This document shows, piece by piece, positions 1 to 64,000 of a DNA stretch of 64,000 bases (positions are counted from its first letter, which is position 1; each line of letters begins with the position of its first letter). Source of the stretch: Candidatus Zixiibacteriota bacterium (lineage in GTDB: Bacteria > Zixibacteria > MSB-5A5 > GN15 > FEB-12). The notes under the pieces were generated by a model. The model did no database searches. It was not told the DNA's origin and saw only the letters and a list, made by a program, of their open reading frames with translations. The stretch spans positions 1 through 64,000 of the forward strand of contig JAOUBJ010000009.1 in NCBI GenBank assembly GCA_029860345.1. Direction: 5' to 3'. The position numbers and the translations under genes are program-made.

Positions 1-1
1 C

Positions 2-442
2 CGTGAGACTCGCAAGACGGTTGTAACGGGTGTTGAGATGTTCCGCAAGCTTTTGGACTACGCCGAAGCCGGCGACAACGTTGGTTTGCTTTTGCGTGGT
101 GTCGACAAGACCGATCTTGAGCGCGGCATGGTAATCGCGAAGCCGGGCAGTGTGAATCCTCACACGAAATTCAAGGCCGAGGTTTATATTCTGGCCAAGG
201 AAGAGGGTGGCCGTCACACGCCGTTTTTCACTGGTTACCGTCCGCAGTTTTATTTCCGGACGACCGATGTGACCGGTGTTGCTCATTTGCCGGAAGGTGT
301 TGAGATGGTGATGCCTGGTGACAATGTTACCATGACCATAGAGTTAATCATGCCGATCGCGATGGAGCAGGAGCTCAGGTTCGCGATTCGCGAGGGCGGC
401 CGCACGGTAGGCGCCGGCGTTATCGCCGAAGTAATCGAGTAG
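2..442 (+). CDS. tuf: Elongation factor Tu, C-terminal part (5' end outside window)
   Basis: EF-Tu is the GTPase that brings aminoacyl-tRNA to the ribosome. The frame is open from base 2 ([14 protein letters not shown]) and about 146 residues are visible, covering most of domain 2 and domain 3. The GTP-binding domain lies upstream of the window. Family signatures seen are [16 protein letters not shown], the [12 protein letters not shown] stretch and the closing [15 protein letters not shown]. The gene lies 14 nt ahead of rpsJ, the usual str-to-S10 junction, so it is probably cotranscribed with the ribosomal genes. Confidence 0.97.
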
Positions 443-456
443 TCGGGAATATTACT

Positions 457-768
457 GTGACGACTGTACAGAAAATCCGAATCCGTCTCAAGGCGTATGA
501 TCATTATGCGCTGGACCGCTCCACCAAGGAGATCACCTCCACGGTACTGCGGACTGGTGCAAGAATTGTGGGACCCGTTCCGTTGCCGACCAAACGAACG
601 GTATACACCGTGCTTCGCTCGCCTCACGTCGATAAAAAGTCGCGTGAGCAATTCGAGACACGTGTCCACAAACGCCTAATGGACATCTATGACTCAACAC
701 CGCAGACGGTTGATGCTTTGATGAAGCTGGACCTGCCGGCCGGTGTCGATGTGGAGATCAAGACCTGA
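457..768 (+). CDS. rpsJ: 30S ribosomal protein S10
   Basis: S10 is a small-subunit head protein that also acts in Nus-type antitermination. It is 103 residues, the normal family length, starting at a GTG codon 14 nt after tuf. The core [13 protein letters not shown] near the N-terminus and [29 protein letters not shown] in the middle are diagnostic. The end GVDVEIKT is canonical. It is the first gene of the S10 operon here and is followed by rplC after a 13-nt gap. Confidence 0.98.
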
Positions 769-781
769 TAAGGCAACGGCT

Positions 782-1408
782 ATGAAAGAAATACTCGGCA
801 AAAAACTCGGGATGACTCGCATCTTTTCAGAGGACGGCGAAGCTCTCCCGGTGACTGTTATCGAGGCCGGGCCGTGTCCGGTCATTGCCAAGAAGACAGT
901 CGATAAGCACGGCTACGATGCCTACCAGGTGGGTTTCGGCAGTCGTCGCAAGAAACTGGTGAATAAACCCCAGAGTGGCCAGTTCACGGCCGCCGGAGTG
1001 GAGCCGACACGCTATTTGCGTGAAGTACGCTACACCGAAGGTGAACTCGAAGTAGGGGCGGTTTTGAAGGCGGACATTTTCAAGGCCGGCGAACGAGTCG
1101 ACGTCACCGCTGTTTCCAGAGGTCTCGGCTTTGCCGGTACCATGAAACGACACCACTTTTCGGGGGCCAACAAGACGCACGGTCAGTCTGATCGTTGGCG
1201 GGCGCCCGGCTCGATCGGGCAGTCGTCGTACCCCTCACGGGTCTTCAAGGGCATGAAAATGTCCGGCCGCATGGGGAACGACAAAGTTACTACGCTCAAT
1301 CTGGAAGTGGTTGAGGTCATCGAAAAAGAAAACCTGATTTTGGTCAAAGGCCCGGTCCCCGGATTTCGAGGCAATCTGGTCAGAATCCGCAGCACCAACC
1401 GTGGCTGA
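782..1408 (+). CDS. rplC: 50S ribosomal protein L3
   Basis: L3 is an early 50S assembly protein near the peptidyl transferase centre. I place the start at ATG 782 (MKEILGKKLGMTRIF) after an AAGG at 771. The same frame is open further upstream inside rpsJ, but L3 begins with this motif. The product is 208 residues. The central loop with SRGLGFAGTMKRHHF and the GQSSYPSRVFKGMKMSGRMGND block are typical of bacterial L3. Confidence 0.98.
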   Translation: MKEILGKKLGMTRIFSEDGEALPVTVIEAGPCPVIAKKTVDKHGYDAYQVGFGSRRKKLVNKPQSGQFTAAGVEPTRYLREVRYTEGELEVGAVLKADIFKAGERVDVTAVSRGLGFAGTMKRHHFSGANKTHGQSDRWRAPGSIGQSSYPSRVFKGMKMSGRMGNDKVTTLNLEVVEVIEKENLILVKGPVPGFRGNLVRIRSTNRG

Positions 1409-1424
1409 TGGTGGATAGATAGAG

Positions 1425-2048
1425 ATGAACGTAAAAGTATACAATCAGAACGGCGAAGAAATCGGCACGACCGAGTTGCAACCGGGCCTGTTTGAAATTG
1501 AGCCCAACGAGGCGGTGGTGCATCAGTATATCGTTAATCTGCTGGCCCGCCGTCGTCAGGGTAATGCCAGTACGCGAGTCCGCAGCGAAGTACGCGGCGG
1601 TGGTCGTAAACCCTGGCGTCAGAAGGGTACCGGACGCGCCCGAGCCGGTACGATTCGTTCACCCCTGTGGCGGGGTGGTGGTATCGTGTTCGGCCCGCAT
1701 CCACGCAGCTACGGCTCCAACATGCCGCGCAAAATGAAGCGACTGGCCATTCGCTCGGTGTTTGCAGACCGGGCTCAGGCTGAACGCATCAAAGTGCTGG
1801 ACAAAGTCGAGCTTGAACAGATCAAGACCAAGGCCGTAGCGAGTATGATGACCAAGTTGGATCTGGACGGCAAGAAATGCCTGGTGCTGGATGAAGGACG
1901 CAACGATAAGCTGGCCCTGTCGTGTCGCAACCTGCAAAAAGTGCAATACTGTCGCGCCGCTTTGGCCAATGGATACGATTTGCTTAACGCCGACGTGGTG
2001 CTGATTACTCAGGCAGGCTTGGACAAGGTTCATGAGGTGTTCGGATGA
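1425..2048 (+). CDS. rplD: 50S ribosomal protein L4
   Basis: L4 lines the peptide exit tunnel; in gamma-proteobacteria it also autoregulates the S10 operon, which cannot be judged here. The product is 207 residues. The Arg-rich tunnel loop (RQGNASTRVRSEVRGGGRKP followed by WRQKGTGRARAG) is intact. The gene overlaps rplW by 4 nt (ATGA), implying translational coupling. Confidence 0.98.
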   Translation: MNVKVYNQNGEEIGTTELQPGLFEIEPNEAVVHQYIVNLLARRRQGNASTRVRSEVRGGGRKPWRQKGTGRARAGTIRSPLWRGGGIVFGPHPRSYGSNMPRKMKRLAIRSVFADRAQAERIKVLDKVELEQIKTKAVASMMTKLDLDGKKCLVLDEGRNDKLALSCRNLQKVQYCRAALANGYDLLNADVVLITQAGLDKVHEVFG

Positions 2049-2338
2049 AAGCAGACCATCGCCACGTTATAAAGAGCCATGTAGCGACCGAACGCTCGGG
2101 CATTCTTCGCGAGAAGAACAACGAATATGTGTTCGAGGTGGAACGCGAAGCCAATAAATATCAGATTAAGGATGCTGTCGAATCGGCTTTCGACGTCAGC
2201 GTCGTAGGTGTGCGAACCATGGTTGTGGCCGGCAAGCCTCGGCGTATGGGGCGTAACGAAGGCAAAACAGCAACCTGGAAGAAAGCGGTTGTGCGTCTCA
2301 AGGCGGGTCAATCGATCGGCATTTTTGAGAACATTTAG
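2045..2338 (+). CDS. rplW: 50S ribosomal protein L23
   Basis: L23 sits at the tunnel exit and docks SRP and trigger factor. It is 97 residues, and the ATG overlaps the rplD stop. Seen motifs are SHVATERSGILREKNNEYVFEV and the GRNEGKTATWKKAVVRLK loop. The trigger-factor-contact region (the NEYVFEVEREANKY strand) is present. Nothing is unusual. Confidence 0.97.
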   Translation: MKADHRHVIKSHVATERSGILREKNNEYVFEVEREANKYQIKDAVESAFDVSVVGVRTMVVAGKPRRMGRNEGKTATWKKAVVRLKAGQSIGIFENI

Positions 2339-2357
2339 GATGGATTGGTACCAATAG

Positions 2358-3188
2358 ATGGCTATTAAGAAATTTCGCCCGTATACACCGTCGTCGCGGT
2401 TTCGCACCGTTCCGGCGTTCGATGAGATTACCTCGACCACTCCTGAGAAATCGCTTCTGCGACCTTTGAAAAAGAGTGGTGGACGCAATAATAAGGGCCG
2501 CATAACGGTCTGGCATCGCGGTGGCGGTCACAAACGGCACTATCGAATCATCGATTTCCGTCGCAACAAGCACGGCATCCCGGCACGAGTGGCCTCGATT
2601 GAGTACGATCCCAACCGTTCGGCGCGGATTGCCCTGTTGCACTACGTCGACGGTGAAAAAAGATACATTATCGCCCCCGATGGACTTAAAGTCGACGATC
2701 AACTCATGTCCGGCGAAAAAGCTGAACACCGCAGTGGAAATGCCATGCCGATGGGTCAGATGGTCCTCGGCACTTATGTGCACAATATCGAACTGCGGCC
2801 CGGTAAGGGCGCTCAACTGTGCCGCTCGGCCGGCACCATGGCCCAACTGGTGGCTAAAGAGGGTAAAAAAGTTACTCTCCGGATGCCGTCGGGTGAAGTT
2901 CGAACCGCCCCTCAGAACTGTTACGCCACCATAGGGCAGGTGAGCAATATCGATCACAAAAACGTTGTGTGGGGTAAGGCCGGCGCCTCTCGTTGGCGTG
3001 GCTGGCGACCGACTGTTCGTGGTGTTGCCATGAACCCGGTTGACCATCCTATGGGTGGCGGTGAAGGTCGCTCCTCCGGCGGACGTCACCCCTGTACGCC
3101 GTGGGGTAAGCCCACCAAGGGATACAAAACCAGAAGCAAACGGAAGTCGAGATCTCATATTATTGAGGATCGACGGGCCAAGAAATAA
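2358..3188 (+). CDS. rplB: 50S ribosomal protein L2
   Basis: L2 is needed for subunit association and peptidyl transfer. It has 276 residues, standard length. Motifs are [20 protein letters not shown] near residue 38, the SH3-like and OB domains, and the catalytic-region signature [20 protein letters not shown] followed by [14 protein letters not shown] with the conserved His. The Lys/Arg-rich tail is normal for L2. Confidence 0.98.
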
Positions 3189-3203
3189 AGCGGAGAATAC
3201 TGG

Positions 3204-3494
3204 ATGCCTCGTTCGCTGAAAAAAGGACCGTTCTTAGATGCCAAGCTGCAGGCCAAGGTCGAAGTCATGAATGAAACCGGTGACAAAAAAGTCATCAAGA
3301 CCTGGTCACGCCGTTCGACTATTATTCCGGAGTTTGTGGGCCACACGATCGCCGTCCACAACGGGCACAAGTTCGTGCCCATCTACATTTCGGAGAACAT
3401 GGTCGGACATAAACTGGGTGAGTTTTCCCCGACCCGGCTCTTTCGCGGTCATGGTGGGCGGATGGCCGAACGCAGCTCGGCGATAAGGAAGTAA
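3204..3494 (+). CDS. rpsS: 30S ribosomal protein S19
   Basis: S19 is a head protein that pairs with S13 and contacts the A-site tRNA. It has 96 residues. The start [12 protein letters not shown], the [20 protein letters not shown] block and the [17 protein letters not shown] region are canonical. It lies 15 nt after rplB and 9 nt before rplV. Confidence 0.98.
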
Positions 3495-3503
3495 GGTGTC
3501 ACA

Positions 3504-4082
3504 ATGATTGTTACCTCTACGGCACGACTTCGCTACGTAAGCATCCCGCCGCGCAAGATGCGTTTGGTGGCCGATATGGTCAAGGGTATGCAGGTGCAGA
3601 AAGCTCTCGATGTACTTAACTTCACGCCGAAAATCGCGGCTCGGCACATTGCCAAGACGGTAAAGTCGGCTGCGGCCAACGCCCTCTCTGCTGAAGGGAC
3701 CGACGTGGTGAAGGCCGAGGATTTGTGCATTAAGAATATTACAGTCGACGCAGCTCCCACCGCCAAGCGGATACGCTTTCAATCGATGGGGCGTGTTTAT
3801 CGCTACAAAAAGCGTTTCTGTCATCTGACGGTACTTTTACAGGGCGAGTCGGAAACCACTCAGGCACCTTCCAAGCCTAAGAAGAAGACCAAGTCTGTTG
3901 CCAAGAGCGATGAGCAGGCTGAGACCAAGCCGACTAAGAAGAAAGCCAAGAGCAAAGCCAAAGCGGAAACTCCAAAGAAATCCGCGGCCAAATCCAAAGA
4001 GGCCGCCGAAGCGAAGCCCGCTACGAAAAGCAGCTCAAAACCGGCTGCCAAGACGAAAAAAACGAAGAAAGATGGTGAGTAA
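3504..4082 (+). CDS. rplV: 50S ribosomal protein L22 with long Lys/Ala-rich tail
   Basis: L22 binds 23S rRNA and its hairpin lines the exit tunnel. Residues 1-112 are a complete ordinary L22, including PPRKMRLVADMVKG near residue 16, the AEDLCIKNITVDAAPTAKR tunnel-loop region, and RFQSMGRVYRYKKRFCHLTV. Residues 113-192 form a tail of about 80 residues made almost only of K, A, E, S, T and P, which ordinary L22 (about 110 residues) lacks. The tail is in frame to the stop, with no sign of a frameshift. Its role is unknown; it may be a disordered rRNA-binding extension. Confidence 0.96.
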   Translation: MIVTSTARLRYVSIPPRKMRLVADMVKGMQVQKALDVLNFTPKIAARHIAKTVKSAAANALSAEGTDVVKAEDLCIKNITVDAAPTAKRIRFQSMGRVYRYKKRFCHLTVLLQGESETTQAPSKPKKKTKSVAKSDEQAETKPTKKKAKSKAKAETPKKSAAKSKEAAEAKPATKSSSKPAAKTKKTKKDGE

Positions 4083-4120
4083 TTCACCGCTAATGATACG
4101 CTGAGTCTGGAGAACAGGAT

Positions 4121-5122
4121 TTGGGACAAAAGACACATCCGATAGGATTTCGCCTCGGGATCATAAAGACCTGGAACAGCAAGTGGTTTGCTTCCAACCG
4201 CAATTTTGCTGATCTGGTTTATGAAGATATGATGGTCAAGCGATACATCAACCGGCGACTCGACAATGCCGGTATTGCCAAGGTCAGTATCTCTCGCGCA
4301 CCTAAACGGGTCAGTGTTGATATCCATACCTCGCGGCCGGGCATTGTGATCGGACGTAAGGGCGCCGAGGTCGACAAGCTCCGTGAAGAGCTTCAGTTGT
4401 TGACCAAGAAAGATATCATGCTGAACATCGTCGAAGTGCGCAAGCCGGAGTTGAATGCCCAGCTTGTTGCCGACGCTGTTGCCCGTCAGTTGGAAGGACG
4501 GATCGCCTTCCGTCGGGCCATGAAAAAGTCGCTTGCGGCCACCATGAAGATGGGTGCTGTCGGTATCAAGATTCAGTGTGGTGGACGGCTCGGCGGCGCC
4601 GAGATAGCTCGTATCGAGAAGTATCGCGCCGGTCGCGTACCCTTGCACACGCTGAGAGCGAACATTGACTATGCCACCACAACGGCTCGGACCACCTATG
4701 GAAGCATAGGCGTCAAAGTGTGGATCTGCCGCGGTGAGGTTATAGACACCGGCCAGTTCATCCGCGATGCCGTGGCCGGTGAAGTCCCGGCCGGACCCGA
4801 GGCTCCCGCCGCCCGTCGTGGCAAACCGGAGCGTGGGGACCGTGATCGTGACCGAGATAGAGCCCGCCGTCGTCCTCGTGGTCGTGTGCGTCGAGCCGGA
4901 GGTACACCTTCAGGCCAGCCGCCCAGAGGCAGACGGCCCGAACAGGCTCCGGGCGCCAAGCGAGACAATAGGGATGCCGCTAAACCGGCACAGAAGCCTG
5001 CGTCCAAACCGGCTCCCAAACCAGCGCCCAAAGCGCCACCGAAGCCGTCGGCCAAACCGGCCGACTCCAAACCGAAAGACACCTCGAAGGGCAAACCACC
5101 CGACAAGAGTGATGCCAAGTGA
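4121..5122 (+). CDS. rpsC: 30S ribosomal protein S3 with long basic/proline-rich tail
   Basis: S3 forms part of the mRNA entry channel and has helicase activity with S4 and S5. It starts at TTG 4121 ([14 protein letters not shown]), the conserved S3 N-terminus, so the rare start is well supported. Residues 1 to about 215 contain the KH domain ([13 protein letters not shown]) and the S3 C-domain ([27 protein letters not shown]). Residues from about 216 to 333 are a disordered tail, first rich in R/D/G and then repeating K-P-A/S-P units. The usual length is 210-240 residues, so this tail adds about 100. Confidence 0.96.
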
Positions 5123-5141
5123 GTTGCGGAGATAACAACCC

Positions 5142-5564
5142 ATGTTGATGCCAAAGAAGACGAAGTATCGCAAAATGCACCGAGGTCGCAGAACCGGCAA
5201 AGCAATCGCCGGTAGTTCGGTTAGTTTCGGTGAATTTGCCCTGAAGTCGATTGAGGCGGTCTGGCTGACCAGCCGTCAGATTGAAGCGGCTCGTATTGCC
5301 ATGACCAGATATATCAAGCGTGGCGGAAAGATCTGGATTCGTGTCTTTCCGGACAAGCCGATTACGAAAAAGCCGGCCGAAACCCGTATGGGCAAAGGTA
5401 AAGGTTCGCCCGAAAGCTGGGTGGCCGTGGTCAAGCCGGGACGCATCCTTTTTGAGATCGAGGGCGTCACTCATGAAATGGCTCGCGAGGCATTGAGACT
5501 GGCCGGTGACAAGCTGCCCATGAAAACCAAATTCGTAACCCGAGCCGACACGCAAGGAGTATGA
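5142..5564 (+). CDS. rplP: 50S ribosomal protein L16
   Basis: L16 helps form the A site of the large subunit. It has 140 residues. [15 protein letters not shown] at the start, the RHIKRGG-like [14 protein letters not shown]-type segment, and [20 protein letters not shown] are diagnostic. The stop overlaps a possible upstream start of rpmC (ATGA at 5561). Confidence 0.98.
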
Positions 5565-5566
5565 CC

Positions 5567-5839
5567 ATGTTGAAGGTTTCAGACCTGCGAGAAATGACGG
5601 CCGAAGAGTTACGCCAGAAGAAAGCCGATATCGCCGAGGAAGTGTTCAATCTCAACATGAGAAAGTCGGTCAAGGCGCTTGATAATCCTCTGCGTCTGCG
5701 AACGGCCCGTCGTGAAATGGCACGGATCGATACGATTCTTCACGAAGATCAAAAGGGTATCAGAAAACTGGCCGAGGCCACGACCTCTATTTTGCCTCAG
5801 GCGGATACGGATAAGAAAGAAAAGGCTGAAGAGGAATAA
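5567..5839 (+). CDS. rpmC: 50S ribosomal protein L29
   Basis: L29 is a small helical-hairpin protein near the tunnel exit. I choose ATG 5567 (MLKVSDLREMTAEEL) because AAGGAG at 5554-5559 is 7 nt away. An ATG two codons earlier would sit only 1 nt from it. The body is 90 residues, somewhat longer than the usual 60-70 because of a charged C-terminal tail ending KKEKAEEE. LRLRTARREMARIDTIL is the family signature. Confidence 0.96.
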   Translation: MLKVSDLREMTAEELRQKKADIAEEVFNLNMRKSVKALDNPLRLRTARREMARIDTILHEDQKGIRKLAEATTSILPQADTDKKEKAEEE

Positions 5840-5842
5840 TTG

Positions 5843-6109
5843 ATGGCTGAGCAGACTAAAAGAGGACTCCGCAAGGGACGTGTCGGTACCGTGGTTTCCG
5901 ACAAGATGGACAAGAGTATTGTCGTGCGTGTCAATCGAACCTATCGACATCCTTTGTACGAGAAGATTTTCCGCAGTTTTTCAAAGCTCTATGCGCATGA
6001 TGAGAAGAATGAAGCCAGGATTGGCGATACCGTGAAAGTATCAGAAACACGACCGTTGTCCGCCAAGAAGCGCTGGCGTTTGGTCGAAGTTCTTGAAAGG
6101 GCCAAGTAG
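5843..6109 (+). CDS. rpsQ: 30S ribosomal protein S17
   Basis: S17 binds helices 7 and 11 of 16S rRNA. I choose ATG 5843 ([15 protein letters not shown]) over an adjacent in-frame TTG that abuts the rpmC stop. The product is 88 residues. [25 protein letters not shown], written here in part, and the ending [21 protein letters not shown] are typical. GAGGA in the end of rpmC serves as the ribosome binding site. Confidence 0.97.
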
Positions 6110-6158
6110 GCTCGGTGGCTTAAGTAGTCATCGATCGAACGGCAAAGGTTGTTGAGAT

Positions 6159-6524
6159 ATGATTCAAGAATTCACAGTGCTTACTGTAGCCGATAACTCC
6201 GGCGCCAAACGAGCCATGTGCTTCAGGATACTCGGAGGACGCAAGAAGTATGCATCGGTTGGTGACATAGTGGTGGTCGCGGTTAAAGAAGCAATACCGG
6301 GCGGTACCGTCAAGAAATCGGAAGTCTGCAAGGCGGTGGTGGTGCGAACCAAAGCCTCCCTCAGGCGAAGCGACGGATCGATCATTCGTTTTTCAGATAA
6401 TGCCGCCGTGATTATAAACGACCAGATGGAGCCGCGCGGCACGCGCATCTTCGGCCCGGTCGCTCGCGAGTTGCGTGACAAACAGTTTATGAAGATTATT
6501 TCCCTCGCTCCAGAGGTACTGTAA
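6159..6524 (+). CDS. rplN: 50S ribosomal protein L14
   Basis: L14 lies at the subunit interface and is the binding site of silencing factor RsfS. It has 121 residues. [19 protein letters not shown] at the start, then [15 protein letters not shown], and [15 protein letters not shown] near the end are the family signatures. Normal length, no oddities. A 49-nt gap separates it from rpsQ; no promoter is evident there. Confidence 0.98.
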
Positions 6525-6537
6525 CGGGATACGACCT

Positions 6538-6855
6538 ATGATGATTAAGAAAGGCGACACCGTCTATATTCGCTCCGGCGAAAGTAAAGGCAAGACCGGC
6601 CGGGTGCTCAACGTGGATACCAAGAAGGGTAAGATCTTAGTCGAAGGTGTCAACATGAGAAAGAAACACCAGCGCCCCACCCAGAAGAGTCCCAAGGGTG
6701 GTATTATCTCTATCGAGGCGCCGGTCGATCTGTCAAACGTTGCCATCTACAGTTCGTCCCTGGGCGGACCTACCAAGATAGGCACCAAGGTGATTGATGA
6801 AGGCGGCCGCAAGAAAAAAGTGCGGATCTGTCGCGCCACTGGTGAACAGATTTAA
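6538..6855 (+). CDS. rplX: 50S ribosomal protein L24
   Basis: L24 is an assembly initiator for the 50S subunit. It has 105 residues, starting MMIKKGDTVYIRSGESKGKT, which is the KOW motif. VEGVNMRKKHQRPTQKSPKG is the signature loop. Either of two adjacent ATG codons (6538, 6541) could be used. The gene ends 12 nt before the rplE start chosen here. Confidence 0.97.
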   Translation: MMIKKGDTVYIRSGESKGKTGRVLNVDTKKGKILVEGVNMRKKHQRPTQKSPKGGIISIEAPVDLSNVAIYSSSLGGPTKIGTKVIDEGGRKKKVRICRATGEQI

Positions 6856-6867
6856 GGATGTATGAGA

Positions 6868-7407
6868 ATGGCCAGGCTTAAGGAAAAATACTCAAGCGAG
6901 ATCGCTCCCAAGCTGATGAAGCAGAACAATTACAGCTCCGTCATGCAGGTACCGAAAATCACCAAGATCAGTGTCAACATTGGTGTCGGCGAGGCGATCG
7001 AGAACGCCAAAGCGCTGGAAGCCGCGGTGGGCGATCTGAGCAAGATTACCGGTCGCAAGCCTCAGGTGACACGAGCGCGTAAGAGCATCTCGAACTTCAA
7101 GCTCCGTGAGGGTGCACCCATCGGTTGCTGCGTAACCCTGAGACGAGAGGCGATGTACGAGTTTTTTGATCGACTGGTTAATATTGCAATGCCGCGAATT
7201 CGTGACTTCCGGGGCATCAGTCCGAAATCGTTCGATGGCCGCGGGAATTTCAACTTCGGCGTGCGTGAACAGTTGGTCTTCCCGGAAATTGACTATGATA
7301 AGATAGATAAAATACGTGGAATGAACATTGCCATCTCCACAACCGCCAGGACCGACGAAGAGGCCCGGCAGTTGTTGAGTGAGATGGGGATGCCGTTCCG
7401 CAAATAG
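6868..7407 (+). CDS. rplE: 50S ribosomal protein L5
   Basis: L5 binds 5S rRNA in the central protuberance. I choose ATG 6868 ([16 protein letters not shown]) because AAGGA at 6854-6858 is 9 nt away. An ATG two codons earlier is too close to that site. The product is 179 residues. [16 protein letters not shown], the [19 protein letters not shown] block and [19 protein letters not shown] are canonical. Confidence 0.97.
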
Positions 7408-7414
7408 GAGATCA

Positions 7415-7600
7415 ATGGCTAAGAAGTGTCTGGTAGAGAAGCAGCAGCGTGAACCAAAATTCAAGGTGCGCGCCTACAGTCGCTGCCGACGATGCGGTCG
7501 ACCGCGAGCATTCATGCGTCGATTCGGTTTGTGTAGAATCTGTTTCCGGGAGATGGCCCTGGCTGGTGAATTGCCGGGTGTCGTCAAGGCCAGTTGGTAG
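7415..7600 (+). CDS. rpsN: 30S ribosomal protein S14, zinc-binding type
   Basis: S14 is a small head protein, here in its short zinc form of 61 residues. It starts at ATG 7415 after AGGAG at 7406. The two CxxC pairs (CRRC and CRIC, 12 residues apart) form the zinc ribbon, and the end [10 protein letters not shown] is conserved. An in-frame extension upstream into rplE is not part of the protein. A zinc-free paralogue elsewhere cannot be excluded. Confidence 0.97.
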
Positions 7601-7629
7601 CCTCAAAGGTTGCCGGGAGTAAATGAACG

Positions 7630-8031
7630 ATGAGTATGACCGATCCAATAGCTGACCTCTTGACCAGGCTCAGGAACGCCTACAAGGCCCACAAGGTCGC
7701 TGTCGACGTACCGGCCTCGGGGATTAAACGGGAAATCGTCCGTATCCTGCAAGAGAAGAAATATGTCAAGGACCACACCGAATTGCCGGATCACAAGCAG
7801 GGTCTCCTGCGTGTATACCTTTTGTATTCCGCCGGTGATGTGCCGGTTCTGAAAGGTATCCAGCGCGTGTCCCGCCCCGGGTTGCGCCGCTATTTAGATG
7901 CCGAAGCAGTCCGTCAGTCGACATTCAACCAACGCGGTATGACGGTTGTTTCGACCTCGTCCGGTGTGATGTCGAATTTTGACGCCGCCCAAAGAGGTGT
8001 CGGCGGTGAAGTACTTCTGAGGTGTTGGTAA
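7630..8031 (+). CDS. rpsH: 30S ribosomal protein S8
   Basis: S8 binds the central domain of 16S rRNA and in E. coli represses the spc operon. It has 133 residues. MTDPIADLLTRLRNAYKAHK near the start and the C-terminal STSSGVMSNFDAAQRGVGGE are diagnostic. ATG 7630 is preceded by GGGAG at 7616-7620. A second in-frame ATG two codons later is possible. Confidence 0.98.
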   Translation: MSMTDPIADLLTRLRNAYKAHKVAVDVPASGIKREIVRILQEKKYVKDHTELPDHKQGLLRVYLLYSAGDVPVLKGIQRVSRPGLRRYLDAEAVRQSTFNQRGMTVVSTSSGVMSNFDAAQRGVGGEVLLRCW

Positions 8032-8046
8032 GGGAAGGATGCATAG

Positions 8047-8592
8047 ATGTCACGCGTAGGAAAAAAACCAATCCCGATTCCGGATAAGTCCAAAGTCGAA
8101 ATCAAGGGCCAGAATGTCACCATAACCGGCGCCAAAGGCAGTTTGTCCCGCACCGTACATGCAGACATGACAGTGGCCTTAGAGGACAACAATATACTTG
8201 TCACCCGGCCCTCCGACTCCAAGACGCACCGCTCCCTGCACGGATTGACCAGAGCGCTGCTTAACAATATGGTGGTCGGCACATCGGTCGGCTATACCAA
8301 GGAGCTTGAGATAATCGGCGTCGGATATCGGGCCGAGAACCAGGGTAAAATGCTGGTCCTCAGTCTGGGCTTCTCGCATCCCATAATGGTGGTGCCGCCG
8401 GACGGTGTTACAGCCACGGCTGTCCCCAAATCAAACAAAATCCTGGTCGCAGGAATCGACAAAGAACTGGTAGGCGAAACGGCGGCCAAGATTCGTGGTT
8501 TCCGCAAGCCGGAACCATACAAAGGCAAGGGTGTTCGTTACACCGGTGAGTATGTTCGCAGCAAAGCCGGCAAGAGCGCTGTGTCTGCTTGA
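8047..8592 (+). CDS. rplF: 50S ribosomal protein L6
   Basis: L6 lies near the sarcin-ricin loop and the factor-binding site. It has 181 residues. MSRVGKKPIPIPDKSKVEI opens the protein and the C-terminal signature is GFRKPEPYKGKGVRYTGEYV. Both L6 domains are present and the length is normal. Confidence 0.98.
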   Translation: MSRVGKKPIPIPDKSKVEIKGQNVTITGAKGSLSRTVHADMTVALEDNNILVTRPSDSKTHRSLHGLTRALLNNMVVGTSVGYTKELEIIGVGYRAENQGKMLVLSLGFSHPIMVVPPDGVTATAVPKSNKILVAGIDKELVGETAAKIRGFRKPEPYKGKGVRYTGEYVRSKAGKSAVSA

Positions 8593-8613
8593 TCGAGTTG
8601 AGGTACATTACTG

Positions 8614-8988
8614 ATGGCTGATAAAAACGTAATCAAGGACAGAAAAGCCGCCCGCCGCCGCCGCCGCGTCCGAGGCAAGGTGCATGGCAGTGCGGAACGT
8701 CCGCGCTTCTCTGTTGCCAAGTCGCTTAACAGAGTCTTTGCGCAACTGATCGATGATGAGAATCATGTAACGCTGTTGGGTGTGGACTCAACATCGTCCG
8801 TGCTCAAGGCGGAGCTCGATGACACCAAGAGCAAGATTGAGAAAGCTCGGAAGGTCGGCGAGGTTGTGGCTCGACTGGCCAAAGAAAAAGGTATCGAACA
8901 GGTAGTGTTCGATAGAAACCAGAATCGTTTCCACGGGCGTATCAAGGCGGTGGCCGAAGGTGCGCGTGAAGGCGGTCTGAAATTTTAG
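8614..8988 (+). CDS. rplR: 50S ribosomal protein L18
   Basis: L18 binds 5S rRNA together with L5. It has 124 residues with a basic Arg-rich N-terminus (KAARRRRRVRGKVHGSAERP), then RFSVAKSLNRVFAQLIDD and the ending FDRNQNRFHGRIKAVAEGAR. Normal length. Confidence 0.98.
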   Translation: MADKNVIKDRKAARRRRRVRGKVHGSAERPRFSVAKSLNRVFAQLIDDENHVTLLGVDSTSSVLKAELDDTKSKIEKARKVGEVVARLAKEKGIEQVVFDRNQNRFHGRIKAVAEGAREGGLKF

Positions 8989-9024
8989 AAGATATTGTAG
9001 GCCTGGACTACTGCGAGGTATAGA

Positions 9025-9507
9025 TTGCCCAAGTTTGAAATGAACGCCCTCGAATTCGAGGAAAAAGTAATCAACGTCAACCGCGTGGCCAAAGTGGTCA
9101 AGGGCGGACGGCGTTTTAGCTTCACCGCGCTGGTAACGGTCGGTGATAAGAACGGCAAAGTCGGTGTCGGCTACGGCAAGGCTCCGGAAGTGTCGGAGGC
9201 TATCCGAAAGGCGACCGAAGCGGCGAGAAAAGCCATGAATCCGGTCAACATCGTGGATGGAACCATCCCCCACCGAATCGACGGCCGTTTTGGCGCTACT
9301 ACTGTTATGTTGCGTCCGGCCTCGCCCGGTACCGGTGTAATTGCCGGTGGTGCCGTGCGGGCTATTCTCGAATCTTTGGGTGTCCAGGACGTGCTCACCA
9401 AGGTGCTCGGCAGCCGCAATCCTAATAACGTGGTCAAGGCTACCGTAAACGGTCTGCAAAGCCTGAGAACCCGAGAGCAGGAAGACAGTTTCCGAGAGAA
9501 AGCGTAG
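9025..9507 (+). CDS. rpsE: 30S ribosomal protein S5
   Basis: S5 takes part in decoding fidelity and the mRNA entry helicase. The start is probably TTG 9025 ([15 protein letters not shown]) because GAGG at 9015-9018 is 6 nt upstream. The first in-frame ATG, 5 codons later, has no ribosome binding site. The product is 160 residues. [18 protein letters not shown] and [20 protein letters not shown] are the S5 signatures. Confidence 0.97.
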
Positions 9508-9535
9508 CCTCTGGCGACAAGGCAGGATGATTACC

Positions 9536-9718
9536 ATGGCCAAACTCAAAGTTACACAAATAAGAAGCACCATCGACCGCAAAGAGCCACAGAAAAGAAC
9601 CATCAAGGCTCTCGGTCTGGGTAAGATAAATCGAACCGTCATCCACGAAGCCACACCGCAGATTCGCGGCATGGTAAAGTCTGTGATCCACCTGGTGTCG
9701 GTTGAAGAGATAGACTAG
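9536..9718 (+). CDS. rpmD: 50S ribosomal protein L30
   Basis: L30 is a small 50S protein absent from some phyla. ATG 9536 gives 60 residues (MAKLKVTQIRSTIDRKEPQK), which matches the family. An ATG three codons upstream overlaps the AGGA that serves as its ribosome binding site. KALGLGKINRTVIHEATPQI is the signature block. Confidence 0.96.
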   Translation: MAKLKVTQIRSTIDRKEPQKRTIKALGLGKINRTVIHEATPQIRGMVKSVIHLVSVEEID

Positions 9719-9735
9719 ATTGAGGTAGTTGATCA

Positions 9736-10179
9736 ATGGAACTCCATACACTGAAACCCCCAGCCGGTTCGACCAAAAAACGCCGACGTGTCGGTCGCGG
9801 TCCCGGTAGTGGCTTAGGTAAGACGTCGGGACGCGGTCACAAGGGCCAGGGCTCTCGAAGCGGCTTCTCGCGTGGCCGGAAAGCGATGCGTGAAGGCGGA
9901 CAGATGCCGCTGCATCGCCGGTTGCCCAAATTCGGGTTCACCAATATCTTCAAAAAGCAGTTCCAGATCATTAACGTCAGTGATTTGGCGCGGATAAAAG
10001 CGAGTGAAGTGTCCACTGAGTCCATGCGCGCAGCCGGTCTTATTAAGAAAATGGATGTACCGGTGAAAGTGCTTGGAAACGGCACCATCGAGAGTGCCGT
10101 CACGGTAAAGGCCAACGCTTTCTCCAAGTCTGCTGTGACAAAAATCGAAGCGGCCGGTGGTAAGGTCGAGGTGGTATAG
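9736..10179 (+). CDS. rplO: 50S ribosomal protein L15
   Basis: L15 is a late assembly protein with a long basic N-terminal extension. It has 147 residues. KRRRVGRGPGSGLGKTSGRG near residue 16, then the Gly/Arg loop and GGQMPLHRRLPKFGF, are typical. Its TAG stop shares one base with the GTG start of secY, a tight coupling often seen between these genes. Confidence 0.98.
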   Translation: MELHTLKPPAGSTKKRRRVGRGPGSGLGKTSGRGHKGQGSRSGFSRGRKAMREGGQMPLHRRLPKFGFTNIFKKQFQIINVSDLARIKASEVSTESMRAAGLIKKMDVPVKVLGNGTIESAVTVKANAFSKSAVTKIEAAGGKVEVV

Positions 10180-11486
10180 TGTTAGAGACTTTCAAGTCGA
10201 TTTTCAAGGTTGAAGAGTTACGCAAAAGGATTTTGTTTACACTCGGTATCCTGGTTGTTTATCGTATCGGTGGTCATATACCCACACCGGGAATCGACGG
10301 CACCATCCTGTCGCAAGCTCTTTCGTCCAATTCGATTTTTGGACTCCTGGACATGTTTGCCGGTGGCGCTTTCGCCAAGGCGACGATTTTCGCCCTTGGA
10401 ATTATGCCCTACATCTCTGCATCCATTATGTTGCAGTTGCTCGGGGCGGTGGTGCCCTTCCTCCAGCGTTTGCAGCGTGAGGGAGAGGAAGGCCGCCGAA
10501 AGATTACGCAGTACACTCGCTACCTGACCGTGCTTATCGCCAGCCTTCAGGCATGGGGTACGGCCGGGTTCTTAACCACCATCAATCTCAATGGTGTCTC
10601 GGCAGTTCACATGGATACGATGTGGTTCATCCCGCTGACTATCATAACATTCACCTCTGGCTGTATCTTCATTATGTATCTGGGCGAACAGATTACCGAA
10701 CGTGGTATCGGCAACGGTATCTCGCTTATCATTTTCATAGGGATCATCGCCAGATTCCCCGATGCTGTGATCAACGAAGTGCAGATGGTTTGGTACGGCA
10801 GCCGCGGATTCCTGATCGAGGTGGCCATGGTATCCATGATGATCGGCGTGATCGCCGCGGTAATCCTGGTGACTCGGGCTCAACGCAAAGTGCCGGTCCA
10901 GTACCCTCGTAAAGTGGTCGGACGAAAAGTGTTCGGCGGAACCATGACACACTTGCCGCTGTCGGTTAACTCGGCCGGTGTGATCCCGATTATTTTCGCT
11001 CAGTCGATTATGTTTCTGCCCTCAACGGTGGCCCAGCTGTTTCCTACCACCGAGTGGATACAAAACCTGGTGGCTGTCTGGCTGGCTCCGGGTGGAGCCT
11101 GGTATTCCATTATTTATGGTCTGATAATCGTGTTCTTTGGATATTTCTATACGGCTATTGTCTTCAACCCCATGGAGATAGCCAACAACATGCGCAAGAA
11201 CGGCGGATACATCCCGGGCATAAGGCCGGGCAAGAATACTTCACAATATGTTGAGCGGATTCTCACTCGCATTACTCTGCCGGGTGCGCTGTTTTTCGCC
11301 GCTATCGCAGTTCTGCCCTGGGTGTTGATTGCCCAGGCCAATGTTGACTTTTTCTTCGGCGGTACCGGCTTGCTGATTATCGTCGGTGTGGCTTTGGACA
11401 CGCTGCAGCAGATCGAATCGCACCTTCTCATGCGTCACTACGACGGCTTCATGAAAAAAGGCAAGATTCGCGGGAGATCGATGTAG
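10179..11486 (+). CDS. secY: Preprotein translocase subunit SecY
   Basis: SecY forms the protein-conducting channel of the inner membrane. It has 435 residues with about ten hydrophobic segments. Seen motifs are GGHIPTPGID in the first loop, GIMPYISASIMLQLLGAVVP (helix 2), EGRRKITQYTRYLT, and the cytoplasmic loops with AQRKVPVQYP and NPMEIANNMRKNGGYIPGIR. The start is GTG 10179, overlapping the last base of rplO. adk follows after 1 nt, as in many bacteria. Confidence 0.98.
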   Translation: MLETFKSIFKVEELRKRILFTLGILVVYRIGGHIPTPGIDGTILSQALSSNSIFGLLDMFAGGAFAKATIFALGIMPYISASIMLQLLGAVVPFLQRLQREGEEGRRKITQYTRYLTVLIASLQAWGTAGFLTTINLNGVSAVHMDTMWFIPLTIITFTSGCIFIMYLGEQITERGIGNGISLIIFIGIIARFPDAVINEVQMVWYGSRGFLIEVAMVSMMIGVIAAVILVTRAQRKVPVQYPRKVVGRKVFGGTMTHLPLSVNSAGVIPIIFAQSIMFLPSTVAQLFPTTEWIQNLVAVWLAPGGAWYSIIYGLIIVFFGYFYTAIVFNPMEIANNMRKNGGYIPGIRPGKNTSQYVERILTRITLPGALFFAAIAVLPWVLIAQANVDFFFGGTGLLIIVGVALDTLQQIESHLLMRHYDGFMKKGKIRGRSM

Positions 11487-11487
11487 C

Positions 11488-12129
11488 ATGAACCTCGTGT
11501 TCTTAGGACCTCCCGGTTCCGGCAAAGGGACCCAGGCAGTGAGATTGGCTGAGTCCAAGGGGCTGGTTCATCTCTCCACCGGTGATTTACTCCGTGACGC
11601 CGCTAAGGCCGGCACTGAACTGGGCAAGAAGGCCGAAGGATTCATGAAAGCCGGCGAACTTGTGCCGGATGATTTGATTGTCGGCTTGATAGAGGATAAG
11701 ATCGCATCTGGTACGCTCGAAAACGGGTTTATACTTGATGGTTTCCCGCGCACCATTCCGCAGGCTGAGTGTCTCAGAGATATGCTGGTGAAGAACCATA
11801 TCGCGCTTGAAAAGGCAGTCCTGATCGCAGTCGATGATGAAGAAATAGTACGGCGGTTGTCCGGACGCTGGTTTTGTCCAACCTGCCAGACAACATATAA
11901 TCATCCGGCCAGGATGCCTAAAAACGACGGCCGCTGCGACAATGACGGCGTCGAACTGCTCAGGCGGCCCGATGACGAAGAAGCGGTGGTGCGCAACCGG
12001 CTGGAAGTTTACAGGAATCAGACGCAACCTATCGAAGATTTCTATCGTAATGAGTCGATCCTGGCCGAAGTGTCCGGCGAACGCCCGCCGGATGAAGTGT
12101 TTACGTCCATCCTTGAGGTGGTAGGCTAA
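11488..12129 (+). CDS. adk: Adenylate kinase (zinc-lid form)
   Basis: Catalyses ATP + AMP = 2 ADP in the cytoplasm. It has 213 residues. The P-loop GPPGSGKGTQ is at 7-16, the AMP site is around HLSTGDLLR and DGFPRT, and the lid segment lies at about 127-160. The lid carries Cys130, Cys133, Cys150 and Asp153, the arrangement expected for a structural zinc site with Asp as the fourth ligand. It begins 1 nt after secY. Confidence 0.97.
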   Translation: MNLVFLGPPGSGKGTQAVRLAESKGLVHLSTGDLLRDAAKAGTELGKKAEGFMKAGELVPDDLIVGLIEDKIASGTLENGFILDGFPRTIPQAECLRDMLVKNHIALEKAVLIAVDDEEIVRRLSGRWFCPTCQTTYNHPARMPKNDGRCDNDGVELLRRPDDEEAVVRNRLEVYRNQTQPIEDFYRNESILAEVSGERPPDEVFTSILEVVG

Positions 12130-12137
12130 AGGTCGAA

Positions 12138-12893
12138 GTGGGTGTTGTGATTGTGTTAAAGACCAAAGAAGAAATTGAGATCATGCGTCGCGCCGGCCAA
12201 GTTGTATCAAAAACTCTGGATATGGTCGGAGAGTGTATCAAGCCCGGAATGACCACCGGACAACTGGATCAACTGGTCGAAGAGTTTATCCGAGACCAGG
12301 ATGCTATTCCCGGTTTCAAGAATTATCGTGGTTTCCCGGCCTCGGCCTGTATTTCAATAGATGACGAAGTGGTTCATGGTATCCCCGGCAATCGGGTTAT
12401 CCAAGACGGTGAAATCGTTTCGGTGGATGTTGGCTCTATCGTCGATGGCTTTTATGGCGACTCGGCCCGTACTTTTGCCGTCGGCGAGGTCTCAGATGAG
12501 AAGAGTGACCTGATGGACAATACCGGAAGATGTCTGCAAGCAGCTATTGACATCGCGCAAAAAGGGAATAAATTGGGACAGATTTCGGCGGCCATCCAAC
12601 AGACGGCTGAATCCGAAGGTTACGGTGTGGTCCGGGCGCTCGTGGGGCACGGCATCGGACGTAATATGCACGAAGACCCGCAGGTACCCAATTTCGGTTC
12701 GGCTGAAGCCGGTCCGGTCTTGGAAAGCGGAATGGTGCTTGCCATTGAGCCGATGATTAATCTCGGCACACACAAGGTTTACACCAAGCCGGACGGATGG
12801 ACATTTGTCACCGCCGATGGCGCCCCGTCGGCGCATTTTGAGCATACCGTGGCCATCACCGATGAAGGCCCCGATGTATTGAGTTTGTCGTAA
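12138..12893 (+). CDS. map: Methionine aminopeptidase, type I
   Basis: Removes the initiator methionine from nascent proteins. About 250 residues. The five metal ligands of the pita-bread fold can be assigned from conserved blocks: [41 protein letters not shown] and the final HFEHTVAIT. Three in-frame GTG codons (12138, 12147, 12153) could be the start. I keep 12138 because AAAGG at 12128 lies 5 nt upstream, but [13 protein letters not shown] from 12147 fits the family equally well. Confidence 0.96.
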
Positions 12894-12901
12894 AGGAGTG
12901 T

Positions 12902-13120
12902 ATGGCGAAAGAACAGACTATTCAGGTCGAAGGTAAAGTTATCGAACCTTTACCCAACGCCATGTTCAAAGTTGAACTGGACAACGGCCACGTAGTTCTC
13001 GCACATATCTCCGGCAAAATGAGGATGCACTTTATAAAGATTCTTCCAGGTGATAAAGTCACTTTGGAATTGTCACCTTACGATCTTTCACGCGGACGCA
13101 TTACCTACCGCTACAAGTAG
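12902..13120 (+). CDS. infA: Translation initiation factor IF-1
   Basis: IF-1 blocks the ribosomal A site during initiation. It has 72 residues and a single S1/OB domain. [20 protein letters not shown] and the end [14 protein letters not shown] are canonical. AAGGAG at 12893-12898 is the ribosome binding site, and the gene starts 8 nt after map. Confidence 0.98.
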
Positions 13121-13151
13121 ATCGTTTGGACAATATAGGCAGGTAGCCATT

Positions 13152-13268
13152 ATGAAGATTCGTTCGGCAGTAAAAAAGCGTTGTGATCACTGCATCATCG
13201 TGAAGCGTCACGGTGTCCTGCGCGTGATTTGCAAGAAGAACCCAAGCCACAAGCAGCGCCAGGGTTGA
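13152..13268 (+). CDS. rpmJ: 50S ribosomal protein L36
   Basis: L36 is the smallest ribosomal protein, here 38 residues from ATG 13152 ([20 protein letters not shown]). The zinc ligands Cys11, Cys14, Cys27 and His33 are in place, so this is the zinc form. An in-frame upstream extension overlapping infA is not used. It lies 35 nt before rpsM. Confidence 0.97.
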
Positions 13269-13303
13269 TGGATTGGTTAACGTGTTATGTCAAGGAGTAG
13301 CAA

Positions 13304-13690
13304 TTGGCTCGAATAGCCGGTGTTGATTTGCCCAAAGAAAAGCGCGTCGAAATAGGCTTGCGCTACATATACGGTATCGGACCGTACCGGGCTCGCCAGA
13401 TTATTGAGAAGACCGGTGTCAACCCAGACACCCGAGTCCATAAACTCACCGATGACGATGTCGCCAAGATCCGCGCATGTATCGAAGACGGTTACACCGT
13501 GGAAGGTAACCTTCGCGGTGAGATCAATATGAACATCAAGCGACTGGTCGATATTGGGTCCTACCGTGGCCTCCGGCACCGCCGCGGCCTGCCGGTGAGG
13601 GGTCAACGGACCAAGACCAATGCACGTTCCCGCAAGGGCCCGAAACGGGCTATCGGCGGACTGAAGAGAAAGCCGCCCGGCAAAAAGTAA
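13304..13690 (+). CDS. rpsM: 30S ribosomal protein S13
   Basis: S13 forms the head bridge to the 50S subunit. The start is TTG 13304 ([19 protein letters not shown]), with AAGGAG at 13292-13297 as a strong ribosome binding site, and no closer ATG exists. The product is 128 residues. [17 protein letters not shown] and the C-terminal [19 protein letters not shown] are diagnostic. Confidence 0.98.
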
Positions 13691-13714
13691 GTTGATTGAA
13701 TACTGAGGTACTAA

Positions 13715-14110
13715 GTGGCAGATCCGAAAAAAAAGTCGCGCGGTAAAAAGAAATCGCGCAAAGTCGAAGCCAACGGTGTAGCGCACGTCAAGGCCACCTT
13801 CAATAACACGATTGTGACCATCACTGACGCTACCGGCAAAACGGTGTCGTGGGCCTCGGCCGGCAAAGTCGGTTTCAAGGGTTCCAAGAAATCGACCCCC
13901 TTTGCCGCCCAGTTGGCCGGTACCAATTGTGCGAAAGAGGCTATGGATATGGGATTGCGGAGAGTCGAAGTCTGGGTCAAAGGTCCCGGCTCGGGTCGTG
14001 AAGCGGCGATTCGTTCGCTCTCGGCGGCCGGACTTGAGGTCACTCTGATCAAGGATGTGACCCCGATTCCGCATAACGGATGCCGTCCACCCAAACGGCG
14101 TCGAGTTTGA
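13715..14110 (+). CDS. rpsK: 30S ribosomal protein S11
   Basis: S11 lies on the platform near the E site. It has 131 residues and starts at GTG 13715 with a Lys-rich leader. [21 protein letters not shown], then [16 protein letters not shown], and the ending [18 protein letters not shown] are family signatures. Confidence 0.98.
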
Positions 14111-14138
14111 TTTTGATAATCGTTAGTCAGGAGAATTG

Positions 14139-14768
14139 ATGGCTCGTTACACAGATGCCAACTGCAAACTTTGTCGCCGCGAGGGCGAGAAGCTGTTCTT
14201 GAAAGGCAGCCGTTGCTTCAGCGAAAAATGCGCTGTCGAACGCAGGCAAGTTGCGCCAGGTCAACACGGACGGATGATGCGTCGCAAGGTGTCGTCTTAC
14301 GGCTTGCAGCTTCGTGAAAAGCAGAAGGTTCGTCGTACCTACGGAGTTTTCGAGAAGCAGTTTAGAAACTACTTCAAGAAAGCAGACCTGAAAACCGGAA
14401 TAACCGGCGAGATTTTGTTGCAGCTCTTGGAGTGCCGACTGGACAACCTGGTATTCCGGCTGGGCTTCGCCTCTTCACGCAAAGCGGCCCGACAATTGGT
14501 GCGTCATCGCCATGTAACGGTCGGCGGCCGCATTGTGGACATTCCGTCCTATTCGATTAAGCCGGGTGAAGTCATAAAGATCAAGGAGAAGTCCAAAAAC
14601 CTCGAACTGATTCACGCTTCGCTCAAGGAGACTGGGCGGGGAGACGATATCCCGTGGCTTCGGTTAAACAAGGCAGCGCTGGAGGGTGAAATGCTTGAGG
14701 TGCCGCAGCGCGCAAGTATCCCCTTGACGTTCAACGAGCAACTCATTGTCGAGTTGTACTCGAAATAG
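14139..14768 (+). CDS. rpsD: 30S ribosomal protein S4, zinc-binding type
   Basis: S4 nucleates 30S assembly and is the classical repressor of the alpha operon. ATG 14139 follows AGGAGA at 14129-14134. It has 209 residues. The N-terminal Cys cluster (C-x2-C at residues 9-12, then two more Cys near residues 26 and 31) marks the zinc form. The S4 RNA-binding domain starts near LDNLVFRLGFASSRKAARQL. Confidence 0.97.
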   Translation: MARYTDANCKLCRREGEKLFLKGSRCFSEKCAVERRQVAPGQHGRMMRRKVSSYGLQLREKQKVRRTYGVFEKQFRNYFKKADLKTGITGEILLQLLECRLDNLVFRLGFASSRKAARQLVRHRHVTVGGRIVDIPSYSIKPGEVIKIKEKSKNLELIHASLKETGRGDDIPWLRLNKAALEGEMLEVPQRASIPLTFNEQLIVELYSK

Positions 14769-14800
14769 AGTTTGATTCCTTTGCGGAGGTTCTGAAAGAT

Positions 14801-15781
14801 ATGAAGTGGAAACCACTCACTATGCCCAAGGAGGTCGTCAACGACCAATCGTCGGCCAACGACAATTACTCACGCTTTATCATCGAGCCCCTGGAGCGTG
14901 GTTACGGGCATACATTGGGCAACTGTTTACGTCGGGTGCTACTCTCCTCAATTCAGGGTGGGGCCGTTGTGGCTATGCGCATCAATGGTGTGCTGCACGA
15001 ATTCTCCTCAATCCCCGGTGTCTATGAGGACGTGACCGATATCGTGCTCAATGTCAAGTCGATGAGGCTCAGAATGCACGCCGATGAGATGCGGACTCTC
15101 AGGTTCAAGACCAACTCCAAGGGCAAAGTGGTCGCATCGATGTTTCAGACCGATTCGGAAGTTGAGATTCTCAATGGCGATCAGGCTATATGCGAGTTGA
15201 CCGACGATGTCGACTTCGAGATGGAACTGGACATCGGCTCCGGTCGTAGCTACGTGGTAGCCGATCAAAACAAACGACCGGATGCACCGGTCGGTACGAT
15301 TTATGTCGACAGCCTGTTCTCACCGGTTACCAAGTCTGCTTTCACCGTGGAGAACACTCGTGTCGGCCAGCGCACAGACTACGACCGTCTCATTATGGAA
15401 ATCACTACCGATGGTTCTATCACGCCGGAGGACGCGCTCAGTTACGCGGCCAAGCTGGTGAAGGATCACTTGCAGCTGTTCATCCACCTGGATGAGGAAG
15501 TGATGGTTGAGGAAGAGCCGGAGGTTGACGAGGATACCGTCCGGGTGCGCAACATTCTCAAGACCAGAGTTGATGAGTTGGAGCTTTCCGTGCGGTCGTC
15601 GAACTGCTTGCGCGCCGCCAATATCCAGACCATTCAGGACCTGGTTACCAAGTCCGAGTCCGATATGCTGAAATACCGCAACTTTGGACGTAAATCACTC
15701 AATGAAATCGGCACCATTCTCGAAGAGATGGGTCTGTCGTTCGCGATGGATATCTCTGCGTATGTTGAAACCGAGAGTTAG
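14801..15781 (+). CDS. rpoA: DNA-directed RNA polymerase alpha subunit
   Basis: Alpha dimerises to scaffold RNA polymerase assembly; its C-terminal domain binds UP elements and activators. It has 326 residues. The N-terminal domain (1 to about 230) contains FIIEPLERGYGHTLGNCLRR and LSSIQGGAVVAMRI. After an acidic linker (EEEPEVDEDT) the C-terminal domain (about 250-320) contains ELELSVRSSNCLRAANI and KYRNFGRKSLNEI. Full length. Confidence 0.98.
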   Translation: MKWKPLTMPKEVVNDQSSANDNYSRFIIEPLERGYGHTLGNCLRRVLLSSIQGGAVVAMRINGVLHEFSSIPGVYEDVTDIVLNVKSMRLRMHADEMRTLRFKTNSKGKVVASMFQTDSEVEILNGDQAICELTDDVDFEMELDIGSGRSYVVADQNKRPDAPVGTIYVDSLFSPVTKSAFTVENTRVGQRTDYDRLIMEITTDGSITPEDALSYAAKLVKDHLQLFIHLDEEVMVEEEPEVDEDTVRVRNILKTRVDELELSVRSSNCLRAANIQTIQDLVTKSESDMLKYRNFGRKSLNEIGTILEEMGLSFAMDISAYVETES

Positions 15782-15801
15782 GCGACAATAGGTAGGAATA
15801 A

Positions 15802-16224
15802 ATGGGACACTTCGATAGAGTCAAAAAACTTGGCCGTACCAGACCGCACCGTGAAGCGATGTTGGGCAATATGGCCATGTCGTTGTTTCAACATAGGATG
15901 ATCAAAACGACCGACGCCAAAGCCAAGGCGCTAAGACCGCTGGTCGATCGACTAATTTCTACGGCCAAGAAAGACACCCTGGCGGCCAAACGGCAGGTGG
16001 CGCGAACGGTCAAGAACAAAGATGTCTTCAAGAAGTTGTTCTCAGAGATCGTACCGCAGTTTGCCGACCGCGATTCGGGCTTTTCGCGCGTGATCAAACT
16101 GGGCGTTCGTCGTGGCGATGGGGCACCGCTGTCGGTGGTCGAGCTTTTGATAGAGAAACCAAAAGAGGCCGACGACAAGAAGGACAAGAAGAAAAAGAAG
16201 GCCGCCGCCAAGGCCGGCAAGTAG
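15802..16224 (+). CDS. rplQ: 50S ribosomal protein L17
   Basis: L17 lies near the tunnel exit. It has 140 residues. MGHFDRVKKLGRTRPHREAM opens the protein and FSRVIKLGVRRGDGAPLSVV is the C-terminal signature. A short KDKKKKKAAAKAGK tail adds about 20 residues to the usual 115-120. It is the last gene of the ribosomal run, 20 nt before the terminator. Confidence 0.98.
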   Translation: MGHFDRVKKLGRTRPHREAMLGNMAMSLFQHRMIKTTDAKAKALRPLVDRLISTAKKDTLAAKRQVARTVKNKDVFKKLFSEIVPQFADRDSGFSRVIKLGVRRGDGAPLSVVELLIEKPKEADDKKDKKKKKAAAKAGK

Positions 16225-16243
16225 CCGACGCCTCTGAAAATCC

Positions 16244-16276
16244 AAACCCGCGGTTTCATGCCGCGGGTTTTTTTTT
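16244..16276 (+). terminator. Intrinsic terminator of the ribosomal protein operon
   Basis: A perfect 10-bp stem (AAACCCGCGG at 16244-16253 with CCGCGGGTTT at 16261-16270), a 7-nt loop and a run of T to 16276. It directly follows rplQ and is the first strong terminator in the window, so the str-tail/S10/spc/alpha genes may form one transcription unit. Confidence 0.95.
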
Positions 16277-16317
16277 GGTTGGCGCCCCACTTTTTTTTTG
16301 TCAAGCCGATCAAACAC

Positions 16318-16346
16318 TTGCCCGGCCCACCCACATTTGCTATATA
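16318..16346 (+). promoter_or_regulatory. Possible sigma-70 type promoter
   Basis: TTGCCC at 16318, a 17-nt spacer and TATATA at 16341. It lies just after the ribosomal terminator and about 110 nt upstream of the small membrane-protein gene at 16454. The -35 box is a 4/6 match, so confidence is moderate. Confidence 0.5.
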
Positions 16347-16453
16347 ACTCAAAATGAAGCAGAGCTTCATCTGAAAGCGTGAATCATCAGGGACTGTTGA
16401 TATTATGCTCACAGCTCAGATGGCGCTCGAAACACTTAACGCTGCGAGGGGAT

Positions 16454-16930
16454 ATGCATCAAGAAATGAACCCGGCTGGACAACTTGAAAAAAAGGGAAT
16501 GTCCAAAGGTTGTCTGGTGGGACTAATCGTGGGCATCGTGCTCATCGTGATCGTGGTAGGCGGCGGGTTGGTATGCTGGTGGAAGTTTGACGACATCAAG
16601 AAAGCCGGTGTGGAAACGTTTGTCGAGGGCATCCGCACCCAAATTAACAACAATCCGGTTGAAGGTATCGATAGTGTCCGCGTCAACACATTAGCCGATG
16701 GATTCCTGGCCAAACTGGAGACCGATGAAGTTACCTTCGAACAGATGGGCCCGTTCGTGCAATCGCTACAGCATATTATGGACGATAAGGCTGTGGATGC
16801 AGATGAGGCCGCTGTCTTCGTGCAGGCCATGATCGACTACTATCCGGAACTGGCCGACTTAGTCCCGGCCGAGGATGCTACTCAGGAAGCCATAGAGGAT
16901 ACCACTGTCGTTATTGACAGTCTCGAATAG
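16454..16930 (+). CDS. Hypothetical single-pass membrane protein
   Basis: I do not recognise a family. From ATG 16454 (GAGGGG just upstream) the product is 158 residues: a short polar N-terminus, one hydrophobic segment of about 22 residues near 21-43 (LVGLIVGIVLIVIVVGGG), then an acidic extracytoplasmic domain predicted to be helical. An N-in, C-out anchor is likely. It stands alone between the ribosomal terminator and plsY. Codons resemble its neighbours. Later in-frame ATGs at 16466 and 16499 are possible starts. Confidence 0.75.
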   Translation: MHQEMNPAGQLEKKGMSKGCLVGLIVGIVLIVIVVGGGLVCWWKFDDIKKAGVETFVEGIRTQINNNPVEGIDSVRVNTLADGFLAKLETDEVTFEQMGPFVQSLQHIMDDKAVDADEAAVFVQAMIDYYPELADLVPAEDATQEAIEDTTVVIDSLE

Positions 16931-17008
16931 ACATACCTGGCGTTTTGCGCCGGTAGGAAACAGGTGGTCGGCATTGCCCCAAGGCTGATCCCCCAATAGT
17001 AAGGTTGC

Positions 17009-17650
17009 ATGTACATCGCCTTTGCCCTCACAATCGCCTACTTGTTAGGTGCCGTGCCCTTTTCGCTTCTGATAGCCCGGCTGGCTGGCGTCAGAGATCT
17101 GCGACAGATAGGATCGGGCAATCTTGGAGCCACCAATGTTTGGCGGGCAGCTGGACCTGTGGCGGGGATGAGTGTATTCCTGGCCGATATAGGCAAAGGA
17201 GCGGCGGCGGTTTTTGCAGCTCTGATCATTCTACCGTCACACACGCCGATGCTTCTGGCCCTGGCTGGTTTGGCCGCCGTGCTCGGACATGTGTTCCCGA
17301 TCTATCTTGGCTTTCGAGGGGGCAAAGGAGCGGCGACCGGTTTAGGTGTGATGTTCATGCTTCAGCCGCTGGCCACCCTGGCTGCCCTGGTGGTTTTTCT
17401 GCTGGTTGCACTTGTCTGGCGGTATGTCTCGTTGGCCTCGATTTGCGGAGCGCTGGCTTTGTTTGTGGCGGTCGTGGTTCAGGAACACGTGCTAAAACTT
17501 GCCGTACCCGACTTCGACTTTTACCTGACGGCATTGCTGGCTTTGCTGATAATCATAACGCACCGACAAAACGTCGTGCGACTCATCCGGGGCACCGAGA
17601 ATCGTTTCAGTTTCTCGTCCCGATCTCCCAAGGTAGGTAGTCATGTCTGA
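17009..17650 (+). CDS. plsY: Acyl-phosphate:glycerol-3-phosphate acyltransferase PlsY
   Basis: Inner-membrane enzyme that moves the acyl group from acyl-phosphate to sn-glycerol-3-phosphate, the first step of phospholipid synthesis in most bacteria. It has 213 residues and about five to six membrane segments. Family motifs are IGSGNLGATNVWRAAG near residue 35 and YLGFRGGKGAATGLGVM near 100. It overlaps gpsA by 8 nt. Since gpsA makes the glycerol-3-phosphate substrate, the pair forms a functional unit. Confidence 0.96.
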   Translation: MYIAFALTIAYLLGAVPFSLLIARLAGVRDLRQIGSGNLGATNVWRAAGPVAGMSVFLADIGKGAAAVFAALIILPSHTPMLLALAGLAAVLGHVFPIYLGFRGGKGAATGLGVMFMLQPLATLAALVVFLLVALVWRYVSLASICGALALFVAVVVQEHVLKLAVPDFDFYLTALLALLIIITHRQNVVRLIRGTENRFSFSSRSPKVGSHV

Positions 17651-18650
17651 GCGGGTGGCGATACTTGGTGCCGGATCGTGGGGGATGGCCATAGCACGGC
17701 TTCTCGATAGTAACGGCGCCGACGTTCGACTGTGGGAGTTTGATAAGGCCGAACACCGGAAACTGATTGAACATCGTACCATCCCCGAAAAACTCAAAGA
17801 TGCCTGTCTGGCCATGTCGATAGACATCACTAACGATCTTGGCTACGCGGTGTCCGACTGCGATCTGGTGGTACTGGCCGTACCGTCACAGATGATGCGG
17901 GCGGCTATCCAGCCGTTGGGTGGTATACTACCCAAGGGCACGGCGTTGGTCAGCCTCGCGAAAGGGGTGGAAGTCAGCAGTTTACGGCGAATGTCTGAAG
18001 TAATACAAGAAGGGCTGGCGATACCGGCTGAATCTGTAGCAACTTTGTCCGGTCCATCCCACGCCGAAGAGGTTGTGCGCGACATGCCAACGACCGTTGT
18101 GGCGGCCAGCGAGAGCCACGAGCTGGTAGATCGCCTCCAGACTCTGTTTAGCAGCCGGACGTTCCGTGTGTACACTTCCGACGATACCGTTGGAGTCGAG
18201 CTTGGTGGTGCTCTGAAGAATATCATCGCCATAGGGGTCGGTATCACCGACGGTTTGGGCCTGGGTGACAACACGCGCGGTGCCCTGATCACACGCGGCC
18301 TGGCCGAGATGAGTCGGCTTGGTGTGGCTATGGGCGCACGGGCCGAAACCTTTGCCGGGTTGTCTGGAATCGGCGACCTTGTCACAACCTGTATATCCAA
18401 ACATTCTCGCAACCGCTATGTCGGTGAGAAGATCGGACAGGGGGTGAGGCTCGACGAGGTCCTGAAGAGTATGGCTATGGTAGCCGAGGGAGTGCAGACA
18501 ACTCGCTCCGGGTATCAATTGCGCGATAAGTATAAAGTTGAAATGCCGATCACCACTCAGGTGCACCAGGTCTTGTTCGAAGACAAACCGGCGGCCGACG
18601 CGGTGGCCGAACTGATGGGGCGTGAGTTGAAAGCAGAAATCTGGCGTTGA
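17643..18650 (+). CDS. gpsA: Glycerol-3-phosphate dehydrogenase [NAD(P)+]
   Basis: Reduces dihydroxyacetone phosphate to sn-glycerol-3-phosphate in the cytoplasm for lipid synthesis. It has 335 residues. The nucleotide-binding motif GAGSWGMAIARLL is at 8-20. The catalytic Lys lies in GGALKNIIAIGVGITDGLG and the substrate loop in LSGIGDLVTTC. Length and domain order are standard, and the ATG overlaps the end of plsY. Confidence 0.97.
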   Translation: MSERVAILGAGSWGMAIARLLDSNGADVRLWEFDKAEHRKLIEHRTIPEKLKDACLAMSIDITNDLGYAVSDCDLVVLAVPSQMMRAAIQPLGGILPKGTALVSLAKGVEVSSLRRMSEVIQEGLAIPAESVATLSGPSHAEEVVRDMPTTVVAASESHELVDRLQTLFSSRTFRVYTSDDTVGVELGGALKNIIAIGVGITDGLGLGDNTRGALITRGLAEMSRLGVAMGARAETFAGLSGIGDLVTTCISKHSRNRYVGEKIGQGVRLDEVLKSMAMVAEGVQTTRSGYQLRDKYKVEMPITTQVHQVLFEDKPAADAVAELMGRELKAEIWR

Positions 18651-18672
18651 CAAATTCTCAGGAGGTAGGTTT

Positions 18673-19023
18673 ATGGTTCCAACAAAGACCGAGGAAAAAA
18701 GATACTACTCGATCAGCGAAGTTGCCCGATTGACCGGCCTCGAACCGTATGTGCTCAGATACTGGGAGAAGGAGTTTCCCTCGCTCAAACCGCGCAAAAA
18801 CCGCGGCGGTAATCGGATGTACACCAGCAAGGACATTGAGCTGGTCAACCGGATCAACCATTTGCGCAAGAGCGAAAAACTCACCATCGCCGGGACCCGC
18901 TCCAAACTGACCATGAGAAAGGCCGGTGAGGAACAGAAAAGCGTAAAGTCCACGGCCAAGGCGCGCACCTTGATAAGCCAGATTCGCAAGGATGTCGAGG
19001 ATCTGATCACAGATTTCTCTTGA
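18673..19023 (+). CDS. MerR-family transcriptional regulator
   Basis: Small regulator of 116 residues with a winged-helix DNA-binding domain: YYSISEVARLTGLEPYVLRY then WEKEFPSLKP, and an NRMYTSKDIELVNRI wing. This is the short single-domain MerR form often found near basal-metabolism genes, without a visible effector domain. Residues 75-116 are basic and helical. AGGAGG at 18660-18665 is a strong ribosome binding site. Its target is unknown; it is 22 nt downstream of gpsA and may share its transcript. Confidence 0.9.
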   Translation: MVPTKTEEKRYYSISEVARLTGLEPYVLRYWEKEFPSLKPRKNRGGNRMYTSKDIELVNRINHLRKSEKLTIAGTRSKLTMRKAGEEQKSVKSTAKARTLISQIRKDVEDLITDFS

Positions 19024-19078
19024 GTTTTTGGCAGTATTGGCTACATTCTGTCGACCTTTGTGCGTAGAAGGTTTAAGT

Positions 19079-19156
19079 CGGAGCGTAGCGCAGCCTGGTT
19101 AGCGCACTCGCTTGGGGTGCGAGAGGTCGGCCGTTCAAATCGGCTCGCTCCGACCA
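19079..19156 (+). tRNA. tRNA-Pro (anticodon GGG)
   Basis: Cloverleaf read by eye: acceptor CGGAGCG paired with CGCTCCG, anticodon stem CTCGC/GCGAG around loop TTGGGGT (anticodon GGG), and T-loop TTCAAAT. The discriminator A is followed by CCA in the DNA, unlike the two other tRNAs in this window. A terminator hairpin follows directly. Confidence 0.95.
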
Positions 19157-19164
19157 TTTTTTGA

Positions 19165-19188
19165 AGCCACGCAGGGCGTGGTTTTTTC
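19165..19188 (+). terminator. Intrinsic terminator after tRNA-Pro(GGG)
   Basis: Stem GCCACGC (19166-19172) with GCGTGG (19176-19181), a 3-nt loop, then six T. It ends the tRNA transcript and lies inside the 70-nt space before the glycosyltransferase start. Confidence 0.85.
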
Positions 19189-19225
19189 TTGCCCGGTATC
19201 GACCCCCGGATGTATAAAGCGACAG

Positions 19226-19906
19226 ATGTCACAACTTGCCCAACACTCCGCACTGATTCTGGTACCGGCTTACAATGCCGAACAGCATCTTGATGAGTTG
19301 ATTCAACGTCTCGGTGTTTGGGTCTGTCCGGACAATCTGTTGTTTGTCAACGACGGCTCCACCGACGGCACCTTGCCGAAACTGAAAGAGCATGGGGTCA
19401 ACTACATTTCGTTTCCCGAGAACCGTGGCAAAGGGGCCGCCTTGATGGCCGGGTTCGATTACGCTATTGAAAGAGATTATCGTTCGGTTCTGACTATAGA
19501 CGCCGACTTGCAGCACGCACCTGAGGAGCTTCCCGGTTTCTATGCTCTCGACAACGGCCACCGTCTTGTCATGGGCACGCGCGACATTGATCTTAGGGTC
19601 ATGCCGTTTGCTCGCTGGCTCTCCAACAATCTCTGTTCGTTGATCATCTCTGTTTTCTCGACGCAACGTATCCGCGACAGTCAGTCCGGGTATCGTTTGA
19701 TTCCGACATCGTTGTTGCGTGCGATGCGACTTCGCACCGTTGGGTATGATTTCGAGTCGGAGATGCTTTTCAAAGCCGGCGCGGCCGGCTACGAGGTCGG
19801 TGAAGTATCTGTGCCTACTATCTACGAGGATTCCGTTTCTTTTATTAATCCATTTGCCGATACCGGTCGATTCATCCGCCAAATCTGGCGCCGAATCTGG
19901 GCCTGA
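19226..19906 (+). CDS. Glycosyltransferase family 2 (polyprenyl-phosphate sugar transferase type)
   Basis: GT2 enzyme of the DPM/polyprenyl-phosphate group, 226 residues from ATG 19226 (MSQLAQHSALILVPAYNAEQ). The GT-A motifs are LILVPAYNAEQHLDEL, FVNDGSTDGTLPKL, the metal-binding DxD as TIDADLQHAPEE, and RDSQSGYRL. No membrane segment is visible at the C-terminus, so it is probably a peripheral cytoplasmic enzyme. An upstream frame extending into the tRNA is not used. It probably glycosylates a lipid carrier or envelope polymer; the exact sugar cannot be told. Confidence 0.9.
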   Translation: MSQLAQHSALILVPAYNAEQHLDELIQRLGVWVCPDNLLFVNDGSTDGTLPKLKEHGVNYISFPENRGKGAALMAGFDYAIERDYRSVLTIDADLQHAPEELPGFYALDNGHRLVMGTRDIDLRVMPFARWLSNNLCSLIISVFSTQRIRDSQSGYRLIPTSLLRAMRLRTVGYDFESEMLFKAGAAGYEVGEVSVPTIYEDSVSFINPFADTGRFIRQIWRRIWA

Positions 19907-19966
19907 CCCATAAATGGGTCTCTCGCCACGGCGCGCAGGCGAAGACGGACCCACCCTACTGGACTT

Positions 19967-19990
19967 CATGCTTCGACTCCGCTCAGCATG
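19967..19990. repeat. Hairpin repeat, family A (stem CATGCT/AGCATG)
   Basis: Core TCGACTCCGCTC flanked by CATGCT and AGCATG, forming a 6-bp stem. It lies between the GT2 gene and surE, next to a family B element (19918-19958) with GGCGCGCAGGCGAAGACGGA. Other copies with different but still pairing stems are listed below. Confidence 0.85.
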
Positions 19991-20035
19991 AGGTTGTGCT
20001 TGCGTGACAACCATCTTTTGTGTACCCTGGGCGGG

Positions 20036-20791
20036 ATGAAGCAACGCATACTCCTGACCAACGACGATGGCTATTTCTCCGACGGCATCTGTGCCCTCTA
20101 CAACGAACTGAAAAAGAAAGCCGAAGTGTTCATCGTTGCGCCGGATCGTGAACAATCAGCCAGCAGTCATTCACTGACGTTGAACCGTCCGCTGCGTATC
20201 CATCAGTTGGACAAACATCGCTACGCCACCGACGGAACACCCACCGACTGTGTCATGCTGGCCGTGCACATGCTGTTCAAACACAAACTTCCGGACATGA
20301 TTATTTCAGGCATCAACCACGGCGCCAACATGGGCGACGATGTCACTTACAGTGGAACCGTCGCCGCGGCAATCGAAGGGTCTATTATGGGTGTGCCCTC
20401 AATGGCTGTTTCGATGTCCAGTTATGAACCGGGAACGCCGATGACGCGCGCGGCTCGTTTCGTTGCCAAGCTGGTTGCGTCTTACCACAAAATGGGACTG
20501 GAGCCGTCGACTTTTCTCAATGTCAATTTCCCCTGCGACAATTCACGAGCTTACAAGACTTTTGAGTTCACCTCGCTCGGTTCGCGTCGGTACAAAGACA
20601 TCGTCATTCGCAAAACCGATCCGCGCGGTAAACCGTACTACTGGATCGGCGGCCGACCGCAGTGGAAGATGACCAAGGGTTCAGACTTTGAGGCCGTCAG
20701 TCGCGGCGTTGTTTCGATCACGCCGACCCGGCTGAATTTCACTCACGCCGAGGTGCTGGAGAGGCTGAAAGAGGGCAGCTTTAAGCTCTAA
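20036..20791 (+). CDS. surE: 5'/3'-nucleotidase SurE
   Basis: Metal-dependent nucleoside monophosphate phosphatase linked to stationary-phase survival. It has 251 residues from ATG 20036 (MKQRILLTNDDGYFSDGICA). The metal site is LLTNDDG at 6-12; SASSHSLTLNRPLR, SGINHGANMGDDVTYSGTVA and the TDGTPTDCV block are family signatures. The C-terminal extension (residues 215-251) is short. Codons upstream of this ATG come from a hairpin repeat and are not coding. Confidence 0.96.
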   Translation: MKQRILLTNDDGYFSDGICALYNELKKKAEVFIVAPDREQSASSHSLTLNRPLRIHQLDKHRYATDGTPTDCVMLAVHMLFKHKLPDMIISGINHGANMGDDVTYSGTVAAAIEGSIMGVPSMAVSMSSYEPGTPMTRAARFVAKLVASYHKMGLEPSTFLNVNFPCDNSRAYKTFEFTSLGSRRYKDIVIRKTDPRGKPYYWIGGRPQWKMTKGSDFEAVSRGVVSITPTRLNFTHAEVLERLKEGSFKL

Positions 20792-20891
20792 GTCAGGCGC
20801 GGCGATGAGGCTATCGTGGCGAACATAGACCGGCGCAGTCGTTGCGAATCGAGTCGTGGTTGAAGTGGTCCAAATCTGTTGGATAAAATCG

Positions 20892-20919
20892 TTGACAAGA
20901 ATCGGAAATGGCCTATTTT
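20892..20919 (+). promoter_or_regulatory. Sigma-70 type promoter of tRNA-Pro(CGG)
   Basis: TTGACA at 20892-20897, a 16-nt spacer and TATTTT at 20914-20919. It ends 21 nt before the mature tRNA start, a typical layout for a stable-RNA promoter. Confidence 0.75.
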
Positions 20920-20940
20920 GAATTCCCTGGATCTATTGAT

Positions 20941-21014
20941 CGGGGCGTGGCGCAGGTTGGTAGCGCGCTTGGTTCGGGACTAAGAGGTCGCTGGTTCAAA
21001 TCCAGTCGCCCCGA
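20941..21014 (+). tRNA. tRNA-Pro (anticodon CGG)
   Basis: Acceptor CGGGGCG pairs with CGCCCCG. The D-arm is GCGC/GCGC, the anticodon stem CTTGG/CTAAG has one G-U pair around loop TTCGGGA (anticodon CGG), and the T-loop is TTCAAAT. The discriminator A is followed by TTTT, so CCA must be added after transcription. Confidence 0.95.
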
Positions 21015-21100
21015 TTTTGTAAGCACAACGCGGTAGAGGCGGAGGATCACCTCTACGCTATGAAACCTCACTAGTGGTACAAGGGTGAAAGGATGTATTA

Positions 21101-21583
21101 ATGTCAACTCCGAGAAAGCCAGTGATAGCTGTGATCGGGGCGGGAAAGTGCTCGAAGAAACTGCGTGATATGGCTTTTGAAGTAGGCAAGTACGTGGCTG
21201 AAAACGGTGGTGTTCTTGTTTGTGGAGGACTGGGCGGCATAATGGAGGGCGCGGCTCGCGGAGCTAAAGAAGCCGGCGGACTGACGCTTGGCATTCTTCC
21301 AACAGATTTGAAGGAAGACGCCAACGAGTTTATCGACATCGTGATACCGACAGGTTTTGGTGAAGCTCGCAACATTATGGTCGTTCGATCGGCCGACGCC
21401 GTGATAGCGTTTCCGGGCAAATTCGGAACGCTTACCGAGATGGCCTTCGCACTGCACGCCAAGAAGCCGGTGGTTTCGGTTAATGCCTGGAGGCTCTCAG
21501 AAGAGATCCACCAAACCGAAACTCCACAGGAAGCCGCCGAGCTGGCCATGAAGCTGGCCGTGCCCGCCGAAGGATCGGGTTGA
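21101..21583 (+). CDS. LOG/lysine-decarboxylase-like nucleotide-binding protein (TIGR00725 type)
   Basis: Rossmann-like protein of 160 residues. IAVIGAGKCSKKLRDMA at the N-terminus and ENGGVLVCGGLGGIMEGAAR are typical of the TIGR00725 branch of the LOG superfamily. The usual PGGxGTxxE motif appears as PGKFGTLTE, with Lys replacing one Gly. Superfamily members hydrolyse nucleotide monophosphates (cytokinin-activating LOG) or bind cofactors; the substrate is unknown. It overlaps the acylphosphatase gene by 4 nt, and apt follows, hinting at a nucleotide-salvage operon. Confidence 0.88.
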   Translation: MSTPRKPVIAVIGAGKCSKKLRDMAFEVGKYVAENGGVLVCGGLGGIMEGAARGAKEAGGLTLGILPTDLKEDANEFIDIVIPTGFGEARNIMVVRSADAVIAFPGKFGTLTEMAFALHAKKPVVSVNAWRLSEEIHQTETPQEAAELAMKLAVPAEGSG

Positions 21584-21864
21584 GTTCGGTTGCCGCTGAA
21601 CTCAAAATCTCTGGCGTAGTGCAGGGCGTCGGGTACAGATACTACTGCTATAGGAAAGCCAAAGAGATGGGGATCACCGGACAGGTGACAAACCGGTCGG
21701 ACGGTTCTGTCTTGGTGTGGGCCGAGGGCGAACGTTCGGTCATAGAAGCCTTGATAGCCCAGTTGAAATCGGGACCGCCGGCCTCTGACGTTCGTGATAT
21801 CTCTATCGCATGGCGCGACGTTAGCGGCCACTATTCCTCATTCAACATTGAAATGGGTGACTGA
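21580..21864 (+). CDS. acyP: Acylphosphatase
   Basis: Small enzyme hydrolysing carboxyl-phosphate bonds. It has 94 residues from TTG 21580, which overlaps the upstream stop (TTGA); AAGGA lies about 5 nt ahead. The signature KISGVVQGVGYRYYCYRKAK contains the phosphate-binding loop and catalytic Arg20, and GQVTNRSDGSV contains catalytic Asn38. The ending SSFNIEMGD is typical. It abuts apt by 1 nt. Confidence 0.95.
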   Translation: MSSVAAELKISGVVQGVGYRYYCYRKAKEMGITGQVTNRSDGSVLVWAEGERSVIEALIAQLKSGPPASDVRDISIAWRDVSGHYSSFNIEMGD

Positions 21865-22400
21865 TGACTTCATCCAACGATGGCCTGAAAAAGTATATCA
21901 GAAGTGTGCCGGACTTTCCCAAGCCGGGCATTAATTTCTACGACATCACAACACTCCTTCAGGACCCTGACGGGTTCGGCATGGCCTTGGATGCTATGGA
22001 ACAGTTCGCCCGCGACAAGCAGACCGAAAAAATCCTGGTCGTCGAATCGCGGGGCTTTCTGTTCGGCGCGGCGTTGGCTGATCGCTTGAATGTCGGACTG
22101 GTACTCGCGCGCAAGCCGGGGAAACTACCCCATAAGACGATCAGTGCCGAGTACGCACTCGAATACGGTACCGACAGTCTGGAGTTGCATCAGGACGCCG
22201 TCCGGGCGGGGGAGAGGGTGTTGATTGTCGACGATCTGATAGCGACCGGTGGTACTCTTCAGGCGGTGTGCGGATTGGTCGAACAACTGGATGCCCAAGT
22301 GGTCGGCATTTCGGCTGTGATAGACCTGTCGTTTCTGCCCTGGCGGGAGAAACTGTCCGCCTACGATGTCGACTGCCTGATCGCTTACGACTCGGAGTGA
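21864..22400 (+). CDS. apt: Adenine phosphoribosyltransferase
   Basis: Converts adenine and PRPP to AMP in purine salvage. It has 178 residues. VPDFPKPGINFYDITTLLQD is the N-terminal signature. ESRGFLFGAALADRL and the PRPP-binding loop ERVLIVDDLIATGGTLQA (about 112-129) are intact. Last gene of the TIGR00725-acyP-apt run. Confidence 0.97.
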   Translation: MTSSNDGLKKYIRSVPDFPKPGINFYDITTLLQDPDGFGMALDAMEQFARDKQTEKILVVESRGFLFGAALADRLNVGLVLARKPGKLPHKTISAEYALEYGTDSLELHQDAVRAGERVLIVDDLIATGGTLQAVCGLVEQLDAQVVGISAVIDLSFLPWREKLSAYDVDCLIAYDSE

Positions 22401-22453
22401 CTGTCAAAGCAGGTTCACCCCCAAACAGGGTTTGTGGGTGCCACCCTTCGACA

Positions 22454-22522
22454 GCGCTCATGCCTCGACTCCGCTCGGCATGACATTGGTAGTGCGCGAA
22501 GTGCGAAAAAGTGGTTTACCAC
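22454..22522 (+). repeat. 69-nt direct repeat, copy 1
   Basis: Matches 22787-22855 with two mismatches. It contains the family A hairpin CATGCC + TCGACTCCGCTC + GGCATG (22459-22482), then a tail ending AAAAAGTGGTTTACCAC. Confidence 0.9.
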
Positions 22523-22786
22523 TGTCCCAATATGCCTACCGCCCAAAACAAGCAGGCTGTGTCGCAATGGCACGTTCCTCTGGTTCCTGCGTTCGCCGAT
22601 GGCGAGCGTGTGAACCAGAGGTCTCAAAGGCTGCTCTTACAGAACGCCTTGGTGTGAGTCGCAGGGTCACAATCCCGACTTCGTCGAGACCAGGACCCTG
22701 CGAAACCACATTATGACACAGCCTCAAGGTTTGAGACGGCCACCCTTCGATTGTGCTAATGCTGCGCCTGCGCTCATACTTCGACT

Positions 22787-22855
22787 GCGCTCATGCCTCG
22801 ACTCCGCTCGGCATGACATTGGTAGTGCGTGTAGTGCGAAAAAGTGGTTTACCAC
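22787..22855 (+). repeat. 69-nt direct repeat, copy 2
   Basis: Second copy, 333 bp downstream of the first. Its family A hairpin is at 22792-22815. The differences lie in the short stretch GTGCG(T/C)G(T/A)AGTGCG. Confidence 0.9.
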
Positions 22856-22956
22856 CGGTCACTTAGCGTTTGCCAAAGGGGGGGAGAGCTTGTAGATTGG
22901 TGGCTGAGGTTTTGCAGTTGAGCTCCCTTGATCAAAGAGTGTGGCTTGACCGATCT

Positions 22957-23030
22957 GCCCCCGTAGCTCAGTTGGATAGAGCATCGGTTTCCTAAACCGA
23001 GTGCCGCAGGTTCGATTCCTGCCGGGGGTA
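22957..23030 (+). tRNA. tRNA-Arg (anticodon CCT)
   Basis: Acceptor GCCCCCG pairs with CGGGGGT (first pair G-U). D-arm GCTC/GAGC, anticodon stem TCGGT/ACCGA around loop TTCCTAA (anticodon CCT), T-arm GCAGG/CCTGC with loop TTCGATT. The discriminator A is followed by a T-run, so CCA is not encoded and the T-run may act in termination. Confidence 0.95.
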
Positions 23031-23202
23031 TTTTTTTGTTGGCTTGCGGAATCGGCTTCAGAAAGAGCGCATAAGGAGCGAAAACATCCCACAGCAAGCT
23101 GTGGGGCACCGGGCGAAGGTGTCAACTCTGGTCCGCCCTTCTGTGACCCCCCAACCTCTCAGAAACTGCTGTTTGGGGCCTGTTTTTTTCCCTCAAGAAC
23201 AT

Positions 23203-23231
23203 TTGACATTGCACACCAAGAATGATATATT
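23203..23231 (+). promoter_or_regulatory. Strong sigma-70 type promoter
   Basis: TTGACA at 23203-23208, a 17-nt spacer and TATATT at 23226-23231. This is a full -35 consensus and a 5/6 -10 box, about 77 nt upstream of the start of the PorV-like gene at 23308. Confidence 0.85.
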
Positions 23232-23307
23232 CGTTGATTATTTTGCGCCGGTAGTGCGTCTATGATTAAGACAAAGAGTGTTTTTACGCGATAAAGGAGT
23301 CCCTTCA

Positions 23308-24771
23308 ATGGTCAAATCTCTACTGTACGCCGCTTTAATGACGGCACTTTTCGCTTCGGCAGCCCTGGGCCAGTTTTTGCAGCCCGAAGTCATCACCACA
23401 GAGTTGCCTCATTCGAGTTTTGATTTCGGTTGGGGTGGCGCCCGGGCCGAAGGGATGGGCAATGCGTATCTTGGGCTGGCCGATGATATTACCGCCGGTG
23501 CCTGGAATCCAGCCGCGTTGGTGGTTTTTGAAGGTCCTATGCTCGGCTTGAGTTGGGGTGCCACTGCGCCGCGTGGCTACACGAATTTCAATATCCAATC
23601 AAACCTGTGGCGGTTCAATCATACCGGCTCCCTGAGCAATGTTTCCGGACTCAATTTTATCGGGCCGTTTCGAATCAAAGGGCACGCTTTTGTCGGTTCG
23701 GTGAACTATACCCGGAATTTCGAAGATATGTTGGGCACTGGTTATAAGTTCGCAATCGACCAGATTCGCGAAGTGCCTCGTCACAATATCCGAGAGCTTG
23801 ACACATTCTCGGTTGATGTCGGTGTTCAGGAGCTTTATGAAGGCGGCGTCAGCTCGGTAGCCTTTTCCATGGGTACACGCGTTTATGAGAACAGTTCGGT
23901 CGGCCTGGGTGTGAATATTTACACTGGGGAGAACAGATTCGAAGTCAATCAGCACGCTATCACCTACGACCTGCCGATCGATCCCGGTGGTCAGGAGGTA
24001 GATGCTGCCTCCAATACTTACCTGGTCGATACGGTGCAGTTCTCGGGTGTTAATTTTACGCTGGCCTACAAGGCAACTGGTGACCGACTCAATGTCGGCG
24101 TCGTACTGCGCACACCCTTTAGTTTGAATCTCAAGAACAACAGATCCATATACAACGTGACCACGATTAACGACAAGCCGATTGAAGAGGGAACCGACAC
24201 CACCTTTTTCGACAATCAGTTGACCAAGTACACACTGCCACTGACCGTCTCGGCCGGATTAGCCCTTAAAGTGAACGACAATTCTGTACTCACGATGGAT
24301 GCGGAGTACCGTAATTTCAGCAGCTTGAAATACAAGCGACGTGACTCTCTCTTTATCGACCCGGCCGGCAACAACGAAGAGTTCTTTACCGATATCGATC
24401 CGGAGTGGAACAGCACCTTTTCCATGCGGTTCGGTGGTGAATACCGGTATGCTTCCTCTGTCGGCACTATTCCCTTCAGGGCCGGCTTAGGTCTTATACC
24501 GATTCCGTGGCCGAACCGGTCCGAGTCGAAATCTCCGCAGAGTAGTTTCAATTTCCCGCACATGGTTTTCCTGCCGTTCGTGAAAGCGTTGAACAAGGAT
24601 GATACGCCCATCCGCTACACTTTTTCGGCCGGTACCGGCATCCACTGGAGCCAGATCATGTTGGATTGGGCCTACACCTTTAGTACCGTTGAGCGCAACT
24701 GGGGAGAATCAGTAGTTGAAGCGCAGGTGCAGGATCACCACTTTGGTTTCACATTCACAGGAGTGTTTTAG
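23308..24771 (+). CDS. PorV/UPF0164-like outer-membrane beta-barrel protein
   Basis: 487 residues from ATG 23308, with AAAGGAG upstream. Residues 1-21 (MVKSLLYAALMTALFASAAL) are a signal peptide ending at ALG. The mature N-terminus has the ARAEGMGNAYLGLADDITAG then AWNPAALV block, shared with the FadL-related PorV/UPF0164 group found widely in FCB bacteria. The rest alternates aromatic and polar residues as in barrel strands, ending HHFGFTFTGVF, a typical C-terminal aromatic for BAM insertion. Probable role: outer-membrane transport or surface-protein handling; substrate unknown. Confidence 0.85.
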   Translation: MVKSLLYAALMTALFASAALGQFLQPEVITTELPHSSFDFGWGGARAEGMGNAYLGLADDITAGAWNPAALVVFEGPMLGLSWGATAPRGYTNFNIQSNLWRFNHTGSLSNVSGLNFIGPFRIKGHAFVGSVNYTRNFEDMLGTGYKFAIDQIREVPRHNIRELDTFSVDVGVQELYEGGVSSVAFSMGTRVYENSSVGLGVNIYTGENRFEVNQHAITYDLPIDPGGQEVDAASNTYLVDTVQFSGVNFTLAYKATGDRLNVGVVLRTPFSLNLKNNRSIYNVTTINDKPIEEGTDTTFFDNQLTKYTLPLTVSAGLALKVNDNSVLTMDAEYRNFSSLKYKRRDSLFIDPAGNNEEFFTDIDPEWNSTFSMRFGGEYRYASSVGTIPFRAGLGLIPIPWPNRSESKSPQSSFNFPHMVFLPFVKALNKDDTPIRYTFSAGTGIHWSQIMLDWAYTFSTVERNWGESVVEAQVQDHHFGFTFTGVF

Positions 24772-24826
24772 GCACCTACAGAGGCCGGTTTTGACGACCG
24801 GCAGGCAAAGGAACGATGTAAATAAT

Positions 24827-24859
24827 GTCGCCGCTTGTCGTAAGCGGCGACCCTTTTTT
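24827..24859 (+). terminator. Intrinsic terminator
   Basis: Perfect 10-bp stem GTCGCCGCTT (24827-24836) with AAGCGGCGAC (24842-24851), a 5-nt loop, CC and six T. It ends the PorV-like transcript. Confidence 0.95.
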
Positions 24860-24948
24860 GGAGACAGTGATGATTCCGGTGACTCAACCCGCCGGGGCGC
24901 TCTGCCGATAAGCGATAGATAAGACAAAACGGTTCTGAGGAGTGGTTG

Positions 24949-25626
24949 ATGTACGACAAGGTTAAGCTGACCAAAAGACAGATCAAGGAAGACAAGTTCA
25001 CCGCTTTCATGTTGAAGGCACGCACCTGGTTCATCGATAACTGGCAATTGGCCGTGATCGGGGTCGCGGCGGTGGTTCTGATAGCCGTAGCCGGTGTGTA
25101 CTACAGTAGGTCTCAGGCGGCCCAATCTGAGGAGGCGGCTACTCGCTTTGCACGGGCTCTGCTGGATTATCGTAACGGGTCCAACCAAGTTGCCATAATG
25201 GGCTTTTCCCAGGTTGTCGACGAATACTCCTCGGACGAAGCTGCCGAACAAGCGACTTTTCTTCTCGGTAAAGTCAATTACAAAATCCGCAACTACGAAG
25301 AAGCAACTCGGTATTTTGAGATGTACCTGACTCAGTACCGCGAAAACCGTTTGTCGCGCGGGGCAGCACAAGCCGGTATTGCCTCCTGTCACGAAGAGCA
25401 GGCAGCTTATGCCGAGGCTGCCGACAGGTTCCAGAAGGCGTTCGACGAGTACCCCGACGGTCCGTTAGGCGGCGACTATCTGGCCGGCGCCATGCGCAAC
25501 CATTTCAAAACCGGTGATCTCGAAAAGGCAGCTGCCAATCTCGACACTATCAAAGTACGGTATAAAGGCAGCGAATTGGTCAACCGGGCCATCCGGAGTT
25601 TTGCAGAAAACAGCCCAGGTAAGTAG
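24949..25626 (+). CDS. Membrane-anchored TPR protein (YfgM-like)
   Basis: 225 residues from ATG 24949, GAGGAG upstream. Residues 30-55 (NWQLAVIGVAAVVLIAVAGV) form one membrane helix. It is followed by about four tetratricopeptide units, for example AEQATFLLGKVNYKIRNYEE and AAQAGIASCHEEQAAYAEAA. The layout (short cytoplasmic N-terminus, one helix, periplasmic TPRs) matches YfgM/TPR_21 proteins that assist envelope protein folding. No enzyme motif is visible. The GH57 gene follows 26 nt later. Confidence 0.85.
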   Translation: MYDKVKLTKRQIKEDKFTAFMLKARTWFIDNWQLAVIGVAAVVLIAVAGVYYSRSQAAQSEEAATRFARALLDYRNGSNQVAIMGFSQVVDEYSSDEAAEQATFLLGKVNYKIRNYEEATRYFEMYLTQYRENRLSRGAAQAGIASCHEEQAAYAEAADRFQKAFDEYPDGPLGGDYLAGAMRNHFKTGDLEKAAANLDTIKVRYKGSELVNRAIRSFAENSPGK

Positions 25627-25652
25627 ACACGAATCTAAAAGGCGGGGGCGCT

Positions 25653-27779
25653 TTGTCTGACACCAAACCACTGAAACTGGCCATTCTATGGCACATGCAT
25701 CAGCCAAACTATCAGGAGCCCGGCTCTGATCGCATGGTGCTGCCGTGGGTAAGGCTGCACGCCACCAAAGATTATCTGGACATGTTACTCCACGCCAGTG
25801 AGTATGAAAGGGTGCGTGTCACTTTCAATCTGGTGCCCGCTCTGTTGGATCAGCTGAATCTGTACACGGGCGGCGGAACCGATCCGCACCTGGAGCTGTC
25901 ACGGTTGAGAGCGGAAGAACTCAACGACCGGCAAAAAAGTGAAATCCTGGATCATTTCTTTTCAGCCAATCTTACTCAGATGGTGGAGCCGCACCGACGC
26001 TACCATGAACTGTATAGCAAGGCCAGAAACGGCGGGAGCGGAATACTCCCCGCCATTTTCTCGTCACAGGAGATACGGGACTTGCAGGTGTGGTCGAATC
26101 TGGTATGGGTGGACCCGCTGTTCCATGTCGAGTCCCCGATAAAGGAACTGCTGGATCAGGGTCGTAATTACACCGAGGAACAGAAGCACGCCCTCCTGGC
26201 ATGGCAGATGACACTAATATCCAGGATTCTGCCGGCTTACCGGGAGCACTTCCACAAGCGCAGGATCGACCTTTCGTTCACGCCCTACTACCATCCGATC
26301 CTGCCATTGCTGTGCGATACCGATTCCGCTCTGGAAGCCACGCCCACCCTGACCCTGCCCAAACGCCGGTTTCAACATCCCGAGGATGCAGAGTGGCATG
26401 TCCGCTCGTCGATGGCGATGTTCGAGGAGACTTTCGGTGAGCCGATGGCGGGCATGTGGCCTTCGGAGGGGTCGGTGTCCGAGCAGGTGGCCGACTTGCT
26501 AATCAAATCGGGCGTGAAATGGATTGCCACCGATGAGGAGATTCTCCGGAGTTCACTGAGAAAAGCCAACATGGACCCACGAGAGCATCCGATCCACACT
26601 GTCTACGAGTATGGTGGTTCGTTGAAGCTGTTCTTCAGGGACCATGCCCTCTCCGACCGTATCGGTTTTGTTTATTCCGGCTGGGATGCCGACCGGGCGG
26701 CGACCGATTTCATCGACCATCTGATGCGCATACGCGCGTTGCTGGCTGATCGGCTCGACCAAGTGGTGGTGCCGGTGATTCTGGATGGCGAGAACGCCTG
26801 GGAATATTTCCCCAACGATGGTCGTGATTTCCTCGGTGAGTTGTACCGTCGTTTGAACGAGGAACCGCTGATTGAAACAACCACCATGACCGAGGCCGCT
26901 GAGACCATTGAGGCCCAATCGCTGCCGTCGCTGTTAGCCGGCAGTTGGATCAATCATGATTTCCGAATCTGGATCGGCCATCAGGAGGACAACGCCGCCT
27001 GGGATTTGCTGCATGATGCCCGCGACGCCTTGGAGCAATTTGAGAAAGAGCATCCAGACTACGATCCAGACCGTTTGAGAAGCGCCTGGAAGCAAATCTA
27101 CATAGCCGAGGGTTCTGACTGGTGCTGGTGGTACGGCGATGAACATCGCGGCGCCGGCAACGAGCAATTCGACTCTATTTTCAGACGCCACCTGATGGCC
27201 GTGTATGAGACGCTCGGATTGGAAGTGCCCAGAAAACTATTTGATCCCATCTATCGGGCCGGTGCGGGTCTCAAAGCGGTGCCGCCGGACACTCTGTTGA
27301 CACCGGAAATTGATGGCCGTCTCACCGATTTCTATGAATGGACCGGAGCCGGTTGCTTTGATTGTCTCAAAGCGGGCGGCGCCATGCATCGCGTTGAGCG
27401 GTACCTCTCACGGATTCATTTTGCATACGATCACGATTGGTTGTTTATTCGGCTTGACTTTGCGGACAAGAAAGCCTTAGAATTGGTTGACAAGCCGGTC
27501 TTCAAGTTCAGTTTCTTCACGCCCGAAGCGCGGGACCTGGCGATAACTCCCTCGGGTCACAAAGAGACAGACGGCAAGGACGGCTGGTATCGATACGGCC
27601 TGGACGAAAGCTTGGAGTTGGCCGTGTCGAGAACATGGTTATTCGAGCACGGTTTTGGTGAACTGGGCTTCACCGCGGCGCTGCTTGATTCAACTGAGAG
27701 TTTGGAAAGCTGGCCTGAAAATGAACCAATTCAGATTCTTGTCGCAGAGAAGGACAAGGAGATGTTCTGGCCTGCCTAG
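25653..27779 (+). CDS. Glycoside hydrolase family 57 (alpha-amylase/glucanotransferase type)
   Basis: 708 residues, TTG start. The GH57 motifs are in order: HMHQPNY at 14-20; the nucleophile motif as GMWPSEGSV with Glu272; then GSLKLFFRDHALSDRIGFVY; and the acid/base motif ILDGENAWEYF with Asp378. The family hydrolyses or transfers alpha-1,4-glucans. There is no signal peptide, so cytoplasmic glycogen or maltodextrin turnover is likely. Residues from about 550 to 708 form a separate beta-rich domain (HRVERYLSRIHFAYDHDWLF) resembling the glucodextranase-type C-terminal domain seen in some GH57s. The exact specificity cannot be read from sequence. Confidence 0.92.
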   Translation: MSDTKPLKLAILWHMHQPNYQEPGSDRMVLPWVRLHATKDYLDMLLHASEYERVRVTFNLVPALLDQLNLYTGGGTDPHLELSRLRAEELNDRQKSEILDHFFSANLTQMVEPHRRYHELYSKARNGGSGILPAIFSSQEIRDLQVWSNLVWVDPLFHVESPIKELLDQGRNYTEEQKHALLAWQMTLISRILPAYREHFHKRRIDLSFTPYYHPILPLLCDTDSALEATPTLTLPKRRFQHPEDAEWHVRSSMAMFEETFGEPMAGMWPSEGSVSEQVADLLIKSGVKWIATDEEILRSSLRKANMDPREHPIHTVYEYGGSLKLFFRDHALSDRIGFVYSGWDADRAATDFIDHLMRIRALLADRLDQVVVPVILDGENAWEYFPNDGRDFLGELYRRLNEEPLIETTTMTEAAETIEAQSLPSLLAGSWINHDFRIWIGHQEDNAAWDLLHDARDALEQFEKEHPDYDPDRLRSAWKQIYIAEGSDWCWWYGDEHRGAGNEQFDSIFRRHLMAVYETLGLEVPRKLFDPIYRAGAGLKAVPPDTLLTPEIDGRLTDFYEWTGAGCFDCLKAGGAMHRVERYLSRIHFAYDHDWLFIRLDFADKKALELVDKPVFKFSFFTPEARDLAITPSGHKETDGKDGWYRYGLDESLELAVSRTWLFEHGFGELGFTAALLDSTESLESWPENEPIQILVAEKDKEMFWPA

Positions 27780-27809
27780 CCGGTTGTACGACGGTACCAG
27801 GGAGGTACA

Positions 27810-28220
27810 ATGACTGACTCATTCTTCCGTGATGACCCCAAAGAGAAACCGACCGGCGAGGTGCCGGGTCTCGATGGATCCGCCAAGGCCGGAGCAGAGA
27901 CCGAATCCACCGGACGTTTTACCTCCGACGAAGGACGCATGGCCGCGATCATGGCCTACATTCCTCTACTGTGCTTTGTGCCGCTGTTGAGCATGAAAGA
28001 GAACAAAGAAGCGCGCTTCCATGCCCGGCAGGGGGTGTTACTCTTTTTGATCGAGTTGGTGGCCGTACTGTTTTTGGTCGATGCCATTTCCGATTTGGTT
28101 TTCAAAGGGATACTGATCGGCGCCGCCGCCCTTTCGGTGGCGGGCATTGTGTTTGCAGTTCAGGGTCGGAACTATCGCCTGCCGATCATCGGTGACCTGG
28201 CCGACAAAGCGAAACTGTAG
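27810..28220 (+). CDS. Tic20/DUF4870-type small membrane protein
   Basis: 136 residues. The first 45 are polar and disordered. Then RMAAIMAYIPLLCFVPLLS, NKEARFHARQGVLLFLIELV and two more hydrophobic stretches make three to four helices. The ARFHARQGVLLF motif is the hallmark of the DUF4870/Tic20-like family, whose bacterial function is unknown. AGGGAGG at 27800 is the ribosome binding site. It follows the GH57 gene by 30 nt. Confidence 0.85.
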   Translation: MTDSFFRDDPKEKPTGEVPGLDGSAKAGAETESTGRFTSDEGRMAAIMAYIPLLCFVPLLSMKENKEARFHARQGVLLFLIELVAVLFLVDAISDLVFKGILIGAAALSVAGIVFAVQGRNYRLPIIGDLADKAKL

Positions 28221-28264
28221 CCGGTGGGCGGTAGATGGTCTTTTCTGCTTCGACTGCGTTGCAC

Positions 28265-28290
28265 TCACCCTTCGACTGCGCTCAGGGTGA
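28265..28290. repeat. Hairpin repeat, family A (stem TCACCCT/AGGGTGA)
   Basis: Core TCGACTGCGCTC at 28272-28283 with arms TCACCCT and AGGGTGA. Compared with CATGCT/AGCATG copies, both arms have changed together and still pair. It lies between the DUF4870 gene and the M48 lipoprotein gene. Confidence 0.85.
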
Positions 28291-28365
28291 CACTCATGGG
28301 ACGCAGGCTGACAATCAGGTGGCGCACGAGGACGTACAGCACGTACAAATTGTGAAGGAGTGACG

Positions 28366-29193
28366 ATGAATCCTCTAAGGTTCAGAGTAAGTGCGATTCT
28401 ATTCGCCCTAATGCTTGCGGTTCTTTTGTCATGCGCTACTACCGGTCCCGGGGGCAAAACATCCTTCATAGTCATTCCGACCAGTCAGGAAGTCGGCATC
28501 GGCGCCGGGATGGCTGAGCAGGTCGAAGCCAGCGACACTATTCTCGACGATCAAGTTTGGCAGGATTATATAACCGAAGTGGGCAATAAGGTTGTTGCGG
28601 TGTGCGACCGACAGGATATCGAGTATCACTTCAAAGTCATCCAGTCCGATCAGGTTAACGCCTTCGCTGCGCCGGGGGGATACATCTATTTTTATACCGG
28701 CCTTTTGCGTGAGATGGATTCAGAGGCGGAGATGGCTGCTGTCATGGCCCATGAAATCTCGCACGTAGTGGCCCGGCATGGTGTCAAACGATTGCAGTCT
28801 GCGTTAGGCGTCGCTATTGCCTACGAACTGGCCTTTGGGGGAGAGGGGGCTGGCGAGGCGATGGATGCCGCTATCGGTATCGGCATGGGTTTGCTCTTTG
28901 CCGATTACTCACGCGGCGCCGAGCGAGAGGCGGACAATTTCGGCATTCAGTACATGGTTAAGGCCGGGTATAATCCCCAGGGTGCTTTGGGGATGTTCGA
29001 GACGCTGGCGCGGTTGGGTGGCGGCGGTTCATCTAATGTATTCGAGGGTCTGGCTCGATCGCATCCGGAGACACAGGAACGAATCGCCAACGCTAATGCT
29101 CAGATCGTTGCCATGCAACCTTTGCCTGCCGGATTGACCATGAACAAGTCCCGCTACCACCAGATGCTCAAGCGCTTCCCCCCGAAGCAATGA
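28366..29193 (+). CDS. M48-family metallopeptidase lipoprotein (BepA/LoiP-like)
   Basis: 275 residues from ATG 28366, with AAGGAG 5 nt upstream. Residues 1-23 are a lipoprotein signal ending VLLSC, with Cys23 to be lipidated. The zinc motif HEISH is at 129-133 and the third ligand lies in ERADN-like EREADNFG at 186-193. DQVNAFAAPGGYIYFYTGLL is the classic M48 substrate-site block. A periplasmic quality-control protease for outer-membrane proteins is the likely role. Residues 141-180 include a Gly/Ala-rich hydrophobic stretch. Confidence 0.93.
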   Translation: MNPLRFRVSAILFALMLAVLLSCATTGPGGKTSFIVIPTSQEVGIGAGMAEQVEASDTILDDQVWQDYITEVGNKVVAVCDRQDIEYHFKVIQSDQVNAFAAPGGYIYFYTGLLREMDSEAEMAAVMAHEISHVVARHGVKRLQSALGVAIAYELAFGGEGAGEAMDAAIGIGMGLLFADYSRGAEREADNFGIQYMVKAGYNPQGALGMFETLARLGGGGSSNVFEGLARSHPETQERIANANAQIVAMQPLPAGLTMNKSRYHQMLKRFPPKQ

Positions 29194-29250
29194 ATTGCTC
29201 TTTCGCTTCGCGGCGATGCATCACGACTTCATGCTAAGTCTGACTTTTCT

Positions 29251-29278
29251 GTCATGCCGGACCTTGAACCGGCATCCA
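29251..29278. repeat. GTCAT-type hairpin repeat (family C)
   Basis: ATGCCGG (29254-29260) pairs with CCGGCAT (29269-29275) across an 8-nt loop, with GTC before the stem and CCA after it. Other members at 53974, 54021 and 54564 have different but pairing stems. Confidence 0.85.
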
Positions 29279-29297
29279 GGCGATAAATCGCTCTTTG

Positions 29298-29371
29298 GCG
29301 CTTCGCGTCGGGTGGGATTCATGTGTACCAGGGTGGACCCACCTGTCGCTTCGCTTTAGGTGGGGTACCAG
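29298..29371 (+). repeat. 74-nt direct repeat, copy 1
   Basis: Begins GCGCTTCGCGTCGGGTGGGA and ends GGGGTACCAG. It is identical to 29503-29576 except for one base (GGGG versus GGAG near the end). Confidence 0.92.
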
Positions 29372-29373
29372 TT

Positions 29374-29399
29374 TCACCCTTCGACTCCGCTCAGGGTGA
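29374..29399. repeat. Hairpin repeat, family A (stem TCACCCT/AGGGTGA)
   Basis: Core TCGACTCCGCTC at 29381-29392 between TCACCCT and AGGGTGA. It sits 2 nt after the first 74-nt repeat copy. Confidence 0.85.
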
Positions 29400-29502
29400 G
29401 GTGGTGAAGAGCCGTCGATGTGGCGATGATCCGTCAAGTCTTGCGGTTGTGCGGCAGATGTGGACATCTGCCGGGCACGAGGAACACGGTACCCCACCCA
29501 GA

Positions 29503-29576
29503 GCGCTTCGCGTCGGGTGGGATTCATGTGTACCAGGGTGGACCCACCTGTCGCTTCGCTTTAGGTGGAGTACCAG
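29503..29576 (+). repeat. 74-nt direct repeat, copy 2
   Basis: Second copy, 205 bp after the first and in the same orientation. The sequence between the copies includes a perfect 8-bp palindrome with a TGGA loop (29453-29472). Confidence 0.92.
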
Positions 29577-29792
29577 GTTTACCGGCCGCAAGACCTGACG
29601 CAACGCTGTTCAGCCTCGCAATTGACCCACGCGGTCTGATGATCGTCCGGGGCAGTAGATGTGGACATCTGCCAGCCACGAACATTGGCGGAACCGCTAA
29701 GAGGGTTCCGCCCTACTGAAGCTCGCCTACAGGGAATCGACATTGTCCCCTACTGACCTACGGTTGTCTGACGCAACTCTGTCACAAAGGCG

Positions 29793-29836
29793 GGTTCACG
29801 CCGCGGCGCGCAGGCGCAGACGGACCCACCCAACTG
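29793..29836. repeat. Family B repeat (GCGGGTTCACGCCGCGGCGC type)
   Basis: Contains GCGGGTTCACGCCGCGGCGC then GCAGGCGCAGACGGACCCACC. Related copies lie at 19918-19958 (same strand), 37925-37956 (shortened) and 58294-58338 (opposite strand). The arms GGGT and ACCC can pair around the GC-rich middle. Confidence 0.8.
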
Positions 29837-30365
29837 AAGAACTGACGATTGTGTCGGGCGAGGTCGCCCAACACCACCCCCGACCACAAACCCCTCCAAA
29901 ACCATAACATGGGTCGCTGTTGAAAAGTTGACATTGCGGACATCGTTGTCCGTCAATAAGTTTGCCGCGGAAATCCTTTCCTTTTATGGAAAGTTTTAGT
30001 TGTTTTTAGCATTTAACTGCCGTTTCTTGGCCCTCGGTATAGACAGGGAATGGCCGCAATTTCCCGGGCAGGAAGTGGTCAATTCTCCAGCAAAGTGGTC
30101 GGGATGCCACTTTATTGGACAGCGGCGCTTAACCGGATGTGGTTGAACGCCTTGACAGGAGTTGAAGCTGATCTGGCCCAGGTATTGCTCAAGGACAGAA
30201 CATACAGGCCGATACTTCCACAGGGCAAGACCTCAGACAGTTTTAATACCACCGACGCCTGGAGCCATGGATGGCCCGGAAATGGGTTGTGAGACAAAGA
30301 CTTAACCGCCTTCGCGAAACACCCCAAAATAGCTGCGGTGAACGTGAAATGGTGCCCTCTCCGGG

Positions 30366-30400
30366 CACTGAGGTTGCAATTGCATGAAGCAACCTCAGTG
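30366..30400 (+). promoter_or_regulatory. Leader hairpin just upstream of PorV-like gene
   Basis: Perfect 12-bp stem: CACTGAGGTTGC (30366-30377) with GCAACCTCAGTG (30389-30400), 11-nt loop. There is no T-run. It ends 5 nt before GGAAGG (30406-30411), so it could shelter or expose the ribosome binding site or stabilise the mRNA. No known riboswitch consensus was recognised. Confidence 0.7.
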
Positions 30401-30416
30401 TATCGGAAGGTAGAGT

Positions 30417-31364
30417 ATGAAGAACAGGGTAGTGAACAGAATCGTATTCGTTTGGATCATCATGGTGGCCATTATGGCCATCTTCGGCAAAGTTGCGGTG
30501 GCTGCTAACGATGGTGGCCGGACAGCAGCAGATTTTCTCCAAATTGGGATCGGAGCGCGCGCCGCGGGTATGGGTGGCGCCCATTCAGCAGCATCTAACG
30601 ATGCCGGTGCAGCCTACTGGAATCCGGCCGGACTGACTTCGGTCAGCGGCGGTGAGGTGGTGCTGGGCCACTTTTCGTTGTATCAGGACATCAAGATGGA
30701 ATACGGCGCGCTGGCTTTCAAGACAAGCGACCGGACCAGTCTGGCCGTCTCGATAACTTATCTTGGCTATGGTCAGATAGATGGCTACGATGTTGCCGGT
30801 GTTTCCACCGGTGAGCAGATCGCAGCTTACGATTGGGCCGGTGGGTTATCGTTCGCCTATCGCCTGAACCAGAACCTGTCGTTGGGAGCAACTGGAAAAT
30901 TCGTCAACCAGCGGTTGGACGATGTTTCTGGCTCGGCTTTCGCTCTTGATCTGGGGGCGAGATACGAGTTTGAGTGGTTCACGGTGGCCGGAGTCGTGGC
31001 CAATTTCGGCACCAAGATGGATTTCGACGGTGTGTCCGAACAGTTGCCGACTTCGGCCCGACTGGCTGTTTCGGCCCATCCGTGGGGTCCGTCGCTTGGG
31101 ACATCGCTGGAACTTGACAATCGATTCCAGGGCGGTGCGGCTATCAAGCATGGTGTCGAGTATTGCTACGACGGCCAGTACTTTCTGCGTACCGGTTACA
31201 ATTATTTGCCCCAGGCCGATCATCGCAGCTTTGGCCAGGGGATGAGCTTCGGAGTGGGCGCTCGCTTCGGACGGGCCGAAGTCGACTATGCTTTCTCGCC
31301 GGGCGAAAAATACGCCGCTGAGGATTTACACCGACTGTCTTTCAAACTGCAATGGGGCAAATAG
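30417..31364 (+). CDS. PorV/PorQ-family outer-membrane protein
   Basis: 315 residues. Residues 1-29 are a signal peptide (long hydrophobic stretch, cleavage near AVAANDG). The mature start has FLQIGIGARAAGMGGAHSAA then GAAYWNPAGL, the signature of PorV/PorQ (UPF0164) barrels. Barrel-like strands follow, ending HRLSFKLQWGK. In Bacteroidetes PorV and PorQ serve type IX secretion, but many FCB bacteria carry such proteins without that system, and no other Por gene is seen here. It is monocistronic between a structured leader and a terminator. Confidence 0.9.
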   Translation: MKNRVVNRIVFVWIIMVAIMAIFGKVAVAANDGGRTAADFLQIGIGARAAGMGGAHSAASNDAGAAYWNPAGLTSVSGGEVVLGHFSLYQDIKMEYGALAFKTSDRTSLAVSITYLGYGQIDGYDVAGVSTGEQIAAYDWAGGLSFAYRLNQNLSLGATGKFVNQRLDDVSGSAFALDLGARYEFEWFTVAGVVANFGTKMDFDGVSEQLPTSARLAVSAHPWGPSLGTSLELDNRFQGGAAIKHGVEYCYDGQYFLRTGYNYLPQADHRSFGQGMSFGVGARFGRAEVDYAFSPGEKYAAEDLHRLSFKLQWGK

Positions 31365-31394
31365 GCCCCGCTGGAACTCCTCCATACTCTACTT

Positions 31395-31424
31395 GAAAAC
31401 CGGCTTTGAGCCGGTTTTCTTTTG
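31395..31424 (+). terminator. Intrinsic terminator after PorV-like gene
   Basis: Perfect 11-bp stem GAAAACCGGCT (31395-31405) with AGCCGGTTTTC (31409-31419), a TTG loop and a following TTTT. The A- and T-rich arms suit both strands. Confidence 0.93.
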
Positions 31425-31631
31425 CGATTTGCGACCTCAATTGACGCAAACGATTGCAGATTATGTGTCGAGTCCAGCAGTTTGAACAGCCTGTTTCGAT
31501 GATTTCTATAGGGATCGGTTTAGTCTTGGTTCTGGTTCATTTTCTCTCCGTGTAAGTTGCTGGAATTCGGGATGTTATAGGACCCCTCGGCAGTCGCCTG
31601 TTGTCACATTTGATATCTCGATTTGCCATTC

Positions 31632-31648
31632 TTGGCAATGCTTTTGCT
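31632..31648 (+). promoter_or_regulatory. Sigma-54 type promoter upstream of sugar transferase
   Basis: TTGGCAATGCTTTTGCT matches the -24/-12 consensus TGGCACGN4TTGC[AT] with GG and GC exactly 10 nt apart; it deviates at two bases between. The predicted start is near 31659, leaving a leader of about 100 nt. The 300 nt upstream, free of genes, could hold enhancer sites for an NtrC-type activator such as the one at 36205. Confidence 0.7.
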
Positions 31649-31760
31649 GAGTTTAGTCTCCGGAACATAAATACTCACTATGGAGTGGGCTTAGGATTTG
31701 GATTTCTGATCGAAACACACAAGTTGTAAATAGTTTAACGGTCTCCGGAATTATATCGGG

Positions 31761-32696
31761 ATGGACAATAACCTCACTTCAAAATCAAGCATCCAGTCTG
31801 AGTCTGCGGTAGCTCTGCCGGTTTCATCGGCTGGGTTTGGAGCCGCCAGCGGGGTCGATGCTGTCCGAATCGATCATTCTGTGAGCCCGACGTATAGTTA
31901 TACTCAGCAACTCAGTTTCTATTACGGCGAGTATTTTAAGGGCATAATGTTTGTTTTGGCCACGACCATGTTTATATTGGTCGTACCGGCGTTCCTGGCC
32001 CGACCGGCCCGGCTGAAAGCTATGTTGAGTAAAGCTGCAAAGAGAACGATCGATATTTTCGGCGCCATGTTGGGGCTGATTCTTACTCTGCCCTTGTGGA
32101 TCATTATTCCCATTCTAATCAAGTTGGATTCGCCCGGCTCGGTGTTCTATTGTCAGCAGAGAGTTGGTAAGAACGAGCGGCAGCGGGATCGGCGCTATTG
32201 CCAGCGAACCGATGTATCCGACCGGCGTAACCGCTCTCGCCGCCGGACCGACCACAACGGTCGTCTCTTCAAGATGTACAAGTTCCGCACCATGTCTTCA
32301 GAGGCCGAAAGCAAAACCGGTCCGGTGCTGGCCACTAAAAACGATCCGCGCAAAACAGCTTTGGGCAAAATACTTCGCAAGTCACGGATCGACGAGATAC
32401 CTCAGTTTTTGAACGTGCTTTTCGGTCAGATGTCACTGGTGGGACCGCGTCCCGAACGGCCCAATTTCGTCTCCCGGTACAACGAGAAGTACGACAACTA
32501 TTGTGACCGACTGAATGTCAAGCCGGGACTGACCGGATTGGCTCAGGTGACGACCGGCTACGACTTTTCGGATGAGGACGTGCACGAGAAACTGCGCTAC
32601 GACCTGAAGTATATCAATACCTGGTCGCTCTGGCTGGACTTTAAGATTCTTTGCCGCACCGTGGTTGTCGTCCTGACCGGTCGCGGCGCCTGCTGA
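31761..32696 (+). CDS. Polyprenyl-phosphate sugar-1-phosphate transferase (bacterial sugar transferase family)
   Basis: 311 residues. After a disordered N-terminus, one membrane helix (about 58-82) and the re-entrant region KRTIDIFGAMLGLILTLPLW lead into the catalytic domain: RVGKNE, FKMYKFRTMSSEAE, LRKSRIDEIPQFLNVLFG then QMSLVGPRPERP, and KPGLTGLAQV. It starts O-antigen, capsule or exopolysaccharide assembly by loading sugar-1-phosphate on undecaprenyl phosphate. Between RVGKN and FKMYKF is an Arg-rich insertion (QRDRRYCQRTDVSDRRNRSR), longer than in WbaP/WcaJ. No CoA-binding domain is present, and no polymerase or glycosyltransferases are adjacent. Confidence 0.92.
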   Translation: MDNNLTSKSSIQSESAVALPVSSAGFGAASGVDAVRIDHSVSPTYSYTQQLSFYYGEYFKGIMFVLATTMFILVVPAFLARPARLKAMLSKAAKRTIDIFGAMLGLILTLPLWIIIPILIKLDSPGSVFYCQQRVGKNERQRDRRYCQRTDVSDRRNRSRRRTDHNGRLFKMYKFRTMSSEAESKTGPVLATKNDPRKTALGKILRKSRIDEIPQFLNVLFGQMSLVGPRPERPNFVSRYNEKYDNYCDRLNVKPGLTGLAQVTTGYDFSDEDVHEKLRYDLKYINTWSLWLDFKILCRTVVVVLTGRGAC

Positions 32697-32766
32697 AAGC
32701 CGACTACCCCCATTTGTTCACGATAATCAGGTTGCACCGGTTGCGACCTTTCTTTTTGTTTCAACC

Positions 32767-32795
32767 TTGTCCTTAATCGATCATTACCATATAAT
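32767..32795 (+). promoter_or_regulatory. Sigma-70 type promoter
   Basis: TTGTCC at 32767, a 17-nt spacer and a perfect TATAAT at 32790-32795. It is 43 nt upstream of the PEGA/DUF5683 gene, so that gene and those after it have their own promoter. Confidence 0.8.
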
Positions 32796-32837
32796 TCCGC
32801 TAACGGATTTGAAAACAGTTCAAAACAGGATAGCTTC

Positions 32838-33566
32838 ATGGCGTTGAAAAGGATTTTGGCGACTATCCTCATTATCATTATAGTCGCAGGTGCCGCCAGG
32901 TCCCAGACCGTCCCTATGGGGGATGTGTCGGTGACCTCGACCCCGACGGGGGCGATAGCCACGCTCTCGGGGGAGGCTGTTGTCAGCGGTGTGACCCCGG
33001 CCAGGTTTCGACACTTGCTGGTCGGCGAATACCGATTGGATGTACGGATGTTTGGCTATGAAACTCATTCGACCCGCGTAGCGCTGGACCCGGCGCGACC
33101 GCTTGAGATCGGTGTGTCGCTTACACCAAAAAGTCGAACCAAAGCCGCTCTTCGCTCCATGGTCATTCCCGGATGGGGTCAGCGCTACAGTGGACGGCCA
33201 ACCAAAGCCTTCGCCTTCGCGCTGATGTCGGCAGGTTCGGCTGTTGCCGTGTGGCTGGCTGATCGTAGTTTCGACGATGAGTATGAGATTTACCAAACCC
33301 GACTGCGGGAGTACGATGCCGCCACGACCGATATGGAGCAGGCGCGGTTGCATCCGGGCTTGATCTCGGCGCAGAACGATGCCTACGATGCTGAGAACCT
33401 TCGGCGGATCACGATGGGTGTGGCCATCGGCGTGTGGGGTTTGAATCTGTTGGATGCGTTTGTTTTGTTCCCGGATCATCACGCCGGCATTCGAGTTAAA
33501 GGACTGACATTGACGCCGACCGCGGATCTCAATCAGGTCGGCCTTTCATTGGTGACAAAGTTTTGA
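32838..33566 (+). CDS. Exported PEGA-domain/DUF5683 membrane protein
   Basis: 242 residues. Signal peptide 1-22 (ILATILIIIIVAGAARS). Residues 28-95 form a PEGA-like beta domain (MGDVSVTSTPTGAIATLSGE then VGEYRLDVRMFGYE), usually surface- or wall-associated. Residues 100-242 match the DUF5683 pattern: SMVIPGWGQRYSGRPTKAF, a hydrophobic helix, a charged helical region and another helix near GVWGLNLLDAFVL. It overlaps the next gene's frame slightly and probably forms an operon with it. Function unknown. Confidence 0.85.
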   Translation: MALKRILATILIIIIVAGAARSQTVPMGDVSVTSTPTGAIATLSGEAVVSGVTPARFRHLLVGEYRLDVRMFGYETHSTRVALDPARPLEIGVSLTPKSRTKAALRSMVIPGWGQRYSGRPTKAFAFALMSAGSAVAVWLADRSFDDEYEIYQTRLREYDAATTDMEQARLHPGLISAQNDAYDAENLRRITMGVAIGVWGLNLLDAFVLFPDHHAGIRVKGLTLTPTADLNQVGLSLVTKF

Positions 33567-33580
33567 GACGGTGGATAGCC

Positions 33581-34801
33581 ATGAAAAAACATGCAATTAT
33601 AACGACGCTGTTGGTCCTGACGCTGTCGCCGGCTTGCGAACGGCACATTGAGTCGCAGGACCCGGTGCGCTCGCTGCCGACGCCGCTTCCGATTCCGATC
33701 AACCTGGAGGCGGTCGTCGATGACGCTACCGTTACAATAAGCTGGGAACTTTCCGACAGCAGCAAAACAAACATGTTCCGGGTCTATACTGCTGAAAGCG
33801 AGGCTGGCGAGTACCTTCTGAGCGACTCGACAACGGCCTACACTGTCACTCTCTCCGGTTTGCTTTTGAACCGGCCGGTCTTTATGCGGGTGACCAGTGT
33901 GACCGATTCAGGTGTCGAGTCACAGGCATCGGCCCATGTGGCTGCAACGCCCACACATTTCTCAATCAGTATTAACAACGACAGTGAGTACGCCAGTCGC
34001 CGCGACGTTCAGGTGCGGATCAACACCGGGGTCAATGCTCAATTCGTACAGATATCAGAGCAGCAGGATTTCGGTGATGCCGAGTGGGAGAGTTACGGTG
34101 TGACCAGGTCGTTTGAGTTGTCGGAAGATGATGGTGTCAAGACGGTCTATGTCCGTATGCAATTCGCCGATGGCTCCGAGACCGGTCAGCCGTTGTCGGA
34201 TGACATAACGCTGGATACCTTTGCCGAGATTGAAACCTTCACGTTCTTTCCCCCTAACGATCCAATGACTGAAGGGGAAGTTACCACTTTTCGGATGCAA
34301 AGCGGTGAGATTGGGGGAGAGGCGTCGGTCTCTTTCGGTTTGGAGCCCGACCTGGAACTGTTTGATGACGGCACCAATGGAGATGCTGTGGCCGATGACG
34401 CTACTTACACCAGGATGTACACCGTGCCTTTTGGTGCCTATGCGTTCGATGAAGTCGTTACCGGATCGTTCACCGATGAGGCCGGCAACCGAGCCGAGGA
34501 TTTCATTTCTGAGACACTGATGAACATCAACACGGCACCTGCGTCGGTAGAACTTGGCGTGAGCTTTGGTGTCGATACTTCGACGGTCGTTTTCACGTGG
34601 ACGACAAGCTCAGAGTCCGACTTTGAGAGTTATCGGTTGATCAATACGGTGCCCGGTATTGCCGAACCGTTGATGATCACCACCTCATCGTCGACCAATC
34701 GTTTCGAAATGAGCCGCCCGCCGATCGGTAGTGATTACATTATCGTGGTCTTCGACTATCATGGAGATTCAGCGGCATCTAACACGGTGACGGCACCGTA
34801 G
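33581..34801 (+). CDS. Lipoprotein with Ig/fibronectin type III-like domains
   Basis: 406 residues from ATG 33581. The lipoprotein signal MKKHAIITTLLVLTLSPAC has Cys19 as lipidation site. Residues 40-125 look like an FN3 domain (TISWELSDSSKTNMFRVYTA). The middle has a beta sandwich with TFFPPNDPMTEGEVTTFRMQ and an acidic DDGTNGDAVADDATYT motif also seen in secreted choice-of-anchor proteins. The last 80 residues form another FN3-like unit. Probably periplasmic or surface-exposed; partner unknown. It sits 26 nt before a membrane protein gene. Confidence 0.8.
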   Translation: MKKHAIITTLLVLTLSPACERHIESQDPVRSLPTPLPIPINLEAVVDDATVTISWELSDSSKTNMFRVYTAESEAGEYLLSDSTTAYTVTLSGLLLNRPVFMRVTSVTDSGVESQASAHVAATPTHFSISINNDSEYASRRDVQVRINTGVNAQFVQISEQQDFGDAEWESYGVTRSFELSEDDGVKTVYVRMQFADGSETGQPLSDDITLDTFAEIETFTFFPPNDPMTEGEVTTFRMQSGEIGGEASVSFGLEPDLELFDDGTNGDAVADDATYTRMYTVPFGAYAFDEVVTGSFTDEAGNRAEDFISETLMNINTAPASVELGVSFGVDTSTVVFTWTTSSESDFESYRLINTVPGIAEPLMITTSSSTNRFEMSRPPIGSDYIIVVFDYHGDSAASNTVTAP

Positions 34802-34826
34802 TTACTCGCTTGGGCCGGGAGCCAAC

Positions 34827-35672
34827 ATGAACCTTGTCCGATCCATCAACAGGTTTATCACCCTGTTTCATGATACCTTTCGTCAGTTTGGTCGGGGACG
34901 AATCTGGTTGGTGTTGGGGGTTTTCTTTCTGCTCAACTGGTTAGTGTTGTATGCTCATTACAATGCGCTGTTACCGGTCTTCTATGGACCCATCAAGCTT
35001 TGGGCCGGTCTTTTTGGAGATAAAGTGGCGACAGGGTTCTTTCATTATCCCGGGCATTTCCTGGTGCTGCCGGAGTTGTTTGACTACGCCAAGCTGGTTC
35101 TGGGACTTCTCTTTGAGGGAGCGGTACTTGGACTGGTGGCCTTGGTTTTCTTCGACAGTTACCTTCAGGTCAAGAAACCGGAATCATCACCTTTCAAGCT
35201 GGTGTTGTCATCATGGTTTCAGTTGATGCTGGGGTGGCTGTTGCTTAACGGGTTGATGCTGGCTGTAATCCTGGTCTTGCCTCAGTATCTGGTCGACTGG
35301 TTGTGGGGATCACCTCGTCGAATAGCCGTTTTTGAGTTTGCTATTGTACCGGCCATTTTCACCTTACTCTTATCTATGTTCTATTTTGTCATCCCGGTGA
35401 TAGCCCTCTATGGCGACAATGTTCTGGAGGGGCTCAAACGATCCCTAACGATCTTCTGGAGGAATCCTCTAACCTGTGTCTTCCTGGCTTTGGTGGTTGT
35501 AGCCAGCCAGACAATCGTGTCAGCCGCGGCCGGGAGACCGGTTACTATCATAGAGAAATTCAGACCTGAGTTGGTCTACTGGGTCCTTCTGGCCGGCCTT
35601 GGGTTCAACCTCATAGCGTCTTTTTTCTGGATGGGTACAGCTGTTCGCTTTCTTATCGAGGAAGAGGAGTAG
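34827..35672 (+). CDS. Hypothetical polytopic membrane protein
   Basis: 281 residues with about six hydrophobic segments, for example near 26-46 (RIWLVLGVFFLLNWLVLYAH), 85-110, 130-155, 175-200, 215-235 and 250-275. It ends in EEEE. The overall look (a helix bundle with an IWRNP-like TIFWRNPLTC loop) resembles DUF4013/YciC-type proteins, but I cannot assign a family. It is last in the PEGA-lipoprotein-membrane protein operon. Confidence 0.75.
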   Translation: MNLVRSINRFITLFHDTFRQFGRGRIWLVLGVFFLLNWLVLYAHYNALLPVFYGPIKLWAGLFGDKVATGFFHYPGHFLVLPELFDYAKLVLGLLFEGAVLGLVALVFFDSYLQVKKPESSPFKLVLSSWFQLMLGWLLLNGLMLAVILVLPQYLVDWLWGSPRRIAVFEFAIVPAIFTLLLSMFYFVIPVIALYGDNVLEGLKRSLTIFWRNPLTCVFLALVVVASQTIVSAAAGRPVTIIEKFRPELVYWVLLAGLGFNLIASFFWMGTAVRFLIEEEE

Positions 35673-36204
35673 GCTGCCCGGGGAGAGAGCTTACGGTGGG
35701 TCTTTCTGGAATCACCTGAATCCAGCGCAAATTGAGAATCCCTTTTCCATTCCAGGGACAGTTGGGCGGGTTACCGGACTATAGCTGTATTATGTAGGGC
35801 GTCCGCCGCGGCGAGTTAGCGGTTCCGCCTACGTAGAATGGCAGAACCAGAAGCGGTTCTGCTCTACTTCAGATTACCGGTCGGCCCGCCTGGGATTCCA
35901 AATCTGCTCGCAAGCAGGCCCGATCCGGTCGCCAGACAATTAAGTCGCACACTTAGGTGCATGGGAGACATTGGATATCCCTGCCTATAGGATTCCGGAT
36001 CGAACTGCAGGACTCCAACCTGTCGACTCGAAGATCAGCACAGTTTTGTTCGATTGAGCAACTCACTCCTCTGTAGAGAACCCGCGCCGCAATTCATCCG
36101 GATATTTCGGTAATCTCTTTTGCATATCCCTTTTTTGTCTCTTCAAAAATCCTGAAAGCCGCCGATAAAAGCGGTATAACGGAAGGTATTAGGTAAGATA
36201 CAGA
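35673..36204. other. 530-bp intergenic region upstream of response regulator
   Basis: No gene. It contains a 73-nt family D inverted-repeat element (35794-35866). The last 100 bp are A+T-richer with a short hairpin GCCGCCGATAAAAGCGGT near 36158. No convincing promoter boxes could be fixed. Confidence 0.75.
35794..35866. repeat. Family D element with terminal inverted repeats
   Basis: Begins GTAGGGCGTCCGCCGCGGCG and ends GCGGTTCTGCTCTAC, so the ends are near inverted repeats. Internal hairpins are GGCGG/CCGCC and CAGAACC/GGTTCTG. A closely related copy is at 62414-62487 and part of one near 29690-29716. Confidence 0.85.
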
Positions 36205-37641
36205 ATGAAAAATATACTACTGGTTGATGACGACAAGGATCTATCCCAGTCGTTGGCCAACCTCTTTGATCCAGAGAAATTCAATTTCAGCTTCCTCGAA
36301 GACGGGACCGAGGTCTGTCGATTTGTCGATGAGCACGAGGACATTGATCTGGTCATGCTCGATGTCAACCTGCCGTCCTTGTCTGGTTTGGAGGTACTCA
36401 AACAGATCAAAGAGAGCAAAGAGAATCTTCCGATAATCGTGATATCCGGTTTTGTTTCTACCGATGATGCGATGGAAGCGATGCGCGAGGGAGCCTTTGA
36501 GTATCTGACCAAACCGTTCCAGATTGAAAAACTGATCGACACCGTAAACAAAGCCTGCGGTTTTTCGACCGCGCAGAAAAACCCGTTTGCTACCGGACCG
36601 GCCCGTGAAGAACCGATAGTTCCCGGCGTCGATGAGATCGTCGGCCAGTCGCCGGAGATCGTCGAGATCGCCAAGTTGATCGGACAGGTGGCCAAGTCGG
36701 ACGCCGCCGTGTTGATCATAGGCGAATCCGGTACCGGTAAGGAACTGGTGGCCCACGCCGTTCACCGCAACTCCAAAAGGCACTCCAACGCCTTTCTCTC
36801 GGTAAACTGCGCCGCCTTGCCCGAGACGCTGCTTGAGTCCGAACTGTTCGGTCATGAAAAAGGAGCCTTCACCGGAGCCTATTTCAAGCGGATCGGCAAG
36901 TTCGAACAGACCGATGGCGGCACTTTGTTCCTCGATGAAATCGCCGACATGACTATGCTCACTCAGTCCAAGCTACTGCGGGTCCTACAGGACAAGAACT
37001 TCCAGCGGGTCGGCGGAACCGAAAGTCTCAATGCCGATGTCCGGATCGTGGCGGCGACCAACAAGTCACTGGTGCAGTGTATGAAAGAAGGATCGTTCCG
37101 CGTCGATCTGTTCTACCGGTTGAAAGTTGTGTCGATCTACATCCCACCGCTCAGGGAACGACGGGTCGACATACCGCTATTGGTCAGTTTTTTCTGTAAG
37201 AAGTTTGCCGGCCAACTCAATCAGCCGGTGCGACGCGTCTCCAAGAAGGCGCTCCAGATGTTGACCAAATACCAATGGCCGGGCAACGTGCGCGAACTTG
37301 AGAACAACATCCAAAACGCGCTGGTGATGTCAAAGAGCGAAGTCCTGCAAGCTGAAGACTTCCCGGTTTTCTCAGAGGACAGTTCGAAACTGCAAGTTGA
37401 TCTGTCCTCGCTCAAAGACGACTACACCGAGACATTCACCAAACTGATCGACCCGATCATGCCCAAGCTGATTGTTAATTCGCCGGGGCAGATTTTCCAT
37501 TTCCTGGAGGCTGCATTTGAGCGGGCGGTAATCGCCAGTTGCCTGAAGCACTTCGACGGCAACCAGGTGAAGACATCCGAAACGCTTGGCATCTCTCGCA
37601 ACACCCTGCGCGACCGTATCTCCCGTTACGATATATATTGA
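36205..37641 (+). CDS. Sigma-54-dependent response regulator (NtrC family)
   Basis: 478 residues, complete three-domain activator. The receiver domain (1-120) has acidic pocket Asp8-Asp10, phospho-acceptor Asp53 (MLDVNLP) and Lys103 (LTKPF). The AAA+ domain (about 143-375) has Walker A GESGTGKE at 173-180, sigma-54-contact loop GAFTGA at 220-225 and Walker B LFLDEI. A C-terminal Fis-type helix-turn-helix (NQVKTSETLGISRNTLRDRI) binds DNA. The linker at 395-430 is longer than usual. No histidine kinase is adjacent, so it is an orphan. It may serve the sigma-54 promoters at 31632 or 55606. Confidence 0.97.
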   Translation: MKNILLVDDDKDLSQSLANLFDPEKFNFSFLEDGTEVCRFVDEHEDIDLVMLDVNLPSLSGLEVLKQIKESKENLPIIVISGFVSTDDAMEAMREGAFEYLTKPFQIEKLIDTVNKACGFSTAQKNPFATGPAREEPIVPGVDEIVGQSPEIVEIAKLIGQVAKSDAAVLIIGESGTGKELVAHAVHRNSKRHSNAFLSVNCAALPETLLESELFGHEKGAFTGAYFKRIGKFEQTDGGTLFLDEIADMTMLTQSKLLRVLQDKNFQRVGGTESLNADVRIVAATNKSLVQCMKEGSFRVDLFYRLKVVSIYIPPLRERRVDIPLLVSFFCKKFAGQLNQPVRRVSKKALQMLTKYQWPGNVRELENNIQNALVMSKSEVLQAEDFPVFSEDSSKLQVDLSSLKDDYTETFTKLIDPIMPKLIVNSPGQIFHFLEAAFERAVIASCLKHFDGNQVKTSETLGISRNTLRDRISRYDIY

Positions 37642-38092
37642 GCCGATCATCTTTGGTTGGTCAAAATCCCTGACCCGAAGGGCCCAAAACACGGCTTGAC
37701 AGTGTCGTTCTGAGCGCAGTCGAAGTGTGAACGACTCCCACAGCAAGGAGCTTGTTAAAAAGGGTCTGGCTCGCAGGTGGTGTTGGGCGACCCCGCCCGA
37801 CACCTGCCGCACAATCCAATGGCCGTCAGGCGAGTCGCCTGAAAGCACCAACACTGCAACGCAGGTCACCTGACGGCTAAAGGGGTTTGTCAACATGCCC
37901 CAAGCTGTGGGCCACCGGCCTGTTGGCGGGTCCGGAGACGGACCCACCCTACTGAAGAGAGAAGCATGTTGTGGGCGGCAGACGCCCTCGTCTGGCCCAG
38001 TGTCCACGTAGTGCACGAGGACGTACACCACGCACGAAATCCGGTGCAATTTGTGATTGAGCAACGACCGAAGCTGCCTTATCTTGTCCGAC
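37642..38092. other. 450-bp repeat-rich intergenic region
   Basis: No gene recognised. It contains a family A-like hairpin with outer arms GTCGTTC/GAACGAC (37704-37735), an element TGGTGTTGGGCGACC...GCCCGACAC (37778-37803) matching 29851-29876 in reverse, and a long hairpin with arms GCCGTCAGG (37822-37830) and CCTGACGGC (37869-37877) enclosing CAGGCGA/CGCCTG. A shortened family B copy lies at 37925-37956. Confidence 0.8.
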
Positions 38093-39208
38093 ATGAAACT
38101 CTGCCACTTTGCCGACAGCCATCTGGGCGCGGGGGAGAACCATCCGCGGCGCGGCGCCAGCGGCCTGACGCTCAGGCAGGAGGATATTGTCAATGCCTTC
38201 ACCGAGGCTGTTGATCGGATTATCGCCATCAAGCCAGATTTGTGCATTCACTCAGGTGACCTGTTTCATGCAGTACGCCCGATCAACCGGATCATGGCCA
38301 TGGCCGCCGAGCAACTACACAAACTGGCCGAGCAGCATGGTATTCCCACCATCCTGATTTGTGGCAACCACGACGCGCCCAAACAACCACATATCGGCGC
38401 TGCACTGGAAGTGTTTCGTCAGTTTGAGAATCTGTACGTGGTGGCTGCCGGCCGTATGGAGAAGATCAGGCTTGGCGAGGCGGCAATTTGCGCCCTGCCG
38501 CACTGTCTGACTGTTGCCTCGCAGAAAGAACAGTTGCAATTGTGCACTCCCGATGAGAAAGCTCGCTACAACATTTTCGTGGCTCACGGTGTTGCCGCCG
38601 GGATGCCGGAGTTTTCGATGGCCGACCTGGGCGAACAGGAATTGCCCTTGGATGTACTTGATCGATTCGATTATGCCGCCCTGGGACATTTTCACAACTT
38701 CTGCAAAGTATCGGGGCATGGTTACTATTCAGGCTCGACCGAACGTTTGTCGCAATCAGAGAGGGATGCGGATAAGGGGTTTTGTGTCGTCGAATTCGAT
38801 CCGTTGCGCGTGCAGTTTGAGCCGGTCGCTTGTCGTGCTATGGTCGACGTTCCGGTCATAAATGCCGCCGGGAAACGGGGCGATCAACTGGCGCAGATAC
38901 TGACCGAGACTATCGAGAAGATCGGCGCCTCCGACAAGATCGTCCGGGTGAATGTCACCGGGGTCAGTGAGGAAACGCTCAAGACGATTCCCTCGGCCCA
39001 GATTGCCGCTTTGAAACAGAAGTCGTTTGCGCTGGATGTTCGCTTTGAGAAAGAGACGAGCGATGAGAGTTCGGGAACGTTCGGCCGTTCTGCTATCGGT
39101 CGGATCGATCAGGGCTTTTTGGAGTTTCTCGAAATAGTAAACCTGGATGGTTTCGACCGCGACCGTCTCAAGCAAGAGGCATTGAAGTACCTGGCCGTTG
39201 AAGAGTAA
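38093..39208 (+). CDS. SbcD/Mre11-like metallophosphoesterase
   Basis: 371 residues from ATG 38093 (MKLCHFADSHLGAGENHPRR). The calcineurin-like metal motifs are in order: FADSHLG (Asp8, His10), HSGDLFHA, ICGNHDAPK, VAHGVAAG and LGHFHNF. This is the layout of DNA double-strand-break repair nucleases SbcD/Mre11. Residues 250-371 would be the capping and partner-binding region. No SbcC/Rad50 ATPase is next to it, which is unusual for this family. No clear ribosome binding site is seen. Confidence 0.88.
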   Translation: MKLCHFADSHLGAGENHPRRGASGLTLRQEDIVNAFTEAVDRIIAIKPDLCIHSGDLFHAVRPINRIMAMAAEQLHKLAEQHGIPTILICGNHDAPKQPHIGAALEVFRQFENLYVVAAGRMEKIRLGEAAICALPHCLTVASQKEQLQLCTPDEKARYNIFVAHGVAAGMPEFSMADLGEQELPLDVLDRFDYAALGHFHNFCKVSGHGYYSGSTERLSQSERDADKGFCVVEFDPLRVQFEPVACRAMVDVPVINAAGKRGDQLAQILTETIEKIGASDKIVRVNVTGVSEETLKTIPSAQIAALKQKSFALDVRFEKETSDESSGTFGRSAIGRIDQGFLEFLEIVNLDGFDRDRLKQEALKYLAVEE

Positions 39209-39448
39209 ACGGGGGCGGCAATTGGTAAACGTCCGAGTCTGGATCATAGCGAGCGATTCACAGACACTCGGGTTGTAGGCAGCGCGGCGATCAGTTTTCA
39301 AGTCACCGCCTGTCTGCATGTTTCTACTGCGGGCGGCATGACGCTCTCGTCGGACCAGAGAGAGGCCTGAGCTTCAAGTGATTTCTCGCAACGAAGTGGC
39401 GCAGTCGATTCGTCGGCGCTCTTCAAGTGGACAACGCCTCCGGTTGGT

Positions 39449-41095
39449 CTAAGAATAGTGCGTGATCCTTCTGATTCCGACCCGGCTCAAGATGAACATG
39501 CAGAGTATCAAGAAGAGACCTGTCACTGTGAGAAATATCAGGGTTACGTTGTCGATCCCAGCGGCCATCAGAACCAGGTCCAGCTTATAGGAGAACAAAG
39601 TCAAGATCATCCCGATTCCATATACGCCCATCATAGCCAAGGGATGAATGCCTACGTCTTGCTTGCCGAAACGCTCGGGGTTAAACTCGGCAAAGGCGGC
39701 CGAGCAGAATGTCACCAGGAGGGATGTCAGAAGAATATTCAAGAGGAGCAGTGGTGAACGGTGGAGAATGTCAAGCAACGTGAAGTACTCCGACAAACCA
39801 ATGAGCAGGCACCAGAAGAGGATAAGAACAAAGGCTGAAACCACGAAAGCAATTGTAACTCGTGCCGATAGGTATCTCCACACCGTCGGATAGAGTTGTT
39901 TGATGAGAAGTATGTTGCCCCGTTCCTGCCCGATGATGTTAAGAAACAATCGGGATACCACCAGGTTGGACGATAAATACAATACAAACAGAAAGAGATC
40001 GTCCAGGAGTGAGACCTTCCAGTTTGCAAGAAGAGCCAGGGCACCAACGAACACAATGCTCTTCACCACCAGGTGTGGTTTTCGGATCAGGTTCAAGATA
40101 TCCTTTACCAGGAGGGTCCGTGCATCGAGGGGTAACAGTTTCATGCCGCGGTTCAGTGTGGCGAACCCGATCTTGAGAGTGTCGCCCTGAGCCTGAGCGG
40201 CCATGTCACCGGCCTGAGTGTGTATTCGGTGGAAAGCCATACGGAATGACCGCACAGACAATCTCGATAAACAATATAGCACTCCACCGCCGGCCACCAA
40301 AGATAAGACCGCCTGCCCAGTACCCCAGGGTCGTAGAATCATGGCGTCCATCATAGAGGAATAAGAACCCAGGGCCAGCTGTTGGTTGAGCCACGCCCAT
40401 AACGATACATCAGGCGAACCAACGTACCCGGCCTTGAATAACCGAATGCCCACAACCAGGAGCACGCCCGAAATCACAAAAATACCGATGAATATTCTGT
40501 CTGACTTGAGTCGAGGGAATCCTCTGGCGATTGTCAGCACAACATTGACGCCCACCAGATAAGCGGCCGCTACAAAGATCATGGTCATGGCGGTCATCAC
40601 GATGGTCCATGGCAGGGACCAACCCATTGCCACCAAGGTCAGGCCCGTACCGGGGAGGACAAAGTACAGGCAGGTTCTGATGACGACGAGCCACATATCC
40701 ATGACGCGGTAATACACAAGGTCCGACACCACCATGGGATAACTCAGGAGTCGCTCGTTTTCCGCTGTGATCAACTCTGAAATCTGGACGGCGCCGACGA
40801 ACATTCCGAGATAGAACAGAAGCAGGGCGCCGCCGTTGATGATACTGTGGTGATAGGTTGCAAGGCTCTGGCCGACTCGGGTGGCCGTTCCGAAGTCGTT
40901 ATTGGTAAGCATGAGCACCAGGCAGGTAAGGCCGACATAGGCAGGCACAATGGCCGCCTTGACGGTGAGTGCTGCTTTCATCGAAACCAGTCGGTAACCG
41001 AACAGGCGAGCGAATATTCCGTTGCGAACCTGTCTGAGCAATTCGAGTTTTTGGAGCAGCAGGGGGATGCGGAATTTGCTAAGTGCGTCAGGCAT
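39449..41095 (-). CDS. ABC exporter membrane subunit (ABC-2-like)
   Basis: 548 residues with 12 or more hydrophobic segments in two halves separated by a charged stretch near residues 290-330. There is no nucleotide-binding motif, so it needs the ATPase encoded 9 nt upstream on the same strand (41105-41851). Size and topology recall large ABC-2 permeases whose substrates are unassigned. SELITAENERLLSYPMVVSD in the first half is like the cytoplasmic loop of such exporters. Substrate unknown. Confidence 0.82.
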   Translation of the reverse strand: MPDALSKFRIPLLLQKLELLRQVRNGIFARLFGYRLVSMKAALTVKAAIVPAYVGLTCLVLMLTNNDFGTATRVGQSLATYHHSIINGGALLLFYLGMFVGAVQISELITAENERLLSYPMVVSDLVYYRVMDMWLVVIRTCLYFVLPGTGLTLVAMGWSLPWTIVMTAMTMIFVAAAYLVGVNVVLTIARGFPRLKSDRIFIGIFVISGVLLVVGIRLFKAGYVGSPDVSLWAWLNQQLALGSYSSMMDAMILRPWGTGQAVLSLVAGGGVLYCLSRLSVRSFRMAFHRIHTQAGDMAAQAQGDTLKIGFATLNRGMKLLPLDARTLLVKDILNLIRKPHLVVKSIVFVGALALLANWKVSLLDDLFLFVLYLSSNLVVSRLFLNIIGQERGNILLIKQLYPTVWRYLSARVTIAFVVSAFVLILFWCLLIGLSEYFTLLDILHRSPLLLLNILLTSLLVTFCSAAFAEFNPERFGKQDVGIHPLAMMGVYGIGMILTLFSYKLDLVLMAAGIDNVTLIFLTVTGLFLILCMFILSRVGIRRITHYS

Positions 41096-41104
41096 GACAG
41101 ATAC

Positions 41105-41851
41105 CTAATTACCGATTAACTGCGAATAGAAATTCTCCAGATTATCCCGACCGTCGGAATCCGGGTAGCGCTCACGCAGGTCATCCAGCGTACCGTGAAA
41201 GAGGTTTTGTCCCTCATTGATAATCAGGATCTGATCGGCCAGTTGTTCGGCGATGTCAAGTTGGTGTGTGGCCAAAAGGACAGTAACACCCTCCGACCTG
41301 AGGTGTTTAAGATACTCCTTGAGCATTTTGATTCCGATCGGGTCCAGGTGCGCGGTGGGTTCATCCAATAGGAGCAACTGCGGCGAATTGACTAACATGG
41401 CTGCTATGGAGATCCTCCGCTTGAGTCCGGCTGAAAAGTGCTCGATCTGTTTCACTTTGGCTTCCGTGATGGAGAATTGATTGACCAGGGTATCGACCCG
41501 AGTGTTGAGAGGGCTTTCATCCTCCATGCCATACATTTGGCCGACATAGAACAGATACTCCCATGGGGTCAGATAGCTGAGCAGGTTGGCTGTCTCCGGC
41601 ACGAATCCTATATTGCGCTTGATTAATCGCAGCCGGTCGGTTTCGGCCTGGGACAGATCAACGTCGTCAATGAGTACGCGACCGCTGGTGGGTGCGAGCA
41701 TGGTCGAGATCATTCGGAGAGTTGTGGACTTGCCCGCGCCGTTGTGGCCCAACAGCGCCAGGATACTTCCACGCACAACTTCAAAAGAGAGCTCCTTCAC
41801 AGCATACGATGTGCGGTCGTAGCTTTTGGATAGGTCTATCACTTGCAGCAT
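41105..41851 (-). CDS. ABC transporter ATP-binding protein
   Basis: 248 residues. Walker A is GHNGAGKST, the Q-loop region is near FVPETANLLSYLT, the signature is FSAGLKRR in place of LSGGQ, Walker B is LLLLDEPTAHLD and the switch His lies in LLATHQLD. The variant signature is common in the CcmA/NatA exporter group. Partner of the permease at 39449-41095, with which it forms an operon. Confidence 0.95.
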   Translation of the reverse strand: MLQVIDLSKSYDRTSYAVKELSFEVVRGSILALLGHNGAGKSTTLRMISTMLAPTSGRVLIDDVDLSQAETDRLRLIKRNIGFVPETANLLSYLTPWEYLFYVGQMYGMEDESPLNTRVDTLVNQFSITEAKVKQIEHFSAGLKRRISIAAMLVNSPQLLLLDEPTAHLDPIGIKMLKEYLKHLRSEGVTVLLATHQLDIAEQLADQILIINEGQNLFHGTLDDLRERYPDSDGRDNLENFYSQLIGN

Positions 41852-41883
41852 GACGTTAATGACCCTGCTGAAATCGTTGTGTC

Positions 41884-43257
41884 TCAGTTACCGTAGTCCA
41901 TAAACGGCAGCAACTCCAATCCATGCAGGATGACGACGAATACCGCTATGGGGGTAATGTATTTCAAGAAAAATCTAAGACCCATGTACAGAGTTCCACG
42001 CGAACCGAATTCGTCGGCGCGGTCGGCATCTTTCATCACGTAGGCGACAAACAGACAAGTCAAGAAGCCGCCGATCGGCAGCATGTAATTGGTCGTTAAC
42101 ACGTCGAAGAAGTCAAACCACCCACGGCCGTCGGTGAAGGGTACGGTCCAGGACGACATGGCCGAGCAGACGCCGACCAGCCAGATCGATGCACCCATCA
42201 CCAGGGTGGCCGAGATACGGCTCCACTTGCGCTCATCGACAAAGTAGGACACCACTACCTCCAGCAAACTGATACCCGATGTGACGGCGGCAAAAGTTAA
42301 CAGTACGAAGAACGGTACCGAAATCCATGGGCCGATATCTGCAAATAGGACCGGCAGGGTTTTGAAGATCAACCCGACACTCTGACCGGGTTCCATGCCG
42401 TAATGAAAGACCATGGAGAAAATGGCCACGCCGGCCACCAGCGCCACCAGGGTGTCAAGGAGCGACACCGCGATGGCGTCACGAGTGAGACTTGTACCCC
42501 GCTTCATGTAGCTGCCATAGGTGATCATACAACCCATGCCCAGCGACAGCGTGAAGAAAGCATGCCCCAGGGCAGAGAGCACACCCTCGGCGGTCAGTTT
42601 TGAAAAGTCCGGTTTGAACAGGAAGTTTAGCGCCTGCATGCCACCGTTGGTGAAGAATAGGCCATAGAACATCAGTCCCAGCAAAATGGCAAAGAGGGTG
42701 GGCATCAGTATTTTGGACCAGCGTTCGATACCCCGCTTGACGCCACCGATTACGATGCCGACGCACATCAGCATGAAGAGTGAATGCCAGAAGATAGATT
42801 GTCCCGGACTGGTAACGAGGGTTCCGAACTCGGCTTGAATCTGTTCCGACGTTCCCGCGAAGCCGCCAATGGCCTTGAAAATATAAGCCAATGCCCAACC
42901 GGCCACGATTGAGTAGAACGACAATATCAAAAACCCGGAGGCGACGCCGAGCCAGCCGGTGGCTTGCCAGACACTACCTGTCTTGTGCAACCTTTGGAAA
43001 GCTCCTACCGGATTCTCCTGAGTGCGCCGACCGACGATCAATTCGGCCACCATCAACGGCAGGCCGACGATTACTACACAAATCAAGTAGACCAGCACAA
43101 AAGCGCCACCGCCGTAGTCGCCGGTGATATAGGGGAACTTCCAGATATTCCCGAGGCCGATAGCTGACCCGGTGGCGGCCAGGATGAACCCGAGGTGGCC
43201 GGTCCAATTGCCGCGTTTGCTGCTGGTGGTCGGTTGGAACTTGAGCGTGTCGGACAT
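41884..43257 (-). CDS. Sodium-dependent neurotransmitter-symporter (SNF) family transporter
   Basis: 457 residues from ATG 43257 (GGAGAG 8 nt upstream on this strand). The first helix carries the sodium and substrate motif ATGSAIGLGNIWKFPYITGD followed by YGGGAFVLVYL, the hallmark of the NSS/SNF family with a LeuT fold. About 11-12 helices follow. Bacterial members import amino acids with Na+. An in-frame GTG three codons upstream is less likely. Transcribed in the same direction as the ABC pair but with a 32-nt gap. Confidence 0.95.
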   Translation of the reverse strand: MSDTLKFQPTTSSKRGNWTGHLGFILAATGSAIGLGNIWKFPYITGDYGGGAFVLVYLICVVIVGLPLMVAELIVGRRTQENPVGAFQRLHKTGSVWQATGWLGVASGFLILSFYSIVAGWALAYIFKAIGGFAGTSEQIQAEFGTLVTSPGQSIFWHSLFMLMCVGIVIGGVKRGIERWSKILMPTLFAILLGLMFYGLFFTNGGMQALNFLFKPDFSKLTAEGVLSALGHAFFTLSLGMGCMITYGSYMKRGTSLTRDAIAVSLLDTLVALVAGVAIFSMVFHYGMEPGQSVGLIFKTLPVLFADIGPWISVPFFVLLTFAAVTSGISLLEVVVSYFVDERKWSRISATLVMGASIWLVGVCSAMSSWTVPFTDGRGWFDFFDVLTTNYMLPIGGFLTCLFVAYVMKDADRADEFGSRGTLYMGLRFFLKYITPIAVFVVILHGLELLPFMDYGN

Positions 43258-43443
43258 AGCTTGCACTCTCCAGTCTGTTATGTGCCTCGTAAACCTGAAT
43301 CAACAAACTCAGGCAGGCTGGAATAATCTGATTGCATCACGAAAGGAGGCAACCGGAATCTCTCTTCCCGTTTAGCTAGATGGCAAGGAAGAGAAGGCGC
43401 GCAAACCTGTCAACAATTTTCAGAACCGGTTGGGCTTTTTTGT

Positions 43444-43472
43444 TGACGCTTAAGGGGTATTGATCTACGATG
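43444..43472 (+). promoter_or_regulatory. Sigma-70 type promoter
   Basis: TTGACG at 43444, a 17-nt spacer and TACGAT at 43467-43472. It lies 54 nt upstream of the small barrel gene at 43527, in the divergent region with the SNF transporter. Confidence 0.75.
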
Positions 43473-43526
43473 GCAAGGATAAAAACTTTGGCAGTTTCGC
43501 AAAAATACGATATCCATGAGGAGAAA

Positions 43527-44183
43527 ATGAAAAAAGCAGTAGTCTTGGTAACAGTCTTAGTGTTGTCGGCAGGGATGGTTAAGGGCGATTCTTTTGATGC
43601 TATCGGTTCAGCCTTCGGCACACTGAGCACGGCGCAGGTTGTTGGACAGGGGAAAGGTTCATTGGGGATGGGTGTTGGCGCGGCCGACATGAATTCATTT
43701 TTCGGTTTCTTTGCTTACGGAATGTCGCCCTCGACAGAAGGACGACTGAAACTGGGTGTTGCCGATGAAAGTAATGTCGACGCGAAAGTGACTTTTGGAC
43801 TGGATTTCCATTACCAGATGATGGACGCCGACGTCACCAGGCAAGACCCGCTCGATCTGGCGGTGGGTGGGTTTATGGAGTATGTCGATTTCGACGGTCT
43901 GAGTGTTTTTCAGATCGGCGCCGACTTGATTGGATCACATCCGTTCGATCTAAGCAACAACACCACCTTGACGCCGTATGGTCGCTTCAATGTTCGACTG
44001 GAGCGCTACAAGGTTGAAGTCAACGTCCTCGGTCAAAAGGTGTCCTCATCTGAGTCCGAACTCAAGTTCGGGTTGAGCCTCGGTACCGGATGGGACATGA
44101 CACCGAATTTCGGATTGTTCGGTGAATTCCAGTTTGACGGTAACGATGGCTTGTTTGTTGGATTACGGTACCGTGTCTTGTAG
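43527..44183 (+). CDS. Small outer-membrane beta-barrel protein
   Basis: 218 residues from ATG 43527 (GAGGAG upstream). Signal peptide 1-20 (MKKAVVLVTVLVLSAGMVKG). The rest has alternating strands such as GRLKLGVADESNVDAKVTFG, ends GLFVGLRYRVL, and fits an 8-strand or larger porin-like barrel. No specific family recognised. It precedes uppP by 39 nt. Confidence 0.75.
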   Translation: MKKAVVLVTVLVLSAGMVKGDSFDAIGSAFGTLSTAQVVGQGKGSLGMGVGAADMNSFFGFFAYGMSPSTEGRLKLGVADESNVDAKVTFGLDFHYQMMDADVTRQDPLDLAVGGFMEYVDFDGLSVFQIGADLIGSHPFDLSNNTTLTPYGRFNVRLERYKVEVNVLGQKVSSSESELKFGLSLGTGWDMTPNFGLFGEFQFDGNDGLFVGLRYRVL

Positions 44184-44222
44184 GGTGCCCAGGCGGCGTG
44201 TGGATAGATTCGATCATCCGGC

Positions 44223-44996
44223 ATGACCTGGCTTGACGCTGCCATCCTCGGACTGTTGCAGGGGCTGACCGAATTCCTGCCGGTGTCGTCGTCGGGGCAC
44301 CTCGTGTTGGCGCAGGCCTTGTTGGGGGTTAAGCAACCGGGCATGTCGTTCGAGATACTCGTTCATGTAGGTTCCCTGGTGGCCGTACTGATCTACTTTC
44401 GGGTCCGCCTCTTCAAACTTGTAGTCTCATTGTTCAATCCCAGTCTGGTGGCTGATCGCAGGGTAGTTTGGTATTTGATAGTGGCCACCATTCCAGCCGG
44501 TGTCCTTGGTGTTCTGTTCGAGGATTTTTTTGCCGAGGCATTCTCCCAACCTGTCTTCGCCGGCTGGATGTTGATCGTCACCGCTATCATACTCATGTCA
44601 ACGCGCTGGGCAACACGGCGGGCGAGGGACCTTACCTGGCATCCGGCTCTTATAATGGGTGTGGCCCAGGCCCTGGCCATCTTGCCCGGTATATCGAGAT
44701 CGGGAAGCACAATTTCCGCCGGGCTCCATGCCGGGATAAAGCCGGCCGAGGCAGCCGAGTTTTCTTTCCTGCTGGCCATTCCGGCCATTGGTGGCGCGAC
44801 CCTGCTAAAGCTTGGTCAGCTTTTTAGCGTGCGCGTTGAACTGCTTGGGCAGTATATGCTTGGGGCAAGTATATCGTTTGTTACTTCACTTGTTGCCGTA
44901 TACCTTGTGTTGGCCGTACTTCGGCGCGGCAAGTTTGAGTATTTCGCCTATTATTGTTTTGTGGCCGGGGGGGTCGGGTTGTATCTTTTCCTCTAG
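44223..44996 (+). CDS. uppP: Undecaprenyl-diphosphatase UppP (BacA)
   Basis: Membrane enzyme that recycles undecaprenyl pyrophosphate to the monophosphate lipid carrier; overexpression gives bacitracin resistance in other bacteria. It has 257 residues. Catalytic motifs are LQGLTEFLPVSSSGHLVLAQ near residue 14 and LAILPGISRSGSTISAG near 150. Its stop is followed at once by the start of the LPS-core gene, which fits joint use of lipid carriers in envelope assembly. Confidence 0.97.
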   Translation: MTWLDAAILGLLQGLTEFLPVSSSGHLVLAQALLGVKQPGMSFEILVHVGSLVAVLIYFRVRLFKLVVSLFNPSLVADRRVVWYLIVATIPAGVLGVLFEDFFAEAFSQPVFAGWMLIVTAIILMSTRWATRRARDLTWHPALIMGVAQALAILPGISRSGSTISAGLHAGIKPAEAAEFSFLLAIPAIGGATLLKLGQLFSVRVELLGQYMLGASISFVTSLVAVYLVLAVLRRGKFEYFAYYCFVAGGVGLYLFL

Positions 44997-46592
44997 ATGA
45001 AGAAGAGGATCTTAGTCATTCGATTCGGTTCGCTGGGGGACGTGCTGCTTACTTCGGCCGCGGTGGCCAATCTGCGTATCAGTTTCCCGGACCATGAAAT
45101 CACATACCTGACCAAAGAGCGGTTTGCGCCGGTTGTCCAACGGTTCGGTACCGTCGATAAGGTCCTGTCTATTTCAGACCCTGTGAGCACGACCGAGTTC
45201 TACCGGTGTCTCCGCGAGTTTTCAAAGGTACGCTATGAAAAGGTAATTGACCTGCACGGCAATCTTCGCTCGATAGCCACGCGAATGATGCTCAAGGCCG
45301 GGCTTAAAGTCAGCTATCCCAAACGTCGGGGCGAACGGTGGCTGATGACACGTCGCACCAAGAAGATACCCAGACATTATCCTCACACCATCGATCTTTA
45401 CAACAGCGCCGTGAGTAGCTCAGGCGGGTCCCTCTTTTGTCGTCGGCCGCAGCTCAAAATGTCGTCGCATGAACAGATCTCAGCCCTGCTGAGCGGCATA
45501 AGTCACCAGGGACCGATCATCGCTGTCGCTCCCGGCGCCGCTCACCCGACTAAGCAATGGCCGATCGAGCGCTTCGCCGAGGTGGCAACCACGCTGTATC
45601 GAACACGGGCTGCATCAATCATCTGGATTGGAACGGAGCACGAACGAGCCTGGCCTGAATTGAAATCTCTTTTCGAACCGGAGCGCTTTGTTGAGTGCAT
45701 CAACCAGCCCATCGCACAACTGGCCGATGTAATCGCACAAGCTAACATTACAGTCTCCAACGATTCCGGCCTGGCGCATCTTTCATCGGCGGTGGGAACG
45801 CCGGTGGTGGCGGTCTTTGGACCCACCCACCAGGCGCTGGGTTTCGCCGGGCGAGGTTTGCGCGACTGTGTGGTCGAGGTAGACGAACACTGCCGACCCT
45901 GCTCCCGCCACGGTCGCACACCTTGCTATCGTGAAAGACGTTTCTGTCTCGAACGCATCACACCGGCCATGGTAAGCAAACAAACCGCGAACATTCTCGA
46001 TGACTCTGCCGGTATTGGTAGAGCCTGCTTTGTCGATCGCGACGGGACGGTTATAACAGACAAGCACTTTCTCAGTGATCCCGATCAGATTGAGTTTATC
46101 GATAGTTCTGTCCAGGCGTTGAAAGAGGTTCAAGGTCTTGGTTTCAAAGTCGTGATCATCTCCAACCAATCGGGCGTCGCGCGCGGGTTGTTCGATGTTG
46201 TGGACGTTGAGCGGATGAACGCACGTCTGGTGCAGATGCTCGCTGAACAGGGCGTCAAGGTGGACGCTGTTTACTATTGTCCTCATCTGGCCGATGGCAA
46301 GGTGGACGAATACGCCATATCATGCAACTGTCGCAAACCGGCGCCCGGAATGCTCGAAGAGGCTGCTTCGCAATTGGGAATCGATCTGAGGCGCTCGTAT
46401 GCCGTTGGCGACAAACTGGACGATCTCTTCCTTGGCTTTACGACTGCTGTGACCCCACTGCTGGTCCGTACCGGTAAAGGGGCAAAAGAGGAACAACGGT
46501 TGAGCGATTTCTGTTTTGGAGATGATATCAAAGTGGTCGACAACCTGCTTGCCGCCGTGAAATCCATTGAGGAAGACAGTCGCCATGCATAA
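44997..46592 (+). CDS. Fusion: GT9 heptosyltransferase + GmhB-type heptose bisphosphate phosphatase
   Basis: 531 residues. Residues 1 to about 335 are a GT9 ADP-heptose:LPS heptosyltransferase: MKKRILVIRFGSLGDVLLTS, VIDLHGNLRS, PGAAHPTKQWP and SNDSGLAHLSSAVGTPVVAV. Residues about 343-531 are a HAD phosphatase of the GmhB type: FVDRDGTV (Asp347, Asp349), SNQSGVARG, a zinc loop C428-x-H430...C443-x-C445, and VGDKLDDL. One half makes the heptose donor precursor and the other transfers heptose to the lipid A core. The two are normally separate proteins. It abuts uppP and overlaps the radical SAM gene by 8 nt. Confidence 0.93.
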   Translation: MKKRILVIRFGSLGDVLLTSAAVANLRISFPDHEITYLTKERFAPVVQRFGTVDKVLSISDPVSTTEFYRCLREFSKVRYEKVIDLHGNLRSIATRMMLKAGLKVSYPKRRGERWLMTRRTKKIPRHYPHTIDLYNSAVSSSGGSLFCRRPQLKMSSHEQISALLSGISHQGPIIAVAPGAAHPTKQWPIERFAEVATTLYRTRAASIIWIGTEHERAWPELKSLFEPERFVECINQPIAQLADVIAQANITVSNDSGLAHLSSAVGTPVVAVFGPTHQALGFAGRGLRDCVVEVDEHCRPCSRHGRTPCYRERRFCLERITPAMVSKQTANILDDSAGIGRACFVDRDGTVITDKHFLSDPDQIEFIDSSVQALKEVQGLGFKVVIISNQSGVARGLFDVVDVERMNARLVQMLAEQGVKVDAVYYCPHLADGKVDEYAISCNCRKPAPGMLEEAASQLGIDLRRSYAVGDKLDDLFLGFTTAVTPLLVRTGKGAKEEQRLSDFCFGDDIKVVDNLLAAVKSIEEDSRHA

Positions 46593-47574
46593 AGAAGCGG
46601 CCTTTTACCAGCCGTTGCCGAACAACCAAGTACAGTGCGAGTTGTGTCCGGCCGAATGCAAGTTGGATGAGGGAAAGGTAGGAATCTGCGGCTGCCGTTT
46701 TAACAAACAGGGCAAACTGTTTACCGACAACTACGGTCAGGCGGTCACACTGGGGGTAGACCCCATCGAGAAAAAACCGCTCTACCATTTTTATCCGGGC
46801 ACGGATATCTTGTCGACCGGGGCCAACGGCTGTAACCTGGGATGCCTGCATTGTCAGAATTGGAGTATCTCCCAAACAAAAACCCAGACCGAATACGTCG
46901 CCCCGGAAACGCTGGTTGAGGTGGCCCAGCGGCATGATTCAACCGGTGTGGCTTTCACCTACACCGAACCGATGATTTGGTATGAGTACATTATGGACGC
47001 AGCGCCCCTCTTGCACCAGGCTGACTTGAAGGTGGTCCTGGTCACCAACGGGTACATCATGCCCCAACCGCTGGCCACATTGGTCGAGTATATCGATGCC
47101 GCCAATGTCGACCTCAAAGGGATGCGACCGGAATTCTATGCGAAGATTTGCAAGGGTAAGCTTGAGCCGGTGCTGCAAACAATTGAAACATTGGCGGCCT
47201 CCGACGTTCATCTTGAAGTGACCAACCTGCTCATTCCCGGCAAGAACGATTCGGATGAGGATATTGCCGGACTGGTCGACTTCGTGGCATCGCTCTCAGT
47301 GGACATCCCACTACACCTGTCGGCCTATCATCCGCAGTACAAACTGAATGTGAACGCCACCCCTGCCGATACCATGTTAAGGGCGCGGGCACTGGCGCAA
47401 GAGAAACTCAACCACGTGTTCCTGGGCAACATAGCCTCGGACGAAGGCTCCGACAGCACCTGTGCCGGCTGTGGTCACACCTTGATCCGACGCCTTGGAT
47501 ACCGAACTGAGGTGGTCGGTATAAACGGTGCCGTCTGTGCCGAATGCGGCAGGGCAACTACAATCGTAAGGTGA
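46585..47574 (+). CDS. amrS: AmrS-type radical SAM enzyme (AmmeMemoRadiSam system)
   Basis: 329 residues from ATG 46585. An N-terminal Cys block (CELCPAECKLDEGKVGICGC) precedes the radical SAM motif C-x3-C-x2-C (CNLGCLHC). TGVAFTYTEPMIWYEY, VTNGYI and NVDLKGM are typical of AmrS, formerly called PflA-like. The C-terminus adds a zinc ribbon with CAGC and CAEC. AmrS normally works with AMMECR1 and MEMO partners, neither of which is in this window. The reaction is unproven. Confidence 0.9.
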   Translation: MHKEAAFYQPLPNNQVQCELCPAECKLDEGKVGICGCRFNKQGKLFTDNYGQAVTLGVDPIEKKPLYHFYPGTDILSTGANGCNLGCLHCQNWSISQTKTQTEYVAPETLVEVAQRHDSTGVAFTYTEPMIWYEYIMDAAPLLHQADLKVVLVTNGYIMPQPLATLVEYIDAANVDLKGMRPEFYAKICKGKLEPVLQTIETLAASDVHLEVTNLLIPGKNDSDEDIAGLVDFVASLSVDIPLHLSAYHPQYKLNVNATPADTMLRARALAQEKLNHVFLGNIASDEGSDSTCAGCGHTLIRRLGYRTEVVGINGAVCAECGRATTIVR

Positions 47575-47669
47575 TATGATGTTCTTTGGCGTTAACAACA
47601 AGCCCAAACCAGCGGTGAACATTATGAACCATGACTGCGTCTTTACAGGTGTTTGCTCAGGTAGATAAA

Positions 47670-50504
47670 ATGACATACCGATTTTCACATAACTGTGCCA
47701 CCATGAGATCACTCCATTGGGGGAGGTTGTGTCAGGGCGCGCTGATTTTGATGGCGCTGTCGTTGATTTTCGTGGCCGGGGAGGTTCGGGGTCAGTTTTA
47801 CTTCGGGAAGAATAAAGTCCAGTACGCCACTTTCGATTGGCAGGTGATGACCACCGAACACTTTCGGATTTATTTTTATGCCGAGGAAGAACCGCTGGCC
47901 AAGACGGCCGGTTTGCTGGCCGAATCATCCTACCGCAGGCTGGCCACAAAATTCAATCACGAAATAGCCAAGCCGATACCGCTTATTGTTTATTCTTCGC
48001 CCACTTATTTCTCGCAGACCAATGTTCTTCCGGGGTTGTTACCTGAGTCGGTGGCCGGATTCACGGAGTTCATGAAAGGGCGCGTGGTGGTGCCTTTCAA
48101 TGGTTCCTACGGTGACTTCGCCCATGTTATTCGTCACGAGATGGTTCACGTTTTCATGATCGACCGGCTTCGCGTTGCTCTGGATCGCAGGCCACGGACA
48201 CGGCATTATTATCCGCCCTTATGGTTTACCGAAGGACTGGCCGAATACTGGTCGACCAATTGGCAGACCCGGGCCGACATGGTGGTCAAGGACATGGTGC
48301 TGACGGAGAAGCTGTTCTCAATCGATGAACTGTACCAAATACGCGGTACTTTCTATATGTACAAGTTGGGTGAATCGATTCTTCACTTTATCGACTCCGC
48401 CTACGGCTCGGATAAGATCGGCCGCCTGTTCGACAATTGGCACAAGGGTGAAGACTTCAACGATGTGGTGGCAATTACACTTGGCGATGATCTCAACAAG
48501 CTCTCTGAAAAATGGGAATACTCTTTGAAGAAGAAGTATTTTCCCGAGTTCGGTCGGTTGGGCCTGCCGAAGATGGAATCGCAGCGGCTCACTTTTGATG
48601 CTTTCTCTGAGAAGGGCGTACCAATCCGATGGGATGACGGCAACGGCGAGCGCGACTGGATTGTCTACAAGGCTTATCGCATGGGCTACTCAGGTATCTA
48701 CATGCGTCCGGCCGGAGACAAGAAGGCCAAGGCCACAACCTTGCTCAAGGGTGAACGGTCAGCCGACTATGAATCGCTGCATCTTCTCCGTTCGGGAATC
48801 GACGCCAACGATTCAGGCATAGTCGTTTTCTCATCCAAGTCCAAGGACGCCGATGTCGTGTATATCTATGACTTGAATGAGGGGCGTGTCACGCAACGCT
48901 ACGAGTTTGATGAACTGATTGAGGCCCGGTCGCCTCGGTTGTCGCCTGATGGTCGGCGCCTCGTGTTTTCGGGTGTGCGCAAGGCCGGTTTTACCAATTT
49001 ATACTTGCTGCAATTGAGCAGCGGCGAATACCGGGCGTTGACCGATGACGACTACCATGATGCCGATCCGGTTTTCACCAGCGACGGGCAACGGATTGTG
49101 TTCGTGTCCGATCGCGGTTCCTACGGTATTGAAGGTGCCCAGAATCTCTTTGAATTGGATCCGTCGACATCCGAGGTACGGCAGTTGACATTTGGCGACT
49201 ACGATGATCAAGCTCCGGAGTGCGCCGACTGGGGCGTGTACTTCTCGTCGAATCGCACCGGAACCTACAACCTGTTCTTGCTGGACAGCATCGGCGGGTT
49301 GACGCAGCAATCGACTTATGTCACCGGCGCTTTTGATCCCAGGCTGACGCGGGATGGTCGCAAACTCACTTACACCGGCTACCAGGACATGGGTTATCGT
49401 ATCTACGAAATGGACATTCCCGAGAAACCTCAGGATGTGCCTCAGCCTTTGGCTCTTGAGCATTCCACCTGGAAACCGCCGCAGATCGACAGTAAGTACA
49501 GCCGCGCGACGGTAAAGTACAACACCGATTACTCATTCGACATCGCCCAATCGAATGTCGGCTATGATCCGGTCTATGGGTCCCTGGGCGGCTTCCAGGC
49601 GGCTATGTCCGATGTTCTGGGGAACCATGCCTATTATTTTCTGCTGACCAACACGGCAACCACTCGGCATGAACTACTTCAATCGTTTAATGTCGGCGTT
49701 ACCTACATCAACAAAGAGCGACGACTCAACTGGGGTCTCGGAGCATACCATCTCTACGATGAGTATTTCAATGATTTCGATCAGTTTTACTTCGAACGAC
49801 AGGCGGGCGCTATTGCGTTGTTGAGCTACCCGATCTCAATGTTCCATCGCGTCGATCTGACGACGCTGGCGCGCTACTCAAAACGTGAGAGCCGGTTCAG
49901 GTTCAACGAACGCGAAGTGTTTCTGGCCACACACTACCTCAGTTGGGTTTTCGACAACTCGCTGTGGGATATATCCGGCCCCATCGAAGGCCGACGTTAT
50001 AATTTTACGCTGGGAGTGACATCGTCGCTGGACCGGATGACCAATTTTAGTCGCACTGCCCTGGCCGACATTCGCCACTACTTCAGACTGGGCAGGTACT
50101 CAGCTCTGGCCAACCGGATGTTCGCTTACACCTCGGCCGGTAAGGAACCGCAACGGATATATTTGGGCGGTAGCTGGTCATTCCGAGGGTATGATCGCAA
50201 CGCCTTTTACAACCGTAACGTCCTGTTCGCATCGACAGAATTGCGCTTTCCGCTGATCGACGTATTGCATGTCGGTTTCCCGATCGGCGGACTCGGTTTT
50301 CGAGGCATACGAGGGGCTTTGTTGTTTGATGTCGGGTCGGCCTGGGATGATGATTTTGATCAGTTTGTGGGATCATTTGGCGCTGGTTTCCGTGTGGCCC
50401 TCGGTTATGTTGTCCTGCTGCGTTTTGACTTCACGCGCCGAACCGATTTTGAGACCATTAGCGCCAACACCGACTTTGACTTCTTCTTCGGATGGAATTT
50501 CTGA
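47670..50504 (+). CDS. Outer-membrane fusion: gluzincin peptidase + TolB-type propeller + BamA-like barrel
   Basis: About 944 residues from ATG 47670 (AGGT upstream; ATG 47631 or 47703 also possible). A signal peptide precedes QFYFGKN. Residues about 45-270 are a gluzincin metallopeptidase (MA-clan) domain with HEMVH at 156-160 and third ligand Glu188 in WFTEGLAEYW. Residues about 330-620 hold TolB/WD40-like PD repeats such as SPRLSPDGRRLVFSG and DPVFTSDGQRIVFVSD. The last 300 residues look like a surface-antigen/BamA barrel (IYLGGSWSFRGYDRNAF, ending FFFGWNF). The protease side would face the periplasm, anchored by its own barrel. Role unknown. Confidence 0.88.
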   Translation: MTYRFSHNCATMRSLHWGRLCQGALILMALSLIFVAGEVRGQFYFGKNKVQYATFDWQVMTTEHFRIYFYAEEEPLAKTAGLLAESSYRRLATKFNHEIAKPIPLIVYSSPTYFSQTNVLPGLLPESVAGFTEFMKGRVVVPFNGSYGDFAHVIRHEMVHVFMIDRLRVALDRRPRTRHYYPPLWFTEGLAEYWSTNWQTRADMVVKDMVLTEKLFSIDELYQIRGTFYMYKLGESILHFIDSAYGSDKIGRLFDNWHKGEDFNDVVAITLGDDLNKLSEKWEYSLKKKYFPEFGRLGLPKMESQRLTFDAFSEKGVPIRWDDGNGERDWIVYKAYRMGYSGIYMRPAGDKKAKATTLLKGERSADYESLHLLRSGIDANDSGIVVFSSKSKDADVVYIYDLNEGRVTQRYEFDELIEARSPRLSPDGRRLVFSGVRKAGFTNLYLLQLSSGEYRALTDDDYHDADPVFTSDGQRIVFVSDRGSYGIEGAQNLFELDPSTSEVRQLTFGDYDDQAPECADWGVYFSSNRTGTYNLFLLDSIGGLTQQSTYVTGAFDPRLTRDGRKLTYTGYQDMGYRIYEMDIPEKPQDVPQPLALEHSTWKPPQIDSKYSRATVKYNTDYSFDIAQSNVGYDPVYGSLGGFQAAMSDVLGNHAYYFLLTNTATTRHELLQSFNVGVTYINKERRLNWGLGAYHLYDEYFNDFDQFYFERQAGAIALLSYPISMFHRVDLTTLARYSKRESRFRFNEREVFLATHYLSWVFDNSLWDISGPIEGRRYNFTLGVTSSLDRMTNFSRTALADIRHYFRLGRYSALANRMFAYTSAGKEPQRIYLGGSWSFRGYDRNAFYNRNVLFASTELRFPLIDVLHVGFPIGGLGFRGIRGALLFDVGSAWDDDFDQFVGSFGAGFRVALGYVVLLRFDFTRRTDFETISANTDFDFFFGWNF

Positions 50505-51823
50505 TGAACTCACGTTTTTGCATAATTCTTCTGGCGGTTTTGCTCCTGTCTGTTACCGGTTGTTCCCGACGTTTTCATTTGACCGAAGAACAGATGGCGG
50601 TTGAATCTGTCTGGCCGTTTCATAGAGGCGCCCTTCGGGGACAGGGTTTTTCCGAGGGGGCCGGATTCAACGGAGAGTTGAACGTCATTTGGGAACGGGG
50701 CAGCAGCGAAAAGCCGGCCGGTCCGCTCACGCTCAGTCACGGCGTTTTGATTGTACCCGGGTCGAAGCGAAAAATCCGCTTTTACGACGCCATGGGCGGC
50801 GATTACCTGGGCCATTGGCAGGCCAAACGGGCGGCTCAGACGGGGTTGGCGCTGGTCGATTCGCTGGCCTATTTCGGCACCGCGCCGCCGGTGGAGCGGC
50901 TGGATTGCATCGACCTGACTCGCCGTGACCGGATTTGGCGGAGACGCCTTAAGGATGCCGCGGCGGGGACGATAATATTAAATGACCGCCTGATTGCGGC
51001 CTCCAGCGACGGCCTGTTAAGGGCATACAATGCATATAACGGCGACTTGCTGTGGAGCCTCAAAGTTGAAGGTCGCCTGGTCGCCGGTCCGACCAGCGAC
51101 GGTGATCGAATATATCAGCCGGTGGCCAACGGAATCCTGCTGGCCGTGGCGGCCAAGGACGGTCGCGAGTTGTTTCGCGTCGATTTGGCGCAACCATTGG
51201 CTGCGTCCGTTGCCATTGCTGATCTGGTCTATGTCACCTCCGTCCACGGTGATCTGTTTGCCGTGAGTCCGGACGACGGCCACGTGGTGTGGCAGGTATC
51301 CCTCGGCGGGGAGGCCTGGACCGCTCCGGCGGTAGCCGAAGGTCGCCTTTTTGTCGGCCTCAGCAGTGGCGCTCTGGTGGCTCTGGATGCACAAACCGGG
51401 CAGGAGCTCTGGCGCCATGTCACGGTCGAGGTGGTGAAAGCTTCGGCCACGGTGGTTGGAAAGTTCGTGGTGGTCGGCACAATGGGCGGCAACTTGTTTT
51501 GTCTGAATGTCGCTGACGGCACCATCACGGCTCAGCGACAGCTTAAAGGCGCCGTGGCCGTGCCGCCGATCAGCGACGGGTCGCGAATACTGGTCGCGAC
51601 AGAGCAAGGAGAGATAGCTTGTTTTGGGGAAGCACATGAAGAAGTCAGCCGGCTCGATCAACAAATCGATACTGGATCACGATATGAACGAAGCGGCCCA
51701 TTCCCTGGTACGGGAGTTGGCCATGGCCGCACGCAAGGTTTCTATCTACGGTACCCATCACCCGATGGCCCGCAAAGCGCTGGAAAAACCGTTTCTCGAT
51801 TGCGAACGAATCTGTCGCTCTAA
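50504..51823 (+). CDS. PQQ-type beta-propeller lipoprotein (BamB-like)
   Basis: 439 residues from ATG 50504, sharing one base with the upstream stop. The lipoprotein signal is MNSRFCIILLAVLLLSVTGC (Cys20). PQQ-like propeller repeats run from about residue 60 to 375, for example GLLRAYNAYNGDLLWSLKVE, LFAVSPDDGHVVWQVSLG and LVALDAQTGQELWRHV. The last 60 or so residues (from EEVSRLDQQ) lack repeat character and overlap the HEAT gene by 188 nt in another frame. They may be non-native, caused by a lost stop or a sequencing error. Likely an outer-membrane assembly or anchoring scaffold for the protein encoded upstream. Confidence 0.85.
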   Translation: MNSRFCIILLAVLLLSVTGCSRRFHLTEEQMAVESVWPFHRGALRGQGFSEGAGFNGELNVIWERGSSEKPAGPLTLSHGVLIVPGSKRKIRFYDAMGGDYLGHWQAKRAAQTGLALVDSLAYFGTAPPVERLDCIDLTRRDRIWRRRLKDAAAGTIILNDRLIAASSDGLLRAYNAYNGDLLWSLKVEGRLVAGPTSDGDRIYQPVANGILLAVAAKDGRELFRVDLAQPLAASVAIADLVYVTSVHGDLFAVSPDDGHVVWQVSLGGEAWTAPAVAEGRLFVGLSSGALVALDAQTGQELWRHVTVEVVKASATVVGKFVVVGTMGGNLFCLNVADGTITAQRQLKGAVAVPPISDGSRILVATEQGEIACFGEAHEEVSRLDQQIDTGSRYERSGPFPGTGVGHGRTQGFYLRYPSPDGPQSAGKTVSRLRTNLSL

Positions 51824-53849
51824 GCGCTACGTCAATTTCAATCTCTCAAGGGGTGATCTGCACATCCTCAACATCCGTCTGAAAGACAGCGTGTTCGTGC
51901 AGGAAATAACCCGCCTTATGCAGAGTCTGGAAGTTGAGGCCTTGCTCTTTGAACGAAGAATGAGCATGGAAGACTTCAGTCGTTTTATGGATCGGTTCGT
52001 CAATCGTCGGGATCAATCTGACCCCGGAAACCAGTTGAACAACCTCCTGCGTGAACATCAAATCGACACTATCGAAGTAAACTCCGAGCGCGGCTTCACG
52101 ATTTTCGAAAATAACAAACAATATCGAGGCGACGTGCAGGCGGATTACACGGTCCAGAGCCTGATTATGCAACGACTGGGGAGCAGTACGTCTCTGTTGG
52201 CTCAGTTGGAGACGACCGGACAGTCTGCGCTGGACGACCACGGAATAGATTTTGACATCGACCTCGTTCGTTATCTCTTGCCGGAGAAAGTGGCTTCACT
52301 GGACTTTAGCGACATTCGAGCGCATCTGTCTCAATTGTCTGCCGAGATGCTTACCGAGCAGGATACTGCCCAAAAATGCCACCTGGAAAAAGATTACCAG
52401 GCGGCCATGCGACTCACCGGCTACCATCCGGATCGGACCAAGATTCTGGAGGGTCTGGATGACTTCAGCGCTTCACAATCGGAGGAGGATGGATCGTCGG
52501 CTCAAGACATGGCGCCGTTCAAGGCGATACGATTGGAGGTCGGGGAGGCCATAGATCAGTTGGTTGTGCGACTTCTGTATGAGGACGGTGAATCGCCGGA
52601 TTCCAAGGAGTTCTCAAACAGTTTCTCGCGTTTGCTAAAAACCGGCCAGCGAGGCAAGGCGATTCAGGTTGTCGGCCAGTTGATGGATATGCTGGAGGCG
52701 CCGCAACCGAAACACCGACAGAACGCTTTGGCCATGATGGAAGGTGCACTGGAAGCCCTTGACATTGTTTCCGACACGTCGGTCTGTGATGCTGTTGTCG
52801 GTCGGGTGATCGAGCGATTGGAAAAGAAGTGTGAGACGTATGAATTCTCAGAGGTTATCTGGCGACTGATTGAGAAAGGGATGACTTCGCGCAGATACGA
52901 TATGGTCGCACGATTGACGGAATCGATGGCAACCCGACGTCGATTCGCGGACACGGTTACAATCTACGACTCCATGGCTGTCAAACAGGCTTTCTCAAAT
53001 ATAAATCGTCCCGAAGTCATCAGCGCCCTGGTCGATGACCTGATAACGGGCGATCATGAAACAGCCGTCTCGATTCAGGAAGTACTGGTGGCGGTGGCAA
53101 CCGAAGAAGTGGCTCTGGCTCTGGCCAATATAATTTCGCACCCGGTGCGCCAGATACGTCAACAAACATTGAAGATACTGGCCGAATTGGGAAAGTCGTC
53201 CCTGAAAGTCTTTGCGCGTATCATGGCCGATGATCTTATGTTCGAACGTCAATCGGATCGCCATGAGTTACCGGATGCTCGATGGTACGTGATTCGCAAC
53301 ACCGTTTTTGTCCTCGGGTCGCTGAAAGACCCGGAGGGTGTGGCAGCACTACGCCTACGCATCAACGATAATGATATCCGGGTGCGCCGGGAAATCGTCC
53401 GTTCACTCGAAAAGATAGGCGGCGATGATGCCTGCGATCTTTTAATCGTCATGGCCGATGACCGCGATCAGGAAATCAGTGAAAGCTCGGTTATAGCGGC
53501 CGGCATTATTGGACGGCCCGATTCGGCGCCGTTGTTTATCGATGTCGCGCGGCGGCATCCGCTGTTATCGGCACGCTGTGTCTTTGCTCTTGGAAAGATG
53601 GGTGGCTCCGATGCCACGGCCTATCTGATCAAGCTGTTAGGCTGCGACGATGAGTTGTCGCGAATTGTCGGCCAGGGTGTTTCCAAAGACGACATCAGGC
53701 TGGCCGTGATCAAGGCGCTGGGGAGTATCGGAGGTGAGGACGCCATCAATTCGATTCAGGAATACCGGGACGGCATGTCGCGCACACATAAACTGTTTTC
53801 CAAAAACTCTCCGATCAACAAAGCGATCCAGGAGTTGCTGGAGCCATAG
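51636..53849 (+). CDS. HEAT-repeat protein
   Basis: 737 residues from ATG 51636 (GGGGA 6 nt upstream; an in-frame TTG lies 4 codons earlier). Residues 20-250 are helical with SLVRELAMAARKVSIYGTHH and a central FSRFMDRFVNRRDQ region. I do not recognise a domain there. From about 440 on, alpha-helical HEAT units are clear: ALANIISHPVRQIRQQTLKI, AALRLRINDNDIRVRREIVR and RLAVIKALGSIGGEDAI. No signal peptide, so cytoplasmic. A protein-interaction scaffold is likely. It starts inside the preceding gene. Confidence 0.85.
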   Translation: MKKSAGSINKSILDHDMNEAAHSLVRELAMAARKVSIYGTHHPMARKALEKPFLDCERICRSKRYVNFNLSRGDLHILNIRLKDSVFVQEITRLMQSLEVEALLFERRMSMEDFSRFMDRFVNRRDQSDPGNQLNNLLREHQIDTIEVNSERGFTIFENNKQYRGDVQADYTVQSLIMQRLGSSTSLLAQLETTGQSALDDHGIDFDIDLVRYLLPEKVASLDFSDIRAHLSQLSAEMLTEQDTAQKCHLEKDYQAAMRLTGYHPDRTKILEGLDDFSASQSEEDGSSAQDMAPFKAIRLEVGEAIDQLVVRLLYEDGESPDSKEFSNSFSRLLKTGQRGKAIQVVGQLMDMLEAPQPKHRQNALAMMEGALEALDIVSDTSVCDAVVGRVIERLEKKCETYEFSEVIWRLIEKGMTSRRYDMVARLTESMATRRRFADTVTIYDSMAVKQAFSNINRPEVISALVDDLITGDHETAVSIQEVLVAVATEEVALALANIISHPVRQIRQQTLKILAELGKSSLKVFARIMADDLMFERQSDRHELPDARWYVIRNTVFVLGSLKDPEGVAALRLRINDNDIRVRREIVRSLEKIGGDDACDLLIVMADDRDQEISESSVIAAGIIGRPDSAPLFIDVARRHPLLSARCVFALGKMGGSDATAYLIKLLGCDDELSRIVGQGVSKDDIRLAVIKALGSIGGEDAINSIQEYRDGMSRTHKLFSKNSPINKAIQELLEP

Positions 53850-53874
53850 CGGCAAGGCGACAAGTCGTTTCCAC

Positions 53875-53965
53875 GCGCTTCGCGGCCATAAATGGCTTTT
53901 TGCGCTACGCGGCCATAAATGGCTTTTGCGCTTCGCGGCCATAAATGGCTTTTGCGCTTCGCGCG
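53875..53965 (+). repeat. Tandem 26/27-nt repeat, three units plus partial
   Basis: Units GCGCT(T/A)CGCGGCCATAAATG followed by GCTTTT, at 53875, 53902 and 53928, with a partial unit at 53954. Single diverged copies of the same GATAAAT...GCGCTTCGCG theme occur at 29281, 58105 and 62721. Confidence 0.9.
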
Positions 53966-53973
53966 TCTTCTCT

Positions 53974-54000
53974 GTCATCCCGGACTTGATCCGGGATCTA
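53974..54000. repeat. GTCAT-type hairpin repeat (family C)
   Basis: ATCCCGG (53977-53983) pairs with CCGGGAT (53991-53997) around ACTTGAT. A second member at 54021-54043 has ATTCTGGC/GCCAGAAT around CTTC followed by GAC, and a third at 54564-54588 has ATTCCTGC/GCAGGAAT. Confidence 0.88.
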
Positions 54001-54060
54001 GTTCCGAATTCGAAGACTGGATTCTGGCCTTCGCCAGAATGACAAGTTGTGGTTTCATGC

Positions 54061-54407
54061 TTCGACTCCGCTCAGCATGAGGTTGTTGTGAGCGGCACTC
54101 AACAACGGCGCGCGAAGCGCGAGAGACAGGCTTGCCTGTGCTTCGACTCCGCTCAGCATGAGGTTGTTGTGAGCGGCACTCAACAACGGCGCGCGAAGCG
54201 CGAGAGACAGGCTTGCCTGTGCTTCGACTCCGCTCAGCATGAGGCTGTTGTGAGTGGCACTCAACAACGGCGCGCGAAGCGCGAGAGACAGGCTTGCCTG
54301 TGCTTCGACTCCGCTCAGCATGAGGCTGTTGTGAGTGGCACTCAACAACGGCGCGCGAAGCGCGAGAGACAGGCTTGCCCGTGCTTCAACTCCGCTCAGC
54401 ATGAGGT
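54061..54407. repeat. 81-bp tandem repeat array (4 full units plus partial)
   Basis: Units start at 54061, 54142, 54223, 54304 and a 23-nt partial at 54385. Each unit holds four small hairpins: the family A core between TGCT and AGCA, GTTGTTG/CAACAAC, CGCGC/GCGCG and ACAGGC-TT-GCCTGT. Units 1-2 and 3-4 differ at the same two positions (GGTTG/GGCTG, AGCGG/AGTGG), which suggests stepwise duplication. Confidence 0.95.
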
Positions 54408-54716
54408 GATGAGTCACTCTTGATACTCCTGGAGTGTCTCTCAAGTTCTTCGTGGGTGCTGTACGTCCTCGTGTGCCACGTTGAAAAACCATCTCAAGTA
54501 GGTCGGAACCCCTGGTCCGAAGGACCGTCCTGAGCGTAGTCGAAGGGCGGGCTTCTCGAATCTGTCATTCCTGCGTAGGCAGGAATCCATCTTCTCGTAC
54601 TTTTATGATCGTGTGGGTCTTCGTGGCCGAGTCCGAAGATTCGTCCACCACAAGCTTACGTCATCTTGATGACCTTGATCGCAGTCGAAGGGTGAGAGGT
54701 TAGACTCTGTGTTCAC

Positions 54717-55388
54717 TCACACCCTAATCTCACAAAACAAACTCGACTCGTCCACTTCGTAGAGCTTCACTCCCGCATCGAGCCCTGAGGTCAGGACTCG
54801 GAATTGATCGGGGGAGACTGTCGTCGCCCGGAATCCATCCTTACACACGATCACCCCGTCGCCGGTGGCATCGTGGTCGATCTCTCCAAGCAGCCCGGCC
54901 TTTGCCTGCACCTCGAACCATTCCAGCCGATGTTCCCAAAAGCGCTCGGCATAGGTAGAGAACAACGCCACTCCACCCGGCCTGGTGATTCGAACAGCCT
55001 CTTGCATGAGTGCTCTTTGGTCAACGTGGAAGGCCGAGATACCGTTTTGGATGCAAACGACGACATCGAAACTGGCGGTGGCCAGGGCCGTGTCGACCGC
55101 GTCCATCTGAGCCAGTTGCAAATTGGATTGTTGTTCCAGCAATTCACGCGCCGTTGACAAACTGCCCCGCGATGTGTCGATGCCCAGGCAGTGGGTTGCT
55201 TTCTCGGCCAGGCGATTGAGCACTCGTCCATAGCCGCACCCGAGTTCCAGGACCGTGGATTGAGAACCGATAGAGCCCAGCACATGCTCGACTTCGGCCT
55301 TTAGATATTGCACGACTCTTGGTGGCGCCATGTCGTAACATCGCCTGAGCCGGTCGGCGGACAGTTTTTCATCGTAGTAGCCGGGCAT
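54717..55388 (-). CDS. Class I SAM-dependent methyltransferase
   Basis: 223 residues on the minus strand. The SAM-binding motif I is VLELGCGYGRVLNRL, the motif II acidic residue is in LGIDTS, and motifs III-IV are AQMDAVDTALATASFDVVVC then RITRPGGVALFST. The N-terminal 35 residues form a helical cap (YYDEKLSADRLRRCYDMAPP). No substrate domain is recognisable, so target unknown. It is transcribed toward the repeat block and is isolated. Confidence 0.9.
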   Translation of the reverse strand: MPGYYDEKLSADRLRRCYDMAPPRVVQYLKAEVEHVLGSIGSQSTVLELGCGYGRVLNRLAEKATHCLGIDTSRGSLSTARELLEQQSNLQLAQMDAVDTALATASFDVVVCIQNGISAFHVDQRALMQEAVRITRPGGVALFSTYAERFWEHRLEWFEVQAKAGLLGEIDHDATGDGVIVCKDGFRATTVSPDQFRVLTSGLDAGVKLYEVDESSLFCEIRV

Positions 55389-55605
55389 GTTCTCATAATG
55401 TAGCTGACGGACAATTCACGCAAGCACTCAGTTTTTATGGCTCAGGCTCTTATCACAAACCATCTGTCGATTAGGCAGTGCGGCCTCAGAACTGGCAGAC
55501 AACTCCCGCCAGAACGGCATTCGGCGCGCGTCATTATGGCAGGTTTTTGTGGCGTCGGGTTTGAGCTAAAACATTAACGTGTTAACAGATGGGCATTTAT
55601 GCCTG

Positions 55606-55622
55606 TTGGCACGCGGCTTGCA
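55606..55622 (+). promoter_or_regulatory. Near-perfect sigma-54 promoter upstream of hsp20
   Basis: TTGGCACGCGGCTTGCA matches the consensus TTGGCACGN4TTGC[AT] at every defined position, with GG and GC 10 nt apart. The predicted start is near 55633, about 40 nt before the hsp20 ATG. The 215 bp between it and the methyltransferase gene has room for activator sites; TTAACGTGTTAA at 55574-55585 is a perfect 12-nt palindrome about 20 nt upstream. Confidence 0.88.
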
Positions 55623-55673
55623 TATACAATGGGCAGCGACAAAAGAAAAAAGCAAACTGAAAGGAGATTCAAA

Positions 55674-56102
55674 ATGACGTACTTAGTAGCTCACAACCGG
55701 ATGGCCAGAGAGATGGATCGGGTATTTGGCTCACTGTTTGGCAGCCAGGCTCACACCTCAACTGAAGCCGACGAGTTCACGCCGAGGGTCAATATCGTCG
55801 AGACTGAGAACGATGTCTCGCTAACCTTTGAAGTTCCCGGTCTCGAAAAGGGTGACATCAAAGTCACCGTTACTGATGGTGTCCTCACCGTCACAGGTGA
55901 ACGCAAGTCCGAATCCACCGAGGACGGCCAGAGCATTGTCCGCAACGAATTCAGCTTCGGCAAGTTCAGCCGCTCGTTCACCCTGCCGGACAACTACGAT
56001 GCCGGAAAAGTCGCAGCCGACTACAAGAACGGCTTGCTGGAAGTAACGCTTCCGCGCAAGGAGGAGACCAAGCCGAAAGAGATCGAAGTCAAGGTAGGTT
56101 GA
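55674..56102 (+). CDS. Small heat-shock protein, Hsp20/alpha-crystallin family
   Basis: ATP-independent holdase chaperone. It has 142 residues from ATG 55674, AAAGGAGA upstream. The alpha-crystallin domain spans about 38-130: FTPRVNIVETENDVSLTFEV, PGLEKGDIKVTVTDGVLTV, FSFGKFSRSFTLPDN and the ending NGLLEVTLPRKEE with the conserved GLLEVTLP motif. The short C-terminal tail contains IEVKV, like the oligomerisation IxI/V motif. First gene of a chaperone group with dnaK and dnaJ. Confidence 0.95.
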   Translation: MTYLVAHNRMAREMDRVFGSLFGSQAHTSTEADEFTPRVNIVETENDVSLTFEVPGLEKGDIKVTVTDGVLTVTGERKSESTEDGQSIVRNEFSFGKFSRSFTLPDNYDAGKVAADYKNGLLEVTLPRKEETKPKEIEVKVG

Positions 56103-56141
56103 ACCGCACAGCCGGTATGACTGAACGAAGTGACAAGAATC

Positions 56142-56171
56142 AGAAGGCCGGCTCGTTCGAGTCGGCCTTCT
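56142..56171 (+). promoter_or_regulatory. Hairpin between hsp20 and dnaK
   Basis: AGAAGGCCG (56142-56150) pairs with CGGCCTTCT (56163-56171), and the inner GCTC/GAGT adds four more pairs with one G-T. No T-run follows, so it may be an mRNA-stability or partial-attenuation element separating expression of the two chaperones, though a weak terminator is possible. Confidence 0.7.
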
Positions 56172-56196
56172 GTGCGAAAGGAATAAAGGTAATGTT

Positions 56197-58107
56197 ATGT
56201 CGAGAATAATCGGAATCGATCTTGGGACCACCAACAGTGTGGTATCCGTTATCGAAGCAAACGAACCGACTGTAATCGCCAACTCAGAGGGTGGTCGCAC
56301 GACCCCGTCGGTGGTTGCGATAAATAGTAACGGCGAACGACTGGTCGGCACGGTGGCCAAGCGTCAGGCAGTGACCAATCCGCTGAACACAGTGTTTTCT
56401 ATCAAGCGCTTTCTCGGGCGACGATTCGACGAAGTGCGCGAAGAGATCAAGAACTACCCATACAAAGTGAAAGCCAACGGCAAAGGCGAACCGGTCGTGG
56501 AAATGGGCGGCAGCGACCATGCCCCAAGCGAGATTTCGGCCATGGTTCTGTCCAAGATGAAAAAAACGGCCGAGGAGTATCTTGGCCACGCCGTCAAAGA
56601 AGCTGTGATTACGGTTCCGGCCTACTTCAATGACAGCCAGCGTCAAGCGACCAAAGACGCCGGGCGGATCGCCGGACTGGATGTCAAACGAATCATCAAC
56701 GAACCAACCGCGGCCGCCCTGGCTTACGGTATGGACAAGAAGAAGAAAGGCAAAGTGGCTGTCTACGATCTCGGTGGCGGGACTTTTGATATCTCCATCC
56801 TTGAACTTCAAGAGGGAGTTTTCGAGGTTCTATCTACAAACGGTGACACCCATCTCGGCGGCGATGATTTCGATAAGCATATCATCGACTGGCTGGTTGA
56901 CGAGTTCAAGAAGTCCGACGGTATCGACCTGTCCAAGGACCCGACGGCGCTCCAGCGTCTGAAAGAAACGGCCGAAAAAGCCAAGATCGAACTGAGCTCA
57001 ACAGTGCAGACGACTATCAATCTGCCGTTCGTGACCGCCGACGCTTCCGGTCCGAAGCACTTGAACATCATGCTGTCCCGGGCCAAATACGAACAGTTGG
57101 TGGATGATCTCTTGCAGCGGTCGATGAAACCGGTCGCACAGGCGTTGACCGACGCCAATCTCAAGATCAACCAAATCGATGACGTAATTCTGGTCGGCGG
57201 TATGACGCGGATGCCAAAGGTACGCGAGTTGGTCAAAGAGTTCTTCGGTGTCGAACCGAACCGTTCCGTTAACCCGGACGAAGTGGTGGCCCTGGGCGCC
57301 GCTATTCAGGGCGGCGTGCTCTCAGGCGATGTCAAGAGCGTCCTGCTGCTCGATATTACCCCGTTGTCGCTGGGTATCGAGACTCTTGGCGGCGTGATGA
57401 CTCGACTGATCGAACGCAACTCTACTATCCCGACCAAAAAGGCGCAGGTTTTTTCGACCGCGGCGGACAACCAGCCGCAGGTTGATATCCATGTCCTTCA
57501 GGGTGAGCGTGAAATGTCGGTAGATAACAAATCTATCGGGCGGTTTGCGCTGGCCGGAATACCACCGGCGCCGCGCGGCATGCCGCAGATTGAGGTGACG
57601 TTCGATATCGATGCCAACGGAATTCTCAATGTTTCGGCCAGGGACCTCGCCACCGGTCAGGAACAGAACGTCCGTATCGAGGCATCCTCCGGCCTGTCCG
57701 AGGCGGACATTGACAAGATGATTGATGACGCCAAGGCGCATGAGGCCGATGACAAGGAAAAGAAACGCCATGTAGAAACCCGCAACCAGGCCGACCAGGC
57801 TGTCTTCCAGAGCGAGAAACAGCTCAAGGAGTATGGTGACAAACTTTCCGATGACAACAAGGGAAAACTTCAAGCGGCTACCGACCGGGTTAAACAGGCG
57901 TTAGAGTCGAACAATAACGCCGAGATAGCATCCTCGTCCGAAGCATTGAACCAGTTGTGGCAGCAGGCGTCGGCTGAGATGTATCAACAGGCGCAGCCGG
58001 GACCGTCGGCAGAAACATCGCAGGCAGGTGACAACGGCGCATCCGGTACCTCTGGCTCCGATGAGAACATTGTCGATGCTGAGTTCGAGGAGGTGAAGCA
58101 CACATAA
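56197..58107 (+). CDS. dnaK: Chaperone DnaK (Hsp70)
   Basis: ATP-driven chaperone, 636 residues, full length. The nucleotide-binding domain (1 to about 385) has [51 protein letters not shown] and [13 protein letters not shown]. The linker [19 protein letters not shown] leads to the substrate domain and a C-terminal lid (to about 600). It ends [13 protein letters not shown], the conserved co-chaperone tail. AAAGGAATAAAGG upstream gives a good ribosome binding site. grpE is not adjacent. Confidence 0.98.
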
Positions 58108-58420
58108 ATGTGTCTTTGGCGCTTCGCGCGCCCGTTAACAGACGGGTGGCTCACGACTGGCGGCAAGGAGCGGATGAAGACCCATGCTGCTCACAGATTG
58201 GTGGGCCACCCTGCCTCATGGTGAGCGGAGTCGAACCATGAACCGTCGCTTGACCGAAGGACGTTGAACCGGTACACTGCTAACGAACTTGTAGGGCGGG
58301 TCCGTCTTCGCCTGCGCGCCGCGGCGTGAACCCGCCGATAGAAAGACCCGGCTTGACCGGGTGGCAGGTCTGAAGACAGACCTGCCCTACGAGGAGTGAC
58401 AAAAGGATTGTGATGAATCT
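58108..58420. other. Intergenic region between dnaK and dnaJ with repeats
   Basis: 313 bp without a gene. It contains a family A hairpin in reverse orientation (58216-58241, arms TCATGGT/ACCATGA) and, at 58290-58392, a larger structure whose ends GTAGGGCGGGTC and GACCTGCCCTAC are inverted repeats with one mismatch. A reversed family B element (58294-58338) lies inside. It separates two genes usually cotranscribed. Confidence 0.85.
58216..58241. repeat. Hairpin repeat, family A, reversed (stem TCATGGT/ACCATGA)
   Basis: Core GAGCGGAGTCGA is the reverse complement of TCGACTCCGCTC. The arms TCATGGT and ACCATGA pair perfectly and differ from all other copies, another compensatory change. Confidence 0.85.
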
Positions 58421-59383
58421 GTGAGCAAGGATTTCTACGACATACTCGGCGTGAACGACTCGGCCTCGGCCGATGAGATCAAAAAGCAGTTCCGCAAACT
58501 GGCCATGAAATACCACCCCGATCGTAACCATGGCGACAAAGCGGCCGAAGACAAGTTCAAGACGATCTCCGAAGCATACGAGACGCTCTCCGATCCGAAG
58601 AAGAAACAAGAGTACGACACCATGCGCAAGTATGGTGCTTTCACCGGCGCTGGTGCCGGCGGTGGGGGACAGGCGGACTTTTCACAGTTCTTTCGGCAGG
58701 GTGGTCCGCGGGGCGGCGGTTTTCAGACCTTTCGTTCCGGTGGTCTTGATGGCCTGGACGGATTTGAGGATATTCTGAACTCGCTGTTCGGTGGTGGGGG
58801 AGGTGGAAGTGCCGAGTTCAGTTTTTCCACCGGCGGACGACCGAAGAGAGGGCGTGGCCGCCAACAAAGACAACAAAACCAGCAAGGCGTACCGAACCTT
58901 GAAGCATCGGTGGCGATTGGATTCATGGAAGCGGTGCAGGGCACCACGCGTGAATTAACGCTTCAGCCAATCGGCCGCAAGCTCAAAGTCAAGATACCGG
59001 CCGGGATCAATAACGGCGGTAAGATTCGTCTGCGTGGTCAGGGGCAGCCCGATCCATACACAGGACAAAACAGCGACCTCATAATAACGGTGAATGTCAT
59101 GCCGGATAAAGATTTCGAACGCAAGGGAAACGATGTATACACTAAAGTGAAAGTGTCGTTCAAAGATGCTATCCTTGGCACCACAGTTGGCGTTAAGACA
59201 TTGACAAAGAGAGTATCCTTGACACTCAGACCGGGTACCCAGCCGGGGACACTGATGCGATTGAAAGGTCTCGGCCTCGCAGTCGGCAACAAGACCGGCG
59301 ACTGCTATGTTCGCATCGACGTCGAGATACCTGAGACAATCACGGACGAGCAGAGGAAGGTTCTTGAAGAGTGGGAGGGGTAA
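58421..59383 (+). CDS. DnaJ-class J-domain co-chaperone lacking zinc finger (CbpA-like)
   Basis: 320 residues, GTG start 58421. The J domain (1-70) has DFYDILGVNDSASADEIKKQ, the HPD triad in KYHPDRN and the GKY-like RKYGAF exit. A Gly/Phe-rich region follows (70-150, FGGGGGGSAEF). The two C-terminal substrate domains start at LEASVAIGFMEAVQGTTREL. The CxxCxGxG zinc repeats of classical DnaJ are absent, so this is a type II/CbpA form. It stimulates DnaK ATPase. Confidence 0.95.
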   Translation: MSKDFYDILGVNDSASADEIKKQFRKLAMKYHPDRNHGDKAAEDKFKTISEAYETLSDPKKKQEYDTMRKYGAFTGAGAGGGGQADFSQFFRQGGPRGGGFQTFRSGGLDGLDGFEDILNSLFGGGGGGSAEFSFSTGGRPKRGRGRQQRQQNQQGVPNLEASVAIGFMEAVQGTTRELTLQPIGRKLKVKIPAGINNGGKIRLRGQGQPDPYTGQNSDLIITVNVMPDKDFERKGNDVYTKVKVSFKDAILGTTVGVKTLTKRVSLTLRPGTQPGTLMRLKGLGLAVGNKTGDCYVRIDVEIPETITDEQRKVLEEWEG

Positions 59384-59461
59384 GTATGTGATACTGGTGC
59401 TCGAATGACGCTATGAAAAGGACTTGAATAGTGTTATATTGGGAAGTGAGAAAGGACTGTA

Positions 59462-60613
59462 ATGAGTGACTTAACAGAAGACTTGATTCAAGGGCAGGTA
59501 GGTAATGAACCACTTATGGCCTATCCTTGGAAACCACATGCAGATAGGCTGATATTATGGGCGAAGGGGAAGAGTGAAACACATTGTGCATTCGCGTTTG
59601 ACTTTCTCATGAGCCTGGCCTATGTCGACACCATTTCTGATATTCAGAGGCATTTCAAGGTTTATGAAGGTTTGCCTGCACCCTATTCGATGCACTTTGG
59701 GTTCATAAACCTGTGTGCACCCCTGTTCATAGAGAAAGGTGCATGGTTCTATCAGAAAGCAGCAAAACCACAGTCGGGCGCAATTGGTAAATTGACAAGC
59801 GAAATTGTCCTGCGATTCATTGAATTGGTCTTTCCTAATCTCACTAGAGTTAGGGCAGTTGGGGGCGTTGGAAGCGCAGATGCTGTACTGAGGCATGCCG
59901 ATGGCCGGACGATTCTATGTGAAGTAAAAGCTTCCCCTCTTACAACATTTCCATTTCTACTCTCCAGCCCCACAAGGCAATCTGATGCGACTCCCAACAA
60001 GCTCACACGAACACAGATTCAAGACCTCGATAGTGCTCTCTATATGCATTGTCAAGAACTCATCCCGTTGGGAAGACCGAAGGATGATCTTTGGCCATTT
60101 TGTTCTGCTGTCAACTTCATCGTGGAGGAATGCAACAGAAGTAAAGTCGATCTCTTTGTTGAGACCTGGCAACAGATACGAGAAGCCTATATCAAAAGAG
60201 ATCGAGGCTCCAAGTATTATTATGTTGCCAACGCATCCGGACATCCACCAAAGAATGCAAAGGAGGATTTTGACTGGCCAGCTCGAGAGTCTGTAAGTGA
60301 TTCCAAGACAAGTGCTGGCATGGATCGGACGGACGACATCAAGAAAGGAATATACCAAACTTTCAAGCTGAGCGTAGATGCTAATCGCCGGTTTGCCAAA
60401 TATGGTATTAAAACGGCATTGATCTCCAATCTTCCGGCGTACCGGCACGGCGAGGACTATGTCGAACCATTCTACGACATATATTGGGGATATGAAGCTT
60501 CGTTTGTAAAAGAGAAATCTGGACATTATAAGTGTCAGGAAGATGATTTGAAGCGCCCCTTTGATTATATTATTGCCCTAGAGGATGCTTTCCTCAGAAA
60601 CGACCTTGTATGA
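59462..60613 (+). CDS. Putative type II restriction endonuclease (PD-(D/E)XK)
   Basis: 383 residues. I recognise no named family. The stretch GGVGSADAVLRHADGRTILC then EVKAS gives Asp140 and Glu154-x-Lys156, a good PD-(D/E)XK nuclease catalytic site. The stop overlaps the start of a cytosine-C5 methyltransferase gene by 4 nt (ATGA), the arrangement expected of a restriction-modification pair. The gene is more A+T-rich than its neighbours, which suggests transfer. A related non-cleaving protein is possible. Confidence 0.75.
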   Translation: MSDLTEDLIQGQVGNEPLMAYPWKPHADRLILWAKGKSETHCAFAFDFLMSLAYVDTISDIQRHFKVYEGLPAPYSMHFGFINLCAPLFIEKGAWFYQKAAKPQSGAIGKLTSEIVLRFIELVFPNLTRVRAVGGVGSADAVLRHADGRTILCEVKASPLTTFPFLLSSPTRQSDATPNKLTRTQIQDLDSALYMHCQELIPLGRPKDDLWPFCSAVNFIVEECNRSKVDLFVETWQQIREAYIKRDRGSKYYYVANASGHPPKNAKEDFDWPARESVSDSKTSAGMDRTDDIKKGIYQTFKLSVDANRRFAKYGIKTALISNLPAYRHGEDYVEPFYDIYWGYEASFVKEKSGHYKCQEDDLKRPFDYIIALEDAFLRNDLV

Positions 60614-61725
60614 TCCATAATCACATCACACGGCAATATAGTGGAGTTGTGCTTGAGCGTATCAAGCATCTGGCTCCGGGTGGGAAGATGGGGGACTTAC
60701 CAGAACATCTTCAACACGAGAGCTTCATACGGACAGGTTCCAAGAAGACCGGTGGTCCTAACATGCGATTACTGCGCCTCGAAATGGACAAGCCAAGTCT
60801 CACAGTCACGGCATATGTCTTTAACAAGTTTGTTCATCCAGTCGAGGATCGATACATAACGCCCAGGGAGGCTGCGTGTCTTCAAGACTTTCCAGATGAT
60901 TGGGTCTTCGTTGGCAGTCTAGGTGAAGTTCACCATCAGATAGGAAACGCGGTTCCTGTCAATCTTGCAGAGGCATTGGCTCGTTCGGTTGCACAGTTCT
61001 TGGAAGGGAGAGGAATTGTCGGTGATGTTGCGATCGCTTCCTACTTTTGTGGAGCTGGGGGACTTGACCTTGGTTTCGAACGCGTATCTTCTGGCTTAGT
61101 AAGATTCAGGACAGAGTTTGCCACGGATATTGACAAGGCCTGCGGGAATACAATCGAAGTCAACCGCCCTAGTTGGAATTTCTTTCTCGGTGATATTACT
61201 AAATTCTCAGGAGAAGCGGTCCTAGATCACATGGGAGGCAACCCAGTCGTGGTTATTGGTGGACCACCTTGTCAGCCTTTCAGTGTGGCTGGGAAACAGA
61301 AGGCAACAACCGATCCGTTGGGACAGCTTTATCGAGATTATATCGAGCACGTCTCCATTCTGAATCCGGAAGTAGTAATCTTGGAAAATGTGTATGGGTT
61401 GAGACAGGTGAAAAGCTCCAACGTTCTTCTGGAGATAAACTCGGCTTTCGCTGGAATCGGGTACCAAGTGAAGCATCTGGAGTTACTAGCGGCAGACTAT
61501 GGCACGCCTCAAATGCGACGAAGGCTGATATTCGTGGCGACAAGAGGCACGAATGATTTTGTGTTTCCAACACCGACCCATTCTGCTGAGGCAAACATCT
61601 TTGGAAATACTGTTTATGCCGGCGCCGGATCATCTTTTGCTCACCTACCCGAGGCTACTAGTATTGACAGTCTGCCAGCTCGGAAGATGTCGCTACCACT
61701 TGTTCATCTACGCTCCCTAGCCTGA
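60610..61725 (+). CDS. DNA cytosine-C5 methyltransferase with circularly permuted motifs
   Basis: 371 residues. Motif order is unusual: motif IX region RYITPREAACLQDFPDDW (81-98) and motif X QIGNAVP (110-116) come first. Then come motif I SYFCGAGGLDLGFE (144-157), motif IV GGPPCQPFS with catalytic Cys221, motif VI ENV (259-261) and motif VIII QMRRRLIF (301-308). Each motif occurs once, so this is a complete permuted enzyme and not a truncated duplicate. The target-recognition domain would be split between the two ends. It protects host DNA against the nuclease encoded just upstream. Confidence 0.9.
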   Translation: MIHNHITRQYSGVVLERIKHLAPGGKMGDLPEHLQHESFIRTGSKKTGGPNMRLLRLEMDKPSLTVTAYVFNKFVHPVEDRYITPREAACLQDFPDDWVFVGSLGEVHHQIGNAVPVNLAEALARSVAQFLEGRGIVGDVAIASYFCGAGGLDLGFERVSSGLVRFRTEFATDIDKACGNTIEVNRPSWNFFLGDITKFSGEAVLDHMGGNPVVVIGGPPCQPFSVAGKQKATTDPLGQLYRDYIEHVSILNPEVVILENVYGLRQVKSSNVLLEINSAFAGIGYQVKHLELLAADYGTPQMRRRLIFVATRGTNDFVFPTPTHSAEANIFGNTVYAGAGSSFAHLPEATSIDSLPARKMSLPLVHLRSLA

Positions 61726-61779
61726 GCTTTTCTCGAGAATAACTAATATGCACCAGCGTTTTAGCACGCGGACCTTAGC

Positions 61780-62370
61780 CTACGGCCCCGCCTCACTCGT
61801 CTCTAACTCCCCTTTGACAAGCGCTTTGAAGTGTTGGATGCAGCTGGAAAATAAGCCTTCGGCGAGAAAACGGGGAAGACCGTTCGCGCTGATCGATAAC
61901 TCGAAAAGGACAATCTCGGAACCGCCATCGAAATATGAAACCATCACGGTCGGTATGAAACGGGTATCATCATCAATGTAAAACGTCGGCAGTAGAGACC
62001 CATCGAACGCAGTCACAGAATCAACGGGTGTGATTGTTAACATGCCGCCATAGTGTTCGCGAATGGCAGCGGTGTCGGCAGTGACCACAGAATCAAAAGC
62101 GTTCGTACCCAAAGTGAAGATCGTTACGCCGACCAGAGCACCAGCGTCTTTGTACTCATCCGTCTCTGCAATAAATGCAAAGGAGTAGCCATCATCGTTG
62201 GCCTCTTCTGTGATCAATTTCATATTCGGCGGCGGGTTAAAGACATAGGCCAGGTTGACACCTTCGAAGAACGCCGTGTTGCTGTCGAGCGTGAAGTGTT
62301 GATCGGCGTATGCCGGTCCTGACGCAACGAACAAGAAAACCAGAATTGCCCAGATCAGTCTCATTCTCAT
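61780..62370 (-). CDS. Hypothetical exported protein
   Basis: 196 residues on the minus strand from ATG 62370. Signal peptide 1-23 (RLIWAILVFLFVASGPAYA) then DQHFTLDSNTAFFEGVNLAY. The mature part is a mixed alpha/beta domain without recognised family motifs. An open extension 44 codons further upstream is encoded by a family D repeat and is rejected as protein. It is convergent with the methyltransferase gene, 54 nt away. Confidence 0.78.
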   Translation of the reverse strand: MRMRLIWAILVFLFVASGPAYADQHFTLDSNTAFFEGVNLAYVFNPPPNMKLITEEANDDGYSFAFIAETDEYKDAGALVGVTIFTLGTNAFDSVVTADTAAIREHYGGMLTITPVDSVTAFDGSLLPTFYIDDDTRFIPTVMVSYFDGGSEIVLFELSISANGLPRFLAEGLFSSCIQHFKALVKGELETSEAGP

Positions 62371-62413
62371 AGTATCGGCATCTCCGAGCAGGTGGTTCAC
62401 AGTCGCTGATCCC

Positions 62414-62487
62414 GTAGGGCGTCCGCCGTGGCGGATTAGCGGTTCCGCCATCGGGTTGCGGCAGAACCAGAAGCGGTTCTGCCCTAC
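62414..62487. repeat. Family D element with terminal inverted repeats
   Basis: Ends GTAGGGC and GCCCTAC are perfect inverted repeats. Inside are CCGCC/GGCGG and CAGAACC/GGTTCTG hairpins. It is highly similar to 35794-35866, with the variable part between the hairpins. Confidence 0.88.
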
Positions 62488-62498
62488 GAGATAAGGAC

Positions 62499-62524
62499 TC
62501 ATGCTTCGACTGCGCTCAGCATGA
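62499..62524. repeat. Hairpin repeat, family A (stem TCATGCT/AGCATGA)
   Basis: Core TCGACTGCGCTC at 62506-62517 between TCATGCT and AGCATGA. It lies directly after a family D element, as other families also cluster. Confidence 0.87.
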
Positions 62525-63023
62525 CACGTGTCAACTCTGCGTTTTCAATTGGGCTGCGGCGGAGCTTGTCTCCGCCGCCCACAGGTGCACCAGACAGCGA
62601 GTAGGGGCAGACAGGGACGTCTACTGGCCACGGTACGCCCTCTAAAGCCTTGCGACAGGTGGGTTCCGCTGTGGACGCCGATGATCCCACCCGACGCAAA
62701 GCCTCTGCGTGGGGTACCGGTGATAAATCACTTTTTGCCCTTAGCGCTATGCGACTTCTGCGTGGGGTGGCCGTCTCAAACCTTGTTTGGGGCGGATATC
62801 GAAAACCACCCCCAAACCGGATTTGAGGGTGCCAGCCGTGCCTGGAAAGGGAGGTCGATCAAGTCTGGTTCGGTGCGTATTCGTTGTAGACGACAGGCCA
62901 AAAAGTTGGATCGAATACTTGATGCCGCCGGTATTTGTAATTATCATACCGGCCCTTGACGGGAGCCTCGATGAGGCTGGATGAAAAACAAGATGAGTTA
63001 ACAATAGAGAAACGAGGTTTCGT

Positions 63024-64000
63024 ATGGCAGGAATTGTCGGCTACGGCGCCCATGTACCCCGACACCGGATCAAGGTCGAAGAGATCGCCAAGGTGTGGGG
63101 AGCGGACGCCCCCAGCTACAAGAAAGGTCTGATGCTGCGGGAGAAATCGGTCCCGCCGCCGGACATGGACACAATCACACTTTCGGTTGAGGCAACGCGC
63201 CGCGCTCTGATTCGCGCGCAGAATGTCGACCCGAAAGATATCGGTGCCATCTATATCGGCTCGGAATCGCATCCGTATGCGGTCAAGCCGTCAGGCACCA
63301 CGGTGGCCGAGGCGATTGGCGCAACACCGGACATTCATTGCGCCGATTTTGAGTTTGCCTGCAAAGCGGGCTCGGAAGCCATGTTCGTGGCCATGAGTCA
63401 CGTCGATGCCGGGCACATGGATTACGCTCTTGGTATCGCGGCAGATACGTCGCAGGGTGCGCCGTCGGACGCGCTTGAGTTTTCAGCTGCCGCAGGTGCG
63501 GCCGCCTTCATTATGGGTAAAGAAAACTTGATCGCTGAATGTGTCGACACGCATTCATACATGACCGACATGCCGGATTTTTGGCGGCGTGAACATGAGT
63601 TCTACCCGCAGCACGCCGGACGGTTCACCGGTGAGGAAGCATACTTTGCAACTACCAAGGGTGCATCGAATGCGTTGTTGAAAAAGTCGGGCATGAAACC
63701 GGCCGATTTCAAGTACGCGATCTTCCATCAGCCGAACGGTAAGTTCCCACAGCGCGTCTCCCGCGAACTCGGGTTTACGCAGGAACAGATCGATCCGGGT
63801 TGGCTTGCGCCTCGGTTGGGCAACACCTACTCGGGTGCATCGCCGATAGGGCTGTCGGCCACGCTTGACGTATCCGATCCGGGCGACATGATTTTCATGT
63901 GTTCTTACGGTTCCGGCGCCGGTGCGGATTCTTTCATTTGGAAAGTGACCGACCGCATCAACGAAGTGCGCGATCTGACCGTGCGCACGCACAAACTGTT
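63024..64000 (+). CDS. Archaeal-type hydroxymethylglutaryl-CoA synthase (3' end outside window)
   Basis: Condenses acetyl-CoA with acetoacetyl-CoA to HMG-CoA, the first committed step of the mevalonate pathway. 325 residues are visible from ATG 63024 (MAGIVGYGAHVPRHRIKVEE). The thiolase-fold catalytic Cys113 lies in DFEFACKAGSEA, and the catalytic His235 in FHQPNGKFPQRV, with GNTYSGASPIGL after it. AIYIGSESHPYAVKPSGTTV and DFWRREHEFYPQHAGRFTGE mark the archaeal branch, not the eukaryotic/Gram-positive MvaS. In archaea it is followed by a thiolase and a DUF35 protein, which should lie just beyond the window. Confidence 0.94.
   Translation, partial: MAGIVGYGAHVPRHRIKVEEIAKVWGADAPSYKKGLMLREKSVPPPDMDTITLSVEATRRALIRAQNVDPKDIGAIYIGSESHPYAVKPSGTTVAEAIGATPDIHCADFEFACKAGSEAMFVAMSHVDAGHMDYALGIAADTSQGAPSDALEFSAAAGAAAFIMGKENLIAECVDTHSYMTDMPDFWRREHEFYPQHAGRFTGEEAYFATTKGASNALLKKSGMKPADFKYAIFHQPNGKFPQRVSRELGFTQEQIDPGWLAPRLGNTYSGASPIGLSATLDVSDPGDMIFMCSYGSGAGADSFIWKVTDRINEVRDLTVRTHKL

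Follow-up and report, generated by a model that had tools for sequence, protein, structure and literature searches.

The locus analysed here raises the question of whether a protein that carries the motifs of a cytosine-C5 DNA methyltransferase in a rearranged order is a circularly permuted enzyme, and whether it works with the gene upstream as a restriction–modification (R-M) pair. The two genes, R and M, lie in the window, the whole 64-kb stretch of DNA that was analysed (Table 1). M starts with ATG and is read in one open frame throughout. A sequence-only reading of this DNA had claimed that motifs IX and X precede motifs I, IV, VI and VIII, each present once, in a single 371-residue protein, and the open reading frame and the motif order IX, X, I, IV, VI, VIII bear this out. 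PF00145 is the only Pfam family matched by M. This profile, together with motifs I, IV (PCQ), VI (ENV), VIII (QxRxR), IX and X, assigns M to the C5-cytosine DNA methyltransferases, and M is confirmed, as far as function can be predicted from sequence, as a complete enzyme with IX and X ahead of I–VIII. The catalytic residues C221, E259 and R303/R305 are invariant across 21 family members.

Table 1. Features of the R-M pair (window coordinates; all on the forward strand)
Feature	Position	Strand	Evidence
R, putative Type II restriction endonuclease, 383 aa	59462..60613	+	ORF, PADLOC matches, 19 homologues aligned, AF2
R candidate active site D140-x13-E154-V-K156 (PD-(D/E)XK)	59879..59929	+	alignment, model strands
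R signature DRTDDIKKG, res 288-296	60323..60349	+	invariant in 20/20 aligned, including the ~25-26%-identical phage protein of L029
ATGA overlap, R stop and M start	60610..60613	+	ORFs; same ATGA at 18/21 loci
M, circularly permuted cytosine-C5 DNA methyltransferase, 371 aa	60610..61725	+	ORF, Pfam, phmmer, homologue alignment, AF2, rotated Pfam match
M res 1-80, break-side half of variable/target-recognition region (NH...PGG...GGPN(M/L)R...LTVT)	60610..60849	+	rotated alignment: downstream of canonical 'LP' linker
M motif IX, RYITPREAACLQDFPD, res 81-96	60850..60897	+	
M motif X, QIGNAVP, res 110-116	60937..60957	+	
M motif I (AdoMet binding), ASYFCGAGG, res 143-151	61036..61062	+	F146, G148, G150, G151 invariant in 21
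M motif IV, GGPPCQPFS, res 217-225, catalytic Cys221	61258..61284	+	PPCQ invariant in 21
M motif VI, ENV, res 259-261	61384..61392	+	E259-N260-V261 invariant in 21
M motif VIII, QMRRR (QxRRR), res 301-305	61510..61524	+	Q301, R303, R305 invariant in 21
M C-terminal tail (PTPTHS...LP... and non-conserved extension), other side of break	61564..61722	+	homologue and rotated alignments

When M is compared with PF00145 in its native order, the match (193.3 bits) is split into two stretches. Moving the first 133 residues of M to its C-terminal end (rotation at residue 133/134) and rerunning Pfam, a test that the sequence-only reading had proposed with rotation at residue 140, produces one near-full-length stretch of 195.7 bits, in which residues 9–365 correspond to positions 3–322 of the 324-position profile. 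A phmmer search of solved structures aligns residues 142–316 of M with 3–166 of M.HaeIII and residues 56–132 with 246–325, and so the two halves of M are swapped. Such an order might also result from a frameshift, from misassembly or from fusion with what is left of an adjacent methyltransferase, and remnants could be expected if permutations of this kind arise by tandem duplication, a route proposed in work cited in PMC5944983. However, M is a single open frame, either half of M used in tblastn finds only itself in the 64-kb window (next best E > 0.8), and the genome as a whole contains one match to M. Together with the single Pfam match after rotation, these results show that the permutation is real and is neither a frameshift nor a remnant; the scenario set against the earlier claim, in which the N-terminal part is left over from a separate methyltransferase or a frameshift hides motifs IX–X downstream, fails. 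Twenty further family members (58–70% identity) keep the same motif order and catalytic residues as the window M. With the same motif order at more than 20 independent loci, an artefact is already refuted by the homologues and deserves next to no credence.

In a rotated alignment to canonical enzymes, the break in M falls within the linker that joins the 'LP' and 'NH...PGG' elements. Both the rotation and the junction alignment place the new N-terminus after motif VIII and ahead of the recognition region, with IX–X before I–VIII, which is the arrangement termed type H. Because the break is in this linker, most of the likely recognition loops belong to the N-terminal part and the rest would come from the C-terminal tail. 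The earlier proposal that the target-recognition region is made from both termini is therefore fair and partly backed: the tail would supply the remainder, but most of the likely loops are N-terminal. Past about residue 350 the tail has no conservation in the homologue alignment and low pLDDT in the AF2 model, and the C-terminal extension of the window M is missing from most relatives. The AF2 model of M, a prediction also suggested beforehand, has a pLDDT of 83, and its top fold matches are M.HaeIII and M.HhaI. These best solved relatives share the fold and motifs of M, whereas their motifs run in the canonical I to X order. As a circular permutation of the usual chain, in which the original termini are fused and the chain now begins and ends in the linker that leads from motif VIII to the recognition region, M should fold as an ordinary two-domain enzyme.

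The upstream gene R encodes a likely PD-(D/E)XK endonuclease, as judged from alignment and a structural model. R matches the PADLOC REase_II family PDLC03440 (E = 1e-41) and also PDLC03413 (E = 3.8e-19), both of them unnamed profiles, and has no sequence relatives in Pfam, NCBIfam or PDB. E154 and K156 of the candidate active site are invariant in 20 sequences and D140 in 19, the phage protein of L029 having an aligned gap there; a helix glutamate, E114, precedes this D140...E154-V-K156 segment. The AF2 model of R (pLDDT 85) contains strands 141–145 and 150–156, placed as expected for a PD-(D/E)XK core. A Foldseek search with the model gave no solved structure with a significant score (best E 0.25), and PD-(D/E)XK-type nucleases are among the weak matches. 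The DRTDDIKKG segment is possibly involved in DNA recognition. On phage contig L029 (4806–7992), a distant PDLC03413-like R (~25–26% identity) lies instead beside an N6/N4-type methyltransferase, so that the same endonuclease family occurs with another modification enzyme.

R and M are separate, adjacent genes that are conserved together, as in Type II R-M systems. The 4-bp overlap seen in the earlier reading is present, with the R stop codon at 60611–60613 and the M start at 60610, and probably couples the translation of R and M. Scanning genomes with R gave 20 loci, 17 of which contain M; at these 17, M directly follows R and gives one continuous permuted alignment to the window M with 58–70% identity. 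The R loci belong to Cyanobacteria (Spirulina), Gamma-, Beta- and Alphaproteobacteria, Campylobacterota (Nitratifractor), Bacteroidales and Chlorobiaceae, with an R fragment in Opitutales, and the hosts of the R–M gene pair span at least five named phyla and include Spirulina CS-785/01 and Pseudoalteromonas arctica. The pair is also carried by the Acinetobacter indicus plasmid pMMS9-2-3 and, beside an integrase-like gene, by the tailless Vibrio phage 1F53_PE004, a prophage; the latter is in line with the defence genes reported in a variable locus of such Vibrio prophages (PMC11630473). Apart from this plasmid and this phage, a search for further plasmid or phage copies of R returned no credible match. 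Distances among R and among M proteins are correlated over 19 pairs (Mantel r 0.895, p 0.0001), a co-divergence that is consistent with a common recognition sequence and is not proof of one. The profile rotation, the homologues with the same break and the conserved, overlapping endonuclease-like partner thus support the sequence-only reading, namely a compact R-M pair with a circularly permuted C5-methyltransferase. At one locus (L011:9253–9631) there is a shortened second copy of M about 2 kb beyond the intact pair, 82% identical over residues 10–49 and then joined to residues 149–235; at another (L020:2966–4003) a C5 methyltransferase of canonical order lies directly downstream of the permuted M.

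The R-M pair appears from its distribution to be horizontally acquired, because R is absent from all 97 relatives in a protein search and from each of the 131 further genomes of the phylum to which a profile was applied, and because different genes occupy the same slot downstream of dnaJ in three congeners. There, clpB, an unknown 407-aa gene or a PIN_12 protein lies between dnaJ and a conserved hypothetical gene. The G+C content over the pair is ~0.45–0.50, against ~0.55 in its surroundings. The cargo of this interval (59384–61779 in the window; L052–L054 in G001, G002 and G003) differs from congener to congener, which makes the post-dnaJ interval a small variable site and perhaps a hotspot for defence genes. 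In the adjoining reverse-strand reading frame (61780–62502), the first ~30 residues recur at several places in the genome in frames with stops (window ~62400–62500). Because these residues come from a dispersed DNA repeat, translation probably begins further inside the frame, at the signal-peptide-like MRMRLIWAILVFLF.

Some viral contigs carry M without an intact R. One of them (L056:3923–5119), with phage recombination-like genes, has an orphan permuted M with R absent beside it; this M is closest to that of Comamonas and is likely to be a counter-restriction gene from a Comamonas-like host. In another (L028:4989–6424) an intact permuted M is preceded by no more than roughly the final third of R, with a dCMP-deaminase-like reading frame ahead of the partial R; misassembly may account for this arrangement. 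Since one contig retains M without R and the other retains M with a truncated R, as a phage would need in order to survive R, counter-restriction against R is suggested.

Among C5-methyltransferases of altered build, M.AquI is a split enzyme and not a permuted one. The earlier statement that permuted forms are rare holds roughly, in that, among the C5-methyltransferases for which an IMG/VR scan recovered both halves, the permuted ones all belonged to the family of the window M, but the topology is documented. The natural permuted enzymes listed by 2018 were M.BssHII, M.Alw26I, M2.Eco31I, M.Esp3I, M2.BsaI and 22 further REBASE entries, and all 27 are broken in the variable region with type H topology (PMC5944983). 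By its description, M.BssHII resembles the window enzyme in being a stand-alone C5-methyltransferase with IX–X before I–VIII and an endonuclease of its own, R.BssHII (PMC5944983). The Alw26I/Eco31I/Esp3I-type enzymes and the permuted methyltransferase of phage phiLo have the same break at 'NH...PGG' as M, and the Alw26I-type and phiLo enzymes align with it continuously at 34–36% identity. Unlike the window pair, Alw26I-type systems include an N6-adenine methyltransferase (fused in L006, adjacent in L007) and an RE_Alw26IDE-type endonuclease (PF09665 in L007). The window R has no PF09665 match in Pfam, and none of the reading frames from dnaJ to the convergent gene that follows M encodes an adenine methyltransferase. 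Assignment of the window pair to the Alw26I/Eco31I/Esp3I type is ruled out, as it has neither the adenine methyltransferase partner nor the RE_Alw26IDE domain. No adenine methyltransferase was seen adjoining the phiLo enzyme. In an unannotated human-gut phage record (L007:2151–6565) an Eco57I-like adenine methyltransferase, a permuted C5 methyltransferase and a convergent RE_Alw26IDE endonuclease are separate genes. In a tree with canonical viral methyltransferases, the family of the window M forms a clade (100/99) separate from that of the Alw26I/phiLo group (99/95). The AU test does not reject uniting both permuted groups in one clade (p-AU 0.43), as a shared permutation event would produce.

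It is highly probable that R and M form a mobile Type II R-M system. M, the permuted enzyme, would bind AdoMet and DNA like other C5-methyltransferases and methylate carbon 5 of a cytosine within a specific sequence, and R, probably translated in coupling with M through the ATGA overlap, would cut the same sequence as a PD-(D/E)XK enzyme when it is unmethylated, which may protect the host from phages. If M alone were active and R were a nicking repair enzyme, a modification-dependent nuclease or an inactive relic, the pair would serve regulation or another kind of defence. The lack of Pfam, NCBIfam or PDB homologues of R would fit this, as would the broken copies of R in other genomes (L024, L027). 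However, R matches the PADLOC Type II endonuclease profiles strongly, keeps its triad and co-diverges with M, and M is kept in viral contigs that lack R or have it cut short, as a gene protecting against R would be; a non-cognate R is thus very unlikely.

Within the Type II reading, the specificity may be either a known one or a new one. Kinship with the BssHII/AscI systems, as an isospecific relative with a GCGCGC-type site that has diverged from a known specificity, is a narrower version of that reading. M.BssHII has the same permuted, stand-alone form (PMC5944983), R.BssHII is a relative of R.AscI (PMC4081073), and the 417-position PADLOC REase_II profile matched by R has no named founding enzyme. 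Because the best PADLOC matches of M are non-permuted models and GCGCGC occurs 26 times in the window, such kinship seems unlikely. Avoidance of 4- and 6-bp palindromes in the window pointed to no clear site, and only CTAG, which is generally rare, stood out. We tentatively propose, as a possibility of less than even odds, a separate and uncharacterised family of Type II R-M systems that recognises a sequence of its own, in which a permuted C5-methyltransferase and a DRTDDIKKG-type endonuclease may have spread across phyla on mobile elements, with phages keeping M alone as counter-defence.

The R-M pair is ordinary in principle, well defined and previously uncharacterised. The permuted topology itself is already known, as is the R-M logic, and so the pair introduces no new principle. 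It adds a family of more than 20 sequences to the few permuted C5-methyltransferases found in nature. Because one break point is kept over wide divergence, the permuted arrangement is stable and heritable and not a one-off. The endonuclease family of R, which neither Pfam nor NCBIfam covers, could provide a new restriction specificity, and phages that carry M without a complete R would make counter-restriction directly testable.
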